Shown piece after piece: positions 1-64,000 of a stretch of DNA of 64,000 nucleotides. Position numbers and translations under genes: made by a program. The notes under the pieces are model-generated. The model did not search any database. It saw nothing but the letters and a program-made list of their open reading frames with translations, and was not told where the DNA came from. Origin of the DNA: Limnohabitans sp. WS1 (lineage in GTDB: Bacteria > Pseudomonadota > Gammaproteobacteria > Burkholderiales > Burkholderiaceae_C); the NCBI RefSeq assembly GCF_003063265.1, contig NZ_NERU01000001.1, positions 620,001 through 684,000 of the forward strand. Direction: 5' to 3'. The stretch's first letter is position 1. Every line of letters begins with the position of its first letter.

Positions 1-660
1 ACCAGAAAAGCTGACCAACAAATGGCGTGCGGCACAGTAAGCGTCGAGCGTCATGGGGTCGTGGGCCATGGGGTGGCCTTGACGCATCACGCAGACGTAT
101 TCACCCGCGTACAGACGCTGGTGTTCAAAAGACACCGCTTCTCCGGCTTGGGCACGCCCCGTCAAATCGGTCAACACGGCAGGAAAGTAGCCCAAGGCCA
201 TGTCGGCGACCCCTTCACCGAGCAGGCTTCGTGGGTCGCGCGTGTTCAGCGGCACCACCCTGAGTGACACGCCGGGCGCTTGCTGTTGCAGTTGTCGGGC
301 CAAGCCGCCCATCAACTCGGCAGCTGTGGCGTCGGCCATGGCCAAGATGAAGGTGTTGGTGGCCTCTTGCGGCACAAACGGACTGGGCACGATGGCCTCT
401 TGAAGCTGGCGCAGGGCTTCGCGCACACTGGGCCAAAGCGCCAGCGCCCGGGGGGTGGGCTCGATGCCATGGCCTTGGCGTTTGACCAGCTCATCGTCCA
501 GGGCGTCGCGCAAGCGGCGCAAAGCATTGCTCACCGCCGGTTGAGACAGTGAGAGGTTTCGGGCCGCCCGGGTCAGGCTGCGCTCGGCCATGACTTCGTC
601 AAAAATCCGAAGCAAGTTGAGGTCGAGCGTGCGAAATGAGGCTGGGATGTGAGCGTTCAT
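1..660 (-). CDS. LysR-family transcriptional regulator (C-terminus beyond window)
   Basis: The reading frame is open from the ATG at 660 down to base 1, giving the first 220 residues of a LysR-type regulator; the rest lies outside the window. The N-terminus (LDLNLLRIFDEVMAERSLTR, then SLSQPAVSNALRRLRDALDD) is a textbook winged helix-turn-helix at residues 12-70. The start of the periplasmic-binding-like effector domain follows (FILAMADATAAELM). The LxLLRIFDEV pattern is common in the NodD/LeuO-like branch. The effector is unknown. It is transcribed away from the small membrane protein gene at 807, and the 146-bp gap holds a 9-bp direct repeat that could be its binding site. Confidence 0.9.
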   Translation of the reverse strand, partial: MNAHIPASFRTLDLNLLRIFDEVMAERSLTRAARNLSLSQPAVSNALRRLRDALDDELVKRQGHGIEPTPRALALWPSVREALRQLQEAIVPSPFVPQEATNTFILAMADATAAELMGGLARQLQQQAPGVSLRVVPLNTRDPRSLLGEGVADMALGYFPAVLTDLTGRAQAGEAVSFEHQRLYAGEYVCVMRQGHPMAHDPMTLDAYCAARHLLVSFSG

Positions 661-683
661 GCGGGGACAGATGATTTATCACC

Positions 684-708
684 ATTATGAATGTCAAACA
701 TCATGAAT
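684..708. promoter_or_regulatory. Direct repeat in LysR intergenic region, possible regulator site
   Basis: ATTATGAAT (684-692) and ATCATGAAT (700-708) form a direct repeat with a 16-bp period. It lies just upstream of the LysR start and of the predicted promoter of the next gene. Whether the LysR protein binds it is only inferred. Confidence 0.3.
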
Positions 709-714
709 ATAAAG

Positions 715-743
715 TTGAACGACACTGGTAAAAACCCTATGAT
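715..743 (+). promoter_or_regulatory. Predicted sigma70 promoter for the gene at 807
   Basis: TTGAAC (715-720), a 17-bp spacer and TATGAT (738-743) are close to the -35 and -10 consensus. The expected transcription start near 750 leaves a leader of about 55 nt before the ATG at 807. Confidence 0.5.
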
Positions 744-806
744 TCACCCATCGGTTTTGACGTTTTCAATATCAAAGTGCACAAAATCGAATCAAGGGAA
801 CAAAAA

Positions 807-1289
807 ATGAACACCACCTCCACCACCACCACCTCATCCGTCTTGGCTCAGATGAGCACCGTCCGTGCCAAGCACCCTGTGCTGAGTGCATCCACCAAAG
901 CGTTGTCGACATGGCTGTCCACGGCAGGCGTGGCAGCCCTGCTGGTCTTGGCCAACCACCTCATGGACGATTGGGCCGAAACACACCTCATGGCCGCTTG
1001 GTTGGCTTTGTGGGCCTTGGCCATTGTGGCCATCGTTGTTTTGCGCAGCGTGAGCCGAATGCTGGCGCAAAACATGATCACGGGGCTGAACCAGTGGTCT
1101 GCACATCTGGCACGCCGTCGGGCCGATGAACGCCTGTGGAACATGGCCCAAGCCGACAGCCGTTTGATGGGTGAGCTGCAAACAGCGATGGACCGTGCCG
1201 ATGAAATCGGGCTTCCAACGCCCAACTTGACCACTTACATGACTCGCCGCGCGGCCCGCATGGTCCATAACCGCCTGTATTACATCTGA
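807..1289 (+). CDS. Hypothetical membrane protein
   Basis: This is a 160-residue protein that I cannot assign to a family. The ATG at 807 is preferred because AAGGGA lies just upstream; an in-frame start at 777 lacks such a site. A Thr/Ser-rich N-terminus is followed by two hydrophobic segments at about residues 37-50 and 63-80, then a basic cytosolic-type tail rich in Arg. The tail contains ARRRADERLWNMAQADSRLM. The composition suggests a small inner-membrane protein with a soluble C-terminal helix region. It converges with the exporter gene downstream (9-bp gap). Confidence 0.7.
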   Translation: MNTTSTTTTSSVLAQMSTVRAKHPVLSASTKALSTWLSTAGVAALLVLANHLMDDWAETHLMAAWLALWALAIVAIVVLRSVSRMLAQNMITGLNQWSAHLARRRADERLWNMAQADSRLMGELQTAMDRADEIGLPTPNLTTYMTRRAARMVHNRLYYI

Positions 1290-1298
1290 GCGTTGGGC

Positions 1299-2267
1299 CT
1301 AAGCCCCTTTCGCGACCGATTTTTGTTCAAGGGCCGGTGTGGGTCGTGAGGCCAAGTAGATGCCGGGCAAGATCAAGGCAGCCCCCATCACATGGTGCCA
1401 GCCCAAAGACTCCCCCAACACAGCCCAAGCGGTCAAGCCGCCATACAAAGGGCCGAGGTACAAACTGGCGGCCACCCGACTCGCGCCCAAGGCTTTCTGG
1501 CAAAAACCATACGCCCAATAAGCCCCAATGCCGGGAACGAGACCCGCCAACACGACCAAGAGCGTGGCCTGCACGCTCCATGCGGGTGTGCTGTCCAGTT
1601 GCACTTCCCAAATTGCAAATGGCGTCAAGACCAAGACCCCACCTGCACAAATGGCCGCCAAACGCGCTGTGGCCCCCAGGGGACTGGGCCATTTCTTTTG
1701 CAACAAAGCAAAGGCCGCCCACGCGACCATGGCCAGCACAATCCAGCCATCGCCTGCGACCCAGTTGACTTGCCCCAGAGCGCCCCACTGGCCTTTCACC
1801 ACCACATGAAAAACGCCAGACAAAGCCACCACCACGCCCAGGCCTTGCCGCCACGAAAAACGCTCACCCAGCCACAACACCGCCCCCAAGGTGATCAGCA
1901 CGGGTGATGCGGCGTAAATCAGCGCGATGTTCATGGCGGTGGTGGTCTGCGCCCCTTGGTAAACCCAGGCCCCACAAACCAGCATGCCCAATGCCCCCAA
2001 GACCAAATAGCGCCATGTTTCTTGCAAGGTGCTGCGCCTCTCACGCCACAGTTCACGGCGGGCGACAAAACCCAAAATCAACCCGGCCAAGGCCCACCGA
2101 CCCCAGGCCAGCATGTGCGGCTCAACCACCCCAGGCGCGGTGCGGGCCACGATGTAATTGACGGACCACAGGGCAGGGGTGATCCACAGCAAGGTCAAAG
2201 CCATGCGCTGCCGATCCATCCCCATGAATTTGAAATGGCTGTTCATGGAGTTAATATGTTTATTCAT
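1299..2267 (-). CDS. EamA/DMT-family transporter
   Basis: The protein has about ten hydrophobic segments and the tandem EamA domain architecture of drug/metabolite exporters of about 300 residues. Segments such as LLWITPALWSVNYIVARTAP and the second-half GLVPGIGAYWAYGFCQKALG are typical. The substrate cannot be inferred. The start is uncertain: ATG codons occur at 2267 and 2246 and again just before MDRQRMAL, and none has a strong ribosome-binding site. It is divergent from the lipoprotein gene at 2315. Confidence 0.88.
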   Translation of the reverse strand: MNKHINSMNSHFKFMGMDRQRMALTLLWITPALWSVNYIVARTAPGVVEPHMLAWGRWALAGLILGFVARRELWRERRSTLQETWRYLVLGALGMLVCGAWVYQGAQTTTAMNIALIYAASPVLITLGAVLWLGERFSWRQGLGVVVALSGVFHVVVKGQWGALGQVNWVAGDGWIVLAMVAWAAFALLQKKWPSPLGATARLAAICAGGVLVLTPFAIWEVQLDSTPAWSVQATLLVVLAGLVPGIGAYWAYGFCQKALGASRVAASLYLGPLYGGLTAWAVLGESLGWHHVMGAALILPGIYLASRPTPALEQKSVAKGA

Positions 2268-2314
2268 GCCAAAAGAATTCAAAATTTCTTCTTTTTATAA
2301 ACGAAAGGACTGAC

Positions 2315-2989
2315 ATGCTGATCAGAACAGGGGTGTGCTTGCTGGTACTCGCCATGTTGGCGGGATGTTCGACGGCATCCAAAAAAATCGCTGCCACTTA
2401 CACATCTCCCCAACAGTACCAATCTTACGATTGTGCCCAGTTGGCTCAAGAATCCCATCGGATCTTGGTGCGGGTCAAACAACTCGGTGTTCAATTGGAC
2501 CAGGCTGCAGCCAATGACCAAGCCATTGGGGTGGTGGGGGCTGTTTTGTTCTGGCCAGCTTTGTTGGCCCTTGGAGGAACCAAGCAACAAGAGGCTGAGT
2601 ACGCCCGTTTGAAAGGTGAATACGAGGCCGCTGAGCAAGCCGCCATCACCAAAAAATGTGCCTCAGTTGTGGCAGCACCCATGGCAAAAATCTCACCCAA
2701 CAAGCCCCAGGTTGACTTGGACAAGGACTTTGCAAAGGTTTCAGATGTGCAGGCGGTCCCATTCTTGAATGACCGGGGACGTGAAGGGTATCGCCATTGG
2801 CTGAACCAAAAGCCTCCCAAAGCCTTTGTTCTTGCACCCAACGGAACATGGAACGCCACTTGGGGCCTGACCACGGGCAGTGGCGACGAAAGCCCCGACC
2901 CTTTGCCTCGGGCCATGGCCCGATGTGAAAAGCGGGCTCAAGGGTGCAAGGCTTACGCGGTGGATGAGCGCGTGGTGTGGGTGCCCTGA
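2315..2989 (+). CDS. Predicted lipoprotein of unknown function
   Basis: This is a 224-residue protein with a type II signal peptide: MLIRTGVCLLVLAMLAGCS, lipobox LAGC, lipidated Cys at residue 18. The middle part (SYDCAQLAQESHRILVRVKQ, a GVVGAVLFWPALLALGG membrane-like stretch, then EYARLKGEYEAAEQAA) resembles a conserved proteobacterial lipoprotein family. The C-terminal 75 residues (GYRHWLNQKPPKAFVLAPNG ... AYAVDERVVW) match a small module seen in many betaproteobacterial envelope proteins. AAAGGAC precedes the ATG. The function is unknown. Confidence 0.8.
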   Translation: MLIRTGVCLLVLAMLAGCSTASKKIAATYTSPQQYQSYDCAQLAQESHRILVRVKQLGVQLDQAAANDQAIGVVGAVLFWPALLALGGTKQQEAEYARLKGEYEAAEQAAITKKCASVVAAPMAKISPNKPQVDLDKDFAKVSDVQAVPFLNDRGREGYRHWLNQKPPKAFVLAPNGTWNATWGLTTGSGDESPDPLPRAMARCEKRAQGCKAYAVDERVVWVP

Positions 2990-3022
2990 AAAAAAACCGC
3001 CACGACTTGGGGTCGCAGCGGT
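2989..3022 (-). terminator. Rho-independent terminator of pckG
   Basis: Read on the minus strand, a stem with ACCGC and CGAC arms paired to GTCG and GCGGT (2996-3022, loop about 5 nt) runs into eight T residues. It lies 50 bp after the pckG stop codon and touches the end of the convergent lipoprotein gene. Confidence 0.8.
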
Positions 3023-3071
3023 CGTTTGGCCGTGCCACGGGGTGGCACAGCCCTCACAGTTTGACGCCAAA

Positions 3072-4952
3072 TCAAGCCGCCAAACGCGCCTGCAATGCCG
3101 ACTTGGTGTCCAGCAGCGCTTGGGGCAAGTGGTAGCTCAGCTGCGCAAAGTGTTCGTCGTGCAGCTTGAACTCGGCTTGCCAGGCGGCGGCATCGATGCT
3201 GGTTACCGCTTTGAACTGCTCGGCGCTGAAGTCGATGCCGCTCCAGTTAATCTCTGCGTAAGTGGGGGCCACGCCGAACATGGTCTGCTCGCCCTGGGCC
3301 TTGCCTTCCAGACGGTCAATCATCCACTTCAGAACGCGCATGTTGTCGCCGTAGCCGGGCCACACAAACGAGCCGTCTTCGCCTTTGCGGAACCAGTTCA
3401 CGCAGTACATGGCGGGCAGTTGGTGGCCAGCGGCCTCAGCCTTGGCGCCGGTGTCGAGCCAGTGCTGGAAGTAGTCGCTCATGTTGTAGCCGCAAAACGG
3501 CAGCATGGCGAACGGGTCGCGGCGCACCACGCCTTGCGCGCCAAAGGCGGCAGCGGTGGTCTCAGAGCCCATGGTGGCAGCCATGTAAACACCTTCGGTC
3601 CAGCTGCGTGCTTCGGTCACCAAGGGCACAGTGGTTGAACGGCGGCCGCCGAACATGAAGGCGTCGATCGGCACGCCCGCAGCGTCGTCCCAAGCGGGGT
3701 CGAGTGCGGGGTTGTTGGTCGCAGCCACGGTGAAGCGGGCGTTGGGGTGGGCGGCTTTGGCACCGGTTTCCTTGGCAATCTGGGGTGTCCAGTCCTTGCC
3801 TTGCCAGTCGATCAAATGGTCGGGCAGCTTACCGGTGTCCTTTTCCATGCCTTCCCACCACACGTCGCCATCGTCCGTGAGGGCCACGTTGGTGAAGATC
3901 ACGTCCTTGTGCAGGCTCAGCATGCAGTTGGGGTTGGTCTTCATGTTGGTGCCGGGGGCGACGCCAAAGTAACCGGCTTCGGGGTTGATGGCGTACATCT
4001 TGCCGTCGGTGTGCGGCTTGACCCAAGCGATGTCGTCACCAATGGTGGTCACGCTCCAGCCTTCAAAGGCCTTGGGTGGCACCAGCATCGAGAAGTTGGT
4101 CTTGCCGCAGGCGCTGGGGAAAGCCGCTGCCACGTGGTACTTCTTGCCCTCGGGGTTGGTCACGCCCAAAATCAGCATGTGCTCGGCCAACCAGCCTTGG
4201 TCACGGCCCATGTTGGAGGCGATGCGCAGCGCAAAGCACTTCTTGCCCAGCAGCGCATTGCCGCCGTAGCCCGAACCGTAAGACCAGATCTCGCGGGTCT
4301 CAGGGAAGTGCACGATGTATTTGGTGGTGGGGTTGCAAGGCCAGCTGGTGCTGTCTTTTTGGCAAACACCGTCGATGGTGGCCAAAGGTGCGCCCACGGT
4401 GTGCATGCAGGGCACGAACTCGCCGTCGGTGCCCAGCACGTCGAACACGGCCTTGCCCATGCGGGTCATGATTTTCTGGTTCACGGCCACATAGGCACTG
4501 TCGGTCAGCTCGATGCCAATGTGGCTGATGTGCGAACCCAGCGGGCCCATCGAGAAAGGCACCACATACATCGTGCGGCCAGCCATGCAGCCGTCAAACA
4601 GCGGGTTCAGGGTGGTGCGCATTTGCGCGGGCTCCATCCAGTTGTTGGTGGGGCCGGCGTTTTCTTTTTGGGCCGAGCAGATGTAGGTGCGGTCTTCCAC
4701 ACGGGCCACGTCTGATGGATCAGAGCAGGCCAAGAAAGAGTTGGCGCGCTTGGCCGGGTTGAGTTTTTTGAAGGTGCCTGCAGCGACCAATTCGGCGCAC
4801 AGGCGGTCGTATTCTTCTTGGGAGCCGTCGCACCAATAAATGTTGGCGGGCTTGCACAGGGCGGCCATTTCGGCGACCCAGGCGATCAGCTTGGCGTTTT
4901 TGACGTAACTGGGCGTATTGAGGGACAGGCCCTGCATCACGGGTGAGTTCAT
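3072..4952 (-). CDS. pckG: Phosphoenolpyruvate carboxykinase (GTP)
   Basis: This 626-residue enzyme interconverts oxaloacetate + GTP and phosphoenolpyruvate + CO2 + GDP, the entry step of gluconeogenesis from organic acids. The family signature FPSACGKTN, with the nucleotide-binding loop and reactive Cys282, lies at residues 278-286; the kinase-2-type metal motif GDDIAWV is at 305-311. The length fits the GTP-dependent class rather than the ATP-dependent one. The ATG at 4952 is chosen because GGAG lies about 8 nt upstream and the resulting N-terminus fits the family; in-frame codons further upstream encode unrelated residues. The leader carries a 40-bp palindrome, and a strong terminator follows the gene. 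Confidence 0.97.
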
Positions 4953-4976
4953 GGGAAGTGCTCCAAGTTTAAAAAT

Positions 4977-5016
4977 CGTTTTTTCAAAACCTCTGCGCAG
5001 GGGCTTTGAAAAAACG
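4977..5016. repeat. 40-bp near-perfect palindrome in pckG leader/promoter region
   Basis: Two 20-nt arms meet with no spacer at the centre CTGCGCAG (4993-5000), and 18 of 20 positions pair. The outer 11 positions (GTTTTTTCAAA / TTTGAAAAAAC) are perfect. It ends 24 bp before the pckG start codon. It could be an operator, or a leader hairpin: on the minus strand it is followed by GATTTTT. Confidence 0.7.
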
Positions 5017-5148
5017 GCTGGGGGGCTGAGATACTGCGCGTGACCCACTGAAAATGGGTGGTCACCATTGGGTAAGCTGTGGGGCCTCGATTTTAGGGAG
5101 CCTGCCTGTTGCGTGCCTGTCAGATTGCTGAAAAACCCTTTTATATCT

Positions 5149-5988
5149 ATGCAAAAAACGCATGACGTTATGCAAACCGATTGGTTTGAACATGGGCGCC
5201 AAGGCCGTCGCGCCCGCACCCTGCTGGTGAGTGCGTTGTTCGTATCGGCAGCCCTGTTCCCGTTTTTGGCACGGGCCCAGGGCCAAGGGCCTGTGCGCCT
5301 CAAAATCGCCGCAGCCAGCAATCTGAAGTTTGTGCTGGCTGACTTGACAAGCCAATACAAGCAACAAACCGGCGTTCAGGTCGATGTGAATTTGGGCGCT
5401 TCGGGCAACCTGGCGCGGCAGATTTTGCAGGGTTTGCCGGTTGAACAATTCATCTCGGCCGATGAGGCTTGGGTGGCCGAACTGGCCAAAGCCGGGCGCA
5501 CGGTGGACGCGGGTCAGCGATATGCCACGGGTCGCTTGGCGCTGATCGTGCCTAAAAATTCAGCACTTCCGCTGGCTCAGGGCTTGGCGGCGGTGGTCCG
5601 CGCCCTGAAACCGGGCGACAAATTCGCCCTCGCGAACCCGGCCCTGGCCCCTTATGGCGTGGCCGCCGTAGAGGCCTTGCAGCGTGCGGGCGTTGGACCA
5701 CTGACTGCACAGCAAAAAGTGCTGGGCGACCACATCGGCCAGGCGACCCAGTTTGTGGCCACGGGCGCGGCGCAGGCGGGCATCACCGCTTTGGCGCTGG
5801 CGCAGGCCCCCGAGATCGCCCGCAGCTTGCAGGTTTTGCCGCTGCCTGCTGATTTGCACGCCCCCCTGCACCAGCGCATGGTGCTGCTCAAGGGTGCGGG
5901 TGCGGCGGCGGCAAACTGGCACCAGTTTTTGCTCAGCCCGCCCGCACAAGCGGTGTTTGTGCGGCACGGTTACGCCTTGCCGCAATAA
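5149..5988 (+). CDS. modA: Molybdate ABC transporter, periplasmic binding protein
   Basis: ModA captures molybdate in the periplasm for the ModB/ModC importer. After a basic n-region ([10 protein letters not shown]) and a hydrophobic signal core ending ARA, the mature part begins [13 protein letters not shown] and continues [18 protein letters not shown] and ISADEAW. These are the oxyanion-binding loops of the family. It ends [18 protein letters not shown], the normal ModA C-terminus. Possible starts are 5149 and 5170; neither has a clear ribosome-binding site. It heads the operon with modB (69-bp gap) and modC. Confidence 0.93.
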
Positions 5989-6057
5989 TCCAGCTCAACA
6001 CCCGCCTCAAACTCAGCCATCAACCCTGCACTTCCATTCGCCTGCAAACCCCACTTT

Positions 6058-6735
6058 ATGGATTGGTCCGCCCTTCACGTTTCGCTCACTTTGGCGGTTT
6101 TGACCACCCTGGCGCTGCTGCCCGTAGGCTTGGCGCTGGCCCGTTGGTTGGCCGTGACTGCCTGGGCAGGCCGCCCTGTGGTCGAGGCATTGCTGCTGCT
6201 GCCCTTGCTGCTGCCACCCACCGTGATCGGTTTTTACTTTTTGGTGGCCTTTGGGCAGGGCAGTTCTTTGGGCGCGTGGCTCTCGTCCTCGGGCGTCCGC
6301 TTGGTGTTCACGCTCGAAGGCTTGCTGCTGGTGAGCGTGCTGGTCAACCTGCCCTTCATGGTGCAACCGATTCAGCGCGCCTTTGCAGCAGTGCCGCACA
6401 GCCTGCGCGAGGCGGCTTGGGTGTCTGGCTTGTCGACCTGGCAGACCTTTTGGCGCATCGAGTTGCCTTTGGCCTGGCCCGGTTTGCTGGCCGGCATGGC
6501 GCTCACGGTGGCGCACACGCTGGGCGAGTTTGGCGTGGTGCTCATGGTGGGCGGCAACATCGAGGGTGAGACCCGCACGCTGTCGGTGTCGTTGTACGAC
6601 AAAGTGCAGGGCATGGATTTGCAGTCTGCCCATGTGATGGCCTTGGCGCTGGTGGGCATCTCCTTGCTGGCGCTCAGCCTCGTGCTGGCGTTTGATCGGG
6701 TGGGCCAGCGCGGCCGCGCCTTGCAGGAGCGCTGA
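6058..6735 (+). CDS. modB: Molybdate ABC transporter permease
   Basis: This 225-residue inner-membrane permease has five or six hydrophobic segments. The cytoplasmic coupling loop EAAWVSGLSTWQTFWRIELP, followed by LAWPGLLAGMALTVAHTLGE, carries the EAA-type motif that contacts the ATPase. GEFGVVLMVGGNIEGETRTL is the ModB hallmark. Its stop codon overlaps the start of modC, suggesting translational coupling. Confidence 0.96.
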   Translation: MDWSALHVSLTLAVLTTLALLPVGLALARWLAVTAWAGRPVVEALLLLPLLLPPTVIGFYFLVAFGQGSSLGAWLSSSGVRLVFTLEGLLLVSVLVNLPFMVQPIQRAFAAVPHSLREAAWVSGLSTWQTFWRIELPLAWPGLLAGMALTVAHTLGEFGVVLMVGGNIEGETRTLSVSLYDKVQGMDLQSAHVMALALVGISLLALSLVLAFDRVGQRGRALQER

Positions 6736-7910
6736 TGAACGGCTTGCAAGTGCAATTGCGCTCAAACAGCCCCATTCGGCTGGAGGCCGAGTTTGACTGC
6801 GGCGCGGGCGAGTTGGTGGCGCTGGTCGGGCCGTCGGGCAGCGGCAAAACCAGCATGCTGCGCGCCATCGCGGGCTTGTGGACACCCACCGATGTGCAAG
6901 GCCACATTCGGGTGGCGGGCCAAGCTTGGCTGGACACGGCGGCGGGGGTGCAGCTCAGCCCGCAAGAGCGCCGGGCCGGCCTGGTGTTCCAGCATTACGC
7001 GCTGTTTCCGCACATGACGGCGCAGGCCAATGTGGCGCTGGCCGCTGGGCCGGGCTGGTCGGGCGCTGACGTGCAGACTTTGCTGGCGCGGTTGGGGCTG
7101 GCCGCGCTGAGCCAGCGCAGGCCCTCGCAACTGTCTGGCGGTCAGCAGCAGCGGGTGGCGCTGGCTCGGGCGCTGGTGCGGGTCATGCCCAGGCCCGCTT
7201 TGGCGTCAAGCCCCGCCAAGCCCCCCCAAGCGTTGCCCGGCGTCTTGTTGCTGGACGAGCCCTTTTCTGCGGTGGACGCACCCACACGCCAAACGCTGTA
7301 CCGCGAGTTGGCCGCTTTGCGCCAAAAGGTGTCGGTGCCCATGGTGCTGGTCACGCACGACCTGGCCGAGGCCCGACGCCTGGCCGACCGGGTGGTGATC
7401 GTGGACGCGGGCCAGACCCTGCAAACCGGCGAACCTGCCCGCGTGTTTGCCAGCCCGCGCAACGCCCGGGTGGCCGAGTTGGTGGGCATTCAAAACCACT
7501 TTGAAGGGCGCTTTTTGAAGGGCGAAGCCGGCTGGGGGCGCTTGTGCTGGACAGACCCCGCGCAGCCAGAAGCCGAACTGGACCTGGCGGTGTTTGACAA
7601 AAACAAGATCGACGACGGCACCCGCGTGACCTGGGTGCTGAACGGGGAACAGGTGGACGTGATGGCCGACGGCCAGCTGCCCAGTCTGGCAGCGCCGGGC
7701 CACACACGCTTGCGCTGCCAGCTGCTGGAGGTCTTGTCGCTGGGCGAAATCAGCCTGTGCACGCTCCGGCCCGAAGCCCTGCCCAGCCAAACCATCACCT
7801 TGAACCTGACCACCCGCCTGCTGGACCGTTTGCAGGTGCAAGCCGGGGGCAGGGTGCAATTGCTGATCGCGCCGGGGGCGCTGCACATCATGCCCGTGCG
7901 CACAAAATAA
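6735..7910 (+). CDS. modC: Molybdate ABC transporter ATP-binding protein
   Basis: This 391-residue ATPase energises molybdate import. It has a Walker A GPSGSGKT at 32-39, signature LSGGQQQR at 133-140 and Walker B VLLLDEPFSAVD at 170-181. The H-loop lies in VLVTHDLAEA. The C-terminal region (about 250-391) has the MOP/TOBE fold expected of ModC, which binds oxyanion for feedback. Between the signature helix and Walker B lies an extra Pro/Ala-rich stretch (about 149-169) where most homologues have only a few residues. Molybdenum supply is relevant here because two molybdenum hydroxylase clusters lie downstream in the window. Confidence 0.95.
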   Translation: MNGLQVQLRSNSPIRLEAEFDCGAGELVALVGPSGSGKTSMLRAIAGLWTPTDVQGHIRVAGQAWLDTAAGVQLSPQERRAGLVFQHYALFPHMTAQANVALAAGPGWSGADVQTLLARLGLAALSQRRPSQLSGGQQQRVALARALVRVMPRPALASSPAKPPQALPGVLLLDEPFSAVDAPTRQTLYRELAALRQKVSVPMVLVTHDLAEARRLADRVVIVDAGQTLQTGEPARVFASPRNARVAELVGIQNHFEGRFLKGEAGWGRLCWTDPAQPEAELDLAVFDKNKIDDGTRVTWVLNGEQVDVMADGQLPSLAAPGHTRLRCQLLEVLSLGEISLCTLRPEALPSQTITLNLTTRLLDRLQVQAGGRVQLLIAPGALHIMPVRTK

Positions 7911-7939
7911 AACCCGCAAAGCACGGGCTGTTGCGGGTT
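7904..7939 (-). terminator. Terminator between modC and the 44-residue gene
   Basis: AACCCGC (7911-7917) and GCGGGTT (7933-7939) form a stem with a 15-nt loop. On the minus strand it is followed by TTATTTTG, so it best serves the small minus-strand gene; it may also act on modC from the other side. Confidence 0.55.
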
Positions 7940-7980
7940 GGGCGGGTGCGGCCAAGCGGCGCACCGGGGGCGGCCAAGCC

Positions 7981-8115
7981 TCAGGCCATGAACACGGCGA
8001 TGAAGGCCAGCAGGAAAATCAGCACGGCACCAGCGGCTGGAATGATCACGGGAATGTGCTTGACCACGTTTTCCACGGGATCGTCGGATGTGTGAGCGTC
8101 GTTGTGAGCAGACAT
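7981..8115 (-). CDS. Small single-span membrane protein (44 residues)
   Basis: This short gene encodes MSAHNDAHTSDDPVENVVKH followed by IPVIIPAAGAVLIFLLAFIA and VFMA. The N-terminus is charged and rich in His/Asp, and one transmembrane helix covers residues 21-44. A ribosome-binding site GAGG sits 7 nt before the ATG, and a terminator follows the stop. These signals support a real gene. The layout resembles small accessory subunits of respiratory complexes, but nothing nearby supports that role and I assign none. Confidence 0.75.
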   Translation of the reverse strand: MSAHNDAHTSDDPVENVVKHIPVIIPAAGAVLIFLLAFIAVFMA

Positions 8116-8195
8116 GTGGAACCTCAAAAAATAATGGGCTTATTGTAGCCAAGCCAGACTGGCGGGCCGCTGACAAAGGGACGCGACAACCCGGC

Positions 8196-8624
8196 TCACA
8201 TCAGGGCATAGGTGGTGCTGGCCCGAAAAACGCTTTTGCCGTCCTCGGCCCCGGCCAGGTCAATCTCGCCAAAGGCCATGGCCTTGCCCGCCCGCAGCAC
8301 CCGGGCGGTGACCAGGGCGTCCTGGCCCGACAGGGGCTTCATGAAGCTGCTCGACAGCTGCACCGTGCTGCAGGGCCGGAACTGCCCAAAGTGGCTGATG
8401 AGCGCCAGCACCATGGCCGTGTCGGCCGCAGCCATCATGGCCTGACCGCACAGCATGCCGCCCACCCGCGAGAGCTGATCGCTCTGTGGCAGGCGCAGGG
8501 TCACGCTGTCGGCGTCAAAGCGCTCGACCTTCAGGTTCAGCGCCTGCACCCAAGGGGCAAACAGCTCGGACAGGGCTTGCTGCAGAGAGTCGGCGCTCAC
8601 GCGCGATGAGGTATCTGGGGTCAT
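8196..8624 (-). CDS. PaaI-family hotdog-fold thioesterase
   Basis: This 142-residue protein has the PaaI-type acyl-CoA thioesterase pattern: SRVGGMLCGQAMMAAADTAM (hotdog central helix with an Asp that is usually catalytic) and TVQLSSSFMKPLSGQDALVT. Such enzymes hydrolyse acyl- or phenylacyl-CoA esters and often relieve stalled CoA intermediates. The ATG at 8624 is preferred over an in-frame TTG at 8633. No operon partner is evident. Confidence 0.88.
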   Translation of the reverse strand: MTPDTSSRVSADSLQQALSELFAPWVQALNLKVERFDADSVTLRLPQSDQLSRVGGMLCGQAMMAAADTAMVLALISHFGQFRPCSTVQLSSSFMKPLSGQDALVTARVLRAGKAMAFGEIDLAGAEDGKSVFRASTTYALM

Positions 8625-8760
8625 GGTTTGCAAAAAAAGAACGCCAACGTTGGCTGTGGCTCACGGCCATTATCCAGCGCCTGCCTATCGCACAGGGTAC
8701 AGTCGCCCCCAACAAGTCCCACTAGACTGAAAACCTTTTTCACCGACCTGCAGGAACGGC

Positions 8761-9984
8761 ATGAACCGCTTTTCACCGTCCACCCCCCGCATTCCCGGCA
8801 TCCGCTTTGTGCATTCGCCCGGCCCCACCCATGTGCCCGACGAGGTCATGCACGCCATGCAGCGGCCCATGACCGATTTGTCGGACCCTCGGGTGGCGGC
8901 CATGATCGCCGAATGTGAAAGCGGCATGAAACGGCTGCTCAACAGCCCTCGTTCAGATGTGTTCCTGTTTGCCAGCAACGGCCACGGCATGTGGGAGTCG
9001 GCAGCGGCCAACCTGGCGTCGCCGCAGCACACCTTGCTGCTGGCCGGTTCGGGCCATTTTTCAGACCAGTGGGCGATCCAGATTGAGGGGCTGGGCATCG
9101 CTTTGCAGCGCACGCCCTACCAAGAGGGCCATCCTTTTGACGTGGCTGCGATCGAGCAAGCCCTGCGCGAAGACAAAGACCACCGCATCAGCGCGGTGAT
9201 GGTGGTGCACACCGACACCGCCAGTGGCGTGACCAGCGATCTGGCGGCGGTGCGCCGCGCCATCGACGCGGCGGCGCACCCGGCGCTGTATGTGGTCGAC
9301 GTGGTGGCTTCGTTGGCCGCAAGCCCGTTTGACATGGACGCTTTGGGCGTGGACGTGGCCCTGGGCAGCTCGCAAAAAGGGTTGATGATGCCACCCGGTC
9401 TGGGTTTTGTGGCCGTGAATCCCCAAGCCATGGCCTGGTCGGCCCAGCACGCTGACCCGCGTTTTTACTGGGACTGGCAACGCCGCCAGTCCACCAACCA
9501 GTCGGCCAAGTTTTGCGGCACGCCGCCGCTGGCCCACATTGCTGGCTTGGAAACCGCCATTGCTTTGCTCGAAGCCGAGGGCTTGCCAAACGTGTGGGCC
9601 CGGCACCAACGTTTGGCGGGCGCGGTGCACGCGGCCGTGGAGCGCTGGGCGGTGCATGGGGCCATGCGTTTTCATGCCCGCTTGCCCGAGACCCGTTCAG
9701 CCTCGGTCACGGCCATCGAGGTGGCACCTGGCATCGACCCCGAAGCCCTGCGCACCGTGGCCCGCGAGCGTTTTCAGGTGGCCATGGCCGGGGGCTTGGG
9801 GCCACTGGCGGGGCGGGTGTTTCGCATCGGCCACTTGGGCGACATGAACGAGCCCATGATTTTGGGGGCGCTGGCCGGCATTGAGGCGGCCATGACGGTG
9901 CAAAAAATCCCGTTTGGCACCGACGGCGTGGCGGCGGCAGTGGCCTTTTTGGCCGATCATTTGGCCGTTCAAAGCACCCGGTAA
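8761..9984 (+). CDS. Class V aminotransferase, serine/alanine-glyoxylate type
   Basis: This 407-residue pyridoxal-phosphate enzyme of the serine-glyoxylate / alanine-glyoxylate aminotransferase group is expected to transfer an amino group from a small amino acid to glyoxylate. PGPTHVPDEVMHAM near the N-terminus is the family opening. VVDVVASLAASPFDMD holds the cofactor Asp, and GSSQKGLMMPPGLGF contains the Schiff-base Lys206. The exact donor (serine, alanine or another) cannot be read from sequence. The 3' end overlaps the convergent DUF3237 gene by 16 bp. Confidence 0.9.
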   Translation: MNRFSPSTPRIPGIRFVHSPGPTHVPDEVMHAMQRPMTDLSDPRVAAMIAECESGMKRLLNSPRSDVFLFASNGHGMWESAAANLASPQHTLLLAGSGHFSDQWAIQIEGLGIALQRTPYQEGHPFDVAAIEQALREDKDHRISAVMVVHTDTASGVTSDLAAVRRAIDAAAHPALYVVDVVASLAASPFDMDALGVDVALGSSQKGLMMPPGLGFVAVNPQAMAWSAQHADPRFYWDWQRRQSTNQSAKFCGTPPLAHIAGLETAIALLEAEGLPNVWARHQRLAGAVHAAVERWAVHGAMRFHARLPETRSASVTAIEVAPGIDPEALRTVARERFQVAMAGGLGPLAGRVFRIGHLGDMNEPMILGALAGIEAAMTVQKIPFGTDGVAAAVAFLADHLAVQSTR

Positions 9985-10436
9985 AAACTCAGATACACCC
10001 CATCGGGCGTCCGTCGCCCACTGCCGATGAACTGGCTATCACTCAACCAGGCCCATTGCGGCGCGGTGGCTTCCAGCTTGGGTTGGCAGCGAAAGTAAAT
10101 CTCGTCCGGGTTGACGGGTTGGCCGTTCATGATGCGTTGGGAGTTTTCGAGCGAGGCCACGCGCAAGGCGGTGTTTTGCACAAACACCCGGCTGCCGTCG
10201 TCCAGCTCAATCACGTAACGCGCGTCCAGGTGCGCCTGCGTGCCGCTGTTCAGGATGAGCTGAAAGTCGGCACCTCCGGCCATCACTGTGCCATTCAAGC
10301 GGGGGCCGGTCACGGTGCCGCCCGTGATCGGGATCATGCGGCGCAGACCCGCAGGGGTCTGGCCGACTTCTACGGGGGGGGCGATGGTCACGGCCAGGTC
10401 GCAAACATGCTCAAGTGCGGGTGGGGGCAGGGTCAT
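9969..10436 (-). CDS. DUF3237-domain protein
   Basis: This 155-residue protein matches the DUF3237 pattern: LEHVCDLAVTIAPPVEVGQTPAG, GTVTGPRLNGTVMAGGADFQL, a central VIELDDGSRVFVQNTALR and a closing QFIGSGRRTPDGVYLSFYRV. The family is a small beta-barrel of uncertain function, often near catabolic genes. The ATG at 10436 with GGAA upstream is preferred over a TTG at 10454. The convergent overlap with the aminotransferase means the two transcripts share 16 bp of antisense. Confidence 0.88.
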   Translation of the reverse strand: MTLPPPALEHVCDLAVTIAPPVEVGQTPAGLRRMIPITGGTVTGPRLNGTVMAGGADFQLILNSGTQAHLDARYVIELDDGSRVFVQNTALRVASLENSQRIMNGQPVNPDEIYFRCQPKLEATAPQWAWLSDSQFIGSGRRTPDGVYLSFYRVL

Positions 10437-10493
10437 GGCAGATTTTCCAAACAAGGGGAATGCGCAGTTTAAGGCGCAGCGCGGGGCAGTCTG

Positions 10494-11093
10494 TCACGTT
10501 GGCTCAGATGGACTTTTGGCGTTGCCCATCCAGGCGGTCAAGGATGAACGCATGGCTTCTTCCACCGACATGTCCAGCACCTGCACCCATTCGCGCGGCA
10601 CAAACACGGTGTAGCCGCCGATCATGTAGCCCATGGGCAGATAGACCGCCACGTTTTGGCGGGTCTGCGCATCCAGCGGCAGGTCGCTCAGGTTTTGGCG
10701 CGTGACCAGGCCGATGATGGACAGCTCGCTGTCCGGTTTTTTCAACAGCACCACCTGCTGCGCATCGCGCTCGTGCGGCGAAAAGTAATCGGCAAAACTT
10801 TTGAGCGAGGAATAAATGCTTTTGACCAGCGGCAAGTTGGTGAAGGGCAACTCCACCCAGCTGAGCATGCGGGTCATGAAGGGCTGCGACACCAGAAAAC
10901 CCAGCACCAGAATCAGCGCCGTGCCCAGCACAATGCCCAGGCCCGGCAGATAGAAATCGCCCGTGAACGGACGCAACACTTGCATGGCCAGGCCCTCAAC
11001 CCAAGTGATGAACAGGTAAAGCACATAAACCGTCAGGCCCACAGGCAAAAAGCTGATCAGGCCGCGAAAAAAATAGGCGTAAATGCGTTTCAT
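10494..11093 (-). CDS. DUF502 membrane protein
   Basis: This 199-residue inner-membrane protein starts MKRIYAYFFRGLISFLPVGL and has two transmembrane helices (about 9-30 and 50-72). The conserved DUF502 soluble part follows (PLVKSIYSSLKSFADYFSP ... QNVAVYLPMGYMIGGYTVFV). The family is widespread; its role is unsettled. The start at 11093 is chosen from the family N-terminus. It is divergent from the DAHP synthase gene (109-bp gap). Confidence 0.93.
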   Translation of the reverse strand: MKRIYAYFFRGLISFLPVGLTVYVLYLFITWVEGLAMQVLRPFTGDFYLPGLGIVLGTALILVLGFLVSQPFMTRMLSWVELPFTNLPLVKSIYSSLKSFADYFSPHERDAQQVVLLKKPDSELSIIGLVTRQNLSDLPLDAQTRQNVAVYLPMGYMIGGYTVFVPREWVQVLDMSVEEAMRSSLTAWMGNAKSPSEPT

Positions 11094-11202
11094 GCGCCAG
11101 ATTGTGACCGTGCGGCAAAGGGCCGGGACAGGCGGGGAAAAGTCGCTTTTATACTGGTTCGCGTTATTCAGATCACATCGACCCACTCACCCCCACCTGC
11201 CC

Positions 11203-12288
11203 ATGCTTTCCACCCAAGACAAAACCCGCATCGACGACACCCGCATCGCTTCGGTGCGCCCCCTCATGACGCCCGCCTTGCTCGAAGAGCGGTTGCCTGC
11301 CTCGCCCGCGCACCTGGCGCTGGTGGAACGTTCACGGCAAGACATCTCGAACGTGTTGCTGGGCCAAGACGACCGGCTGGTGGTGGTGGTCGGGCCGTGC
11401 TCGATCCATGACCACGACCAGGCCATCGCCTACGCCAAGCTGCTCAAGGCCGAGGCCGACAAACATGCGCAGGATTTGCACATCGTGATGCGCGTGTATT
11501 TTGAAAAGCCCCGCACCACGGTGGGCTGGAAGGGTTACATCAACGACCCGCACCTGGACGGCAGCTTTGCCATGAACCAGGGGCTGGAGATGGCCCGCAA
11601 GCTCTTGCTCGATGTCCTGGACTTGGGCCTGCCCGTGGCCACCGAATTTCTGGATTTGCTCAGCCCACAATTCATCAGCGACCTGGTCACCTGGGGCGCC
11701 ATCGGTGCAAGAACCACCGAAAGCCAGAGCCACCGTCAACTGGCCAGTGGCTTGTCGTGCCCAGTGGGCTTCAAAAACGGGACCGATGGTGGTGTCAAGG
11801 TCGCGGCCGATGCGGTGGTGGCGGCCAAGGCTCCACACGCTTTTATGGGCATGACCAAGATGGGCCAGGCGGCGATCTTTGAGACGCGTGGCAACCAGGA
11901 CGTGCACATCATTTTGCGCGGCGGCAAAGCGCCCAACTACTCGGCCGCCGATGTCGATGCAGCTTGCCAAGCGCTGCAAGCTTGCGGCATTGCGCCGCAG
12001 GTCATGGTGGACGTGTCGCACGCCAACAGCAGCAAGCAGCACGCCAAGCAAATCGAGGTGGCGCACGACGTGGCCGCGCAAGTGGCCGCAGGCGAGCGCC
12101 GCATCATGGGCCTCATGATTGAAAGCCATTTGAGCGAAGGACGGCAAGATCAAAAGCCGGGTCAGCCTTTGCAATACGGCGTGTCCATCACCGATGCCTG
12201 CATCAGCTTTGCTCAGACGGTGCCGGTACTCGATGCGCTGGCGCAGGCGGTGCAAAAGCGGCGGGGGGTGCAGCGGGCTGTTGGGTGA
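11203..12288 (+). CDS. aroG: 3-deoxy-7-phosphoheptulonate synthase (class I DAHP synthase)
   Basis: This 361-residue enzyme condenses phosphoenolpyruvate with erythrose 4-phosphate, the first step of the shikimate pathway. Family motifs are VVVVGPCSIHDHDQAI, VYFEKPRTTVGWKGYINDPH, IGARTTESQSHRQLASGLSC and VMVDVSHANSSKQ. The ATG at 11203 gives the usual N-terminal extension that forms the allosteric site. Whether it is inhibited by Phe, Tyr or Trp cannot be stated from this reading, so the aroG symbol is provisional among aroF/G/H. Confidence 0.93.
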   Translation: MLSTQDKTRIDDTRIASVRPLMTPALLEERLPASPAHLALVERSRQDISNVLLGQDDRLVVVVGPCSIHDHDQAIAYAKLLKAEADKHAQDLHIVMRVYFEKPRTTVGWKGYINDPHLDGSFAMNQGLEMARKLLLDVLDLGLPVATEFLDLLSPQFISDLVTWGAIGARTTESQSHRQLASGLSCPVGFKNGTDGGVKVAADAVVAAKAPHAFMGMTKMGQAAIFETRGNQDVHIILRGGKAPNYSAADVDAACQALQACGIAPQVMVDVSHANSSKQHAKQIEVAHDVAAQVAAGERRIMGLMIESHLSEGRQDQKPGQPLQYGVSITDACISFAQTVPVLDALAQAVQKRRGVQRAVG

Positions 12289-12402
12289 TTGACAGGGTCT
12301 GCAAGCGTTTCATCCAGACATGCCATCCTCCAAGGTCAACAACGACTTGCCTTTTGAAACACGCAGTGATTTTGTCCGATGATGTTGGTTCGGGCGTTTT
12401 TT

Positions 12403-12427
12403 GTGGGAGCGGCGCCCTCGCCGCGAT
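12403..12427. repeat. Solitary half-element related to the REP family
   Basis: GTGGGAGCGGCGCCCTCGCC plus GCGAT resembles the left hairpin of the 71-bp REP element found in two arrays at 21-21.7 kb and 37-37.5 kb. The matching right hairpin (GGGCTCCTAC) is absent, so this looks like a decayed or half copy. Confidence 0.5.
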
Positions 12428-12471
12428 GGTGCCCTGACCCCCCCCATCGCCCGGACAACGGGGCTCTCTCG

Positions 12472-12511
12472 CCGATCGTGGAGCGCATCGCTGCGCCCAA
12501 GATCGGTTTTT
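12472..12511 (+). terminator. Probable terminator after DAHP synthase
   Basis: CCGATC (12472-12477) pairs with GATCGG (12501-12506). An inner GCGCA/TGCGC stem continues it, and five T residues follow. It sits in the 295-bp gap between aroG and the convergent dehydratase gene; the rest of that gap shows only the REP-like half-element. Confidence 0.6.
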
Positions 12512-12583
12512 CACTTCAAACTTCACAGGGCCGGCTCCATACGCACCGAGTCAAGGCGGTGCAAACCAGAGCCACCGATCCGC

Positions 12584-13729
12584 TCAGTTCACAGGCACAC
12601 CCACTTCGGCCACCTCGCGTGTCCAGGCCCGGGCTTGTTCACTCAGGCTCACGCCCAGGCCGGTGCGGGTGGGCACCTGCATGCGGCCGTTGTGGATGGT
12701 GATGCGTTCGTTGAACAAGGGCTCCAGCCATTCAAAGTGTTCGACCCAGGGTTCGGTCTTGTAGGCAGCGGCCAGGTGCACATGCAGCTCCATGGCAAAG
12801 TGCGGCGCCAGCATCACGCCCGCATGTTCAGCCAGGGCGGCCACTTTCAAAAACGGTGTGATGCCGCCCACGCGCGGCGCATCGGGCATCAGGTAATCGG
12901 CGGCGCGGTGGCGGATCAGGTCCCAGTGCTCGCCTGCACTGGTCAGCATTTCACCCGTGGCAATGGGGGTGTCAAATTGGGTGGCCAGCGCGGCATGGCC
13001 TTCGTGGTCGTAGGCGTCCAGCGGCTCTTCGATCCAGACGAGGTTGAAGGCTTCGAGCGTGCGGCACATGCGTTGCGCGGTGGGGCGGTCCCATTGCTGG
13101 TTGGCATCGACCATGATGGGTACCGCGTCACCCAGGTGTTCGCGCATGGCGGCCACGCGCCGAATGTCCAGGGCGCAGTCGGGCTGACCCACCTTGAGTT
13201 TGATGCCGCCAATGCCTTGGGCGATGGACGCACTGGCATTCACCCGCAGCTGCTCCAGCGGGGTGTGCAAAAAACCACCCGAGGTGTTGTAGCAGCGCAC
13301 CGAGTCGCGTTGCGCACCCAACAACTTGGCCAGCGACAAGCCCGCGCGTTTGGCCTTGAGGTCCCACAGCGCCACATCAAAAGCGCCTATGGCCTGCGTG
13401 CTCACACCGCTGCGTCCCACCGAAGCACCGGCCCAGCACAGCTTGTCCCACAGCTTGGCGATGTCGTTGGGGTCTTCACCCAGCACGGCCGGGGCGATTT
13501 CGCGTGCGTGGGCAAACTGGGCCGGACCGCCTGCCCGTTTGGAATAACTGAAGCCCAAACCCTGGTGGCCGCTGGCGGTCTGGATTTCGACAAACAGCAT
13601 GGCGATTTCGGTCATCGGCTTTTGTCGGCCGGTCAGCACCTTGGCATCGCTGATCGGATTGGCCAAGGGCAAATAGCACGAAGACACGCGTGCCCAGGTG
13701 ATGTGGTCGGGGGTGGTGGGTGTGGTCAT
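12584..13729 (-). CDS. Enolase-superfamily sugar-acid dehydratase (talarate/galactarate type)
   Basis: This 381-residue mandelate racemase-group member has an N-terminal capping domain and a C-terminal barrel. GGIKLKVGQPD holds the KxK base motif, IMVDANQQWD the first metal Asp, and WIEEPLDAYDHEG the second metal Glu. The third metal Glu lies in IATGEMLT and the His base in MLAPHFAMELHVHLA. The overall pattern and length fit L-talarate/galactarate dehydratases, which yield 5-keto-4-deoxy-glucarate. It lies 48 bp downstream of garD on the same strand, so both probably share the LacI-controlled promoter. The ATG at 13729 has no clear ribosome-binding site. Confidence 0.8.
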   Translation of the reverse strand: MTTPTTPDHITWARVSSCYLPLANPISDAKVLTGRQKPMTEIAMLFVEIQTASGHQGLGFSYSKRAGGPAQFAHAREIAPAVLGEDPNDIAKLWDKLCWAGASVGRSGVSTQAIGAFDVALWDLKAKRAGLSLAKLLGAQRDSVRCYNTSGGFLHTPLEQLRVNASASIAQGIGGIKLKVGQPDCALDIRRVAAMREHLGDAVPIMVDANQQWDRPTAQRMCRTLEAFNLVWIEEPLDAYDHEGHAALATQFDTPIATGEMLTSAGEHWDLIRHRAADYLMPDAPRVGGITPFLKVAALAEHAGVMLAPHFAMELHVHLAAAYKTEPWVEHFEWLEPLFNERITIHNGRMQVPTRTGLGVSLSEQARAWTREVAEVGVPVN

Positions 13730-13777
13730 GGTGTGTGAAGGAGGGGGGCAAAGGTAGAAAGGCCGTTGCAAAACGCT

Positions 13778-15331
13778 TCAGGTGATGGGGGCCGGATTGA
13801 ACAGCACCAGCGCGTTGTGCAGCTTCCAGCGCTCGGCCCAGGTTTTTTGGCGGCCACTGGCCACCTCCAGCATCAAGTGAAACAGCTCCCAGCCCACGTC
13901 TTCGATGCTGGCACTGCCGTCGGCGATTTTTCCGGCGTTGATGTCCATCAGGTCATGCCAGCGCCGCGCCAGCTCGCTGCGCGTGGCCACTTTGATGACC
14001 GGCACTTCGGCCAGGCCGTAGGGCGTGCCCCGACCCGTGGTGAAGACATGCAGGTTCATGCCGGCGGCCAGTTGCAAGGTGCCGCAGATGAAGTCGCTGG
14101 CCGGCGTGGCCGCGTAAATCAGCCCTTTTTGGCGCAGTTTTTCGCCGGGTGCCAGCACGCCGCTGATCGGGGCTGTGCCCGACTTGACGATGGAGCCCAT
14201 GGCTTTTTCGACGATGTTGGACAGCCCACCTTTTTTGTTGCCGGGGGTCGTGTTGGCGCTGCGGTCGACTTGGCCACGCGCCAGGTAGGCGTCGTACCAA
14301 GCCATCTCGCGCACCATGGCCTGGGCCACTTCGGGGGTGGACGCTCGTGCGGTCAGTTGGTCAATGCCGTCGCGCACTTCGGTGACTTCGGAAAACATGA
14401 CGCTGGCGCCTGCACGCACCAGCAAGTCGGTGCAAAAACCCACCGCCGGGTTGGCGGTCACACCCGAAAACGCATCGCTGCCGCCGCACTGCACGCCCAC
14501 CACCAGCTCACTGGCGGGCACGTTCTCGCGTCGGCGCTGGTTCAGCCGGGTCAGGTGCTCGCGGGCGGTGCCCATGATCGCCTCGATCATGGCCATGAAG
14601 CCCACATGGGCCTCGTCCTGCAGGCAAACCACGTCCAAGGCGGCGGGCTCGCTTCGGGTGTCGGTGATGGGAATGGTGCCCGGCGGCATCAGCCGTTCGG
14701 GCTGCAGCTTTTCGCAGCCCAGACTGACCACCATGACCTCGCCGCCAAAGTTGGGGTTCAGGCTGATGTGGCGCAGGGTGCGAATCGGGATCTCGGCGCC
14801 TTCGGCATCGATGGCCACGCCACAGCCGTAACTGTGCTCCAGCCCCACCACATCGTCCACATGGGGAAACAGCGGCAGCAGTTCGGCCTTGATGCGCTGG
14901 ACGGCAAAGTCGACCACGCCCGAGACACATTGCACCGTGGTGGTGATGGCCAGGATGTTGCGGGTCCCCACCGAGCCGTCGGCGTTGCGAAAGCCTTCAA
15001 AGGTGTAGCCCTCCAGCGGGGGCAACGGGGCGGGCTGAGCGGTGGCCATGGGCAGCTGCGCCAGGCCCCGGGCCTCGGGCATGTGCAGCAGGCGCTCGTG
15101 CACCCAGCTGCCCGCCGCCACGTCCTGCAGCGCATGGCCAATCGGAATGCCGTAGCGCAGCACCGGGCTGTGCGCGGGCAAGTCAAGCAGGGCGACCTTG
15201 TGGCCTTGTGGCACTTTTTCACGCAGCACCAGGCCGCACGGCAGCACCGTGCCTGCGGGCAAGCCCCCGTCGTTGGCCACGATGGCCACGTTGTCGCTGG
15301 GGTGCATGCGGATGGTGAGGGGCGCGGCCAT
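13778..15331 (-). CDS. garD: Galactarate dehydratase (GarD/UxaA family)
   Basis: This 517-residue iron-dependent dehydratase has a short N-terminal SAF-like domain (about 1-90) fused to the UxaA core. [40 protein letters not shown] and [20 protein letters not shown] are core motifs. The end [16 protein letters not shown] is characteristic of GarD rather than altronate dehydratase. It would dehydrate galactarate to 5-keto-4-deoxy-glucarate. AGGAGA lies 5 nt before the ATG at 15331. The LacI regulator gene is divergent, with a palindromic operator between them. Confidence 0.85.
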
Positions 15332-15388
15332 GGTGTCTCCTATGATCTGATCAAGCCCATCGCTTGACGGCATGTGTTACCAGCAAGA

Positions 15389-15402
15389 TGATAGCGCTAC
15401 CA
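15389..15402. promoter_or_regulatory. LacI-type operator 1 (TGATAGCGCTACCA)
   Basis: The sequence TGATAGCGCTACCA differs at one base from the perfect palindrome TGGTAGCGCTACCA found again at 16525-16540. It lies between garD and the divergent lacI-type gene, where a repressor could control both. Central CG symmetry is typical of LacI-family sites. Confidence 0.75.
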
Positions 15403-15425
15403 TTGCCGACCGACAAGAAACCTGA

Positions 15426-16454
15426 ATGCCCGAAAAAGACCTTCCCAAAAAATCCCGGCGCAGCACCGGTGCCATGACCTTGCGCGATGTCGCCATGCTC
15501 GCCGGGGTGGCACCCATCACCGCCTCGCGTGCGATCAACACACCCGATCAGGTCTCGGCCGAGGTCTTGCGCAAGGTGCAGGAAGCGGTCTTGCGCACCG
15601 GCTATGTGCCCAACCGCATGGCCGGTGGGCTGGCGTCCTCGCGCAGCCGCTTGATTGCGGCGGTGACGCCCAGCACGGTGATGACGGTGCTCATGGGCAC
15701 CATCGAATCGCTCAACAGCACTTTGTTTGATGCGGGCTACCAGCTCATGCTCGGGCAGACCAGCTACTCGAGCGAGCGTGAAGAGGCCTTGCTCGAAGCC
15801 ATCATCGGGCGGCGTCCAGACGGCATTTTTCTGACCGGCCTGTTGCCGCCCGGCAAAAGTCGCACCCTGCTCATGGCCTCGGGCATTCCGGTGGTCGAAT
15901 CTTGGGACCTGACGCCCACCCCGATCGACATGCTGATTGGCTTTTCCCACACCCACATTGGGCGCGAAGTGGCACGCTACCTCGCAGGCAAAGGCCACCG
16001 CCAAATGGCGATCGTGCGGGCCAATGATGAGCGGGCCAAGCGACGCGCGGCCGCTTTCCGTGACGAGCTGTTGCAGCTGGGCCTGCCCCCCGTGGTCGAG
16101 GTGGACGTGCAGGACAGGCGCTCGATCCAAAGCGGCCGAGACGCATTGACCCAGTTGCAGCAAACCGCGCCCGATGTGGACGCGGTCTTTTGCAGCTCCG
16201 ATCTGCTGGCTTTGGGGGTCCTGATGCAGGCTGGGGTGCTGGGTTTGAAAGTGCCGCAGCAACTGGCCATCATGGGCTTTGGCGACACCCCACTGGCCAG
16301 CGATGTGGCACCCGCCTTGTCGTCGGTGCGCATCAATGGTGAGGAGATTGGCCGACTCGCGGCCCAATACCTGATGGCCCGCGCCGAAGGGCGCGATGTG
16401 GCCTCACCCACCATCGACGTGGGGTTTTCTGTGGTGGCCCGCGACAGCGCCTGA
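15426..16454 (+). CDS. LacI-family transcriptional regulator of the sugar-acid genes
   Basis: This 342-residue protein has the LacI/GntR helix-turn-helix MTLRDVAMLAGVAPITASRA at residues 17-36, the hinge GYVPNRMAGGLASSRS, and a periplasmic-binding-like effector domain to the C-terminus. It ends with the usual IGRLAAQYLMARAEG and substrate-lobe motifs. It lies between the galactarate dehydratase genes (divergent) and the Bug/IlvD/RraA genes (same strand), and a shared operator is present at both promoters. The inducer is probably a sugar acid or its lactone; this is inferred. Confidence 0.92.
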   Translation: MPEKDLPKKSRRSTGAMTLRDVAMLAGVAPITASRAINTPDQVSAEVLRKVQEAVLRTGYVPNRMAGGLASSRSRLIAAVTPSTVMTVLMGTIESLNSTLFDAGYQLMLGQTSYSSEREEALLEAIIGRRPDGIFLTGLLPPGKSRTLLMASGIPVVESWDLTPTPIDMLIGFSHTHIGREVARYLAGKGHRQMAIVRANDERAKRRAAAFRDELLQLGLPPVVEVDVQDRRSIQSGRDALTQLQQTAPDVDAVFCSSDLLALGVLMQAGVLGLKVPQQLAIMGFGDTPLASDVAPALSSVRINGEEIGRLAAQYLMARAEGRDVASPTIDVGFSVVARDSA

Positions 16455-16524
16455 CCCTCGTAAACCCTAGCCTCCAAAGGATTGACGCCGCTTGGGGCGC
16501 TGGTTACGATGCCTGCAAGCGCAA

Positions 16525-16540
16525 TTGGTAGCGCTACCAA
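16525..16540. promoter_or_regulatory. LacI-type operator 2 (16-bp perfect palindrome)
   Basis: TTGGTAGCGCTACCAA is a perfect 16-bp palindrome located 24 bp before the start codon of the Bug-protein gene. It repeats the core of operator 1, which ties the Bug, dehydratase and RraA genes to the same regulator. Confidence 0.8.
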
Positions 16541-16563
16541 AAACAAGCCGCAGGAGACAAGAC

Positions 16564-17550
16564 ATGAACAGCAAACGCAATTGGATGGGCCAGCTGCTGG
16601 CCTTGACGGTGGGCCTGACCGGTCTGGTCAGCACCGTTGCCCAGGCCCAGACCGACTACCCCACCAAGCCGGTCAAGATCATCGTGGCGTTTCCACCCGG
16701 GGGCACCAGCGACGTCATGGCCCGCATGGTGGCCGACGAGATGGGCAAGCTGCTCAAGCAGCCCTTTGTGGTGGAAAACATTGGTGGTGCGGGGGGCACC
16801 ATCGGCATGGACCGCGCCCTCAAATTGCCCGCCGACGGCTACACCCTGATCCAGACCGGCGTGGGCCAAAACGCGGTGGCGCATGGCCTGGACCCCCAGC
16901 TCAAATACAACTCGATCACCGATTTCATCCACCTGTCGCAGATCCATTCCGGCCCCAATGTGTTGGTGGTGCACCCCTCAACCCCCTACAAAACGGTCAA
17001 GGACATTGTGGATTTCGCCAAGAAAAGCCCCGGCAAGCTGGACTACGGCTACACCCACGCCGCCTCGGGCCACATGGCGATGGAGCTGTTCAAACAAACC
17101 ACCGGCATTTTCATGACCGGCATTCCTTACCGGGGCGGTGGCCCCATGCTGAACGATTTGCTGGCGGGGACCATCCCCATGATGTTCATCAACCAGGACG
17201 CCGCATTGCCCCACGTCAAAGCGGGCAAACTGCGCCCTGTGGCCGTGACCAGCGTGCAGCGAAACCCGCTGTACCCCGATGTGCCCACCATTGCCGAGGC
17301 AGGCTACAAAGGCTTTGAGGCCTTGTCCTGGTCGGGCATGTCGGTGGCCAAGGGCACCCCCCAGCCCATCGTGACCAAACTCGAAAGTGCTTTGGCGCAG
17401 GTCATGCAGTCCGACAACATCAAGCAGCGCATGGGCTCGGTCGGCTTCATCATCCCGGCGCAGGGCATCAAGCCCTACACCGCCTTTGTGCAAAGCGAGC
17501 TGGACACCTGGACCCAAGTCATCAAGACCGCAGGCATCAAACCTCAGTGA
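16564..17550 (+). CDS. Bug-family periplasmic substrate-binding protein (TctC type)
   Basis: This 328-residue solute receptor has a signal peptide ending AQAQ (about residues 1-28). The mature part starts TDYPTKPVKIIVAFPPGGTS, the Bug-family ligand loop, followed by VVENIGGAGGTIGMDRALK. The second ligand loop is near YGYTHAASGHMAMELFKQTT. The ATG at 16564 follows AGGAGA. No TctA/TctB membrane partners are present here, as is common for Bug proteins. Its position in the sugar-acid regulon suggests a sugar-acid ligand. The stop codon overlaps a possible GTG start of the next gene. Confidence 0.92.
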   Translation: MNSKRNWMGQLLALTVGLTGLVSTVAQAQTDYPTKPVKIIVAFPPGGTSDVMARMVADEMGKLLKQPFVVENIGGAGGTIGMDRALKLPADGYTLIQTGVGQNAVAHGLDPQLKYNSITDFIHLSQIHSGPNVLVVHPSTPYKTVKDIVDFAKKSPGKLDYGYTHAASGHMAMELFKQTTGIFMTGIPYRGGGPMLNDLLAGTIPMMFINQDAALPHVKAGKLRPVAVTSVQRNPLYPDVPTIAEAGYKGFEALSWSGMSVAKGTPQPIVTKLESALAQVMQSDNIKQRMGSVGFIIPAQGIKPYTAFVQSELDTWTQVIKTAGIKPQ

Positions 17551-17570
17551 GCTTTTTCAAGAATTCCTTC

Positions 17571-19322
17571 ATGACCGCCAAGAAAAAAACCTACGAAGAA
17601 CTGCGCAGCGCCCGCTGGTTTGCACCGGACGATTTCCGATCTTTTGGCCACCGCTCACGCGCCATGCAAATGGGTTATGACCATGTGGACTGGGCGGGCA
17701 AGCCGGTGATCGCCATCGTCAACACCTGGAGCGACATCAACAACTGCCATTCGCACTTCAAGCAGCGGGTGGAGGACGTCAAGCGCGGCATATTTCAGGC
17801 CGGGGGTTTTCCCATCGAGTTGCCTGCCATCTCCTTGGCCGAAAACTTCGTCAAACCCACCACCATGATGTACCGCAACTTGCTGGCCATCGAGACCGAA
17901 GAGCTGCTGCGCTCGCACCCGGTCGACGGTGCCGTGTTGATGGGCGGCTGCGACAAAACCACACCGGGCCTGCTCATGGGGGCGCTCAGCATGAACATGC
18001 CCTGCATTTATTTGCCCGCAGGCCCCATGTTGCGCGGCAACTGGAAAGGCAAGACCCTGGGCTCGGGCTCGGACGCGTTCAAGTACTGGGACGAGCGCCG
18101 GGCGGGCAATATCACACAGACGCAATGGCTCGAAGTCGAAGGCGGCATTGCCCGCAGCCACGGCACCTGCATGGTCATGGGCACGGCCGCCACCATGATG
18201 GGCATTGCCGAAGCCATGGGCATGACCTTGCCTGGGGCATCCAGCATTCCGGCACCCGACGCCAACCACCCGCGCATGTCGGCTGCTTGTGGTCGGCGCA
18301 TCGTGGACATGGTGTGGGAAGACCAAAAACCCTCGGACATCCTGACGCGCCAGAGCTTTGAAAACGCCATCACCGTGGCCATGGCCGAAGGCTGCTCGAC
18401 CAACGCCATCATCCACCTGGTGGCCATGTCACGCCGCGCCGGGGCGCACTGCGCAGTGACGCTGGACGACTTTGACGCCTTCAGCCGCAAGGTGCCGGTG
18501 ATCGCCAACATCCGCCCCAGCGGCGACCAGTACCTGATGGAAGATTTTTATTACGCCGGGGGCATGAAAGGCCTGATGAGCCGCCTGCGTGATGGCGGTT
18601 TGCTGCACCTGGACGCGATGACCGTCTCGGGCCAAACCGTGCGCGAGAACATCGCCGATGCCGAGGTTTACAACGACGACGTGATCCGGCCGCTGAGCAA
18701 CGCGATTTACGACGAAGGCGCATTGGCCGTGCTGCGCGGCAATCTCGCGCCCGATGGCTGCGTGATCAAGCCCAGCGCCTGCTCGGCCAAGTTCCAGCAG
18801 CACACCGGCCCAGCCTTGGTGTTTGACGATTACCCCAGCCTGAAAGTCGCCATCGACGACCCCGATCTGAACGTGACCGAAGACCACGTCATCATCTTGC
18901 GCAACGCGGGCCCCAAGGGCGGCCCCGGCATGCCCGAGTGGGGCATGGTGCCGATCCCCACCAAGCTGGTCAAGCAAGGCGTGCGCGACATGCTGCGCAT
19001 CAGCGATGCCCGCATGAGCGGCACCAGCTATGGTGCCTGCGTGCTGCACGTTGCGCCCGAAGCCTATGTGGGCGGCAACCTGGCGCTGGTGCAAAACGGT
19101 GACTTGATCACGGTGGACATTCCGAATCGCAGCATTCACCTGCAGGTGAGCGACGAAGAGCTGGCCACGCGCCGCGCCGCCTGGACGCCGCTGCCCAAAC
19201 GCTTTGAGCGGGGCTACGGCCACATGTTCACGCAGCACATTTTGCAGGCCGACCAGGGCTGCGACTTCGATTATCTGGAAACCTCGTTCGGCGCATCGGT
19301 GAGCGAGCCGGTCATTTATTGA
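17571..19322 (+). CDS. IlvD/Edd-family dehydratase, L-arabinonate dehydratase type
   Basis: This 583-residue [2Fe-2S] dehydratase removes water from an aldonic acid to give a 2-keto-3-deoxy acid. With the ATG at 17571, the three cluster cysteines fall at Cys59 (NNCHSH), Cys127 (GGCDKTTP) and Cys200 (RSHGTCMVMG). From memory these positions match the characterised Rhizobium L-arabinonate dehydratase, and they support this start over the GTG at 17547. ELRSARWFAPDDFRSFGHRS is typical of that sugar-acid subgroup rather than of branched-chain IlvD. The substrate could be arabinonate, fuconate or another aldonate. Confidence 0.88.
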   Translation: MTAKKKTYEELRSARWFAPDDFRSFGHRSRAMQMGYDHVDWAGKPVIAIVNTWSDINNCHSHFKQRVEDVKRGIFQAGGFPIELPAISLAENFVKPTTMMYRNLLAIETEELLRSHPVDGAVLMGGCDKTTPGLLMGALSMNMPCIYLPAGPMLRGNWKGKTLGSGSDAFKYWDERRAGNITQTQWLEVEGGIARSHGTCMVMGTAATMMGIAEAMGMTLPGASSIPAPDANHPRMSAACGRRIVDMVWEDQKPSDILTRQSFENAITVAMAEGCSTNAIIHLVAMSRRAGAHCAVTLDDFDAFSRKVPVIANIRPSGDQYLMEDFYYAGGMKGLMSRLRDGGLLHLDAMTVSGQTVRENIADAEVYNDDVIRPLSNAIYDEGALAVLRGNLAPDGCVIKPSACSAKFQQHTGPALVFDDYPSLKVAIDDPDLNVTEDHVIILRNAGPKGGPGMPEWGMVPIPTKLVKQGVRDMLRISDARMSGTSYGACVLHVAPEAYVGGNLALVQNGDLITVDIPNRSIHLQVSDEELATRRAAWTPLPKRFERGYGHMFTQHILQADQGCDFDYLETSFGASVSEPVIY

Positions 19323-19333
19323 GCACGCAAGCC

Positions 19334-20065
19334 ATGCCTCTCCAAGCCGAAACCCGTGACAAGCTCAAAACCGTGAGCACCGCCACCTTGTGCACCGCGC
19401 TGTTCAAGTGCGGCTTGCGCAACCAGTTCATTCAGGACGTTCGCCCCGTCAATGCCGACTTGCAGCGTGACATGCCCAATATGGTGGGTGAAGCCTTCAC
19501 ACTGCGCTACATCCCGGCCCGGGAAGACCTCAACCCCATCAGCGTGTTTCTGGACCGCCATCACCCTCAACGTGTGGCGGTCGAAACTTGCCCACCTGGC
19601 GCGGTGATGGTGTTTGACAGCCGCAAAGACGCACGGGCCGCATCGGCCGGTGGCATTTTGGTGTCACGTCTCATGGTTCGAGGCTGCGCGGGTGTGGTGA
19701 CCGATGGCGGTTTCCGTGATTCACCCGAAATTGCGGCCTTGAATTTTCCGGCCTACCACCAGCGCCCCAGCGCCCCCACCAATTTGACACTGCACCAAGC
19801 GCTGGACATTAACGTGCCCATTGGCTGTGGTGATGTGGCCGTCTGGCCTGGGGATGTGATGGTGGGGGACAAAGAGGGCGTGGTTGTGCTGCCCGCACAC
19901 CTGGCCGACGAGTTGGCCGACGAAGCGGTGGAAATGACCGTGTTTGAAGACTTTGTGATCGACCAAGTGCAAAACCACGGCCGCAGCATTTTGGGCCTGT
20001 ACCCGCCCACCGATCCACAGTCCAAGGACGACTTTGCGGTTTGGCGTCAGGCCAAGGGGCGTTGA
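19334..20065 (+). CDS. RraA-like / HMG aldolase family protein
   Basis: This protein of about 243 residues belongs to the RraA/4-hydroxy-4-methyl-2-oxoglutarate aldolase family. The catalytic Arg-Asp pair is seen in VVTDGGFRDSPEI, and the conserved core GCGDVAVWPGDVMVGDKEGV, with VVLPAHLADE after it, follows. In sugar-acid operons such proteins are often proposed as aldolases or dehydratases for the 2-keto-3-deoxy product; this is inferred from context. The start is uncertain: a TTG at 19319 overlaps the previous stop, and an ATG lies at 19334. Both genes appear co-transcribed. Confidence 0.8.
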   Translation: MPLQAETRDKLKTVSTATLCTALFKCGLRNQFIQDVRPVNADLQRDMPNMVGEAFTLRYIPAREDLNPISVFLDRHHPQRVAVETCPPGAVMVFDSRKDARAASAGGILVSRLMVRGCAGVVTDGGFRDSPEIAALNFPAYHQRPSAPTNLTLHQALDINVPIGCGDVAVWPGDVMVGDKEGVVVLPAHLADELADEAVEMTVFEDFVIDQVQNHGRSILGLYPPTDPQSKDDFAVWRQAKGR

Positions 20066-20110
20066 CCGGCCATGGCACCTGGGCAAACCCCGGCCAAGCT
20101 GCCAGCATGC

Positions 20111-20133
20111 CAAGGGTGACACATACACCCTTG
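20111..20133. promoter_or_regulatory. 8-bp inverted repeat between RraA gene and rcoM
   Basis: CAAGGGTG (20111-20118) and CACCCTTG (20126-20133) pair perfectly around a 7-nt loop. No T-run follows, so it may be a weak terminator stem or an operator upstream of rcoM. Confidence 0.4.
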
Positions 20134-20249
20134 CAACAGCGGTTTCAATTCATTGTTAAAGTGGCCCAATTCCGCCATCCGACGGCGTCAAATGGTGAAC
20201 TTTGAACCGCTTGGCCCTGCAAACCCGAAGCCGCTTGTCAGTCGCATCA

Positions 20250-21005
20250 ATGCCCCCCACCATGGACGCCAAAACCACCGCCAACCCCAGCCTGTACTTG
20301 TTTGAAAAGTTCGAGGCCGGGGTCATCCACCTGGATGCCCAGCGCAATGTGCTGGCCATGAACGACTTTGCGCGACGGGTCTTGCCGGTGGACGAGAAAC
20401 AACCTTTCAACAAACTGGTCACCTCTTTCCACCCTGAGCGCTCCAAGCCCAAAGTCAATTTTTTGCTCGACGAGGCTTCGGGTTGTCCCATGGCCAATGC
20501 CGTGCCCATGACCATGATCATCAACATCCCCGAACAGGTGTTGCTCATCAAGGTCAGCCGTTTGGGCGATGCCCATGGTGTCACCACTGGTTTTGCCTTG
20601 GTCTTCTACGACGTGACCCAAGTGGTCAGCCAGGAATTGCCCTCCGCTGAGCCCCCCGCCAAAAACATGCGCTTGTCGCGCATCCCGATGGTGGCCGATC
20701 AAAAAGTCTCGTTTGTCGACACCGCCGATGTGCTCAGCCTGGAGTCGCAAGCCCACTACACCCGCGTGCTCACGCGCGAGGGTTACCACTTTTGCAACCT
20801 GAGCATTGGCGATCTGGCGCTGCGCCTGGACCCAGCGCAGTTCATGCGGGTGCACCGCTGCTTCATTGTGAACTTGGATGCTGTGCAATCCTTGGGGCGC
20901 GAGGGCAGCAAAACCCACATCTTGCTCAAAGGCAAAAACACCCAAGCCGTGCCCGTGTCACGCGGCGAAGTCGCCCGCTTGCGCGAGGCACTGGGCCTGA
21001 GCTGA
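20250..21005 (+). CDS. rcoM: CO-sensing regulator RcoM (heme PAS + LytTR)
   Basis: The protein has an N-terminal PAS domain (about 14-125) and a C-terminal LytTR DNA-binding domain (about 145-245; SFVDTADVLSLESQAHYTRV, RVHRCFIVNLDAV). This is the architecture of RcoM, the heme-based CO sensor that activates cox genes. Numbered from the ATG at 20250, His61 (SFHPERSK), Cys79 (ASGCPMAN) and Met89 (VPMTMIIN) line up with the known heme ligands His74, Cys94 and Met104; the Cys-to-Met spacing of 10 is preserved. The start is uncertain (20202 TTG, 20250, 20262). It precedes the cox operon with a REP array in between. Confidence 0.9.
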   Translation: MPPTMDAKTTANPSLYLFEKFEAGVIHLDAQRNVLAMNDFARRVLPVDEKQPFNKLVTSFHPERSKPKVNFLLDEASGCPMANAVPMTMIINIPEQVLLIKVSRLGDAHGVTTGFALVFYDVTQVVSQELPSAEPPAKNMRLSRIPMVADQKVSFVDTADVLSLESQAHYTRVLTREGYHFCNLSIGDLALRLDPAQFMRVHRCFIVNLDAVQSLGREGSKTHILLKGKNTQAVPVSRGEVARLREALGLS

Positions 21006-21017
21006 ACCCCGCCTTTT

Positions 21018-21727
21018 GTGGGGGGCCACAAACTGCAGGCAGCCACCTGTGCGGGGCTCCCACAAACTGCAGGCATCGCCCTGTAGGAGCGACGCCCCCG
21101 TCGCGAAAAGCCTAGCAGACCACGCAGAATCGCCTCGAGGGCGAGGCTCCTACAAACTGCAGGCAGCCACTTGGGCGGGGCACCCACAATTTGCGGACAT
21201 GGCCCTGTAGGAGCGACGCCCTCGTCGCGAAAAGCCTAGCAGACCACGCAGAATCGCCCCGAGGGCGGGGCTCCTACAAACTGCAGGCTGCCACCTGTGC
21301 TGTTCTCCCACAATTTGCGGACATGGCCCTGTAGGAGCGACGCCCCCGTCGCGAAAAGCCTCGCAGACCACGAAGAATCGCCTCGAGGGCGAGGCTCCTA
21401 CAAAGAGCAGGCAGCCACCTGTGCGGGGCTCCCACAATTTGCGGACATGGCCCTTTAGGAGCGACGCCCTCGTCGCGAAAAGCCTCGCAGACCACGAAGA
21501 ATCGCCCAGGGGGCGAGGCTCCTACAAACTGCAGGCAGCCACCTGCGCGAGGCTCCCACAATTTGCGGACATGGCCCTGTAGGAGCGACGCCCTCGTCGC
21601 TAAAAGCCTCGCAGACCACGCAGAATCGCCCCGGGGGCGAGGCTCCTACAAACTGCAGGTAGCCACTTGGGCGGGGCTCCTACAAAGTGCAAGCTGCCAC
21701 CTGGGCTTTGCACCCACAAACTGCAGC
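21018..21727. repeat. REP array 1: five 71-bp elements, 124-bp period
   Basis: Left ends GTAGGAGCGACG occur at 21083, 21207, 21331, 21455 (TTAGG variant) and 21579, always 124 bp apart. Each 71-bp element has outer arms GTAGGAGC and GGCTCCTAC and two inner hairpins (GCGACG/CGTCGC and CGCC/GGCG), so it can fold as a three-way junction. Spacers of 53 bp are also near-identical (AACTGCAGGCAGCCAC, CCCACAATTTGCGGACATGG). Partial spacer copies flank both ends. It occupies most of the 998-bp gap between rcoM and coxM; no gene is present there. Confidence 0.9.
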
Positions 21728-21856
21728 CGCGATGAACCCTTGCAAACCGCCCGTCATTCCCCTTACACCCCCGGGTATTGAGCGTCCAAACCAAGGGTAT
21801 TCACTGGGCTTTGAGGCACCTAGGACATTCCCTGATTGCGAGACCGACAAAGTCTG

Positions 21857-21893
21857 TTCAATTCATTTCGTGCTCAATAAAGTGCATTTCGTG
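21857..21893 (+). promoter_or_regulatory. Phased direct repeats upstream of coxM, candidate RcoM site
   Basis: Hexamers TTCAAT (21857), TTCGTG (21867), ATAAAG (21877) and TTCGTG (21888) start 10, 10 and 11 bp apart, so they lie on one face of the helix. Two fit TTnnnG exactly and two differ at one base. TTnnnG direct repeats are, from memory, the reported recognition pattern of RcoM. The 10-bp string CATTTCGTGC is repeated exactly at a 21-bp distance. The array ends 110 bp before the coxM start. Confidence 0.6.
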
Positions 21894-22003
21894 CAATAAA
21901 TCGGCCATTAAGAGACGAATTTGAATAAAACCTGACTCTTCAGTCGGAAAAGGACTCTCACCAATACTCCGAACTGTTTTTCACAAAACTCAGGAGACCC
22001 TTG

Positions 22004-22867
22004 ATGATTCCACCGCGTTTTGAATACCACGCGCCCAAAACCGTCGGCGAGGCGGTTGCCTTGCTCGGCCAATTGGGCTCTGACGCCAAGTTGCTGGCCG
22101 GCGGCCACAGCCTGTTGCCCATGATGAAGCTGCGTTTTGCAGCCCCCGAACACCTGATCGACATCAACCGCATCCCTGAACTCAAGGGCATCCGCGAAGA
22201 AGGCGGCACCGTGGTGATCGGTGCCATGACGGTCGAAAACGAGCTGATCAGCTCGCCCATCCTGCAAGCCAAAGTGCCTTTGTTGTGCGAAGCGGCCAAG
22301 CTGATTGCCGACCCCCAGGTGCGCAACCGAGGCACGATTGGCGGCGACATCGCCCACGGTGACCCCGGCAACGACCACCCCGCGCTGTCCATCGTGATCG
22401 ACGCGTCCTTTGTGCTCGAAGGCCCCAATGGCCGCCGCACCGTGGCCGCCGACGGTTTTTTCCTCGGCACCTACATGACGCTGCTCGAAGAAAACGAAGT
22501 CATGTGCGAGATCCGCGTGCCTGCCTTTGCCGCTGGCACTGGTTACGCCTACGAAAAACTCAAGCGCAAAACCGGTGACTGGGCGACAGCCGGTTGCGCG
22601 GTGGTGATCCGCAAGTCGGGTGACCAGGTCAGCCATGTGCGTGTGGCCCTGACCAACGTGGCCCCGGCCGCGCTGCGTGTCGAAGCCGCCGAAGCCGCTT
22701 TGCTGAACAAGCCCTTCAACGCCGCCAACGTGCAAGCCGCCGTGCAAGCCGCCATCGCCGCCTGCGACCCTGCCGAAGACCTGCGCGGTGACATCGAATA
22801 CAAGACCGCCATGGCCGGTGAGATGGTCAAACGCGCCCTGAACAAAGCCTGGTCGCGCTGCGCTTAA
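22004..22867 (+). CDS. coxM: CO dehydrogenase medium (FAD) subunit
   Basis: This 287-residue flavoprotein subunit passes electrons from the iron-sulfur subunit to quinone. The two FAD-pyrophosphate motifs of the family are visible: [14 protein letters not shown] near residues 30-43 and [20 protein letters not shown] in the middle. AGGAGA precedes the ATG at 22004. It is first in the order coxM-coxS-coxL, the order of form I CO dehydrogenases. Confidence 0.96.
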
Positions 22868-22884
22868 AGCACAAGGAAAACAAC

Positions 22885-23370
22885 ATGTCCAAAAAACTCG
22901 TCACCGTTTCCGTCAATGGCAAAAAAGAAGAAAAAGCCGTTGAACCACGCACCTTGCTGATCCACTTTTTGCGCGAAGAACTCAACCTGACCGGCGCCCA
23001 TATCGGCTGCGAGACCAGCCACTGCGGCGCTTGCACCGTGGACATCGACGGCCAATCGGTCAAGTCTTGCACCCACCTGGCGGTGCAGTGCGACGGCTCC
23101 GAAGTGCTGACTGTCGAAGGCCTGGCCAACAAAGGCGTGTTGCACGCGGTGCAAGAAGGCTTCTACAAAGAACACGGCCTGCAGTGCGGCTTTTGCACGC
23201 CCGGCATGCTCATGCGTGCCTACCGCTTCTTGCAAGAGAACCCCAACCCGAGCGAAGACGAAATTCGCCACGGCATGGCCGGCAACCTGTGCCGCTGCAC
23301 GGGCTACCAAAACATCGTCAAAGCCGTCCAGTACGCCGCCAAAAAACTGCAAGAGCCCGTTGCGGCTTGA
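22885..23370 (+). CDS. coxS: CO dehydrogenase small [2Fe-2S] subunit
   Basis: This 161-residue electron-transfer subunit carries two [2Fe-2S] clusters. The plant-ferredoxin-type cluster is held by [12 protein letters not shown] with a downstream Cys, and the proximal cluster by [10 protein letters not shown] and CRCTGYQN. It lacks a signal peptide, consistent with assembly in the cytoplasm on the inner face of the membrane. It lies 17 bp after coxM. Confidence 0.97.
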
Positions 23371-23399
23371 TGCGAACACCCATTTGATCGGAGACACAC

Positions 23400-25811
23400 A
23401 TGAACGCACCGGTACAAACCGCTGAAGCCCGCGAACTCGCGCTGGCTGGCATGGGCGCATCGCGCCTGCGCAAAGAAGACGCCCGTTTCATCCAGGGCAA
23501 GGGCAACTACGTTGACGACATCAAGATGCCCGGCATGTTGCACATGGACATCGTGCGCAGCCCCATCGCCCACGGCCGCATCGTCAAAATCAACAAAGAA
23601 GCCGCCCTGGCCATCCCCGGCGTGCACGCCGTGCTGACTGCCGACGACTTGAAGCCCCTGAAGCTGCACTGGATGCCCACCCTCGCGGGTGACGTGGCCG
23701 CTGTGCTGGCCGACGAGAAGGTGCACTTCCAGATGCAGGAAGTCGCCATCGTCATCGCTGACGACCGCTACATCGCCGCTGACGCGGTGGAAGCCGTCGA
23801 GATCGAATACGAAGAGCTGCCCGTGGTGCTCGACCCGTATGCCGCCTTGCAGCCCGGCGCCCCCGTGATCCGTGACGATTTGGCTGGCAAGACGGAAGGC
23901 GCACACGGCAAGCGTGACCACCACAACCACATCTTCACGTGGGATGCCGGTGACAAGTCGGCTGCTGACGCCGCTTTTGACAAAGCCGAAGTGACCGTGT
24001 CGCAGCACATGTACTACCCCCGCGTGCACCCTTGCCCGCTGGAGACCTGCGGCTGCGTCGCTTCCTTCGACCCGATCAAGGGCGACCTGACCACCTTCAT
24101 CACCTCGCAAGCCCCCCATGTGGTGCGCACCGTGGTGTCCATGCTCTCGGGCATCCCCGAATCCAAAGTGCGCATCGTCAGCCCCGACATCGGTGGCGGC
24201 TTTGGCAACAAGGTCGGCATCTACCCCGGTTATGTCTGCGCCATCGTGGCCTCCATCGTGCTGGGCCGCCCCGTCAAGTGGGTCGAAGACCGCATCGAAA
24301 ACATCTCGTCCACCGCCTTCGCCCGTGACTACCACATGGACGGCGAATTGGCTGCGACGGCCGACGGCAAGATCACCGGCCTGCGCGTGAACGTGGTGGC
24401 CGACCACGGCGCGTTTGACGCTTGTGCCGACCCGACCAAGTTCCCTGCCGGCATGTTCCACATCGTCTCAGGCTCGTATGACATTCCAGCTGCACACGCC
24501 AGCGTCAAAGGCGTCTACACCAACAAGGCCCCCGGTGGCGTGGCTTACCGCTGCTCCTTCCGCGTGACCGAAGCGGTGTACCTGATCGAGCGCATGGTCG
24601 ACGTGCTGGCGCAAAAGCTGGGCATGGACAAGGCCGAGATCCGCGCCAAGAACTTCGTCAAGAAAGAACAGTTCCCCTACACCAGCGCCTTCGGTTTTGA
24701 ATACGACTCGGGCGACTACCAAACCGCTTTGGACAAAGTGCTGGAAGCCGTGGACTACAAAGGTCTGCGTGCCGAGCAAGCAGCCAAACGCGCTGACCCC
24801 AACAGCCCCACGCTGATGGGCATTGGCCTGGTCACCTTCACCGAAGTGGTGGGTGCTGGCCCGTCCAAGATGTGCGACATCCTGGGCGTGGGCATGTTCG
24901 ACTCCTGCGAAATCCGCATCCACCCCACCGGCAGCGCCATCGCCCGCATGGGCACGATCACGCAAGGCCAAGGCCACCAGACCACCTACGCGCAGATCAT
25001 CGCCACCGAGTTGGGTATTCCGTCTGAAGTGATTCAGGTCGAAGAAGGCGATACCAGCACCGCGCCCTACGGCTTGGGCACCTACGGTTCACGCTCCACG
25101 CCTGTGGCCGGTGCCGCCATTGCTTTGGCTGCTCGCAAGATTCACGCAAAGGCCCGCAAGATCGCCGCCCACATGCTCGAAGTCAACGAAAACGACCTCG
25201 ACTGGGAAGTGGACCGCTTCAAGGTCAAGGGCGACGACAGCAAGTACAAAACCATGGCCGATGTGGCATGGCAGGCTTACCACCAGCCACCAGATGGCTT
25301 GGAGCCAGGCCTGGAAGCCGTGCACTACTACGACCCACCGAACTTCACCTTCCCCTTCGGCATCTACCTGTGCGTGGTGGACATCGACCGCGCCACGGGC
25401 GAGACCAAAATCCGCCGCTTCTATGCGCTGGACGACTGCGGCACCCGCATCAACCCGATGATCATCGACGGCCAGATCCACGGCGGTCTGACCGAAGGTT
25501 TTGCCGTGGCCATGGGCCAGCAAATGCCATTCGATGCACAGGGCAACTTGCTGGGCAACACGCTGATGGACTACTTCTTGCCCACCTTCGTGGAAACCCC
25601 GCACTGGGAAACCGACCACACCGTGACCCCTTCGCCACACCACCCTCTGGGTGCCAAGGGCGTCGCCGAATCGCCCCACGTCGGCTCGATCCCCACCTTC
25701 ACTTCGGCTGTGGTCGATGCCTTCTCGCACCTGGGTGTCACGCACCTGGACATGCCGCACAACGCTTTCCGCACCTGGAAAGCGCTGCGCGAGCACGGCG
25801 CCGCTTTGTAA
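23400..25811 (+). CDS. coxL: Form I aerobic CO dehydrogenase large (Mo-Cu) subunit
   Basis: This 803-residue catalytic subunit oxidises CO with water to CO2, two protons and two electrons at a Mo-S-Cu site. The form I signature AYRCSFR is present with the copper-binding Cys at residue 385 (388 in Oligotropha CoxL). This separates true CO dehydrogenases from form II proteins, which carry AYRGAGR. The catalytic Glu is residue 757 in GVAESPHVG. QGQGHQTTYAQI is the cofactor-binding loop. The start at 23400 gives the usual N-terminus with SRLRKEDARFIQGKGNYVDD. Confidence 0.98.
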   Translation: MNAPVQTAEARELALAGMGASRLRKEDARFIQGKGNYVDDIKMPGMLHMDIVRSPIAHGRIVKINKEAALAIPGVHAVLTADDLKPLKLHWMPTLAGDVAAVLADEKVHFQMQEVAIVIADDRYIAADAVEAVEIEYEELPVVLDPYAALQPGAPVIRDDLAGKTEGAHGKRDHHNHIFTWDAGDKSAADAAFDKAEVTVSQHMYYPRVHPCPLETCGCVASFDPIKGDLTTFITSQAPHVVRTVVSMLSGIPESKVRIVSPDIGGGFGNKVGIYPGYVCAIVASIVLGRPVKWVEDRIENISSTAFARDYHMDGELAATADGKITGLRVNVVADHGAFDACADPTKFPAGMFHIVSGSYDIPAAHASVKGVYTNKAPGGVAYRCSFRVTEAVYLIERMVDVLAQKLGMDKAEIRAKNFVKKEQFPYTSAFGFEYDSGDYQTALDKVLEAVDYKGLRAEQAAKRADPNSPTLMGIGLVTFTEVVGAGPSKMCDILGVGMFDSCEIRIHPTGSAIARMGTITQGQGHQTTYAQIIATELGIPSEVIQVEEGDTSTAPYGLGTYGSRSTPVAGAAIALAARKIHAKARKIAAHMLEVNENDLDWEVDRFKVKGDDSKYKTMADVAWQAYHQPPDGLEPGLEAVHYYDPPNFTFPFGIYLCVVDIDRATGETKIRRFYALDDCGTRINPMIIDGQIHGGLTEGFAVAMGQQMPFDAQGNLLGNTLMDYFLPTFVETPHWETDHTVTPSPHHPLGAKGVAESPHVGSIPTFTSAVVDAFSHLGVTHLDMPHNAFRTWKALREHGAAL

Positions 25812-25823
25812 TCAGGAACCATC

Positions 25824-26453
25824 ATGGAAGTCAAACTCGACAAACAATACCCGCTGGATGTGGATGCGGCACGGGCCTGGGCCCTGCTGACCGACCTGAA
25901 GGCGACTGCCAACTGCATGCCCGGTGCGGAAATCACCGAGCAGCTGTCCGAGACCTCGTTCAAGGGCGGCGTCAAGGTCAAGGTCGGCCCGGCTGTGGCC
26001 CAGTTCGGTGGTACCGTGGACGTGATCGAAGCGGTGGCCGCCGAGCGCAAGATGGTCTTGCGCGGCAAAGGTGCTGACAAGGGCGGCTCGTCCGCCTCGA
26101 TGGACCTGACCGCGATCATCACCGCCGACCCGGCCAATCCGGCGCATTGCATATTGAACGGCCAAGCGGCGGTGATCGTGAACGGCAAGTTCGCGCAATT
26201 TGGCGGCCGCATGATGGTGCAGGTGTCCGACATGCTGCTGGCGCAGTTTGTCGAGAACTTCCGCCAGACAGCGCTGACCTTGCCAGCGGCCGAAGGCTCG
26301 CCAGCCGCTGCAACGGTGGCTTCGTCTACCGAGGCCGCAGCGCCAGCGGCAGCGCCTGCTGCGCCCGTGGTGGCCCGCGAGATCAACGGCCTGGCCATCT
26401 TCTGGGCTTTGCTCAAGAGCTGGTTCGGTGGTTTGGTTGGCAAGAAAGCCTGA
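25824..26453 (+). CDS. coxG: CoxG, SRPBCC membrane-anchor protein
   Basis: This 209-residue protein has an SRPBCC (START-like) domain over residues 1-145 (MEVKLDKQYPLDVDAARAWA, CMPGAEITEQLS). An Ala/Pro-rich linker and a C-terminal hydrophobic helix (INGLAIFWALLKSWFGGLVG) follow. CoxG recruits CO dehydrogenase to the inner membrane and has been linked to quinone delivery in other species. Position between coxL and coxD is standard. Confidence 0.93.
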   Translation: MEVKLDKQYPLDVDAARAWALLTDLKATANCMPGAEITEQLSETSFKGGVKVKVGPAVAQFGGTVDVIEAVAAERKMVLRGKGADKGGSSASMDLTAIITADPANPAHCILNGQAAVIVNGKFAQFGGRMMVQVSDMLLAQFVENFRQTALTLPAAEGSPAAATVASSTEAAAPAAAPAAPVVAREINGLAIFWALLKSWFGGLVGKKA

Positions 26454-26455
26454 GC

Positions 26456-27439
26456 ATGACGACGCCAGACCTGAGCGCCACCGCTGCCACCCCCGCCGAG
26501 CAAGAGCGCTTGCTGCGTGAGCGGCTGCAGCGCTCGGGTTATCTGGCCGATGCCGACCTGGCCACCACCGTGTGGCTGGCGTCGGCTTTGCAACGCCCGC
26601 TGTTGCTCGAAGGCGATGCGGGCGTGGGCAAAACCGCCTTGGCCACCGCCTTGGCCCAATCACAAAACGCCACCTTGGTTCGCCTGCAATGCTTTGAGGG
26701 CTTGGACCTGGCACAAGCCGCTTACGAGTGGAACTACGGCCGCCAGTTGATGGCGATCCGCATGAGCGAAGCGGCCCAAAATAGCGGCAGTCATGATGGC
26801 GCTGGCCGTGTGCGCGAGTCCGACGTGTTCAGCCGCGAGTATTTGCTCGAGCGCCCTTTGCTGCGTGCCATCAGCCAGAGCGGCCCCTGCGTGCTCTTGA
26901 TTGACGAGATCGACCGCGCCGACGAAGCCTTTGAAGCCTTTTTGCTCGAAGTGCTGGCCGAGTACCAGATCACCGTGCCCGAGATTGGCACCATCCGCGC
27001 CACCCACATTCCGCAGGTGATTTTGACGAGCAACGGCACGCGTGAGCTGTCAGACGCCTTGCGCCGCCGCTGCCTGTACCATTACCTCGATTACCCGACG
27101 CTGGCGCGAGAGATCGCCATCGTCAAAACCGCCTTGCCCGAGGCCGACACCCGCTTGGTGGAAGACGCGGTGCAGTTCGTGCAGCGCCTGCGCCGCGAAG
27201 ACCTGGCCAAGATCCCTGGCATTGCCGAGACGCTGGACTGGGTGCGTGCGCTGTTCCAGCTGCGCCACAGCCACTTGCCCGAAGACATGTCGGCCGTGTT
27301 GGGCACCCTGGGCTGCCTGCTCAAGACCCGCGAAGACCGCTTTGTGATGGGCGCCGACCGCCTGCGCCAGCTGGTCGAAGGCCGCCGCACCGTGGGCGTG
27401 GCCGAAAACGCCAACGAACAAGCCAAAGTGGCGGCATGA
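26456..27439 (+). CDS. coxD: CoxD, MoxR-type AAA+ ATPase
   Basis: This 327-residue AAA+ chaperone is needed for maturation of the Mo-Cu centre. Walker A GDAGVGKT is at residues 53-60 and Walker B in VLLIDEIDRADEAFEAFLLE; ILTSNGTRELSDALRRRCLY holds sensor 1 and the arginine region. The ATG at 26456 lies 2 bp after the coxG stop, and the 3' end overlaps coxE by 4 bp, so the genes are tightly coupled. Confidence 0.95.
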   Translation: MTTPDLSATAATPAEQERLLRERLQRSGYLADADLATTVWLASALQRPLLLEGDAGVGKTALATALAQSQNATLVRLQCFEGLDLAQAAYEWNYGRQLMAIRMSEAAQNSGSHDGAGRVRESDVFSREYLLERPLLRAISQSGPCVLLIDEIDRADEAFEAFLLEVLAEYQITVPEIGTIRATHIPQVILTSNGTRELSDALRRRCLYHYLDYPTLAREIAIVKTALPEADTRLVEDAVQFVQRLRREDLAKIPGIAETLDWVRALFQLRHSHLPEDMSAVLGTLGCLLKTREDRFVMGADRLRQLVEGRRTVGVAENANEQAKVAA

Positions 27440-28620
27440 GCACCTCGCCCGCCACCGCGCCCTCAGAGCGACTGGCCGGTTTTGCTGCGCTCTTGCGCGA
27501 CCACGGCCTCACGGTGGGCGTGGCCGAGCAGCAGGCCATGTTGCAAGCCATGCTGTACTTTGGCCCTGTGCACGAGCGCCCTTTGCAAGCCGCTTGGCGG
27601 GCCATTGCCTGCCACAGCCAGCGCGAGTGGCAGCTGTGGGCCGATGTGTACGAGCGTTTTTGGCATCCCGAAAAACTGCGCGGCGGCGTCAAGGTCAGTG
27701 GCCAAACCCGGCCTAGCCGCAACTTGCGTCAAAGCGTGCAGGCCCTGCACGATCAGATGGACGCGGCCCAACAACCGGCCAGCCAACCCGGCAGCCCCCA
27801 AACAGCGCCCCAAACTGCGGGTGACTCGGCATCGAGCCCGCATGACGAACAAGACGCAGGCACGCCCCGCGCCCAAGGCGGTGCCAGCCGCACCGAAGCC
27901 CTGCACCAGCGCGACGGCCAGATGTGGATGCCGCAAGAACTCAGCGCCCTGCAAAATCTGGCCCGCCAGATCACGGCCAAGCTGCAACCCCGCGCCACCC
28001 GCCGCTGGCGCGTGGCCCCACGCGGGCAGCGCCTGGATTTGCGCCAAACCCTGCGTCGCAGCGTGGGCTGGGGCGGCGAGTTGCTGCAGCCGGCCTGGAA
28101 AGTCAAACGCGTGGAGCCGCCGCGCCTGTTCATCCTGGCCGATGTGAGCCGCTCGATGGAATCACACGCCGCCTTGTTTTTGCGCGTAGCCCGTGCTTTT
28201 GCGCTGGAGGCAGATGCCCGGGTGTTTGTGTTTCACACCCGACTGGCCGAGGTCACGCCCTACATGCAGCGCGACACCCCCGCCATTCAGGAAAAAGTGA
28301 ACGCCGTGACGGCTGGTTTTGGCGGCGGCACCCGCATTGCCGCCAGCTTGCAAGACTTTGCCCGGCACCACGCCCGCGCCCAGCTCAACCGGGGTGCCCG
28401 TGTGTGGGTGTTCTCGGACGGCTTTGACACCGATGGGCCTGAATTTTTGAGCGCAGCGCTGCAGGAGGTGCGTGCACGCGGTGCCCGCATCACCTGGTTC
28501 CACCCCACGCGCCAGGTGCCTGCGGCCGGGGCCTTGCAGCGAGCGCGTGCCATGATTGACCGCTTTGTGCCGCTGGCCAGCCTGGCCGATCTGGCGGCAG
28601 CCCGGCATGTGCTGCACTGA
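27436..28620 (+). CDS. coxE: CoxE, VWA-domain protein
   Basis: This 394-residue partner of CoxD has a C-terminal von Willebrand A domain with MIDAS motif DVSRS at 236-240, preceded by a Pro/Gln/Ser-rich low-complexity region (about 110-155). MoxR-VWA pairs act as metal-insertion chaperones; CoxDE are thought to help build the CuSMoO2 site. The start codon sits inside the coxD stop (ATGA). Confidence 0.94.
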   Translation: MSTSPATAPSERLAGFAALLRDHGLTVGVAEQQAMLQAMLYFGPVHERPLQAAWRAIACHSQREWQLWADVYERFWHPEKLRGGVKVSGQTRPSRNLRQSVQALHDQMDAAQQPASQPGSPQTAPQTAGDSASSPHDEQDAGTPRAQGGASRTEALHQRDGQMWMPQELSALQNLARQITAKLQPRATRRWRVAPRGQRLDLRQTLRRSVGWGGELLQPAWKVKRVEPPRLFILADVSRSMESHAALFLRVARAFALEADARVFVFHTRLAEVTPYMQRDTPAIQEKVNAVTAGFGGGTRIAASLQDFARHHARAQLNRGARVWVFSDGFDTDGPEFLSAALQEVRARGARITWFHPTRQVPAAGALQRARAMIDRFVPLASLADLAAARHVLH

Positions 28621-28644
28621 CATTAGACATTCAAGGAGAACGCC

Positions 28645-29742
28645 ATGAACCGCAACGAATGGATCACCCAAGCTGCCCGCCTGCAAAGCGCGGACCAGCC
28701 TTTTGCCTTGGTCACGGTCTTGAGCGCCCAAGCCCCCACCTCGGGCAAAGCGGGCGACAAAGCGGTCGTCACGCCCGACGGTCAAATCCACGGCTGGATC
28801 GGCGGCGGCTGCGCCCAACCGGCGGTCATCAAGACCGTGCGCCGTGCTTTGCTCGACGGCCAGCCGCGCAAGATCCGCATTGCCCCCTCCGACGAAAGTG
28901 CCGAGCGCGATCTGGGCGATGTGCTCGAATTTGGCATGGCCTGCCACTCGGGCGGCACACTCGAATTGTTCATCGACCCGGTCATGCCCTCGGCCATGTT
29001 GACCGTGGTGGGCAACTCGCCCGTGGCGCGTGCTTTGGTGGGCCTGGCCCCCCGCGTGGGTTTGCGCGTGGCGGTGGTGGCACAGGGCGCACAGGCCGCT
29101 GATTTTCCCGATGCCGACACGGTGCTGAACAGTGACGATGCCGCTGGCGTGAGCGCCCGGCTGTCGTCACCCTTTGTGGTGGTGGCCACACAAGGCCGCC
29201 GCGACCTGCAAGGCCTCAAAGCCGCGCTGGCCCTGCAGCCGCAAGGCCTGTGGTTTGTGGCCAGCGCCCGCAAAGCGGCGGTGTTGCTCGACACGCTGGT
29301 GACCAGCGGCGAAGACCCGGCCGCTGTGGCCCGCATCGTGGCCCCAGCGGGTGAATTCATCGGTGCGCAAACCCCCGAAGAAATCGCCTTGTCGGTGCTG
29401 ACTTCGGTGGTGGCAGCTCGGCGTGGGCGTGAATCCTCAGCGCCTGCGTCTCAGGCTGCTTTGACAGCGTCCATGGCTGCTTCAGCGCTTACACCATCTG
29501 CTACAGCGGCTGCTGGGTCGTCGTCTTGCTGCTCAACCACTGCGGCCACCGAGCCCAAGGAGGCCGTCAAGTCCAAGGCCCTTGCGCCGGTGGCGGCCAG
29601 CGCTTGCTGCGGTGGGTCCAAACAGGCCGCAGGCCAAGCCGCTGACACGGCGACCGATGCTGTCCCGAGCCGGACCGTCGAGCCTGCATTGGCCCTGGCG
29701 GCTGTGCCAGTATCGGTCAAATCTTCTTGCTGCGGAGGCTGA
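28645..29742 (+). CDS. coxF: CoxF, XdhC-family protein with Cys-Cys-rich tail
   Basis: XdhC-type proteins bind and protect sulfurated molybdenum cofactor for insertion into hydroxylases. The N-terminal domain (VLSAQAPTSGKAGDKAVVTP, WIGGGCAQPAVIK) and the Rossmann-like C-terminal domain end near residue 275 (EEIALSVLTSVVAARRG). An extra tail of about 90 residues follows, low in complexity and rich in Ala/Ser. It carries three Cys-Cys pairs at 295/296, 321/322 and 362/363, the last within the terminal SSCCGG. The tail could bind metal, perhaps copper, but this is inference. Confidence 0.88.
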   Translation: MNRNEWITQAARLQSADQPFALVTVLSAQAPTSGKAGDKAVVTPDGQIHGWIGGGCAQPAVIKTVRRALLDGQPRKIRIAPSDESAERDLGDVLEFGMACHSGGTLELFIDPVMPSAMLTVVGNSPVARALVGLAPRVGLRVAVVAQGAQAADFPDADTVLNSDDAAGVSARLSSPFVVVATQGRRDLQGLKAALALQPQGLWFVASARKAAVLLDTLVTSGEDPAAVARIVAPAGEFIGAQTPEEIALSVLTSVVAARRGRESSAPASQAALTASMAASALTPSATAAAGSSSCCSTTAATEPKEAVKSKALAPVAASACCGGSKQAAGQAADTATDAVPSRTVEPALALAAVPVSVKSSCCGG

Positions 29743-29744
29743 AC

Positions 29745-30425
29745 ATGGGTTGCATTCTCAAAGGGGGCGGGGGCTTGTACAGCCGCGTGGCGGTGGGCGC
29801 GGTGCTGCTGGCTGCGGGTTCGGGCTCGCGCATGGGGCATCGCCCCAAAAGTTTGCTCGAATTGGGTGGCGTGCCCCTCATTCGCCGCCAGCTGATCGCA
29901 TTGTCGGGCGCGGGCATGGACGAGGTGGTGGTGGTGTTGGGCCATTACGCGGATCGCATCGAAGAGGCTGTTAAGGAATTTCCGGTGACGCTGGTGCGCA
30001 ACCCCGACCCGGACGCCGGGCAGATTTCATCGCTGCGGCTGGGCTTGCAGGCGCTGTCGCCCAAGCTGGACGCGGTGCTGGTGGCGCTGGCCGACCAGCC
30101 GCTGATCAACTCGCAAGACATCAACGATCTGATTGGGGCTTACAAAAAGCGCCCAACAGGCACGCAAGTCGTGCAGCCCACGGTCGATGGCTTGCCGGGC
30201 AACCCGGTCATGTTCAGCACCGAGGTGCGCGAGCAAATTTTGGCGGGCGCAGCCAACGTGGGTTGCCGCCAATGGCAGACGGCCCACCCCGAGCAAGTGC
30301 ACCACTGGGCGTGCAGCAACAACCGCTACCGCACCGATGTGGACACACCCGAAGACATTGCCGCGCTGGCGGCACGCACCGGCCACCAGCTCAAGTGGCC
30401 AGCTGATTTGATGGTCACCGCTTGA
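29745..30425 (+). CDS. MobA-like nucleotidyltransferase (molybdenum cofactor type)
   Basis: This 226-residue protein opens the nucleotide-binding fold with VGAVLLAAGSGSRMGHRPKS, the GxGxRMG motif of MobA/MocA proteins. It goes on with ADQPLINSQDINDLI and GLPGNPVMFS. In hydroxylase clusters this family makes the CMP-dinucleotide form of molybdopterin, and CO dehydrogenase uses that form. It lies 2 bp after coxF with GGAGG 6 nt before the ATG. Confidence 0.88.
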   Translation: MGCILKGGGGLYSRVAVGAVLLAAGSGSRMGHRPKSLLELGGVPLIRRQLIALSGAGMDEVVVVLGHYADRIEEAVKEFPVTLVRNPDPDAGQISSLRLGLQALSPKLDAVLVALADQPLINSQDINDLIGAYKKRPTGTQVVQPTVDGLPGNPVMFSTEVREQILAGAANVGCRQWQTAHPEQVHHWACSNNRYRTDVDTPEDIAALAARTGHQLKWPADLMVTA

Positions 30426-30442
30426 AACCGGCAGGCACCGCC

Positions 30443-31141
30443 ATGATCCAGCCCGACCCGCTCCACACGCTGTGGCACACGCCCATCGGCGTGCACCGGT
30501 TTGCGCAAGCCGAGGCCGTCAACGAGGTGCTGGTGCGCGTTTTTCAGACCATGCGGGCCACCGACCCCATCGTGTCGGGTGAGCCCAAAGCCTTTTACGC
30601 CAGCCGTGACGATTTGCTGCAACGCATCCGCCTGTCGGAATGGGAACAGCTGGTGCGCTTCATCGTGGACAGCGTGCGCCAGACCGTGGTGCTGGCCAAC
30701 CAGGGTGCCTGGCCCGAGGCCAAGCCCGGCTTTCAGATCGCGCTGCGCGGCATCTGGTTCCAAATCTCCAGCCAGGGCAGCCACCACGATGTGCACACGC
30801 ACGGCAACTGTTCGTGGTCGGGCGTGTATTGCCTGCAGGTCGACCCGCCCGAGCAGCGCTGCCAGCACCCAGTGCTGGGCGCGGCCAATGGCGTGACGCG
30901 TTTTTATGGTCCCCACTTCAACCGCCTGGGCGGCGCGGCCATGGATTTTGGCAACGCTTATTTGCAAAACGCCCACCTCGACATCGAACCGGTGCCGGGC
31001 CAGTTGGTGGTGTTTCCGTCGTGGCTGGCGCACCAGGCCATGCCCTACCACGGCACGGCTGACCGGGTGATCGTGTCCTTCAATGTGAGCGTGCACGCGG
31101 CCGGGGGGTCGGACCAATTGCATGGGTATGCGCATGTCTGA
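30443..31141 (+). CDS. TIGR02466-like putative 2OG-Fe(II) oxygenase
   Basis: This 232-residue protein has a double-stranded beta-helix pattern: GIWFQISSQGSHHDVHTHGN with His118/His120, SGVYCLQVDPP, then VVFPSWLAHQAMPYHGTADR with His197 and Arg208, then VIVSFNVSV. This fits the TIGR02466 group of putative 2-oxoglutarate/Fe(II) oxygenases. The substrate is unknown, and it is not a known cox maturation factor. The gap to the preceding gene is 17 bp and it overlaps the next, so it appears to be part of the cox operon. Confidence 0.75.
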   Translation: MIQPDPLHTLWHTPIGVHRFAQAEAVNEVLVRVFQTMRATDPIVSGEPKAFYASRDDLLQRIRLSEWEQLVRFIVDSVRQTVVLANQGAWPEAKPGFQIALRGIWFQISSQGSHHDVHTHGNCSWSGVYCLQVDPPEQRCQHPVLGAANGVTRFYGPHFNRLGGAAMDFGNAYLQNAHLDIEPVPGQLVVFPSWLAHQAMPYHGTADRVIVSFNVSVHAAGGSDQLHGYAHV

Positions 31142-32285
31142 GCGCCATCGCCCCGTGGCAACTGGTCAGCCTGGTTTGGTCCCGGTGTCTGTTCATGCGC
31201 TGGTCCATGCCGGTGAGGTGGCGCAATGGACGGTGGTTTTGCTCGCTTGGCTTTGGCTGGGTGAGCAAGGCATGCGACTGGGGTGGTCATGGGCCAGTGG
31301 CGTTTTGGCGGTGGTGCTGTGGTGGGCCGCGCGACTGCTCAGCCGTGGCCGTGTCTGGACCTTGCAGGCGACCCCAGCCTTGATGGGTTTGCTGGGATTG
31401 CTGACGGCCTGGGGCGTGTGGTGGCCTGACTTGTTGTCGGGACACAGTGCGGCCCATGCGGCCTTGCTGGCGGTGGCGGTGCTGTGGGGGGTGTGGTGTG
31501 GCTTGATCGAGACCCGCAGCCAGTCCAGCACCTTCACTTTGGGCCGTCTGGCATGGCACCCCTTGGTGGCGGCCGGGTTGACTTACTTGGCCTGGCGCAT
31601 GCCGGGCAGCCTGCTGCTGTCCCCTTTGGGCGCGAGTGTGTTGCTGGCCCTGTGTGCGGCCGTGTTGCATGCGCGAGACCGCCTTGGTGCTTGGCAAGCT
31701 GGCGTGTGCAGGGGGGTGCAGGCCAGTTTGCCGCAGGTGCTGCCAGCTTCGGCGATGGGGCTGATGATGGGCAGTCTGTGGCTGGGCAACGCATGGTGTG
31801 CGGGTTTGAACCTGTCACTGGCGTGGATGGCCACCTCGCATTTGGTGTTGATGGCGGGTTTGCCCGCCTTGGTGGCGGGGGTCATGCGGTGGTGGATGCC
31901 CGTTGGCCATGCCCTGGCGCATGAACGCCTGAGTTTCATCAGCCTGGGTTTTCTGATCATGGGCCCCTTGATGCTGCTGGGCGACAGTGTGGTGCATGGG
32001 GTGTTGGCCATGCTGCTGCCCTCCTTGGCTTGGGCTGTGCATCTGGGGCGTCACCGCATGCCGGTGGGGTCTGCTGTGCGGTGGCCACCGGGTGTGCAGC
32101 GTGGTTTGGCACTTTTGCTCGGGCCAGGCTTGCTGGCCTGGGTGGGGTTTCTCAGTCCTTGGCAAGGCCCGCTGGCCGTGCAGTCGGCCTTTGCCTTGTT
32201 GGGGGTGTTGGCGGCGGTGCAAATTTTGCATGGTTTGCGGCGCTGGGCCGTGCCCCCTTCGGCGGGCTTGCCTCGTCCATTTTGA
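31134..32285 (+). CDS. Polytopic membrane protein of unknown function in cox operon
   Basis: This is a protein of about 383 residues, very rich in Leu, Ala, Val and Trp, with roughly ten hydrophobic segments spread over the whole length and His/Arg-rich connecting loops (HALVHAGEVAQW near the N-terminus, HALAHERLSF in the middle). I do not recognise a family. Oligotropha cox clusters also carry membrane proteins (coxC, coxH, coxK), but I see no specific likeness. The gene overlaps the oxygenase gene by 8 bp; an in-frame ATG at 31122 is also possible. Confidence 0.75.
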   Translation: MSERHRPVATGQPGLVPVSVHALVHAGEVAQWTVVLLAWLWLGEQGMRLGWSWASGVLAVVLWWAARLLSRGRVWTLQATPALMGLLGLLTAWGVWWPDLLSGHSAAHAALLAVAVLWGVWCGLIETRSQSSTFTLGRLAWHPLVAAGLTYLAWRMPGSLLLSPLGASVLLALCAAVLHARDRLGAWQAGVCRGVQASLPQVLPASAMGLMMGSLWLGNAWCAGLNLSLAWMATSHLVLMAGLPALVAGVMRWWMPVGHALAHERLSFISLGFLIMGPLMLLGDSVVHGVLAMLLPSLAWAVHLGRHRMPVGSAVRWPPGVQRGLALLLGPGLLAWVGFLSPWQGPLAVQSAFALLGVLAAVQILHGLRRWAVPPSAGLPRPF

Positions 32286-32330
32286 CGGGGCAGGGAACCC
32301 CATTTTTTGCACAATAAAACGGAGACAAAC

Positions 32331-33335
32331 ATGAACAGCATCGACATTGACGTCATCCGCACCGCCCTCGACTGGCAAAGCCGGGGCCACCGCGTGGTCA
32401 TGGGCACGGTGGTGCGCACCTGGGGTTCGGCCCCACGGCCCCCTGGCTCGCTCATGATCATCCGTGACGACGGCCAGGTGGCCGGATCGGTGTCCGGTGG
32501 CTGCATTGAAGACGATCTGATCCGCCGCGTGGCCGCTGGCGAGCTGGCCCTGCGCCTGCCCGACACCACCACTTATGGCCAAACCGCCGAAGAGGTGCGC
32601 CGCTTTGGCCTGCCCTGCGGCGGCTCGGTGCAGGTGGTGTTGGAGCCACTGTCGGCCCAGTCGCAGCTGCGCGAATTGCTGGTGCTGATCGAGCAACACC
32701 AGCGCGTGGAGCGCCGCATGGACATGGCCACCGGCATGGTGCGCATGAGTGCGGCCACCGAAGGCGACAAGTTGCAGTTTGACGGCCAAAGCCTGACCAC
32801 GGTGCACGGCCCACGCCTGCGCTTGCTCATCATTGGTGGTGGTCAGTTGTCACGCTATCTGGCCGCCATGGCCGTGATGCTGGACTACCAGGTCACGGTG
32901 TGCGAGCCGCGCGTCGAATACCACGAAGGCTGGGAAGCCATGAGCGGTGTGACTTTGTCCAAAGAGATGCCCGACGACCTGGTGCTGGCCATGCGCCTGG
33001 ACCACAACAGCGCGGTGGTGGCCGTCACGCACGACCCCAAACTCGATGACCTGGCCTTGATGGAAGCACTGCGCACCCCCGCGTTTTATGTGGGCGCATT
33101 GGGTTCGCTGCACAACAACGCGCAGCGCCGCAAACGCTTGCTCGACTTTGATGTGAGCGAAGAAGAGGTGCGCCAACTGCACGGCCCCGTGGGCCTGAAC
33201 CTGGGCGCATTGACGCCCCCCGAAATTGCGCTGAGCATCGTGGCCGAAATGACCGCCTTGCGCCGAGGCACGGATTTGAGCCAGGCGCTCAGCAATTGGT
33301 CAGGCTCGAAGACGGTGTGTGGCTTGGTGAATTGA
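32331..33335 (+). CDS. Second XdhC/CoxI-family protein
   Basis: This 334-residue protein is a complete XdhC-family protein: GTVVRTWGSAPRPPGSLMII, GSVSGGCIEDDLIRR and FGLPCGGSVQVVLEPL at the N-terminus, then the NAD-like fold LRLLIIGGGQLSRYLAAMAV. YVGALGSLHNNAQRRKRLLD and GLNLGALTPPEIALSIVAEM lie at the end. It is expected to assist Moco sulfuration or insertion. It probably serves the CO dehydrogenase upstream, the two-subunit enzyme downstream, or both. The ATG at 32331 follows CGGAGA. It lacks the Cys-rich tail seen on CoxF. Confidence 0.9.
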   Translation: MNSIDIDVIRTALDWQSRGHRVVMGTVVRTWGSAPRPPGSLMIIRDDGQVAGSVSGGCIEDDLIRRVAAGELALRLPDTTTYGQTAEEVRRFGLPCGGSVQVVLEPLSAQSQLRELLVLIEQHQRVERRMDMATGMVRMSAATEGDKLQFDGQSLTTVHGPRLRLLIIGGGQLSRYLAAMAVMLDYQVTVCEPRVEYHEGWEAMSGVTLSKEMPDDLVLAMRLDHNSAVVAVTHDPKLDDLALMEALRTPAFYVGALGSLHNNAQRRKRLLDFDVSEEEVRQLHGPVGLNLGALTPPEIALSIVAEMTALRRGTDLSQALSNWSGSKTVCGLVN

Positions 33336-33389
33336 GGCGGTGCAAGACCCCTTGGGGGGCCTTGGTCTATCGCTTGAATGGCTCACGCG

Positions 33390-33411
33390 CCTTACAATCA
33401 AGTAAGGATTG
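33390..33411. promoter_or_regulatory. Interleaved palindromes at vapBC promoter
   Basis: CCTTAC/GTAAGG (33390-33407) and CAATC/GATTG (33395-33411) overlap, and TACAAT (33393-33398) could be a -10 element. Such sites are usual for autoregulation by an antitoxin. They end 12 bp before the vapB start. Confidence 0.5.
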
Positions 33412-33423
33412 AGGAGTTAGCGC

Positions 33424-33666
33424 ATGACAACTGCCACTGTGACCGGTAAAGGTCAAATCACCATCCCGGCCCAGATCCGTGCGGCCTTGCATGTCGGCAC
33501 TGGGGATCGGGTTGAATTTGTGGAGATCGAACCTGGTCGGTATGAATTCATGGCCGCAACACGGTCCTTGAGTGAACTCAAGGGCATGTTCAAAAAGCCC
33601 AGCAAACCCGTCTCCATACAAGACATGAATGCCGCCATTGCCGCACGAGGAGCCTCTGCCAAATGA
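33424..33666 (+). CDS. vapB: AbrB/MazE-fold antitoxin (VapB)
   Basis: This 80-residue protein with a SpoVT/AbrB swapped-hairpin DNA-binding domain starts MTTATVTGKGQITIPAQIRA and continues ALHVGTGDRVEFVEIEPGRY. The C-terminal half would neutralise the PIN toxin encoded immediately after (4-bp overlap). GAGGAG precedes the ATG. It probably represses its own promoter through the palindromes upstream. Confidence 0.9.
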   Translation: MTTATVTGKGQITIPAQIRAALHVGTGDRVEFVEIEPGRYEFMAATRSLSELKGMFKKPSKPVSIQDMNAAIAARGASAK

Positions 33667-34058
33667 TGGGGCTCGACACCAATGTGCTGGTGCGCTACAT
33701 CATGCAAGACGATGCCAAACAGTCGGCACAAGCCGTTCGTTTACTGGATGCCCTGAGTGTGGACAAGCCGGGCTTTGTCACGCTGGTGTCGATCGTTGAA
33801 TTGGTTTGGGTGCTGTCGTCTTGCTACGAGTTGAGCCGTGCGCAATTGGTGACTGCGCTGGAAGCCCTGCTCAGAACCAAAGAATTGGTGATTGAAAACG
33901 CCGAAGTGGTCTGGCGTGCGGTGCGCCTTTTTCGGGATTCATCGGGTGATTTTGCCGACTGCTTGGTTGAAAGATCAGCCGCTGCTGCGGGCTGCACCCA
34001 AACCATGACTTTTGATCGCGGCGCAGTCAAAAACTGTGGCATGGTCTTGGTGCCCTGA
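33663..34058 (+). CDS. vapC: PIN-domain toxin (VapC)
   Basis: This 131-residue PIN-fold ribonuclease has an MGLDTNVLVRYIMQDD N-terminus with the first catalytic Asp. A Glu lies in SIVELVWVL, and SGDFADCLVERSAAAAGC carries the Asp pair region, with MTFDRGAVK at the end. All acidic positions expected for activity appear present. The gene is coupled to vapB and lies between the two molybdenum-hydroxylase clusters. Confidence 0.9.
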   Translation: MMGLDTNVLVRYIMQDDAKQSAQAVRLLDALSVDKPGFVTLVSIVELVWVLSSCYELSRAQLVTALEALLRTKELVIENAEVVWRAVRLFRDSSGDFADCLVERSAAAAGCTQTMTFDRGAVKNCGMVLVP

Positions 34059-34164
34059 GCCCAATGAGGGCCAGTGATCTTGGCCTGAATCCACCCAGCC
34101 ACACCACCCCTCAGGGTTTGCCCGAGATTGAGCCTTGGGCGACACGCTGGTCACAGCGCTCGAT

Positions 34165-34181
34165 TTAACTTCATGAGTTAA
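34165..34181. promoter_or_regulatory. Inverted repeat upstream of the two-subunit Mo enzyme
   Basis: TTAACT and AGTTAA (34165-34181) form a 6-bp inverted repeat around TCATG. It lies 75 bp before the small-subunit start and may be a regulator site. Confidence 0.35.
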
Positions 34182-34255
34182 CGGTGCAGGCGCAAGGCGT
34201 TGGGTTTTGTGCTGCCTCAGGCAAGCTGCATCAAAAGACACTTTTGGAGAGACAC

Positions 34256-34729
34256 ATGGTTCGAATGAAAGTCAATGGCGAGGCCGTCTCGGTCGATGCC
34301 AAGCCGGAGACCCCTTTGCTGTGGGTCATCCGCGAAAAGCTCAACCTCACGGGCACCAAGTTCGGCTGCGGCATTGCGCAGTGCGGCGCCTGCACGGTGC
34401 ACCTGAACGGTCAGCCGGTGCGTTCATGCTCGCTGCCCGTGTCGGCGGCTGAGGGCAAAGACATCACCACCGTCGAAGGCCTGATGAAGACCCCCACCGG
34501 TCAAGCTTTGCAAGCCGGTTGGGTCAAAGCCCAAGCGCCGCAATGCGGCTACTGCCAGTCGGGTCAGCTCATGACCGCTGCCAAGGTGATCAGCATGGTC
34601 AAAAAGAACCTCAGCCGCACCGAGATTTTGGAAGCCATGAGCGGCAACATCTGCCGCTGCGGCACCTACAACCAGATCGCCAGCGCGGTCTCGCACGCCC
34701 AGAAAACCCTCCAAGGAGGCAAGGCATGA
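34256..34729 (+). CDS. [2Fe-2S] subunit of isoquinoline 1-oxidoreductase-type enzyme
   Basis: This 157-residue ferredoxin-like subunit has cluster motifs FGCGIAQCGACTV (with a later Cys in RSCSLPV), QCGYCQSGQLMT and ICRCGTYNQI. The CRCGTYxxI form distinguishes IorA-type subunits from the CRCTGYxxI of CoxS-like ones. It transfers electrons from the molybdenum subunit, usually onward to a cytochrome rather than a flavin. TTTGGAGAG precedes the ATG. The stop codon overlaps the start of the large subunit. Confidence 0.92.
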   Translation: MVRMKVNGEAVSVDAKPETPLLWVIREKLNLTGTKFGCGIAQCGACTVHLNGQPVRSCSLPVSAAEGKDITTVEGLMKTPTGQALQAGWVKAQAPQCGYCQSGQLMTAAKVISMVKKNLSRTEILEAMSGNICRCGTYNQIASAVSHAQKTLQGGKA

Positions 34730-36903
34730 AAACCATGAACACCCCACTGACACCCAGCGTCTCTCGCCGCTCCTTCATCCTCGGCTCAGGCGGTTTGGCC
34801 CTGGGCCTGTCTTTTGGCCTCACACAAACCGAGCTGGCGCTGGCCCAAGCCCCCAGCGCGGGTGGCTTTGGCCCCAACAGCTGGATCAACATCGGCCTGG
34901 ACGGCGTGGTGACCTTGATGTCGCCCGCCTCCGAAATGGGCCAAGGCACCATGACCGCCATGCCCATGCTGTTGGCCGAAGAGATGGACCTGGACTGGAG
35001 CCAGGTGCGCGTGGTGCAGTCGCCCAGCGACCCCAAGCGCTTTGGCAACCCCAAGTTTGGCGGCGGCATGACCACGGGCGCGTCGCGCACGGTGCAAGGC
35101 TATTACGAGCCGCTGCGCCTGGCCGGTGCCCAGGCCCGTCTGGTCATGGTCAACGCGGCAGCCCAGGCCATGGGTGTGCCCGCTGCCGAGCTGCGCACCG
35201 AAGCCAGCCGCGTGATCCACAGCGGTGGCCGTGCCATGACCTATGCCGACATCGCTAAAGTGGCCACGGTTCCAGCCGAGCTGCCCAAGGTGGACAAGAG
35301 CATGCTCAAGCCCATGGCGCAGTTCCGCCTGATTGGCAAAGACATTCCCCGCGTCGACGTGCCCGCCAAGTCGAGCGGCCAGGCCCTGTACGGCATTGAC
35401 CAGCGTTTGCCCGGCATGCTGTGGGCCTCGGTGCTGCGTGCCCCGGTGCAAGGCGAAGTGCCCGAGAGCGTGGACGACAGCGCTGCCCGCGCGGTGGCTG
35501 GCGTGAAGAACGTGGTGCGTTTGCCTTATGGCGTGGCTGTGGTGGCCGATTCGTTTTACACGGCCAAAATCGCACGCGACCAGCTCAAAGTGGTCTGGAG
35601 CCGCAACTCCAAGGCACGCGTGCAGTACACCGACCAAATGCGTGTGGAATACACCAAGCGTGCGGAAGACCTGAACGACAAAGGCGTGGCCTTCATCGCA
35701 CACGGCGACGCAGCGGCCAAGTTGGCAGGTGCCAGCAAAACCTTCAGCGCCACCTACACCAGCGAGATGGTGAGCCACATCTGCCTGGAGCCCATGAACT
35801 GCACAGCGCGTGTGGACGGCGACAAGATCGAAGTCTGGGCACCCGCCCAATCGGCCTCGTTTGTCACCGGCACGGTGGGGGGCGCGGGTGGCTTCAAGCC
35901 CGAAAACATCAAGGTCAACATCACCTTGCTCGGCGGTGGTTTTGGTCGCCGGGTGGAGGCCGATTACTCGGCCGATGCGGCTTTGGTGGCCAAGGCCATG
36001 CCGGGCACGCCGATCCAGGTCATCTGGACGCGCGAAGACGACATGACACACGACAAGTACCGCCCCATGACCGGCCAGCATTTGGTGGCCGGTGTGGACG
36101 CGCAGGGCAAGTTGGTGGGCTTGTTGCACCGCGTGGTGTCCGAAGGCGTGTACGCCCGCGTCGTGCCGCCAGCATTCAAGGCTGCAGGCGGCAAAGACGC
36201 GCCTGTGATGGAAGGCACCGAAATCACTTACGACATTCCCGACCACAGCGTGCAGTTCATGATCGAAGAGCGCGGCATCCAGGCTGGGTTCTGGCGTGCG
36301 GTGGGTCCGGGCTACACCAAGTTCGCCATCGAGACCCTGATCGACGAAGTGGCGCGTGGCGTGAAAGCCGACCCACTCGACTACCGCCTGGACTTGCTCA
36401 AGAAAAACCCGCGTGGTCAGGCTGTGCTCAAAGCGGTGGCCGACATGTCGCAGTGGGGCAAAGCCAAGCTGCCCAAAGGCCACGCACTGGGCCTGGCGTT
36501 CTCTGACGCCTGGAACACCTTCTGCGGCATGGTGGTGCAAGTCTCCATCGTCAACGGCCGTCCCAAGGTGCACAAGGTCTGGTCGGCGGTGGATTGCGGT
36601 CACGCTTTGCAACCGCAAAACGTGCAGGCGCAAATTGAAGGCTCGGTGATCTTTGGCTTGTCTGCCGCCTTGCATGAGCACATGGACTTCCGGGCCGGTG
36701 AGCCCCAGCAAACCAACCTGAACAAGTACCAAGTGCTGCGTGCCAACGAAGCGCCCGAAGTGTTTGTGAAGGTGATGCCCACCGACAACCACCCCGGCGG
36801 CATTGGCGAAGTGGGCCTGCCTCCCTTGGCCCCGGCCATTGCCAACGCGATCGCATCGATCAACGGCAAGCGCTTGCGTGCTTTGCCTTTGCCGATGGTG
36901 TGA
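34726..36903 (+). CDS. Molybdenum-binding large subunit, isoquinoline 1-oxidoreductase type
   Basis: This 725-residue catalytic subunit has a Tat signal (VSRRSFILGSGGLALGLSFG), so the folded holoenzyme is expected in the periplasm or at the outer face of the membrane. The duplicated molybdopterin-binding layout of IorB-like proteins follows: MSPASEMGQGTMTAMPMLLA, TLLGGGFGRRVEADYS and GIGEVGLPPLAPAIANAIAS near the end with the catalytic Glu. No FAD subunit accompanies it. The substrate (aldehyde or N-heterocycle) cannot be determined. A terminator follows. Confidence 0.9.
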   Translation: MKTMNTPLTPSVSRRSFILGSGGLALGLSFGLTQTELALAQAPSAGGFGPNSWINIGLDGVVTLMSPASEMGQGTMTAMPMLLAEEMDLDWSQVRVVQSPSDPKRFGNPKFGGGMTTGASRTVQGYYEPLRLAGAQARLVMVNAAAQAMGVPAAELRTEASRVIHSGGRAMTYADIAKVATVPAELPKVDKSMLKPMAQFRLIGKDIPRVDVPAKSSGQALYGIDQRLPGMLWASVLRAPVQGEVPESVDDSAARAVAGVKNVVRLPYGVAVVADSFYTAKIARDQLKVVWSRNSKARVQYTDQMRVEYTKRAEDLNDKGVAFIAHGDAAAKLAGASKTFSATYTSEMVSHICLEPMNCTARVDGDKIEVWAPAQSASFVTGTVGGAGGFKPENIKVNITLLGGGFGRRVEADYSADAALVAKAMPGTPIQVIWTREDDMTHDKYRPMTGQHLVAGVDAQGKLVGLLHRVVSEGVYARVVPPAFKAAGGKDAPVMEGTEITYDIPDHSVQFMIEERGIQAGFWRAVGPGYTKFAIETLIDEVARGVKADPLDYRLDLLKKNPRGQAVLKAVADMSQWGKAKLPKGHALGLAFSDAWNTFCGMVVQVSIVNGRPKVHKVWSAVDCGHALQPQNVQAQIEGSVIFGLSAALHEHMDFRAGEPQQTNLNKYQVLRANEAPEVFVKVMPTDNHPGGIGEVGLPPLAPAIANAIASINGKRLRALPLPMV

Positions 36904-36926
36904 TCTGAAAAGGGCTTATAAAAGCC

Positions 36927-36970
36927 AAAGCCCACGAGACGCCCTTGCATGGTATTTCGTGGGCTTTTTT
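36927..36970 (+). terminator. Rho-independent terminator after the two-subunit Mo enzyme
   Basis: AAAGCCCACGA (36927-36937) pairs perfectly with TCGTGGGCTTT (36957-36967), and the T-run continues to 36970. It ends the transcript 24 bp after the large-subunit stop. Confidence 0.9.
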
Positions 36971-36992
36971 GTGGGCTTTTTGTAGGCTTTTT

Positions 36993-37517
36993 GTGGGAGC
37001 GACGCCCCCGTCGCGAAAACCCTCGCAGACCACTACCCATCCCCCCGAGGGCGGGGCTCCTACAAAATGCAGGGTATCCCCTGTAGGAGCGACGCCCCCG
37101 TCGCGATCAAGCCTCGCAGACCACGGCCCATCGCCCCGAGGGCGGGGCTCCTACAAAATGCAGGGCATCCCCTGTAGGAGCGACGCCCCCGTCGCGAAAA
37201 CCCTTGCAGACCACCAAGAATCGCCCCGAGGGCGGGGCTCCTACAAAATGCAGGGCATCCCCTGTAGGAGCGACGCCCCCGTCGCGATCAAGCCTCGCAG
37301 ACCACCAAGAATCGCCCCGAGGGCGGGGCTCCTACAAAATGCAGGGTATCTCCTGTAGGAGCGACGCCCCCGTCGCGATCAAGCCTCGCAGACCACCACC
37401 CATCGCCCCGAGGGCGGGGCTCCTACAAAATGCAGGGCATCCCCTGTAGGAGCGACGCCCTCGTCGCGAAAAGCCTCGCAGACCACCACCCATCGCCCCG
37501 AGGGCGGGGCCCCCACA
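36993..37517. repeat. REP array 2: six 71-bp elements, 90-91-bp period
   Basis: Left ends of the same element as array 1 occur at 36993, 37083, 37174, 37264, 37355 and 37446. The core is again 71 bp (outer arms GTAGGAGC / GGGCTCCTAC), but spacers are only 19-20 bp (AAAATGCAGGG(C/T)ATCCCCT). The first copy starts GTGGGAG and the last ends GGGCCCCCAC, so the two end copies are degenerate. With the terminator it fills the 653-bp gap before the TauE gene; no gene is present there. Confidence 0.9.
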
Positions 37518-37556
37518 ATGACAGCCTTCTCAAGGCCTCATCCACAGCGGTGGGCA

Positions 37557-38300
37557 TCAAGCCCAAATCACGTCCACGATCAGCTTGACAGAAATCGCGA
37601 GCAAGCCCACTTGCACCCATTTGAAGAACCATTCATCGGCGATTTTGCGTGTGAGGTAAGCGCCCGCCACGGTGCCCACCAAGGCAAACGGAATCAGCAC
37701 CAAGGCCCCCATCAGTTCGTTCGTGCCATAGGGCTGTAGCGCGTGATAAGGCCCCAGCTTGGCCAAGTTGATGAAGGCAAAAAACAAAGTCGAGGTGCCC
37801 GCAAACACCAGCTTGGGCAGTTTTTGGGGCAAGAGGTAGACCTGAAACGGTGGGCCACCTGCATGCGAGATGAAGCTGGTGAAACCCGACAAACTGCCCC
37901 ACAGCAGGCCTTGACCCCAGCTGGCAGGTTGGGGTGCTTGCGCTGCATGTCGCTTGCGCCAGGCGTTGAACACAAAGCCCACGCCCATGAGGCCGATCAT
38001 CATTTTCACGGCCGTGTCGGACACCACCGATGCCGTCAGCCAGCCCACCAGCACACCGCCCACGCCTGCGGGTATGAGGATTTTCAGGTTGATGGCGCTG
38101 AAGTTTTTGCGGTAAAGCCACAAGCCCACCAGGTCCGAGATGATGTAAATCGGCAGCAGCATCACCACCGCTTTGACCGGAGACATGAACAGCGAAAGAA
38201 TGGGCACAGACAGCATGCCCACCGTGGGCAAGCCGCCTTTGGACAGGCCGACCATGGCCGCTGCCAGCCCTGCCCAGATCAGGTAATTTGCATCGGCCAT
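37557..38300 (-). CDS. TauE/SafE-family membrane exporter
   Basis: This 247-residue protein has about eight hydrophobic segments and the duplicated TauE/SafE half-motifs. The first is GLAAAMVGLSKGGLPTVGML and the second GSLSGFTSFISHAGGPPFQV. Family members export sulfite or organosulfonates or other small anions. It is the last gene of the minus-strand threonate block (72 bp from the isomerase gene), so it may move a related small acid; this is inferred. Confidence 0.9.
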   Translation of the reverse strand: MADANYLIWAGLAAAMVGLSKGGLPTVGMLSVPILSLFMSPVKAVVMLLPIYIISDLVGLWLYRKNFSAINLKILIPAGVGGVLVGWLTASVVSDTAVKMMIGLMGVGFVFNAWRKRHAAQAPQPASWGQGLLWGSLSGFTSFISHAGGPPFQVYLLPQKLPKLVFAGTSTLFFAFINLAKLGPYHALQPYGTNELMGALVLIPFALVGTVAGAYLTRKIADEWFFKWVQVGLLAISVKLIVDVIWA

Positions 38301-38372
38301 GTCACATCGGGCGCTGCTCAGTGCCGGGCGCTGATCTCACCCCTGATCGCACGCATGATCGCATCGGCGTGC

Positions 38373-39206
38373 TCACAGATAGGCACGCGCCCAGCCCAAA
38401 CCGCGTGAAGTCCCACCCGCTGACGCATCGGCCGGGTTGTACTCGCACCCGATCCAGCCGTCCCAGCCACATTCGCCGCTCACACGGTCGATCACTTGGA
38501 AGATGTGTGTCCAGTTCACCTCACCGGTGCCCGGCTCGTGGCGATGCGGCACTTCGGCAATCTGAAAATGCCCCACCCGGCCCGTGGGCAGGTACTGCGC
38601 GATCTTGGCGCTCAAATCGCCCTCGACGATTTGGCAATGGAACAGGTCCATCTGCACCTTGACATTGTCTGCGCCCACCGCACGCACGATGCGGTGCGCA
38701 TGGTCTTGGCGGTTGAGGTGAAAGCCCGGCACGCTGCGGGTGTTGATCGGCTCGATCAGCACATCGCGCCCAGCCTTGGCGGCTTCGACGGCGGCCCATT
38801 GCAAATTGCTGATCAGCGTGGCGTCAGCCGCTTCGGCTTCTGCGCCTGATGCACGCAAGCCGACCATGGCGTGGATGCGCGGGCAGTTCAGCGCTTCGGC
38901 ATAGACCAGTGCTTGTGCAAAGCCGGTGCGAAACTCCGCCTCGCGTCCGGGCACGCTGGCCGTGCCGCGTTGGCCCGTCTCCCAGGCCTTGGTAAAGCTG
39001 TCGGTATCGGTGCCGCCAGGGGGGCCGTTGAACAGCACCTGCTGCAAGCCGTTGGCCTTCAAGCGGGCAGCCAGTTCGTTGGCGGCAAAGGCATAAGGAA
39101 ACAAATACTCCACGGCCTTGAAGCCGTCTTTGGCAGCCGCTTCAAAGCGGTCCAGAAACGGCAGGTCGGGGTACATCATGGAGAGGTTGGCGGCAAAACG
39201 GGGCAT
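38373..39206 (-). CDS. otnI: 2-oxo-tetronate isomerase (hydroxypyruvate isomerase family)
   Basis: This 277-residue TIM-barrel sugar isomerase of the Hyi/OtnI group starts MPRFAANLSMMYPDLPFLDR. Metal-binding Glu/His residues are seen in IEPINTRSVPGFHLN, VQMDLFHCQIVEGD, GHFQIAEVPHRHEPGTGEVN and GCEYNP. The company of OtnC, OtnK and LtnD indicates the 2-oxo-tetronate isomerase role in threonate catabolism rather than hydroxypyruvate isomerisation. Confidence 0.9.
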   Translation of the reverse strand: MPRFAANLSMMYPDLPFLDRFEAAAKDGFKAVEYLFPYAFAANELAARLKANGLQQVLFNGPPGGTDTDSFTKAWETGQRGTASVPGREAEFRTGFAQALVYAEALNCPRIHAMVGLRASGAEAEAADATLISNLQWAAVEAAKAGRDVLIEPINTRSVPGFHLNRQDHAHRIVRAVGADNVKVQMDLFHCQIVEGDLSAKIAQYLPTGRVGHFQIAEVPHRHEPGTGEVNWTHIFQVIDRVSGECGWDGWIGCEYNPADASAGGTSRGLGWARAYL

Positions 39207-39263
39207 GGGTTTCTTTCAGTGGTCAGAGAAGATCTTCGCGGCGAGGGCGCCGTTCCTGCAGGG

Positions 39264-39923
39264 TTACCAACGGGCACCAAAGATTTGGCGCAGTTCGTCC
39301 AGATCGTTGGCGTGCAGGGCTTGAGTGTGGGGTTGCAGCAGCATGAGCCGCGCAGTTTCTTCCAGCTCTTCGAGCGTGGCCATGGCCGCTGCAGGCGAGT
39401 CGTGCCACACATTGGGCCCCAGACGCGCCAGCATCACAGCACGGATCGGCGCACCTTGGGCGGCGTGGTGGCGGATCAGGTCGGACACTTCTTGCGCCGC
39501 ATCCGGGCTGCCCGGGCGGTGGTAGCGCAGCAATGGCACATGGCCCACCTTCATCACAAAATAAGGGGTGATGGGGGGCAGCAATTCGGGTCCGGTGCTG
39601 TTCAGGCTGAGGGCCACGCAGTGCGTGCTGTGGGTGTGGATCACGCAGCGGGTATGGGCATCGGTCTCGCAAGCAGCGGCGTAAATTTGGCGGTGCACGG
39701 CGATGGTTTTGCTGCCTTTGTCGCCACTGACTTGATGGCCTTGCCCATCGAGCTTGGCCAAGCGTGCCGGGTCCAGAAAACCCAGGCACGCATCGGTGGG
39801 GGTGATGAGAAAGCCGTCATCCAGACGCACGCTGATGTTGCCTGCAGAGGCGTGCACATAGCCCCGCTCAAACAAGCTGCGGCCCACGCGGCAGATCTCT
39901 TCGCGGGCTTGGGATTCATTCAT
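39264..39923 (-). CDS. otnC: 3-oxo-tetronate 4-phosphate decarboxylase (class II aldolase fold)
   Basis: This 219-residue class II aldolase/adducin-fold enzyme has zinc ligands in VIHTHSTHCVA and a downstream His in MLARLGPNVWH. ASAGNISVRLDDGFLITPTD is the family phosphate-binding region. In the threonate pathway OtnC decarboxylates 3-oxo-tetronate 4-phosphate to dihydroxyacetone phosphate. A 62-bp inverted repeat lies between it and the kinase gene upstream. Confidence 0.9.
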   Translation of the reverse strand: MNESQAREEICRVGRSLFERGYVHASAGNISVRLDDGFLITPTDACLGFLDPARLAKLDGQGHQVSGDKGSKTIAVHRQIYAAACETDAHTRCVIHTHSTHCVALSLNSTGPELLPPITPYFVMKVGHVPLLRYHRPGSPDAAQEVSDLIRHHAAQGAPIRAVMLARLGPNVWHDSPAAAMATLEELEETARLMLLQPHTQALHANDLDELRQIFGARW

Positions 39924-39969
39924 GCAGGGTCTCCGAAATTCGTGGGGTTTCCAAGTGCAGTGGCCGCCT

Positions 39970-40031
39970 TGTCGGGGCTGAAGCCACCGACCTACGGGGT
40001 ATGCGGCAGGTCGGCGGCTTCAGCCCCGACA
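39970..40031. repeat. 62-bp inverted repeat between otnK and otnC
   Basis: Two 24-nt arms (39970-39993 and 40008-40031; 23 of 24 positions pair) enclose a 14-nt loop. The arms begin TGTCGGGGCTGAAGCC. No T-run follows on either strand. The sequence differs from the REP family of the two arrays, so it is a second type of repeat or an intra-operon RNA hairpin. Confidence 0.8.
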
Positions 40032-40058
40032 TGCTCGATGCCCCGCTGTGCGCAACTG

Positions 40059-41339
40059 TCACTGCAAAACCCCAAACGCTTTGCTGAAAAAGTCTTCGGT
40101 GCCGAAGTTGCCCGATTTGAGGGCGATGTGCAGGCCGCCTGTTTCGGAGGGCGCATGGCACCACGGCACCCCGGGGTCGATTTGCGGGCCGATTTGCAAC
40201 TGTGCGATGTCCAGCGCCTGCACACAAGCGCCCGAAGTTTCGCCACCGGCCACCACCAGCTGCCGCACACCCAGGTCCACCAAGCCACGGGCCACAGACG
40301 CCAAGGCGTGTTCCACCAAAGCACCCGCCTCGGCCACGCCCAACTGCGCCTGCACGGCTTTGACGGCCTCGGGCTCGGCGGTGGAATACACCAGCACCGG
40401 GCCGTCCTTGAGCAGCGGCGCGGCCCAGGCCAGCACCTGCTGCACCACCGCCTCGCTTTGGCCATTCATGAGCGCCGCAGGGTTGATCGCCATCGCGGGG
40501 CGGCCGGAGGCTTTGAAGTGCGCCACTTGCGCATTGGTGGCCACAGAGCAACTCCCCGACACCACCGCCTGCAAGCCGCTGGCTGCGGGCAACTGGCTGG
40601 CTTGCAAAGAAGGCTTCAGGCCAAAGTTGGCGGGCAGGCCAATCGCCACGCCCGAGCCTGCGGTGACCAGCGGCATGTCCTTCAAAGCAGGCCCCAGAAG
40701 ATGCAGGTCGTCGTTGCTGGTCGCGTCGACCACCGCCACGCTCACACCTTCGGCACGCAGCGTGGCGATGCGGTCACGGATGGCCGACGCGCCAAGGGCC
40801 ACGGTTTTGTAGTCGATCAGGCCGACTTTGCGTTTCGTTTGCGCCTGCATCACGCGCACCAAATTCGAATCGGTCATCGGTGTGAGCGGGTGGTTTTGCA
40901 TGCCCGATTCATTGAGCAGCACGTTGCCTGCGAACAGGTAACCCTTGAACACGGTGCGGCCATTGTCAGGAAAGGCCGGGGTCGCGATGGTGAAGTCCGT
41001 GCCCAGCGCGTCCATCAGCGCCTCGGTCACTGGGCCGATGTTGCCTTCGGGCGTGCTGTCAAAGGTCGAGCAGTATTTGAAATAGATCTGCTCCGCTCCT
41101 TGGGCTTGCAGCCACTTCAAGGCGTCGAGCGATTGCGCGATGGCCTCGGCCGCCGGAATGGTGCGCGACTTGAGCGCCACCACTACTGCATCGACGTCTG
41201 CTGCCAGCGGCGAGGTAGGCACGCCAATGGTTTGCACCACCCGCATGCCCGAACGCACCAGGTTGTTGGCGAGGTCCGTGGCGCCTGTGAAGTCGTCGGC
41301 TATACAGCCCAACTTCAATCCGAGTTTCAACGCGCTCAT
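40059..41339 (-). CDS. otnK: 3-oxo-tetronate kinase (four-carbon acid sugar kinase)
   Basis: This 426-residue kinase has two domains. The N-terminal substrate domain starts with KLGCIADDFTGATDLANNLV, the DUF1537 signature, and contains YFKYCSTFDSTPEGNIGPVT. The C-terminal nucleotide-binding domain contains QLVVAGGETSGACVQAL and GGLHIALKSGNFG. It phosphorylates 3-oxo-tetronate at C4. Its stop is followed by the long inverted repeat, and its start overlaps the ltnD stop by 4 bp. Confidence 0.94.
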   Translation of the reverse strand: MSALKLGLKLGCIADDFTGATDLANNLVRSGMRVVQTIGVPTSPLAADVDAVVVALKSRTIPAAEAIAQSLDALKWLQAQGAEQIYFKYCSTFDSTPEGNIGPVTEALMDALGTDFTIATPAFPDNGRTVFKGYLFAGNVLLNESGMQNHPLTPMTDSNLVRVMQAQTKRKVGLIDYKTVALGASAIRDRIATLRAEGVSVAVVDATSNDDLHLLGPALKDMPLVTAGSGVAIGLPANFGLKPSLQASQLPAASGLQAVVSGSCSVATNAQVAHFKASGRPAMAINPAALMNGQSEAVVQQVLAWAAPLLKDGPVLVYSTAEPEAVKAVQAQLGVAEAGALVEHALASVARGLVDLGVRQLVVAGGETSGACVQALDIAQLQIGPQIDPGVPWCHAPSETGGLHIALKSGNFGTEDFFSKAFGVLQ

Positions 41340-42235
41340 GCTTTCCCCTTCGGCAGCTCAATGCCCGGAAAAATCTTGATGACCGCGCTGTCGTCTTCCT
41401 TGGCAAAGCCTGCCGTGCTGGCCTGCATGAACATCTGGTGCGCGGTGCTCGACAGCGGCAGTGGGAATTTGCTGGCACGCGCCATGTCGAGCACGATGCC
41501 CAAATCCTTCACAAAAATGTCCACCGCTGAGAGCGGCGTGTAGTCGGCCGCCAGCACATGGGCCATGCGGTTTTCAAACATCCAGCTGTTGCCCGCGCTG
41601 TGGGTGATCACCTCGTACAAAGCGGCCGGGTCCACACCTTCGCGCAGGCCCAGCGCCATGGCTTCGGCCGCAGCGGCAATGTGCACACCCGCCAGCAGCT
41701 GGTTGATGATCTTGACCTTGCTGCCCGCGCCTGCGCTGTCGCCCAGCTTGTAGACCTTGGCGGCCATGGCGTTCAAGAAGGGCTCGGCCAGCGCATAAGC
41801 CTCAGGCTTGCCTGCGGTCATCATGGTCATCTGGCCGGATGCCGCTTTGGCCGCACCGCCCGAGATGGGCGCATCCACATAACGCAAGCCCATGGCTTCC
41901 AAGCGCGACTCCAAAGCCACCGACCAGTTGGGGTCCACGGTGGAGCACATCACAAACACGCTGCCGGGCTTCATGCTGGCGGCGCAACCCGGGGTGTTGC
42001 CATCGCCAAACAACACGGCTTCGGTCTGCGCAGCATTCACCACCACCGACACGACCACGTCACACGCTGCACCCAGCGAGGCCAGGGTGTCATGCGCTGT
42101 GCCCCCCGCGTTCGTGAAGGCATCAGCCACTTCGTGGCGCACGTCAAACACCTGCACGCTGTGCCCGGCGCGGCGCAGCGATGCGGCCATGCCCGAGCCC
42201 ATGGCCCCCAAACCGATCAAACCTACTGTGCTCAT
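41336..42235 (-). CDS. ltnD: L-threonate dehydrogenase (beta-hydroxyacid dehydrogenase family)
   Basis: This 299-residue NAD-dependent oxidoreductase has a Rossmann start VGLIGLGAMGSGMAASLRRA. The substrate motif DAPISGGAAKAASGQMTMM is followed by the catalytic Lys in AGAGSKVKIINQLLAGVHIA. Context with OtnK, OtnC and OtnI identifies it as the threonate 2- or 3-dehydrogenase that starts the pathway. D- versus L-threonate cannot be decided from sequence. Confidence 0.9.
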   Translation of the reverse strand: MSTVGLIGLGAMGSGMAASLRRAGHSVQVFDVRHEVADAFTNAGGTAHDTLASLGAACDVVVSVVVNAAQTEAVLFGDGNTPGCAASMKPGSVFVMCSTVDPNWSVALESRLEAMGLRYVDAPISGGAAKAASGQMTMMTAGKPEAYALAEPFLNAMAAKVYKLGDSAGAGSKVKIINQLLAGVHIAAAAEAMALGLREGVDPAALYEVITHSAGNSWMFENRMAHVLAADYTPLSAVDIFVKDLGIVLDMARASKFPLPLSSTAHQMFMQASTAGFAKEDDSAVIKIFPGIELPKGKA

Positions 42236-42281
42236 TTCATGTCTCCAGCGTCAAGCGCATTCAAATTTTACAAACGAGGTT

Positions 42282-43256
42282 TCAATCCAAGCTGATCTTG
42301 GCGAAAGCCGCCACTTTTTTCCACTGCGCCGTGTCGGCCTGCATGAAGCTGGCCAGGCCTTGGGCGTTGGCCCAAGCGGGCTCGGCACCAGCCTTGAGCA
42401 TGGCCGCCTTCACCTCGGGCTGGCTGGCCACACGCTCCAGCGCTTGTTCCAGCTTTTGCGCAACCGGGGTAGGCAGGCCCGCAGGCGCGGCCACACCAAA
42501 CCAGGCAAACACCTGATAGCCCTTCATGCCGGCTTCTTCCATGGTGGGCACATTGGGCAAAGCGCTGCTGCGCTGGGGCGTGGTCACAGCCAAGGCCTTG
42601 AGCTTGCCACCATTGATCAGGCCCAGCGCCGAGGGCAGGTTGTCAAACATCATGTTCACCTCGCCCGCCATCAGGCCCGTCAGGCCCGCTGCCGCGCCCC
42701 GGTAAGGGATGTGCGTGACGAACGCGCCCGACTGGCTTTTGTACAGCTCGGCGCTCAGGTGCAGCGAGGTGCCCTGCCCGTTGGACGCGTAATTGAGCTG
42801 GCCCGGCTTGGACTTGGCAAGCGCCGTGAGTTCGGCCACCGTGTTGATGCCCGCAGCCGGGTTGACCATCAGCACGTTGGGCACACGACCCAGCAGGGCG
42901 ATCGGGGCAATTTGCTCGGGCTTGTAAGGCAGCTTGCTGTAAAGCGCCGGGCTGATGGTGAGCGGGGGCGATGCCATGAGCAAGGTGTAACCATCGGCTG
43001 GCGCACGCGCGGCCTCGGCCGCACCCAGATTGCCACCGGCACCGGGCTTGTTGTCAATGACAATGGGCTGGCCCAACTCCAGCGCCAGTTTGGGCGCGAC
43101 CAGACGGGCCATGTTGTCGATCAAACCGCCGGGTGGAAAAGGCACGACCAACTTGATGGGCCGTGCGGGCCAAGTTTGGGCCAAAGCGGTGTTGGCCAGA
43201 AATGGCGATATGGCGACCAAAGCAGCGGCCGCTGCGATCCAGTTTCTGCGTTGCAT
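42282..43256 (-). CDS. Bug-family periplasmic substrate-binding protein, threonate operon
   Basis: This 324-residue receptor begins MQRRNWIAAAAALVAISPFL and has a signal peptide ending ALAQ. The Bug ligand loops are present: WPARPIKLVVPFPPGGLIDN, IVIDNKPGAGGNLGAAEAAR and LNYASNGQGTSLHLSAELYK. It is the first gene of the minus-strand threonate operon (46 bp before ltnD), so a four-carbon acid ligand is likely. No TctAB permease is nearby. The start at 43256 is preferred to an upstream in-frame codon because it gives a normal signal peptide. Confidence 0.92.
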   Translation of the reverse strand: MQRRNWIAAAAALVAISPFLANTALAQTWPARPIKLVVPFPPGGLIDNMARLVAPKLALELGQPIVIDNKPGAGGNLGAAEAARAPADGYTLLMASPPLTISPALYSKLPYKPEQIAPIALLGRVPNVLMVNPAAGINTVAELTALAKSKPGQLNYASNGQGTSLHLSAELYKSQSGAFVTHIPYRGAAAGLTGLMAGEVNMMFDNLPSALGLINGGKLKALAVTTPQRSSALPNVPTMEEAGMKGYQVFAWFGVAAPAGLPTPVAQKLEQALERVASQPEVKAAMLKAGAEPAWANAQGLASFMQADTAQWKKVAAFAKISLD

Positions 43257-43377
43257 GGGGATCCCTGATGTCAATTGATCAGGTCATCATACAAATTTTG
43301 AATGGACTTCGCATCAGGGAGATCACGGGGGCAGGTGTGGGTGTCGGTGCAGCTTGGATATGAGTCACCGACGGCTG

Positions 43378-43443
43378 CCAGCCTGAATCAGTGATCCGCC
43401 CAAATGAAAGGGCCGTTAATTTTTATGTTCGGCTTCAGGCTGG
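43378..43443. repeat. Dispersed palindromic element, copy A
   Basis: The element starts CCAGCCTGAATCAGTGATCC and ends with TTCAGGCTGG, so its 10-bp ends are a perfect inverted repeat. A clearly homologous 68-bp copy lies at 57875-57942, and the right half recurs at 45411-45433. No transposase is associated. Confidence 0.7.
43420..43442 (+). repeat. 23-bp direct repeat, left copy
   Basis: This 23-bp string, which starts TTTTTATGTTCGGC and ends AGGCTG, is identical to 45411-45433. The two copies bracket the AraC / membrane protein / GNAT genes. Confidence 0.8.
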
Positions 43444-43595
43444 AAGCGGTCACTTCACTTAAGACGATGACCGACTGCAAACGCTGCATCAACGCCGCCC
43501 AAGCCAGCGTCGCGACTGTTCGCTTTGGGTCGAAAGGGCACTCTTGTGCAACCTATCAGGAGCAGAGGTAGCTTCAAACCACGCACCACGCTGGT

Positions 43596-44423
43596 CTATT
43601 TTTTCTGCACTTGGATTGAACCTAAGGCCTCTACCCGGTCTTCGGAAATATCCAGAGCCACGCCCATGGCTATAACCTCGCTGGCAGATAAACCAAACAT
43701 GCCTTTGAAAGCACTGCTCAGATGAGCAGAACTTGAGAACCCGGATTCAATCGCTGCGGTGGTCAAACTTTGGCCTTGGGCGACAGCGCGCATGACGATC
43801 GCCATGCGTCGCCACATGCGATAGCGACGAAACGGCAAACCTACTGCTACTTGAAACCGCGCCCTGAAGCGTGATGGAGACAAGCAGGCCAGTTCGGCTG
43901 CTTCGGCCAGTCGCCCAAAAGCGGCAGGTCGTTTTTCTATTTCCAGGACGACCCTTTGGATACGCGCATCGCGTGCCCGCTGGGGCTGTATATCAAATGC
44001 ACCAAAGGCGTCGTGGATACCGAATTTGGGGTCCATTTGGAGCAACTGTGCGCGACCTTGATCCAAAGCCTCTTGAGTGAGCGGATGTTGGCGATCGGTG
44101 ACTGGATCCAAGTAGAGGAAAGCCAAGGGTCCGTCACTCTTGATGTGGTGAAGTGTCTCGGAAGGAATGAGCGCAGACATGCAGGAGCGCCATTCGGACC
44201 AGCCGCTCGGCGGCTTGAACGTTCGAAGTGAAAAAGACTCTTTTAACGCGATCGCGATCGTGGCCGCTGCGTTGCTGTGCGGCGCAAGTTGCAGACCCGG
44301 CCCCACGTACATTGCGCGAGCCGGCGCGATACAAATCCGAGGCAAGACAGGCGATTCTTGAAAGCACTTGGTTGGGGAAGCGGGCAGGATGTCTGCATCC
44401 CAATTGCACTTCTTTTTTGTCAT
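43596..44423 (-). CDS. AraC-family transcriptional regulator
   Basis: The C-terminal 100 residues contain the two helix-turn-helix motifs of AraC proteins (AEAAELACLSPSRFRARFQV, LTTAAIESGFSSSAHLSSAF). The N-terminal part looks like a degenerate cupin (YVGPGLQLAPHSNAAATIAI). The start is ambiguous: the ATG at 44423 shares the CATG sequence with the start of the divergent membrane-protein gene. An upstream GTG with AAGGAGG before it (near 44450) would make the two genes overlap head to head. Confidence 0.85.
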   Translation of the reverse strand: MTKKKCNWDADILPASPTKCFQESPVLPRICIAPARAMYVGPGLQLAPHSNAAATIAIALKESFSLRTFKPPSGWSEWRSCMSALIPSETLHHIKSDGPLAFLYLDPVTDRQHPLTQEALDQGRAQLLQMDPKFGIHDAFGAFDIQPQRARDARIQRVVLEIEKRPAAFGRLAEAAELACLSPSRFRARFQVAVGLPFRRYRMWRRMAIVMRAVAQGQSLTTAAIESGFSSSAHLSSAFKGMFGLSASEVIAMGVALDISEDRVEALGSIQVQKK

Positions 44424-44817
44424 GACTAAGCTGCTTGAATACGGTTCCACCGTCGCCCTCCTTGTATCCGGGATCATCCACCTGATACCGGTTTATGGTG
44501 TTTCAGGCCCGGCTGCGCTGACCCAACTTTATGGCATCGAGGTGGTTGACTCGAATGTCGCCATATTGTTGCAGCATCGAGCCCTGTTGTTTGGCATCTT
44601 GGGTCTATTGATGCTGTTGGCCATTGCACTGCCATCTATTCGCATCACTGTGCTGGTTGCCGGTTTGCTCAGCGCAGCCAGTTTCATCGTTGTGGCGATG
44701 TGGGTTGGAGGCTACAACGATGCCATATCCAGGGTCATAAGGGCTGACGCACTAGCGTCTGCATTACTGGCGGCGGGTTTATTGACTGAGTGGCATTTTG
44801 CTTATGGCACGAGATGA
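44422..44817 (+). CDS. Small four-helix membrane protein
   Basis: This protein of about 131 residues has four hydrophobic segments (about 10-28, 48-66, 72-92 and 108-122), with GIIHLIPVYGVSGPAALTQL near the start and LLQHRALLFGILGLLML in the middle. It resembles small DoxX-like or phosphopantetheine-adenylyltransferase-annotated membrane proteins of unknown role. The start is 44422 or 44389. It is divergent from the AraC regulator, which may control it. Confidence 0.75.
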   Translation: MTKLLEYGSTVALLVSGIIHLIPVYGVSGPAALTQLYGIEVVDSNVAILLQHRALLFGILGLLMLLAIALPSIRITVLVAGLLSAASFIVVAMWVGGYNDAISRVIRADALASALLAAGLLTEWHFAYGTR

Positions 44818-44856
44818 TCCAATTGCTTAAAAATTTAATAATCCTAAGGAGAACAT

Positions 44857-45297
44857 ATGAAAATCCGAATGGCTCACGAAGATGATTTCGCGCAATGGGT
44901 AACCCTTTGGAAGGGTTACCAAGTTTTCTATAAGACCCACATCGCGGAAGCAACGACGGACACAACCTGGTCACGCTTTTTGGATCCTGCAGAGCCCATG
45001 TATTGCGCAGTCGCAGAGGTTGACGGCAAATTGATTGGAATGGTGCATTACATCTTTCACCGCAGCTGCTGGACTGCAGGAGACTACGTTTACCTGCAAG
45101 ACCTGTTCGCAGCGCCAGAACTGCGCGGAAAAGGCGTGGGACGCGCATTGATCGATCATGTGTATGCGGTAGCAAAAGCGCAAGGCGGCAGCCGTGTTTG
45201 GTGGCTCACGCACGAGACCAACAGTGATGCCATGCACTTGTACGACAAGATGGCCGACAAGAGTGGCTTTATTCAATACAGAAAATTGATGACTTGA
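44857..45297 (+). CDS. GNAT-family N-acetyltransferase
   Basis: This 146-residue acetyltransferase has the acetyl-CoA loop QDLFAAPELRGKGVGRALID (R/Q-x-x-G-x-G/A). The C-terminal VWWLTHETNSDAMHLYDKMA is typical of the family. The acceptor is unknown. AAGGAGAAC precedes the ATG. A strong hairpin with four T residues lies 130 bp downstream. Confidence 0.92.
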   Translation: MKIRMAHEDDFAQWVTLWKGYQVFYKTHIAEATTDTTWSRFLDPAEPMYCAVAEVDGKLIGMVHYIFHRSCWTAGDYVYLQDLFAAPELRGKGVGRALIDHVYAVAKAQGGSRVWWLTHETNSDAMHLYDKMADKSGFIQYRKLMT

Positions 45298-45410
45298 TCC
45301 ACCGTCAGGCATCTTGATCAGTGGTCTTGGGACCGGATCTTGAAAATCAGAGAAAGCGAAAGTTGTTTCAGATCCCGCCCCATCACGAAGGCTGAGTGGG
45401 CAATGACCGT

Positions 45411-45433
45411 TTTTTATGTTCGGCTTCAGGCTG
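45411..45433 (+). repeat. 23-bp direct repeat, right copy (partial dispersed element C)
   Basis: It is identical to 43420-43442. Only the right half of the dispersed palindromic element is present here; the sequence beyond it turns into the terminator-like hairpin at 45429. Confidence 0.8.
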
Positions 45434-45462
45434 TTATGTAGAGATCTACATAACGGCCTTTT
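45429..45462 (+). terminator. Long hairpin with T-run after the GNAT gene
   Basis: GTTATGTAGA (45433-45442) and TCTACATAAC (45445-45454) pair perfectly around 2 nt. Outer GGC(T)/(G)GCC extends the stem, and TTTT follows. A second, smaller ACATAA/TTATGT stem (45475-45490) is oriented to terminate badR on the minus strand. Confidence 0.6.
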
Positions 45463-45496
45463 GAGGTCATCAAAACATAAGACGTTATGTGGGTGA

Positions 45497-46015
45497 TCAC
45501 AAATCCTGCTCGCCTTCTCGTGTGTCGTCGTCCTCTGACGCAGGAATTTTTTGATCAATCTTTTCCATGTTGTCCAGCAGCTTCAGAAAGTAATGAAGGG
45601 TGTGGGCCATGTCACCCATCGAGAAATCCTGCAGAGCCTGCTCGTAATAGGCCTTGATCTTGGGTTGCGCCAGATCCATCCAGACATGACGACCCGAATC
45701 GGTCATCACCACCAAACGCGAGCGGCGGTCACGCCCGTCGGTGCTCATCTCGATGTGGCCATCGCGCGTCATCCGGGTGATCAGGCCTGACAAGTTTTGC
45801 CGGCTGACCATCAGATAGCGCGCCAGCTCCCCCACGCCCATGCCTTGCGCCGCCTCGGGCCGCGACAGCGCACCGAGCACTGCCCATTGCTGTGTGGTCA
45901 GGCCTTCATCCTGAACTGCGCGGCTGCCGGTTTTATGCAACATGTTGGCACACTGATACAGTTTGAAGAAAATTCGATTAGCAAGTTCCATGCGAGCGTC
46001 TTTGGTCTGTGGCAT
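45497..46015 (-). CDS. badR: MarR-family regulator, BadR-like
   Basis: This 172-residue MarR protein has its winged helix in GMGVGELARYLMVSRQNLSG with the basic wing DGRDRRSRLVVMTDSGRHVW. In Rhodopseudomonas, BadR represses the cyclohexanecarboxylate genes badHI/aliBA and is released by a CoA-thioester intermediate. Here it is divergent from the same set of genes, which supports the name. A palindrome overlapping the predicted start of the badH transcript is the likely operator. Confidence 0.85.
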   Translation of the reverse strand: MPQTKDARMELANRIFFKLYQCANMLHKTGSRAVQDEGLTTQQWAVLGALSRPEAAQGMGVGELARYLMVSRQNLSGLITRMTRDGHIEMSTDGRDRRSRLVVMTDSGRHVWMDLAQPKIKAYYEQALQDFSMGDMAHTLHYFLKLLDNMEKIDQKIPASEDDDTREGEQDL

Positions 46016-46050
46016 AGGGAAAACGATAGGTTATTGAACACGAAAAAGAC

Positions 46051-46080
46051 TTGAAGAGGAACGTGGGAAAACCCTAGAAT
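46051..46080 (+). promoter_or_regulatory. Predicted sigma70 promoter of the bad/ali operon
   Basis: TTGAAG (46051-46056), an 18-bp spacer and TAGAAT (46075-46080) form a near-consensus promoter. The expected start falls at about 46087, inside the CAACATGTTG palindrome. Confidence 0.6.
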
Positions 46081-46084
46081 AAGT

Positions 46085-46094
46085 CAACATGTTG
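46085..46094. promoter_or_regulatory. Candidate BadR operator
   Basis: CAACATGTTG is a perfect 10-bp palindrome lying at the predicted transcription start of the operon. MarR repressors commonly bind such sites and block RNA polymerase. Confidence 0.6.
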
Positions 46095-46148
46095 TCATAT
46101 GTTCGATATTCAGAGTTTTCCAATCCATTTCAATTCACGGAGAAAGTC

Positions 46149-46916
46149 ATGAAAGACCTCAAAGGCAAAACAGCGATTGTGACCGGTGGCGGTGGCGGTA
46201 TTGGCGGGGCCACTTGCCGCCGTTTTGCCGAAGAAGGCGCTCAGGTTGCGGTGTTTGATATGAACCTGGAAGCCGCCCAGAAAGTCGCTGACGGCATCGT
46301 GGCCGCTGGTGGCAAGGCTCAGGCTTTTGCCTGCAACATCACCGACCGTACCCAGGTCGATGCGGCAGTCGCGGCTGCTGAGGCTCAGCTGGGTCCCATC
46401 GATATCTTGGTCAACAACGCGGGTTGGGACATCTTCAAGCCTTTCACCAAAACCGTGCCCGCCGAGTGGGGCAAGTTGATCGCCATCAACCTCACAGGCG
46501 CTTTGCACATGCACCACGCTGTGTTGCCCGGCATGGCCGCACGCTGCACTGGCCGCATCGTCAACATCGCCTCAGACGCGGCCCGTGGCGGTTCGTCCGG
46601 CGAAGCCGTTTACGCCGCTTGCAAGGGCGGCCTGGTCGCTTTGTCCAAAACCCTGGCACGCGAGCACGCACGCCACAACATCACCGTCAACGTGGTCTGC
46701 CCCGGCCCAACCGATACCGCCTTGCTGGCCGGTTTTGCCGAAGGTGCTTCTAACCCCGAAAAACTCATGGACGCCTTCAAGAAGGCCATCCCGCTGGGCC
46801 GCCTGGGCCAGCCCGATGACCTCGCCGGTGCCATCGTCTTCCTGAGCAGCGCCGACGCGGCCTTCATCACCGGTCAGGTCCTGAGCGTCTCGGGCGGCCT
46901 GACCATGCACGGCTGA
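46149..46916 (+). CDS. badH: 2-hydroxycyclohexanecarboxyl-CoA dehydrogenase (SDR)
   Basis: This 255-residue short-chain dehydrogenase oxidises 2-hydroxycyclohexanecarboxyl-CoA to the 2-keto compound. It has the cofactor motif TGGGGGIGG, the NNAGWD motif and the catalytic YAACK. Its length equals Rhodopseudomonas BadH (from memory), and badI follows directly. GGAG lies 6 nt before the ATG at 46149; the in-frame upstream extension is in the promoter region and is not expected to be translated. Confidence 0.92.
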   Translation: MKDLKGKTAIVTGGGGGIGGATCRRFAEEGAQVAVFDMNLEAAQKVADGIVAAGGKAQAFACNITDRTQVDAAVAAAEAQLGPIDILVNNAGWDIFKPFTKTVPAEWGKLIAINLTGALHMHHAVLPGMAARCTGRIVNIASDAARGGSSGEAVYAACKGGLVALSKTLAREHARHNITVNVVCPGPTDTALLAGFAEGASNPEKLMDAFKKAIPLGRLGQPDDLAGAIVFLSSADAAFITGQVLSVSGGLTMHG

Positions 46917-46946
46917 TCCATCACCCCCATTCAACCGGAGAAACAC

Positions 46947-47729
46947 ATGCAATTCGAAGACATCCTGTACGAAAACCGCAACGGCGTGGCCTGGATCACG
47001 ATCAACCGCCCCGACAAGATGAACGCCTTTCGCGGCACCACCTGCGACGAAATCATCAAGGCCCTGAACAAGGCGGGTTACGACCGTGACATCGGCTGCA
47101 TCGTGCTCGCCGGTGCCGGTGAGCGGGCGTTTTGCACAGGCGGCGACCAGTCGGCCCACGACGGCAACTACGACGGTCGGGGCACCATCGGCTTGCCCAT
47201 GGAAGAGTTGCACACCGCCATCCGCGATGTGCCCAAGCCCGTGATTGCCCGCGTGCAAGGCTTTGCGATCGGTGGCGGCAACGTGCTGTGCACGATCTGT
47301 GACCTGACCATCTGCTCGGACAAAGCCATCTTCGGCCAGGTCGGCCCCAAGATGGGTTCGGTCGACCCCGGCTACGGCACCGCTTTCCTGGCCCGCGTGG
47401 TCGGCGAGAAGAAGGCCCGCGAAATCTGGTACCTCAACAAGCGCTATTCCGGCCAGGAGGCCGTGGACATGGGCCTGGCCAACATTTGCGTGCCGCACGA
47501 GCAACTCGACGCCACCGTGCAGGAGTGGGCCGAGACCATTTGTGAACGCAGCCCCACCGCCATTGCCATTGCCAAGCGCAGCTTCAACATGGATACCGCC
47601 CACCAGTCGGGCATTGCGGGCATGGGCATGTACGCGCTCAAGCTGTACTACGACACCGAAGAGTCGCGTGAAGGCGTGAAGGCTTTGCAAGAAAAGCGCA
47701 AGCCCGACTTCCGCAAGTACGCCAAGTAA
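46947..47729 (+). CDS. badI: 2-ketocyclohexanecarboxyl-CoA hydrolase
   Basis: This 260-residue crotonase-fold enzyme hydrolytically opens the ring of 2-ketocyclohexanecarboxyl-CoA to pimeloyl-CoA. Stretches such as INRPDKMNAFRGTTCDEIIK, FCTGGDQSAHDGNYDGRGT and FGQVGPKMGSVDPGYGTAFL match BadI so closely from memory that the assignment is firm. The ring-opening residues lie in this GGDQS/DGNYDGRG region. It lies 30 bp after badH. Confidence 0.96.
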   Translation: MQFEDILYENRNGVAWITINRPDKMNAFRGTTCDEIIKALNKAGYDRDIGCIVLAGAGERAFCTGGDQSAHDGNYDGRGTIGLPMEELHTAIRDVPKPVIARVQGFAIGGGNVLCTICDLTICSDKAIFGQVGPKMGSVDPGYGTAFLARVVGEKKAREIWYLNKRYSGQEAVDMGLANICVPHEQLDATVQEWAETICERSPTAIAIAKRSFNMDTAHQSGIAGMGMYALKLYYDTEESREGVKALQEKRKPDFRKYAK

Positions 47730-47751
47730 ACGCTCAGACAGAGGAAGTCAG

Positions 47752-48909
47752 ATGAACCCGAACCCCTACATCAACGAAGACCTGCAGGCGTTGGCCGAAA
47801 CCGTGCGCCGCTTTGCCGATGAGAAAATCAAACCCGGTTTTCTGGAGCGCGACAAGACCCGCGAGTTTGACCTCGCCTTGCTGCGCGAGATGGGCGAGTT
47901 GGGCTTCATCTGCCCCGAAGTGCCCGAAGCGTTTGGTGGCTTGGGCATGGGCTGTGTGGCCGCAGGCGTGATCCACGAGGAAATTGCACGCGCCGACCTG
48001 AGCTTTTCTTACCTGAACCTGTTGGCCTCGCTGAACAGCCAGATCCTCTACAAATACGGCAAGCCCGAAGTGGTGCGCCCTTGGCTCGACAAGATCCGTG
48101 AAGGCCGTGCTATTTGCGCGATTGCGTTGACCGAACCGCGAGGCGGATCGGACGCAGCCAACCTTCGGTTGCGGGTCGAACGCGATGGTGACTTTTATGT
48201 CATCAACGGCGAAAAGACTTCCATTTCGGCGGCCGATCAAGCCGACATCACCGTGGTCTTTGGTCGCACCGGCACAGCCGAGTCAGGCGCACATGGCGTC
48301 ACCGCCTTGCTGGTGCCGATGGATACGCCCGGCTTGACCACCAGCCGCTTTGACTGCCACGGCCAGCGCTCCATCGGCCGCGGCTCCATCTTCTTCGAGA
48401 ACGTGCGTGTGCCCGTCAGCCACCGCTTGGGAGACGAGAACAAAGGCTTTGTTCAGGTCATGCACGGCTTTGACTATTCGCGCTCACTGATCGGACTGCA
48501 ATGCCTGGCGGTAGCACGCGTGGCGCTCGAGGAAACCTGGGAATACATCACCCAACGCCAGGCCTTTGGCCAGCCCTTGTCGGCTTTCCAGGGTGTCACA
48601 CACCCCTTGGCCCAATACGACACCGAGGTCGAAGGGGCACGCTTGGTCTGCTTACAAGGTCTGTGGCTCAAAGACCAAGGTCTGCCGCACTCCGCAGAGG
48701 CCGGCATGGCCAAGTGGTGGGGCCCCAAGTTGGCCTATCACGTGATCCACCAGTGCCTGCTGTGCTTTGGCCACGGCGGTTACGACCGCGGCCTGATGGA
48801 GCAACGCATGCGCGATGTGCTGGGCTTCCAGATCGGTGACGGGACCGCACAGATCATGAAAACCATCATTGCACGCACTCGTGCGGGCCGCAAAAACGTG
48901 CCTGCCTGA
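47752..48909 (+). CDS. aliB: Cyclohexanecarboxyl-CoA dehydrogenase
   Basis: This 385-residue acyl-CoA dehydrogenase has the typical three-domain FAD fold: [57 protein letters not shown], then YITQRQAFGQPLSAFQGVTH and AQIMKTIIARTRAG at the end. In the CHC pathway AliB makes cyclohex-1-ene-1-carboxyl-CoA and passes electrons to ETF, which is encoded at the end of this operon. The assignment rests on operon context with aliA, badH and badI. Confidence 0.9.
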   Translation: MNPNPYINEDLQALAETVRRFADEKIKPGFLERDKTREFDLALLREMGELGFICPEVPEAFGGLGMGCVAAGVIHEEIARADLSFSYLNLLASLNSQILYKYGKPEVVRPWLDKIREGRAICAIALTEPRGGSDAANLRLRVERDGDFYVINGEKTSISAADQADITVVFGRTGTAESGAHGVTALLVPMDTPGLTTSRFDCHGQRSIGRGSIFFENVRVPVSHRLGDENKGFVQVMHGFDYSRSLIGLQCLAVARVALEETWEYITQRQAFGQPLSAFQGVTHPLAQYDTEVEGARLVCLQGLWLKDQGLPHSAEAGMAKWWGPKLAYHVIHQCLLCFGHGGYDRGLMEQRMRDVLGFQIGDGTAQIMKTIIARTRAGRKNVPA

Positions 48910-48947
48910 GATTTTCAAAACAAGAAACCCACCCCAAGGAGACAACC

Positions 48948-50597
48948 ATGGAATTCGATGCCGTATTACTGCCCGCCCGCCGCGCACGCATGATCGCGCA
49001 AGGCCTGTGGCACGACCGCACCATCAACGACGAACTGGACGCCTGTGTGGCCGACTGCCCGGACAAGCTGGCGCTGACCGCCTACCGGGTCGAAGCCGAT
49101 GATCTGCGCCGATTCACCTACCGTGAACTGGCGCAGATGGTCGACCGGGTGGCTGTGGGATTGGCCCGCTTGGGCGTGCAAAAGAACGACATCGTGGCCT
49201 GCCAGTTGCCCAACTGGTGGCAGTTCACAGTGACCTACCTGGCGTGCTCGCGCATCGGTGCGGTCATCAACCCATTGATGCACATCTTCCGTGAGCGTGA
49301 ATTGAATTTCATGCTCAAACACGGCGAGGCCAAGGTCATCATCGCACCCAAGACGTTTCGGGGTTTTGACTTCGAGCAGATGATCACCGCGATCCAGCCT
49401 GGCCTGCCGCATCTGCAGCATGTGGTGGTGATCGATGGCCATGGCCCCAACAGTTTCGAAGCCTTGCTGAGTGGCCCCACCTGGGAAAACGAGCCCGATG
49501 CTGCAAGCATCCTGAGTGCGCATCGCCCTGGCCCGGATGACATTACCCAGCTCATCTACACCTCGGGCACCACAGGCGAACCTAAAGGCGTGATGCATTC
49601 GGCCAACACCGTGATGGCCAACATCATTCCTTATGCCAAGCGTCTGCAGCTCGATGCCGAGGACGTGGTGCTCATGGCCTCACCCATGGCGCACCAGACA
49701 GGTTTCATGTACGGCCTGATGATGCCCATCATGCTCCAGGCCAGCGCCGTGCTGCAGGACATCTGGGAGCCCAAGAAGGCGGTCGAGGTGATCAACGCCG
49801 AAAAAGCCAGCTTCACCATGGCTTCAACGCCGTTTCTGACCGACTTGACCCGCGTGGTGACGGAAAACAAAACACCGGTGCCCAGCCTCAAGACTTTCTT
49901 GTGTGCTGGCGCTCCAATACCCGGTCCATTGGTCGAGCAGGCGCGTGCCACTTTAGGCACCAAAATCGTATCGGCCTGGGGCATGAGTGAAAACGGGGCC
50001 GTCACACTGATCCGGCTCGATGATCCCGATGAACGTGCCTTCAACACAGATGGCCTGCCCCTGCCCGGGGTTGAGCTCAAGGTGGTGGAAGCGGACGCCT
50101 CGGGTCCTGCACTGCCTGCAGGCACGCAAGGCAAGTTGTATCTGCGTGCCTGCTCCAACTTTGGCGGATACCTCAAGCGACAGCACCTCAACGGCACAGA
50201 CGCCGAAGGCTGGTTTGACACAGGCGATCTGGCCCGTATCGACGAGCAAGGCTACGTGCGCATCACCGGGCGCAGCAAGGACGTGATCATCCGAGGCGGC
50301 GAAAACATCCCAGTGGTTGAAATCGAGTCGCTGCTCTACAAGCACCCTGCAGTGGCCTTGGTCGCCATCGTGGCCTACCCCGACGAACGCCTGGGCGAAC
50401 GGGCTTGCGCCGTGGTGGTGCCCAAGCCCGGTCAAACCTTCGACATGCCCAGCCTGGTCACTTACCTCAAAGAGCAGAAGGTTGCGATTCAGTACATCCC
50501 TGAACGCCTCGAAGTTCGGCAAAGCATGCCGTCCACGCCATCCGGAAAGATCCAGAAATTCAAGCTGCGCGAGGATTTGCGCGACGGTGCAGCTTAA
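48948..50597 (+). CDS. aliA: Cyclohexanecarboxylate-CoA ligase
   Basis: This 549-residue AMP-forming acyl-CoA synthetase has the AMP loop QLIYTSGTTGEPKGVM, the adenine-binding AWGMSENGAVT, DTGDLARIDEQGYVRITGRS and the catalytic-Lys tail TPSGKIQKFKLREDL. It activates cyclohexanecarboxylate with CoA and ATP in the first pathway step. The AAGGAG upstream supports the ATG at 48948. Confidence 0.9.
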   Translation: MEFDAVLLPARRARMIAQGLWHDRTINDELDACVADCPDKLALTAYRVEADDLRRFTYRELAQMVDRVAVGLARLGVQKNDIVACQLPNWWQFTVTYLACSRIGAVINPLMHIFRERELNFMLKHGEAKVIIAPKTFRGFDFEQMITAIQPGLPHLQHVVVIDGHGPNSFEALLSGPTWENEPDAASILSAHRPGPDDITQLIYTSGTTGEPKGVMHSANTVMANIIPYAKRLQLDAEDVVLMASPMAHQTGFMYGLMMPIMLQASAVLQDIWEPKKAVEVINAEKASFTMASTPFLTDLTRVVTENKTPVPSLKTFLCAGAPIPGPLVEQARATLGTKIVSAWGMSENGAVTLIRLDDPDERAFNTDGLPLPGVELKVVEADASGPALPAGTQGKLYLRACSNFGGYLKRQHLNGTDAEGWFDTGDLARIDEQGYVRITGRSKDVIIRGGENIPVVEIESLLYKHPAVALVAIVAYPDERLGERACAVVVPKPGQTFDMPSLVTYLKEQKVAIQYIPERLEVRQSMPSTPSGKIQKFKLREDLRDGAA

Positions 50598-50640
50598 GAC
50601 AAAGCGCTCAACTTTCAACCACCCCATCAGGAGACAAACC

Positions 50641-51624
50641 ATGACATCCACATCACGTTTTCAACTGCGCCGCACCTTGACGGTCGCCGCCCTTTCCCTG
50701 CTCGGCTTGGGTGCCAGCGTCAGCAGTCATGCACAGGCCTGGCCCAGCAAGCCCATCCGCATCGTGGTCGGCTTTGCCCCCGGTGGCACGACCGATGCCA
50801 TGGCGCGACTGGTCGCTCAAAGCTTGACAGAGAGCTTGGGCCAGTCTGTCGTTATTGACAACAAGCCCGGAGCCAGCGGCAACATTGCAGCCGCAGAGGT
50901 GGCTCGCGCAACCCCTGATGGTCACACCTTGTTCATCTCACCCACATCGGTAGAAACCGTCAACCCGCACCTGATCAAATCCAACTTGCTGCCCTCCCGC
51001 GACCTCACCCCGGTCAGTGGCATCGGTAAATCGCAAATGTATTTGGTGACCAAGCCACAAAGCACCGCCAAAGATGTGCGCGAACTGGTCGCACAGGCCA
51101 AGTCCGGAAAATTGGCCTACGCCTCAGCCGGTGCTGGCACGCCCCCCCACCTGGCTTGCGAACTGTTCAAACAGGCCACCGGCACCAACATCCTGCACGT
51201 GCCCTACAAAGGGGCCGCACCGGCACTGCAAGACGTTCTGGCAGGTCAAGCCGACATGGTGTGCGACCCGGGCATTGCTTTCCCGCACATCCGCACGGGC
51301 AAGGTCAAATTGCTGGCGGTGGTGAGTGAGAAGCGCTCACCCTTTTTCCCCGATGTGCCCACCGTGGCTGAGCAAGGTTTCAAAGGGGCCAATCTGGACA
51401 TTTGGTTTGGCATGTGGACACCGAACGGCACCCCCGCCGAGGTCATCGCCCGTTTGAACCGTGAGGTCGCCAAGGCCTTGGCATCGCCCACACTGAAGGC
51501 CCGCTACGCCGATCTGGGCGGCGAGAACGTTGCGCTGGACACGGCCGAATTCAAGGCGCTGCTGGCCAACGAAGGCAAAGTCCTGGGCGCTTTGATCCGC
51601 GACCAGAAAATCACCGTCGAGTAA
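50641..51624 (+). CDS. Bug-family periplasmic substrate-binding protein, CHC operon
   Basis: This 327-residue receptor has a signal peptide ending HAQA (about residues 1-30). The ligand loops WPSKPIRIVVGFAPGGTTDA, VVIDNKPGASGNIAAAEVAR and LAYASAGAGTPPHLACELFK follow. CAGGAGACA precedes the ATG at 50641. Embedding between aliA and the badK-like gene suggests that its ligand is an alicyclic or aromatic carboxylate; this is inferred. There is no TctAB partner. Confidence 0.92.
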   Translation: MTSTSRFQLRRTLTVAALSLLGLGASVSSHAQAWPSKPIRIVVGFAPGGTTDAMARLVAQSLTESLGQSVVIDNKPGASGNIAAAEVARATPDGHTLFISPTSVETVNPHLIKSNLLPSRDLTPVSGIGKSQMYLVTKPQSTAKDVRELVAQAKSGKLAYASAGAGTPPHLACELFKQATGTNILHVPYKGAAPALQDVLAGQADMVCDPGIAFPHIRTGKVKLLAVVSEKRSPFFPDVPTVAEQGFKGANLDIWFGMWTPNGTPAEVIARLNREVAKALASPTLKARYADLGGENVALDTAEFKALLANEGKVLGALIRDQKITVE

Positions 51625-51637
51625 GCTGGAGCGCGCG

Positions 51638-52414
51638 ATGTCCGAGTCCCCCATCCTGAGCACCCGGCACGGACGTGTCGGTGTCATCACCCTGAACCGT
51701 CCCGCCCAGCTCAATGCGCTCAACGACGCCTTGATGGACGCACTGGGCCAGGCGCTGCTGGGTCTGGATGCGGACCCGGACATTGGCGCCATCGTCATCA
51801 CCGGCAGTGACAAGGCGTTCGCCGCCGGTGCCGACATCGCCGTGATGGCCGACTGGTCCTACATGGATGTTTTTCAAAGTGGCTTCATCACCCGCAATTG
51901 GGAAACCATCCGTCAGGTGCGCAAGCCGGTGATCGCTGCGGTGGCGGGTTACGCCATGGGCGGCGGTTGCGAGCTGGCACTGGCTTGCGACATCGTGATC
52001 GCGGCCGAGTCGGCGCAGTTTGCCCTGCCCGAAATCAAGCTGGCCATGCTGCCCGGCGCGGGGGGCACACAGCGCTTGCCGCGTGCCATTGGCAAGGCCA
52101 AAGCCATGGACATGTGCCTGTCGGCCCGCATGCTGAACGCCGAAGAAGCCGACTGCTACGGCCTGGTCTCGCGCGTGGTGCCCGACGCCGAGCTGCAGGC
52201 CGTGACGCTGAAGCTGGCCACGCAGATTGCGGGCTACTCGCTGCCCGCCTTGATGGCCATCAAGGAGTCGGTCAACCGCGCCCACGAGGCCAGCCTGACA
52301 GAAGGCATTTTGTTCGAGCGCCGTGCGCTGCACGCCCGCTTCGCCAGCGCCGACGCCCATGAAGGCATGCACGCCTTCCTCGACAAACGAAAACCCGTTT
52401 TCCAGCACCGTTAA
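51638..52414 (+). CDS. badK: Enoyl-CoA hydratase, cyclohex-1-ene-1-carboxyl-CoA hydratase-like
   Basis: This 258-residue crotonase has ITLNRPAQLNALNDALMDAL, the oxyanion-hole segments FAAGADIAVMAD and GYAMGGGCELALACD, and MLPGAGGTQRLPRAIGKAKA with a catalytic Glu. The length and many residues agree with BadK from memory, but generic short-chain enoyl-CoA hydratases look similar. The pathway needs a hydratase between AliB and BadH, and this is the only candidate present. Confidence 0.78.
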   Translation: MSESPILSTRHGRVGVITLNRPAQLNALNDALMDALGQALLGLDADPDIGAIVITGSDKAFAAGADIAVMADWSYMDVFQSGFITRNWETIRQVRKPVIAAVAGYAMGGGCELALACDIVIAAESAQFALPEIKLAMLPGAGGTQRLPRAIGKAKAMDMCLSARMLNAEEADCYGLVSRVVPDAELQAVTLKLATQIAGYSLPALMAIKESVNRAHEASLTEGILFERRALHARFASADAHEGMHAFLDKRKPVFQHR

Positions 52415-52427
52415 CCCCACTTTGACC

Positions 52428-53588
52428 ATGGCTCTCGACTCCGAATCCTTTGATCTCCTGCTGCCCACCTTGCAGCGCTTCATCCGCGAGCGCCTGATCC
52501 CAGCCGAAAACCACCTCGAAGAGCACGACGACGTGCCACTGGACATCGTTCAGGACATGAAGGACATGGGCCTGTTTGGCCTGACGGTGCCCGAAGCGTT
52601 CGGCGGCATCGGTCTGTCGGTCAGTCAAGAGGTGCTGGTTAACTACGAACTCGGCCGCACCGCGCCCGCCTTCCGCTCCGTCTTTGGCACCAACATCGGC
52701 ATCGGCTCACAAGGCATCTTGATGGACGGCACGCCCGAACAAAAAGCCGCCTACCTGCCCAGCGTGGCCAGTGGCGAGTTGATCATGTCCTTCGCACTGA
52801 CCGAGCCCGATGTCGGCACCGACGCCGCCTCGCTCAAGACCCGTGCCGAACTCGACGGCGACCACTATGTGCTGAGTGGCACCAAGCGCTACATCACCAA
52901 CGCGCCGCGTGCCGGTGCCTTCACCCTGATGGCGCGCACCGGCGGTCCTGGCGCCAGTGGCGTGTCGGCCTTCATCGTGCCGGCCGATCTGCCGGGCATC
53001 AAGCTGGGCAAGCCCGACAAGAAAATGGGCCAGCGCGGCACCAAGACCTGCGACGTGATTCTGGAGAATGTGCGCGTGCCCGCCGCCAACATCATCGGCG
53101 GCGTGCCCGGCCAAGGCTTCAAGACCGCCATGAAAGTGCTGGACCGTGGGCGCCTGAACATCTCGGCCGTCTCCTGCGGATTGGCCTCGCGCATCCTGGA
53201 TGAGGCCCGCAGCTACGCCCGCGACCGCAAACAGTTCGGCAAACCGATTGGCGAGTTCCAACTGATCCAGGCCATGCTGGCCGACAGCCAAGCCGAGCTG
53301 CTGGCGGGTTGGTCGCTGGTCAAGGACGTGGCTGCGCGCTTTGACCTCAAGCCGCCGCATGTGTCTGACCCTGAAATTTCGATGCAGGTGTCATGCGCCA
53401 AGCTGTTCTCCACCGAGATGGTGGGCCGCGTGGCCGACCGCGGCGTTCAGATCCACGGCGGGGCAGGTTACATCAATGAATACCCGGTCGAGCGCTTTTA
53501 CCGCGACGCCCGCCTGCTGCGCCTGTACGAAGGCACCACCCAGGTGCAGCAAATCATCATCGGCCGCGAACTGTTGCGCGCGGCCTGA
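52428..53588 (+). CDS. Acyl-CoA dehydrogenase
   Basis: This 386-residue FAD-dependent dehydrogenase has [60 protein letters not shown] and the C-terminal [20 protein letters not shown], with [17 protein letters not shown] after it. It could act on the pimeloyl-CoA formed by BadI or on a later beta-oxidation intermediate. The ATG at 52428 lies 13 bp after the hydratase stop; residues predicted upstream overlap that gene and are discounted. Confidence 0.9.
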
Positions 53589-53616
53589 CACCAGACCTTT
53601 AACCCTGAGAACTCCT

Positions 53617-54804
53617 ATGGCCAACCCAAAAAATACCTTCAACTGGGAAGACCCCTTCAACCTCAGCGCCCAGCTCACCGAAGACGAGCGCCAGGTGCAG
53701 GAAGCCGCCCGCGCCTATTGCCAAGAAAAGCTGCTGCCCCGCGTGAAAGACGCGTTTCTGAATGAAACCACCGACGTGGCCATCTTCCGCGAAATGGGCG
53801 AGCTGGGCCTCTTGGGCCCAACCATCCCCGAGCAGTACGGCGGTGCAGGCCTCAACTACGTCTGCTACGGCCTGGTGGCCCGCGAGGTCGAGCGCGTGGA
53901 CAGCGGCTACCGCTCCATGATGAGCGTGCAGTCGTCCCTCGTGATGGTGCCGATCAACGACTTCGGCACCGAAGTGCAAAAACAAAAATACCTGCCTAAG
54001 CTGGCGCGTGGCGAGTGGATCGGCTGCTTTGGCCTGACCGAACCCAACCACGGCTCAGACCCCGGCAGCATGATCACCCGCGCCAAAAAGGTGGACGGCG
54101 GCTACAGCATCAGCGGCGCCAAGATGTGGATCACCAACAGCCCCATCGCCGACGTGTTTGTGGTCTGGGCCAAGGACGACGGCGGCCAGATCCGTGGCTT
54201 CATTTTGGAAAAAGGCTGGAAAGGCCTGAGCGCCCCCGCTGTGCACGGCAAGGTGGGCTTGCGCGCGTCGATCACCGGCGAGATCGTCATGGACGAAGTC
54301 TTCTGCCCTGAAGAAAACGCTTTCCCTGAAGTGCGCGGCTTGAAAGGCCCCTTCACTTGCCTGAACAGCGCCCGCTACGGCATCGCTTGGGGTGCCTTGG
54401 GCGCTGCCGAAGACTGCTATGCCCGCGCCCGCCAGTACGTGATGGACCGCCAGCAGTTCGGCCGCCCCTTGGCTGCCAACCAACTGATCCAGAAGAAACT
54501 GGCCGACATGCTGACCGAAATCAGCCTGGGCCTGCAAGGCTGCCTGCGCCTGGGCCGCATGAAGGACGAAGGCACCGCTTCGGTGGACCTGACCTCCATC
54601 CTCAAGCGCAACAGCTGCGGCAAGGCTTTGGACATCGCTCGCATGGCACGCGACATGATGGGCGGCAACGGCATCAGCGCCGAATACGGCGTGGCCCGCC
54701 ACTTGGTGAACCTGGAAGTGGTCAACACCTACGAAGGCACACACGACGTGCACGCCCTGATTTTGGGCCGGGCCATCACGGGTATCGCGGCATTCGCTAA
54801 CTGA
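53617..54804 (+). CDS. gcdH: Glutaryl-CoA dehydrogenase
   Basis: This 395-residue enzyme oxidatively decarboxylates glutaryl-CoA to crotonyl-CoA, the terminal step for odd dicarboxyl-CoA such as that derived from pimeloyl-CoA. [20 protein letters not shown] at the N-terminus and [20 protein letters not shown] are characteristic, as are [20 protein letters not shown] and the catalytic-Glu region [20 protein letters not shown]. The ATG at 53617 gives the family N-terminus. Confidence 0.95.
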
Positions 54805-54822
54805 TTCACAAGGAGTCAAGCC

Positions 54823-55578
54823 ATGAAAATTCTCGTTCCCGTCAAGCGGGTGGTGGACTACAACGTCAAGGTCCGTGTCAAGTCCGATGGTTCGGGCGTG
54901 GACATTGCCAACGTCAAGATGAGCATGAACCCCTTTGACGAGATCGCCGTCGAAGAAGCCGTGCGCCTGAAAGAAAAAGGTTTGGCCACTGAAGTCATCG
55001 CGGTGTCTTGCGGCGTGACCCAGTGCCAGGAAACCTTGCGCACCGCCATGGCCATTGGTGCCGACCGCGGCATTTTGGTTGAGACCCCTGCCGACTTGGA
55101 CCTGCAGCCCTTGGCAGTGGCCAAACTCCTCAAGGCTTTGGTGGACAAAGAGCAACCCGGTCTGATCATTTTGGGCAAACAAGCCATTGACGACGATTGC
55201 AACCAGACGGGCCAGATGCTGGCCGCTTTGGCCGATCTGCCCCAAGCCACCTTTGCCTCCAAGGTCAACATCGTGGATGGCAAAGCCCAGGTGACCCGAG
55301 AGATCGATGGCGGCCTGGAAGTGCTGAGCATCAGCCTGCCAGCGGTGGTGACCACCGACCTGCGCCTGAACGAACCACGCTACGTGACCTTGCCCAACAT
55401 CATGAAGGCCAAGAAAAAGCAGCTGGACAACTTCAAGCCTGAAGACCTAGGCGTGGATGTGGCCCCCCGCATCAAGACCCTGAAAGTGGCAGAGCCTGCC
55501 AAGCGCAGCGCTGGCATCAAGGTGCCCGATGTGGCCACGCTGGTGGACAAGCTCAAGAACGTGGCCAAGGTCATCTGA
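54823..55578 (+). CDS. etfB: Electron transfer flavoprotein beta subunit
   Basis: This 251-residue AMP-binding subunit of ETF starts [20 protein letters not shown] and contains [19 protein letters not shown], the recognition loop region [19 protein letters not shown] and the family core [20 protein letters not shown]. It receives electrons from AliB, the acyl-CoA dehydrogenase and GcdH encoded upstream. Confidence 0.97.
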
Positions 55579-55595
55579 CCATCCAAGGAAATCTC

Positions 55596-56528
55596 ATGAC
55601 TTCTCTCGTTATTGCCGAACACGACAACGCCTCCATCAAGGGCGCAACTCTTAATACGATCACGGCCGCTGCCGCTTGTGGTGGTGATGTGCATCTGCTG
55701 GTGGCGGGCCACAATGCCGCTGCTGCTGCGCAAGCTGCTGCCCAAATCGTGGGTGTATCCAAAGTGATCCACGCTGACAGCCAAGCCTTGGCCCATGGCC
55801 TGGCCGAGAATGTCGCAGCCCAGGTGCTGGCGATTGCTGGCAACTACAGCCACATCCTGTTCCCAGCAACCGCTGCAGGCAAGAACGTGGCCCCCCGCGT
55901 GGCCGCCAAGCTCGATGTGGCGCAAATCAGCGATGTGACGAAAGTCATCTCGGCCGACACCTTCGAGCGCCCCATCTACGCGGGCAACGCCATGGCCACC
56001 GTGCAAAGCACCGACGGCACCAAAGTCATCACCGTGCGCACCACCGGCTTTGACGCCGCAGTCGCCACGGGGGGCAGTGCCGCGGTGGAAAGCGCCGCAG
56101 CCCAAGCCGACAGCGGCAAGAGCAGCTTCACGCGCAGCGAGATTGCCAAGAATGACCGCCCAGAACTGACCGCAGCCAAGATCATTGTGTCCGGTGGCCG
56201 CGCTTTGGGCAGCTCGGAAAAGTTCAACGAAGTGATGACGCCCTTGGCCGACAAACTGGGCGCCGCCATCGGTGCCAGCCGCGCAGCGGTGGACGCTGGT
56301 TACGCTGCCAACGACCTGCAAGTGGGTCAGACCGGCAAGATCGTGGCGCCTCAGTTGTATGTTGCTTGCGGCATTTCGGGTGCGATCCAGCACTTGGCGG
56401 GCATGAAGGATTCCAAGGTGATCGTGGCGATCAACAAAGACCCCGAAGCGCCGATCTTCAGCGTGGCCGACTTTGGCCTCGAAGCCGATTTGTTTGCGGC
56501 TGTGCCTGAACTCGTACAGCAGGTCTAA
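55596..56528 (+). CDS. etfA: Electron transfer flavoprotein alpha subunit
   Basis: This 310-residue FAD-binding subunit has the C-terminal FAD signature [40 protein letters not shown] and [20 protein letters not shown]. It pairs with EtfB (17-bp gap) and delivers electrons to ETF-quinone oxidoreductase, which is not in the window. It is the last gene of the long catabolic run that begins at badH. Confidence 0.97.
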
Positions 56529-56783
56529 ATCACTGCGAAAGCGGTCATTGGTTATCTAACGACAAACTTCTACTGTGTGTCGGCAGTAGGCGTTCGCACC
56601 AACAAGAGCGGCCCTTCATCGCTTTGCTGCGATCATGAACTTTGACCATGTCAGTTTTTCCTGAAACCGGTCAGCGGTGATGCAGGGTGTCGTGTGTTCG
56701 ACTGACTGCAATCGCTGCAAGTGGGTCATTCAACCCAAAGCCAAAGTAGGTGGATACAAAGTACAAGGCTCAATGCGCCACGC

Positions 56784-57686
56784 CTACAAGGTTGAATGAT
56801 CGAGCTTCAGCAGTGGCTCGGGCGTTTTGTGAGAGCCGAACGCCCGGGCATAGGCGCAGCTGAACTCTGCACCCACCAACACGATCTGGGCTGAAAAGTA
56901 GACCCACAACAGCACCACCACGAGCGAGCCGGCCGCGCCAAAACCCGACGCCACACCGCTGCGGCCGATGTAGGCGCCCATCAGGAACTTGCCGCCCGTG
57001 AACAGCAAGGCCGCGATCAAAGCGCCGAGCCAGACATCGGAGACCCTTACACGCTGGCGAGGCATGACCTTGTAGATCAGGCCAAACATGGTGGCCACGA
57101 GCAGGAAGCCGCCGATCGCATTGCCCGCCTGCACAACACCTTGCCAGCCGCCGAAGAAGGGGTCGAGGCTTCGGCCCATGGCCGCGAACATGGCACTGGT
57201 GACCAGCGACACGATGAGCAAAAACCCCAAGGCGAGGATCATGCCGAATGCCATCAAACGGGCCTGAACGAGCGTGAGCCAGCCGCTCTTGCGCAAGCGT
57301 TCCGGCACACCCCAGATGCGGTCGAGCGCATCTTGCAGTTCGGCAAACACCGTGGTGGCACCGACGAACAGCAACACCAAGCCCACAGCGGTCGCAGTCA
57401 GGCCTTCAGCGGGTTCGCGCACGCTGCTCAACAGGCCCTGAACGGCATCCGCACCGACATCACCCATCAGGTCCTTCAGCTGCGCCTGGATCTCACCGCG
57501 AGCGGCGTCCTCACCGAACACCAGACCGGCCACCGACACCACGATCAGCAGCAGCGGTGCCAACGAAAACAGGGTGTAGTAGGCCAATGCAGCCCCCATG
57601 CTCGGCACATAGTCGTTAAGCCAGGCGTTGGCAACCTGTTTGAACAATCCCCACCACGCCTTGATTGGGATGTTCGTTTGGGACAT
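56784..57686 (-). CDS. YihY/BrkB-family membrane protein
   Basis: This 300-residue protein has six hydrophobic segments and the YihY/virulence factor BrkB pattern: DYVPSMGAALAYYTLFSLAP at the N-terminus and TVFAELQDALDRIWGVPER in the middle. GSLVVVLLWVYFSAQIVLVG and AEFSCAYARAFGS lie near the end. Despite the older ribonuclease BN name, these are membrane proteins of uncertain function. The 255 bp after its 3' end (56529-56783) hold no gene and only degenerate repeat-like sequence. Confidence 0.93.
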   Translation of the reverse strand: MSQTNIPIKAWWGLFKQVANAWLNDYVPSMGAALAYYTLFSLAPLLLIVVSVAGLVFGEDAARGEIQAQLKDLMGDVGADAVQGLLSSVREPAEGLTATAVGLVLLFVGATTVFAELQDALDRIWGVPERLRKSGWLTLVQARLMAFGMILALGFLLIVSLVTSAMFAAMGRSLDPFFGGWQGVVQAGNAIGGFLLVATMFGLIYKVMPRQRVRVSDVWLGALIAALLFTGGKFLMGAYIGRSGVASGFGAAGSLVVVLLWVYFSAQIVLVGAEFSCAYARAFGSHKTPEPLLKLDHSTL

Positions 57687-58074
57687 TCACACTCCAATGA
57701 GCAAAGGGTGAGTCAAGTTAGCGCCCAAACTGCCCGCGGTCTGTTCGCTGTCCAACCCACGGGTTCGCGCGGGTGGTGGCACCGCCTGCACGCTGGATGT
57801 CATGGCTCTGGCGGATCGCGTAACCGGTTTGAGGAAGATGTGGGGTCATCTTGGGAGTGGGTCAACGACAGCTGCCGGCCTGAATCAGTTAGCCGTCCAA
57901 AATGGGGATGCCGTCAATTTTTTAGGGTCGGCTTGAAGCTGGTTCCAGGCACTCGCCATCAAGCAAACCAAGGGCCGCTTTCGACCCATAGCGGTCGACC
58001 GCACTTCAGACCCCATGGAATTCGTAGAGCGAGAGTTGCCTTTCAGTAAAGACAAATCCAATCCTAAGACCTGT
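57687..58074. other. Gene-free region with dispersed element B
   Basis: This 388-bp gap lies between BrkB and transketolase. Apart from the repeat copy at 57875-57942 I see no gene, terminator or promoter I can support. Confidence 0.6.
57875..57942. repeat. Dispersed palindromic element, copy B
   Basis: It is homologous along its whole length to copy A (43378-43443): it starts CCGGCCTGAATCAGTTAGCC and ends GGCTTGAAGCTGG, with several indels in between. The ACGACAGCTG before it also resembles the flank of copy A. Confidence 0.65.
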
Positions 58075-60057
58075 TCAATTCTTCAGCAAAGAAATGGCTT
58101 TGGTTGCCACCGCTTCGGGGGTAATTTTGAATAGCTTGTAAAGGGATTCGGCCGACCCACTTGCTCCAAAGCCGGTCATGCCCACAAAGCCGCCATCGAG
58201 CCCAAGGTAAGCATCCCAGCCTTGGCGCACAGCGGCCTCAACGCCCACCCGTACACCACAGCCCAGTACGCTTTTGCGATAAGAATCATCTTGCGCGTTG
58301 AACAGTTCCCAACAGGGAAGAGAGACCACAGCAGTGGCAATCCCATCAGCTTCAAGCTGTTCGCGAGCAGCCACAGCCAGCGCTACTTCAGAGCCTGTAG
58401 CCAGCAGCGTGACCCGACGCGTGCCGCAGGCGCTTTCATGAAGCACATATCCCCCGCGACTTGCCAGGTTGGCAGGTGTGTGAATGGTGCGTACCAAGGG
58501 TAGCGACTGCCGTGCAAAGATCAGACTGACTGGACCCGTGCTGTGAGCCAATGCCGCTTCCCAGCACTCCGCTGCTTCAACTGCGTCGGCAGGGCGCATG
58601 ACCAGCATGTTGGGCATGGCGCGTAGCGAAGACAGAATTTCTACCGGCTGATGTGTGGGACCGTTTTTGCCGATCCCTATCGAGTCGTGGCTGAACACGA
58701 ATTTGACTGGAAGCCCCATGAGTGCCGCCATGCGCATGGCGGGTCGCTGGTAATCGGCAAAGGCCAGATAGGTCACCGATATCGGCAGCACACCGCCGTG
58801 CGCCGCCATGCCGTTGGCCATTGAGCCCATCACATGCTCACGCACGCCGCAATGCACATATGAGCCACTGCGATCGTCTGCGGTGAAAGCCGTTAGGCCT
58901 CGCTTGTGGCTGGTGGGTGCTTCCAAGTCGGCGCAGCCAACCATGCGCTCCGGGAAAACGGGGGTCAGCAGGTCATTGATTTCGGCTGAGATGAATATGC
59001 CGCTGGGTGATGGTGGTGCTTGCAGGGCATTTTTTTTGAAGTCCAGCAAGACTTGCTGCCAATTACTAGGTAGTTCACCGCGTATCACGCGTTCAAATTC
59101 AGCGCGCTTGTCTTCAGGCAATGCTGCCACACGCGCTTGCCATGCGACGTGTTCGTCGTTACTGCGTTGACCAGCAGCTCGCCAAGCCTGCTGAACATCA
59201 CTGGGCACTTCAAACGGACCTTGCGTCCAGCCCAGCAAGTCGCGTGCGGCCTGGGCATCTTCTGCAAACAAGCGACCGCTGTGGCCGCCCCGTTGGCCCT
59301 GAAGGCGGGCAATACCCTTAGCGATGACAGTGCGACACGCTAGCATGGACGGTCGAGAATCCGCGCGTGCGGCATCCAGTCCTGCAGACACCGCCTCGAT
59401 GTCATGGCCATCTACCTCAACCACATGCCAGCCCGCTACGCGAAAGCGCGCAGCCACGTTTTCGCTGATGGATAAGTCGGTGCTGCCGTCGTCAGTGATC
59501 TGGTTGTCGTCCCACAACAGCACCAGCTTGCTCAATTTCAGATGGCCTGCAAGCGAAATCATCTCTTGGCCCACGCCCTCTTGGAGGCAGCCGTCGCCCA
59601 CAAACGCATAGGTGTGGTGATTGACCAAATCACGACCAAAGTGAGCGTTCAAATACGCCTCGGCAACGGCCATGCCGAAGGCGTTGGCAATGCCCTGACC
59701 CAGCGGGCCTGTGGTGACTTCGATGCCGATGGCCGTGTTACGTTCTGGATGACCTTCGCAGTGCGAACCCAGCTCGCGAAAGCGCTGGATTTCTTCAATC
59801 GGAAAGTCTGGATATCCCGTCAGGTGCAGCAGCGAATACAACAGCATCGAGCCATGTCCGTTGGAAAGCACCACGCGGTCGCGGTCAAACCAGTTGGGCT
59901 CAGAGGGATTGAATTTGAGGTGACGTGTGTAAAGCGCGGTGGCGATCTCTGCCATGCCCAGCGGTACACCCTGATGCCCTTCTTGTGCGCGTACGATGGC
60001 GTCGATCGAGAGAAAACGGATGGCGTGGGCCAGGGCATTTTGTGGGTGTGAGCTCAT
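58075..60057 (-). CDS. tkt: Transketolase (divergent form)
   Basis: This 660-residue thiamine diphosphate enzyme transfers two-carbon ketol units between sugars. It has VVLSNGHGSMLLYSLLHLTG, EVTTGPLGQGIANAFGMAVA, the ThDP motif FVGDGCLQEGVGQEMISLAG, and the pyrimidine-domain motifs HCGVREHVMGSMANGMAAHG and FSHDSIGIGKNGPTHQPVE. The usual GHPG(A/M)P(M/L)GMA segment reads GHQGVPLGMA. The position beside two LysR genes and a SAF-domain dehydrogenase suggests a catabolic paralogue rather than the housekeeping enzyme; this is inferred. Confidence 0.93.
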   Translation of the reverse strand: MSSHPQNALAHAIRFLSIDAIVRAQEGHQGVPLGMAEIATALYTRHLKFNPSEPNWFDRDRVVLSNGHGSMLLYSLLHLTGYPDFPIEEIQRFRELGSHCEGHPERNTAIGIEVTTGPLGQGIANAFGMAVAEAYLNAHFGRDLVNHHTYAFVGDGCLQEGVGQEMISLAGHLKLSKLVLLWDDNQITDDGSTDLSISENVAARFRVAGWHVVEVDGHDIEAVSAGLDAARADSRPSMLACRTVIAKGIARLQGQRGGHSGRLFAEDAQAARDLLGWTQGPFEVPSDVQQAWRAAGQRSNDEHVAWQARVAALPEDKRAEFERVIRGELPSNWQQVLLDFKKNALQAPPSPSGIFISAEINDLLTPVFPERMVGCADLEAPTSHKRGLTAFTADDRSGSYVHCGVREHVMGSMANGMAAHGGVLPISVTYLAFADYQRPAMRMAALMGLPVKFVFSHDSIGIGKNGPTHQPVEILSSLRAMPNMLVMRPADAVEAAECWEAALAHSTGPVSLIFARQSLPLVRTIHTPANLASRGGYVLHESACGTRRVTLLATGSEVALAVAAREQLEADGIATAVVSLPCWELFNAQDDSYRKSVLGCGVRVGVEAAVRQGWDAYLGLDGGFVGMTGFGASGSAESLYKLFKITPEAVATKAISLLKN

Positions 60058-60240
60058 GGGCTGCGGCTGCCGTGCTGCAAAGCCAGGCGCCAGTCTCCGT
60101 TGGTTTCAATGTCGTGGCCGAGATTTTTACGGGCAGGCCACATCAACACAAGCGAAGAAAACTCACGCCTTCATGAAAGGTTTTCAACCATGATCGGGGC
60201 GGCCCTCAGGCAGGGCCAAAGTTTCAATTCAATAACTTTT

Positions 60241-61122
60241 TTACCGAGACGGTTGAACTTCGTCCCGTAGCCAGGCCATAAAGCTGCGTACTTCAGGCTT
60301 TGAGGCGTGGCGTTCCGGGTACACCACGAAGTGGGCTTGGACTTCCATGCACATTTGTTCTCCAAAGACAGGTTGCAATCGGCCACTGGCGATCAGGGGG
60401 CTGCCGATGCTGGTGCTCTCCAGAGCCACGCCTAGGCTTTGAACGGCGGCATCAAGACTCATCATTGCACGGTCAAAACGCAGGCCCATGCGTTCAGGTC
60501 GTTGGTCACCGGCAAAGCGTGCAAACCATTCGGGCCATTGCACTACGCTAACGCTGGATTGGATCAGCGGTACACGGAGCAGGTCGGAAGTCGTGTGCAA
60601 GCGATGGATGCGGATGAATTCTGGACTGGCCAGAGGCAGGATTTTTTCTGTAAAGATCGGTTCAACCTCCAGATTCGGCCAGTTCGGTAGCCCGTAGCGA
60701 ATGTCGACGTCCATCTGACCGAGTTGGAAGTCCGAATGCACATGCGAGGCTGACAGCATCATCGAGATGTTCGGGTGCCGCTCGGTGAATTTGCCTATGC
60801 GTGGCATCAACCACAAGCTGGCAAAGCTGGGGCTGCTGTGCACATACAGGGTGTCCTGCACACCATGGCGTAAGTCTTCGGTCGCAGTGTTGATGGCGCC
60901 CAGAGCGCTCGCCACACGCTCCAGATATTGCCGACCTCTAGGGGTGAGCTCGACGCCCCGGGCCGAGCGCTCGAAAAGACGCACGCCCAGAATGCTCTCG
61001 AGTTTGGCGACCTGGTGACTGACGGCAGAAGGCGTCAGATGCAACTCCTCTGCGGCCAGCGAAAAGCTTTTACGCCGGGCAATGGCTTCAAAGGCCTGCA
61101 GGGCAGAAAGAGGCGGGATCAT
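60241..61122 (-). CDS. LysR-family regulator (GcvA-like)
   Basis: This 293-residue protein has the GcvA-type N-terminus IPPLSALQAFEAIARRKSFS, LTPSAVSHQVAKLESILGVR and LFERSARGVELTPRG. The effector domain contains SPSFASLWLMPRIGKFTERH and VDIRYGLPNWPNLEVEPIFT. The start is placed at 61122; an extension upstream is possible. It is divergent from a second LysR gene (166-bp gap) and 183 bp upstream of the transketolase gene on the same strand. Confidence 0.92.
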   Translation of the reverse strand: MIPPLSALQAFEAIARRKSFSLAAEELHLTPSAVSHQVAKLESILGVRLFERSARGVELTPRGRQYLERVASALGAINTATEDLRHGVQDTLYVHSSPSFASLWLMPRIGKFTERHPNISMMLSASHVHSDFQLGQMDVDIRYGLPNWPNLEVEPIFTEKILPLASPEFIRIHRLHTTSDLLRVPLIQSSVSVVQWPEWFARFAGDQRPERMGLRFDRAMMSLDAAVQSLGVALESTSIGSPLIASGRLQPVFGEQMCMEVQAHFVVYPERHASKPEVRSFMAWLRDEVQPSR

Positions 61123-61288
61123 GGCAGTTGAATGAAGCGGGGCTGAATGAAACTGAAGGAAATCGGACTCGATTGCTGTATCGACATTGCGCTCTAAGGT
61201 TATCAGAGATGATCCTGCGTCTTTCTCGAATGTCAGATTTAAAGGTATATCCTTGATATTCACTGATGAAGTTAACCCACGGACGAAG

Positions 61289-62179
61289 ATGACCTTACCT
61301 TTGCGAGCAATCGCCGTATTCGAAGTGGTGGCACGCAGTTGCAGCCTGACCAAGGCCGCTGCTGAGTTGTTTGTGACCACTTCGGCTGTGAGCCAGCAGA
61401 TTCATGTGCTCGAATTGCACTTGGGCACGACTTTGCTTAAGAAAGCAGGTCGCGGCGTCGCACTGACCGAGGCCGGTGAGCGCTACTTTGAAATGATTGC
61501 GCCGGACGTGCAGCGTATTGGCGAGGCGACCCAAAGGATTCGCGGATTTCGGTCGCGAACGGCACTGACCGTGCGCACCACACCCACTTTGGGCAGCAAG
61601 TGGCTCTTGCCGCGGCTGGGTAGATTTCTTAACGCCAATCCTGATGTGGACTTTCGCCTGAACGCCACCACGGAACCGACCGACTTCAGCCGTGAAGCCG
61701 TCGATATCGAAATTCGTCACGGCGAGGGGCAGTGGCCGGGTGTCTTTGTCGAGGGCCTAGCCGAAGAAAACTTCATGCCGGTGTGTGCCCCAAGTTATGC
61801 AGCCGCCGGCACGCTGGAGTTGGCAGAACTCCCGCACCGCCGGCTGATTTTTTCGGTCAAGGCGCAATTGCAATGGTCTCAGTGGTTTGCCTCGTTGGGC
61901 GTGGAAACGAGTCTCAAGGGCGAGCGGCTACTTTTAGACCGCAGCCACATGGCGATCGACGCTGCGGTCGATGGCCTTGGCATCGCGCTCGAGAGTAATC
62001 TGATGATGTGGCGGGAACTGCGTGAGGGCACGCTGGTGTGCCCGATTAGCAAGCCTCCAGCGATTACCCTCACGACGCAATGGCTGGTATGCCCATATGA
62101 CCACCTGCGGAAGGCCAAAGTCCAGTTGTTTCTCGACTGGCTGCGCCAGGAGCGGGCAACCTGGCAAGGTGCCGTTTAA
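61289..62179 (+). CDS. LysR-family regulator (GcvA-like), second of a divergent pair
   Basis: This 296-residue protein resembles its divergent neighbour: LPLRAIAVFEVVARSCSLTK, FVTTSAVSQQIHVLELHLGT, TTPTLGSKWLLPRLGRFLNA and VDIEIRHGEGQWPGVFVEGL. The two probably arose by duplication. The shared 166-bp intergenic region carries a small ATATC/GATAT palindrome (61247-61259) and a repeated GAATGAA. It could control the SAF-domain dehydrogenase gene downstream. Confidence 0.92.
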   Translation: MTLPLRAIAVFEVVARSCSLTKAAAELFVTTSAVSQQIHVLELHLGTTLLKKAGRGVALTEAGERYFEMIAPDVQRIGEATQRIRGFRSRTALTVRTTPTLGSKWLLPRLGRFLNANPDVDFRLNATTEPTDFSREAVDIEIRHGEGQWPGVFVEGLAEENFMPVCAPSYAAAGTLELAELPHRRLIFSVKAQLQWSQWFASLGVETSLKGERLLLDRSHMAIDAAVDGLGIALESNLMMWRELREGTLVCPISKPPAITLTTQWLVCPYDHLRKAKVQLFLDWLRQERATWQGAV

Positions 62180-62507
62180 GACACGGGCTGAGGTTTTGAG
62201 TCAGAGGCGGCAAGTCTCGACTGTTCATGTCCTTCAAGGGTATCCGGTGGAGCGCAAGCGCGTACGACAGGGCTGTACACAGTCGAACCGTTAAGTTTTT
62301 CTTAATGAATCGGGTTTTTATGTCAATGGACGTCGGCTTTGCAGAGACTTAGCATCACATCCACTAAATCGTTAACCGATTTATTTCTAATCTTCCGAGA
62401 TTTTTAATAAATTCATCGATCTCGATTTATTCAAAGAATACGCGAACGCAGACTTTCGCTATTCAAAGATTTAAAACCCGTTTGAAATATCCGAAAAAGG
62501 AATAAAT
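62180..62507. other. AT-rich gene-free leader region of the SAF-domain dehydrogenase
   Basis: This 328-bp region is noticeably more AT-rich than its surroundings. It contains the TAAATCG/CGATTTA palindrome (62365-62383) but no coding frame. It most likely holds the promoter of the gene at 62508. Confidence 0.6.
62365..62383. promoter_or_regulatory. 19-bp palindrome upstream of the SAF-domain dehydrogenase
   Basis: TAAATCG and CGATTTA (7-bp perfect arms) flank TTAAC. It is 125 bp before the start codon, a usual distance for a LysR-type activator site. Confidence 0.5.
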
Positions 62508-63848
62508 ATGAATTTGGCGACACTGCTTCAAAAGCGCGTGGCAGAAAAAGGTCCTGTCCGGGTTGGCATTATTGGTGCCGGTAAGTTTGGCTCCATGATG
62601 CTCGCTCAAGCTAGGCATATTCCCGGCTACCACGTGGTTGGCGTCGCCGATCTAAACGTGGCCAAAGCCCGTGAGTCGCTTAAGCGCGTGGGCTGGGACG
62701 AGTCACAGTACAGCGCCAAGACTTTGGGCGAAGCCTATAAGTCGGGCCAAACTTGCATCGTGGATAACGGGGCGGCCCTAGCCGAGTTTGAAGGCATCGA
62801 GTGCATCATCGAGGCCACCGGCCACCCGATCGCCGGTGTGCGCAATGCCCTGGCAGCGATCGAGGGCGGCAAGCACGTTGTGATGGTCAATGTTGAAGCT
62901 GATGTGATGTGCGGCCCCCTGCTGGCTGCGCGGGCCAAAGCCAAAGGGGTGGTGTATTCCATGGCATACGGCGACCAGCCGGCCTTCATCTGCGAACTGA
63001 TCGACTGGGTGCGCTCCTGCGGCTTTGAGCTGACCGCTGCTGGCAAGGGCATGAACTTCGAGCCGCGCTACCGCTATTCGACACCCGACACGGTCTGGGG
63101 GTTTTTTGGCTGGACGGAAGAAGAAGTCAAGGCGGGCGACTTCAACCCCCAGATGTACAACTCCTTTACCGACGGAACCAAGGCGGCCATCGAGATGGCT
63201 GCCGTTGCCAACGGAACTGGGCTCGACTGCCCAGACAACGGCCTGGCCTTCCCGCCCGCCGGTTTGCATGATCTTGCCAACGTTTTCAAGCCAGCCTCTG
63301 AAGGTGGTCGTCTGGCCCGCAGCGGCCTGATCGATATCGCAGCAAGCCAGGAGCCCGATGGGCGCGAGGTACTCAACAACATTCGCTTCGGCATGTTCGT
63401 AACTTTCAAGGCGCCGGACGAGTACACCCGTGCATGCTTCAAGCAGTACGGCTTGCTGACCGACAAGTCTGGCTGGTATGCCTCAATGTGGCGGCCCTTC
63501 CATTTGATCGGACTGGAAACCAGCGTGAGCGTTTTATCTGCGGTGCTCCGTGGTGAACCCACCGGCACCTCCAGGGAATTCCGCGCAGACGCAGTGGCCA
63601 CCGCCAAGACCAATCTGAAAGCCGGCGACATGCTCGACGGCGAAGGTGGATTTGCCGTCTGGGCCAACGCGATCCCGGCCACGAAGAGCCTTGCGCTTGA
63701 TGCCTTGCCCATTGGCCTTGCGCACAAGGTCAAGCTCATCAAGCCGGTGGCGAAAGACACGGCCGTGTGTTTTTCCGACGTCGAACTGGTCGACAACCTG
63801 GATGTCGTCGATTTCCGCCGGGAATACACACGCACGATGGGCCGCTAA
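62508..63848 (+). CDS. SAF-domain NAD(P)-dependent oxidoreductase (COG4091-like)
   Basis: This 446-residue protein has a Rossmann fold starting VRVGIIGAGKFGSMMLAQAR and a homoserine-dehydrogenase-like region (GIECIIEATGHPIAGVRNAL, VVMVNVEADVMCGPLLAARA). A C-terminal SAF domain (about 365-446; ATAKTNLKAGDMLDGEGG, DTAVCFSDVELVDNLD) completes it. Such proteins occur in carbohydrate and branched-sugar catabolic loci, but few have defined reactions and I assign none. AAGGAATA precedes the ATG. Confidence 0.85.
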   Translation: MNLATLLQKRVAEKGPVRVGIIGAGKFGSMMLAQARHIPGYHVVGVADLNVAKARESLKRVGWDESQYSAKTLGEAYKSGQTCIVDNGAALAEFEGIECIIEATGHPIAGVRNALAAIEGGKHVVMVNVEADVMCGPLLAARAKAKGVVYSMAYGDQPAFICELIDWVRSCGFELTAAGKGMNFEPRYRYSTPDTVWGFFGWTEEEVKAGDFNPQMYNSFTDGTKAAIEMAAVANGTGLDCPDNGLAFPPAGLHDLANVFKPASEGGRLARSGLIDIAASQEPDGREVLNNIRFGMFVTFKAPDEYTRACFKQYGLLTDKSGWYASMWRPFHLIGLETSVSVLSAVLRGEPTGTSREFRADAVATAKTNLKAGDMLDGEGGFAVWANAIPATKSLALDALPIGLAHKVKLIKPVAKDTAVCFSDVELVDNLDVVDFRREYTRTMGR

Positions 63849-63871
63849 GGCTTTATTTAGAAGGCCTCATC

Positions 63872-64000
63872 ATGACGCAGCAAGCACACCTCCGACCGGC
63901 AATACCGGTCTTTGTGGTCCTCGCAGAGTTTGTGGTCAAAGAAGGAATGCTTGAGGTCTTCTTGGCCCATGCATTCGACGACGCGCAGAGCTCGCTCGCC
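63872..64000 (+). CDS. Antibiotic-biosynthesis-monooxygenase-fold protein (5' part only)
   Basis: The frame opens at the ATG at 63872 and runs off the window after 43 residues. The segment PVFVVLAEFVVKEGMLEVFL followed by AHAFDDAQSSLA fits the first strand and helix of the ABM/YgiN dimeric alpha-beta barrel family. It starts 23 bp after the SAF-domain gene and is probably in the same operon. Confidence 0.7.
   Translation, partial: MTQQAHLRPAIPVFVVLAEFVVKEGMLEVFLAHAFDDAQSSLA

Follow-up and report, generated by a model that had tools for sequence, protein, structure and literature searches.

A putative two-site RcoM operator upstream of the coxMSL genes in a Limnohabitans-like genome

The window, by which we mean the whole 64-kb stretch of DNA under analysis, belongs to a genome that is nearest, judging from its named relatives, to Limnohabitans. 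It contains an rcoM-like gene followed by coxM, coxS and coxL (Table 1) and, downstream of coxMSL, by CoxG-, AAA ATPase-, CoxE- and XdhC/CoxI-type genes. CoxL carries the sequence AYRCSFR, which we take to be the form I motif. The order rcoM then coxM, on the same strand, is found in the window and in 80/80 further loci (the best 80 of 121 relatives). The gap between the two genes is 1001 bp in the window versus 193–720 bp in these 80 relatives, and about 860 bp separate the end of rcoM from the first site described below, P1. Between rcoM and the putative operator, a 124-bp unit is repeated in tandem 5.3 times (21028–21685).

The C-terminal domain of the rcoM-like protein is a LytTR domain (Pfam LytTR, 2.7e-18), and AgrA is among the LytTR structures matched by the AlphaFold model. 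The N-terminal domain has a PAS fold according to Foldseek, whose matches to PAS domains include heme PAS; the Pfam PAS_4 match is below its cut-off, and the model has a mean pLDDT of 76, lower in parts of the PAS domain. Residues H57, C75 and M85, which presumably correspond to His74, Cys94 and Met104 of RcoM-1, are present in 86/86 sequences. Since the model matches both PAS and LytTR domains and these three residues are kept, we consider that the regulator is probably RcoM, and we refer to it as such.

Table 1. Genes and candidate promoter elements, numbered from the first base of the window.
Feature	Position	Strand	Description
rcoM-like gene	20262–21005	+	N-terminal PAS, C-terminal LytTR
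E1	21822–21838	+	AGGACATTCCCTGATTG; WWCCC at a near-fixed distance from the anchor site in 58/81 loci; related element before ccmA
TGATC-like block	21855–21859	+	TGTTC in the window; 12 bp upstream of P1; 0.84–1.48 bits/column (36 gapless promoters)
Site P1	21864–21873	+	CATTTCGTGC; core TTCGTGC 21867–21873; TTnnnG exact in 33/36 gapless promoters
Site P2	21885–21894	+	CATTTCGTGC; TTnnnG exact in 35/36 gapless promoters; 75 bp upstream of −10
Third slot P3	21906–21916	+	CATTAAGAGAC; degenerate
Predicted −10	21963–21968	+	AATACT; 0.84–1.71 bits/column, third base 0.54, in promoters preselected for a −10 match
coxM	22004–22867	+	FAD_binding_5, CO_deh_flav_C; ribosome-binding-like AGGAG 21992–21996
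coxS	22885–23370	+	Fer2/Fer2_2
coxL	23400–25811	+	CO dehydrogenase large-subunit model TIGR02416, score 1558 versus cut-off 991; AYRCSFR motif

Upstream of coxM, P1 and P2 form a perfect 10-bp direct repeat, 21 bp from start to start. No 10-mer repeated at 20–22 bp was obtained in 2000 shuffles of the upstream region. The operator of RcoM1 from Paraburkholderia xenovorans LB400 is described in PMC11347149 as a triplet of TTCNNGCA with 12–13 bp spacers. P2 (TTCGTGCA, 21888–21895) agrees with this motif at 6/6 positions and P1 (TTCGTGCT, 21867–21874) at 5/6, with a spacer of 13 bp; a TTCNNGCA doublet scoring at least 11/12 arises in 0.25% of 2000 shuffles. The pair also has the format of LytTR sites in general, which PMC4847170 gives as repeats of 9–11 bp with 11–13 bp between them: here the repeats are 10 bp long and the gap is 11 bp. 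The rest of the window contains two more TTCNNGCA doublets of at least 11/12, on the minus strand and within long reading frames, and two other 10-mer repeats, 22 bp apart and of unrelated sequence. The whole genome has three matches to a TTCRTGC doublet, of which the other two are inside long reading frames and recur in congeners devoid of rcoM.

The upstream regions of related genes were then compared. We collected 110 loci; the counts leave out L001–L022, which are from the same genus and apparently largely from the same genomes, and L023–L030, whose LytTR matches are weak. The best 80 of the 121 relatives (L031–L110) and the window make up the 81 rcoM–coxM loci counted, which share ancestry, so that the counts are not independent. 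Column statistics are from 36/81 promoters that align without gaps from P1 to the −10; to be included, a promoter needed a doublet scoring 9/12 or more and, 75 bp further on, a match to the −10. Because these 36 promoters were preselected for the doublet and the −10, the contrast with other positions outweighs the high counts at the sites themselves.

This comparison bears on the arrangement proposed in the earlier note, which had read the region as a candidate RcoM operator of four TTnnnG-like hexamers, one helical turn apart and on one face of the helix, an array that would extend the published triplet. The hexamers do begin where it was said, TTCAAT at 21857, TTCGTG at 21867, ATAAAG at 21877 and TTCGTG at 21888, in steps of 10, 10 and 11 bp. 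However, a quartet of this kind (steps of 10–11 bp, each hexamer with at least two of the three letters of TT...G, at least two hexamers exact) is not rare: when 21717–22003 was shuffled 2000 times with dinucleotides preserved, 2.5% of the shuffles had one on the plus strand and 18% on either strand, and there are 44 across the 64-kb window, both strands included. In the alignment, the second and fourth hexamers, which belong to P1 and P2, are kept (TTnnnG exact in 33/36 and 35/36), whereas the first and third are exact in 1/36 and 0/36; at 21909 the count is 5. The first hexamer lies partly on other conserved columns, but their consensus, TGATC (TGTTC at 21855–21859 in the window), has letters unlike TTnnnG; an exact GATC is found at −11 from the first site in 29/81 loci.

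The spacing of the sites leads to the same conclusion. Among the pairs of strong sites in the 81 loci, 56 have a spacing of 21 bp and 13 one of 20 bp, while none is spaced by 10 or 11 bp, which makes 21 bp the unit. An exact TTnnnG one turn off occurs between the two sites in 0 of the 63 strong doublets, before them in 1 and after them in 2. The shuffles, the column counts and the pair spacing are thus all against the four-hexamer array, which we reject as very improbable: as far as these comparisons tell, neither the signal nor the logic of the operator lies in four consecutive hexamers. Since 21 bp amounts to two helical turns, the two repeats would be on one face. A strong doublet is present in 63/81 loci and a strong triplet in 6; 18/81 have no strong doublet, including 4 that do not even have a TTnnnG doublet at 20–21 bp. 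A control on the minus strand has peaks of its own (13 pairs at 21 bp, 13 at 55 bp), which indicates that shared ancestry inflates the pair counts. By eye, no convincing extra site is seen 21 bp before P1 in the genus of the window. The plasmid-borne RcoM–cox loci of Caballeronia and Paraburkholderia (P. aromaticivorans) have best triplets of 15–17/18, spaced 21/21 or 21/20, values given without a null test.

Common ancestry and synteny of the loci could also mean that the repeat is merely inherited and has no function. The retention of its columns makes this hardly credible: in the diverged promoters L051, L052 and L053 the site columns are kept at 0.95, 0.90 and 0.95, against 0.56, 0.51 and 0.70 for the other conserved columns. 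More generally, 26 rcoM-bearing promoters retain 80–100% of the site columns, including four in which the other conserved columns are at 51–70%.

Genomes without rcoM provide a further comparison. The genus was covered by 90 genomes: 25 have coxM (E ≤1e-80) and 22 have close rcoM matches, all of these within the 25. G032, whose coxM is at a contig end, has no close rcoM match and was excluded as a cox control. In G018 and G072, whose CoxM are 93% and 95% identical to that of the window and in which no rcoM was found, the pair is absent, the best doublets scoring 8/12 and 9/12. In G072, E1 is largely preserved and so is the −10, at the 133-bp distance seen in the window, and the best repeat remnant (13/20) sits exactly at the position of P1. 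It would be tempting to see here a proof of the selective loss of RcoM sites, an idea that we rejected: the lower retention of the site columns, relative to the other conserved columns, does not reach significance in G072 (13/20 vs 49/71, Fisher test, p = 0.79) or in G018 (5/20 vs 27/71, p = 0.43), so that these two genomes count only as cases where the pair is absent. In L155 and L158, which have coxM and no nearby rcoM match, the best doublet is 9/12, versus 10, 10 and 11 of 12 in L156, L157 and L159, which have rcoM; the contrast is therefore small when rcoM-less loci are set against distant loci that have rcoM. The array of L159 is located 270–290 bp before coxM.

The other proposal of the earlier note, that an RcoM-type operator lies upstream of coxM, is very likely correct, considering the adjoining rcoM-like gene, the two motif matches and the conservation of the sites where rcoM is present. 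Among the coxM loci examined, four have no nearby rcoM match, and the pair was found in none of these, which adds to the case.

Another LytTR regulator, AlgR- or YpdB-like, might bind the pair instead of RcoM. The genome indeed encodes a second, weaker LytTR match, and the motif of AlgR is similar to the pair. The same is true of the site of YpdB at PyhjX of E. coli, which consists of two direct repeats of GGCATTTCAT, close to CATTTCGTGC, and 21 bp apart if one counts on the oligonucleotide printed in PMC4847170; the general LytTR format mentioned above fits such a regulator as well. YpdB differs from the regulator of the window in that it is a two-component response regulator that answers a different signal. 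The pair, on the contrary, goes with rcoM in most loci and is missing from the four just mentioned, in which coxM has no rcoM match nearby. These loci are a weak test of this alternative, since no LytTR match is seen in G072 but another one persists in G018. We consider binding by another LytTR protein improbable, although less so than either a four-hexamer array or a functionless repeat, and RcoM remains our preferred candidate.

The position of the pair relative to the promoter is the next feature to consider. Distances to the −10 could be obtained in 60/81 loci, 21 giving no −10 candidate under the first rule. In 43 of these 60 loci, 74–76 bp separate the second site of the doublet from the −10; the other distances are 55 bp (12 loci), 64 bp (3 loci), 85 bp and 23 bp (1 locus each). 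The distance between the −10 and the ATG varies, while that between the doublet and the −10 mostly holds. A wider −10 rule, applied post hoc to some of the remaining loci, gives distances of about 64/85/105 or 55/75/96 in several additional cases. In the 55-bp group, the doublet mostly fills the equivalents of the second and third slots of the window. These observations suggest a common layout in which three slots lie roughly 96, 75 and 54 bp upstream of the −10 and would be filled differently depending on the lineage. No good −35 candidate was seen by eye, and Rfam gives zero matches within the window for an RNA element in the leader.

In the window, the third of these slots, P3, is degenerate. 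Its mean score over 25 Limnohabitans-like promoters is 1.52 of 6, for a background of 1.40 (rank 51/118 offsets), and 2.91 of 6 in 11 promoters from other genera. The three repeats of the published RcoM operator are therefore not found here, the third slot being at the background of the genus, and the idea that the window extends the published triplet does not hold. Since the third slot is degenerate, we class the operator as a two-site variant.

It may be, nevertheless, that a full triplet is occupied, the weak promoter-proximal site (21906–21916) being filled through cooperativity. The operators of RcoM1 and CoxC are both triplets according to PMC11347149, and CoxC required all three sites. 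The slot is moreover filled in some relatives (TTGATGC in L056, L057 and L069), and in the genus of the window the C at −3 and the G at +5 of the slot are often kept, by eye. The background-level score over the Limnohabitans-like promoters argues against it, and occupancy of the three slots in the window seems to us possible but rather unlikely. We retain the two-site operator.

Another element, E1 (CCCTGATTG), is located upstream of the sites. Its WWCCC precedes the first, or anchor, site by 37–39 bp in 58/81 loci and by 57–59 bp in 11 more; 12/81 have it at neither offset. The exact 17-base pattern, AGGRNWTWCCCKGATTG, occurs only once in the genome of the window, and a looser form occurs twice, the second time before a CcmA gene (G000:C48:92821-92835, in L168). 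The exact pattern is present in 18/90 genomes of the genus, of which 16 have rcoM; the two rcoM-less matches are before a CcmA-like gene (G040) and inside a coding frame (G047). It is missing from 6/22 rcoM-bearing genomes.

A search for ccmA matched 47/60 genomes, 30 of which gave loci; 29 were analysed, L192 ending at a contig edge. CCCTGATT is present in 21/23 ccmA loci of the genus (the group with 76–100% identity), and E1 begins at −102 to −104 there, while six more distant ccmA loci have no E1 at this position. The ccmA-linked E1 is found in 9/10 genomes with rcoM and in 12/13 without a close rcoM match. Since E1 precedes ccmA in rcoM-less genomes too, it seems to serve a factor other than RcoM and is probably bound by a second regulator. 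A reading of E1 as a sigma-54 element was rejected, its spacing being unsuitable by eye. The comparison points to an element common to the cox and ccmA promoters. More speculatively, the cox promoter could be a rigid two-input device, in which E1, 37–39 bp upstream of the array, would be bound by an RcoM-independent regulator that also drives ccmA, thus tying CO oxidation to cytochrome c maturation; the near-fixed geometry from E1 to the array and to the −10 would reflect one joint complex, and the RcoM pair would suffice because E1 is occupied. We regard this idea as possible but not likely. In the Rubrivivax-like loci L095, L098, L103 and L104, GC-rich inverted repeats are seen by eye between a TTTCCC element and the first site.

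The reading that we favor, with a probability of roughly 0.84 based on sequence comparison, is that the coxMSL promoter carries a two-site operator for the CO sensor RcoM. At the published triplet, RcoM binds cooperatively and in a CO-dependent way. In the window, the binding of CO to the heme of RcoM would place the LytTR domains on the two CATTTCGTGC direct repeats, at positions near −105 and −84 (site centres) relative to the predicted start. RcoM would then activate from upstream a promoter that has a conserved −10. The third slot, at about −63, would be the promoter-proximal one; it carries a site in the published triplet, as it does in several relatives, but may be dispensable in the genus of the window, perhaps because of E1, an element that stands at a near-fixed distance and that a second factor probably recognises.

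In terms of known systems, the operator proposed here resembles that of RcoM1, from what is given in passages of PMC11347149: direct repeats of TTCNNGCA, spacers of 12–13 bp, cox genes and an RcoM protein. It differs from it in having two strong sites and a degenerate third one, instead of three sites, and E1 is not mentioned for the RcoM1 operator in those passages. CoxC of Afipia carboxidovorans OM5, described in the same source, is also a LytTR protein on direct repeats at a cox promoter, with a triplet of TTNNNGCN spaced by 18–21 bp at PcoxB. But CoxC is a membrane-bound MHYT repressor that overlaps the −35, whereas the window has a PAS–LytTR protein and far-upstream sites, which would fit an activator. 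Like the AgrA sites of agr P2/P3 in Staphylococcus aureus, where a LytTR dimer occupies two direct repeats upstream of the promoters, the window has a repeated pair; the proximal repeats of AgrA are centred at about −60 according to PMC4227749, and the strong pair of the window is predicted to be one 21-bp step further upstream, at about −84/−105.

In the literature covered (titles and beginnings of abstracts, plus part of PMC11771112), no paper on an RcoM operator from Limnohabitans or the Comamonadaceae was found, and the RcoM operator is characterised for one species, as a triplet. The related promoters examined here combine near-fixed features, the 21-bp register and the distance to the −10, with a third site that can be dispensed with. 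Since the register is held while the third site is let go, natural promoters lend themselves to testing the influence of the number of sites and of their position in the promoter. The pair may also provide a simple handle for predicting CO-responsive promoters in freshwater Limnohabitans and relatives.

Last, we note that in L074, L075, L076, L079 and L084, whose doublets are 55 bp from the −10, the sequence TTATTGATAAAGTGCAA is conserved between the last site and the −10; it is reminiscent of an IHF site.
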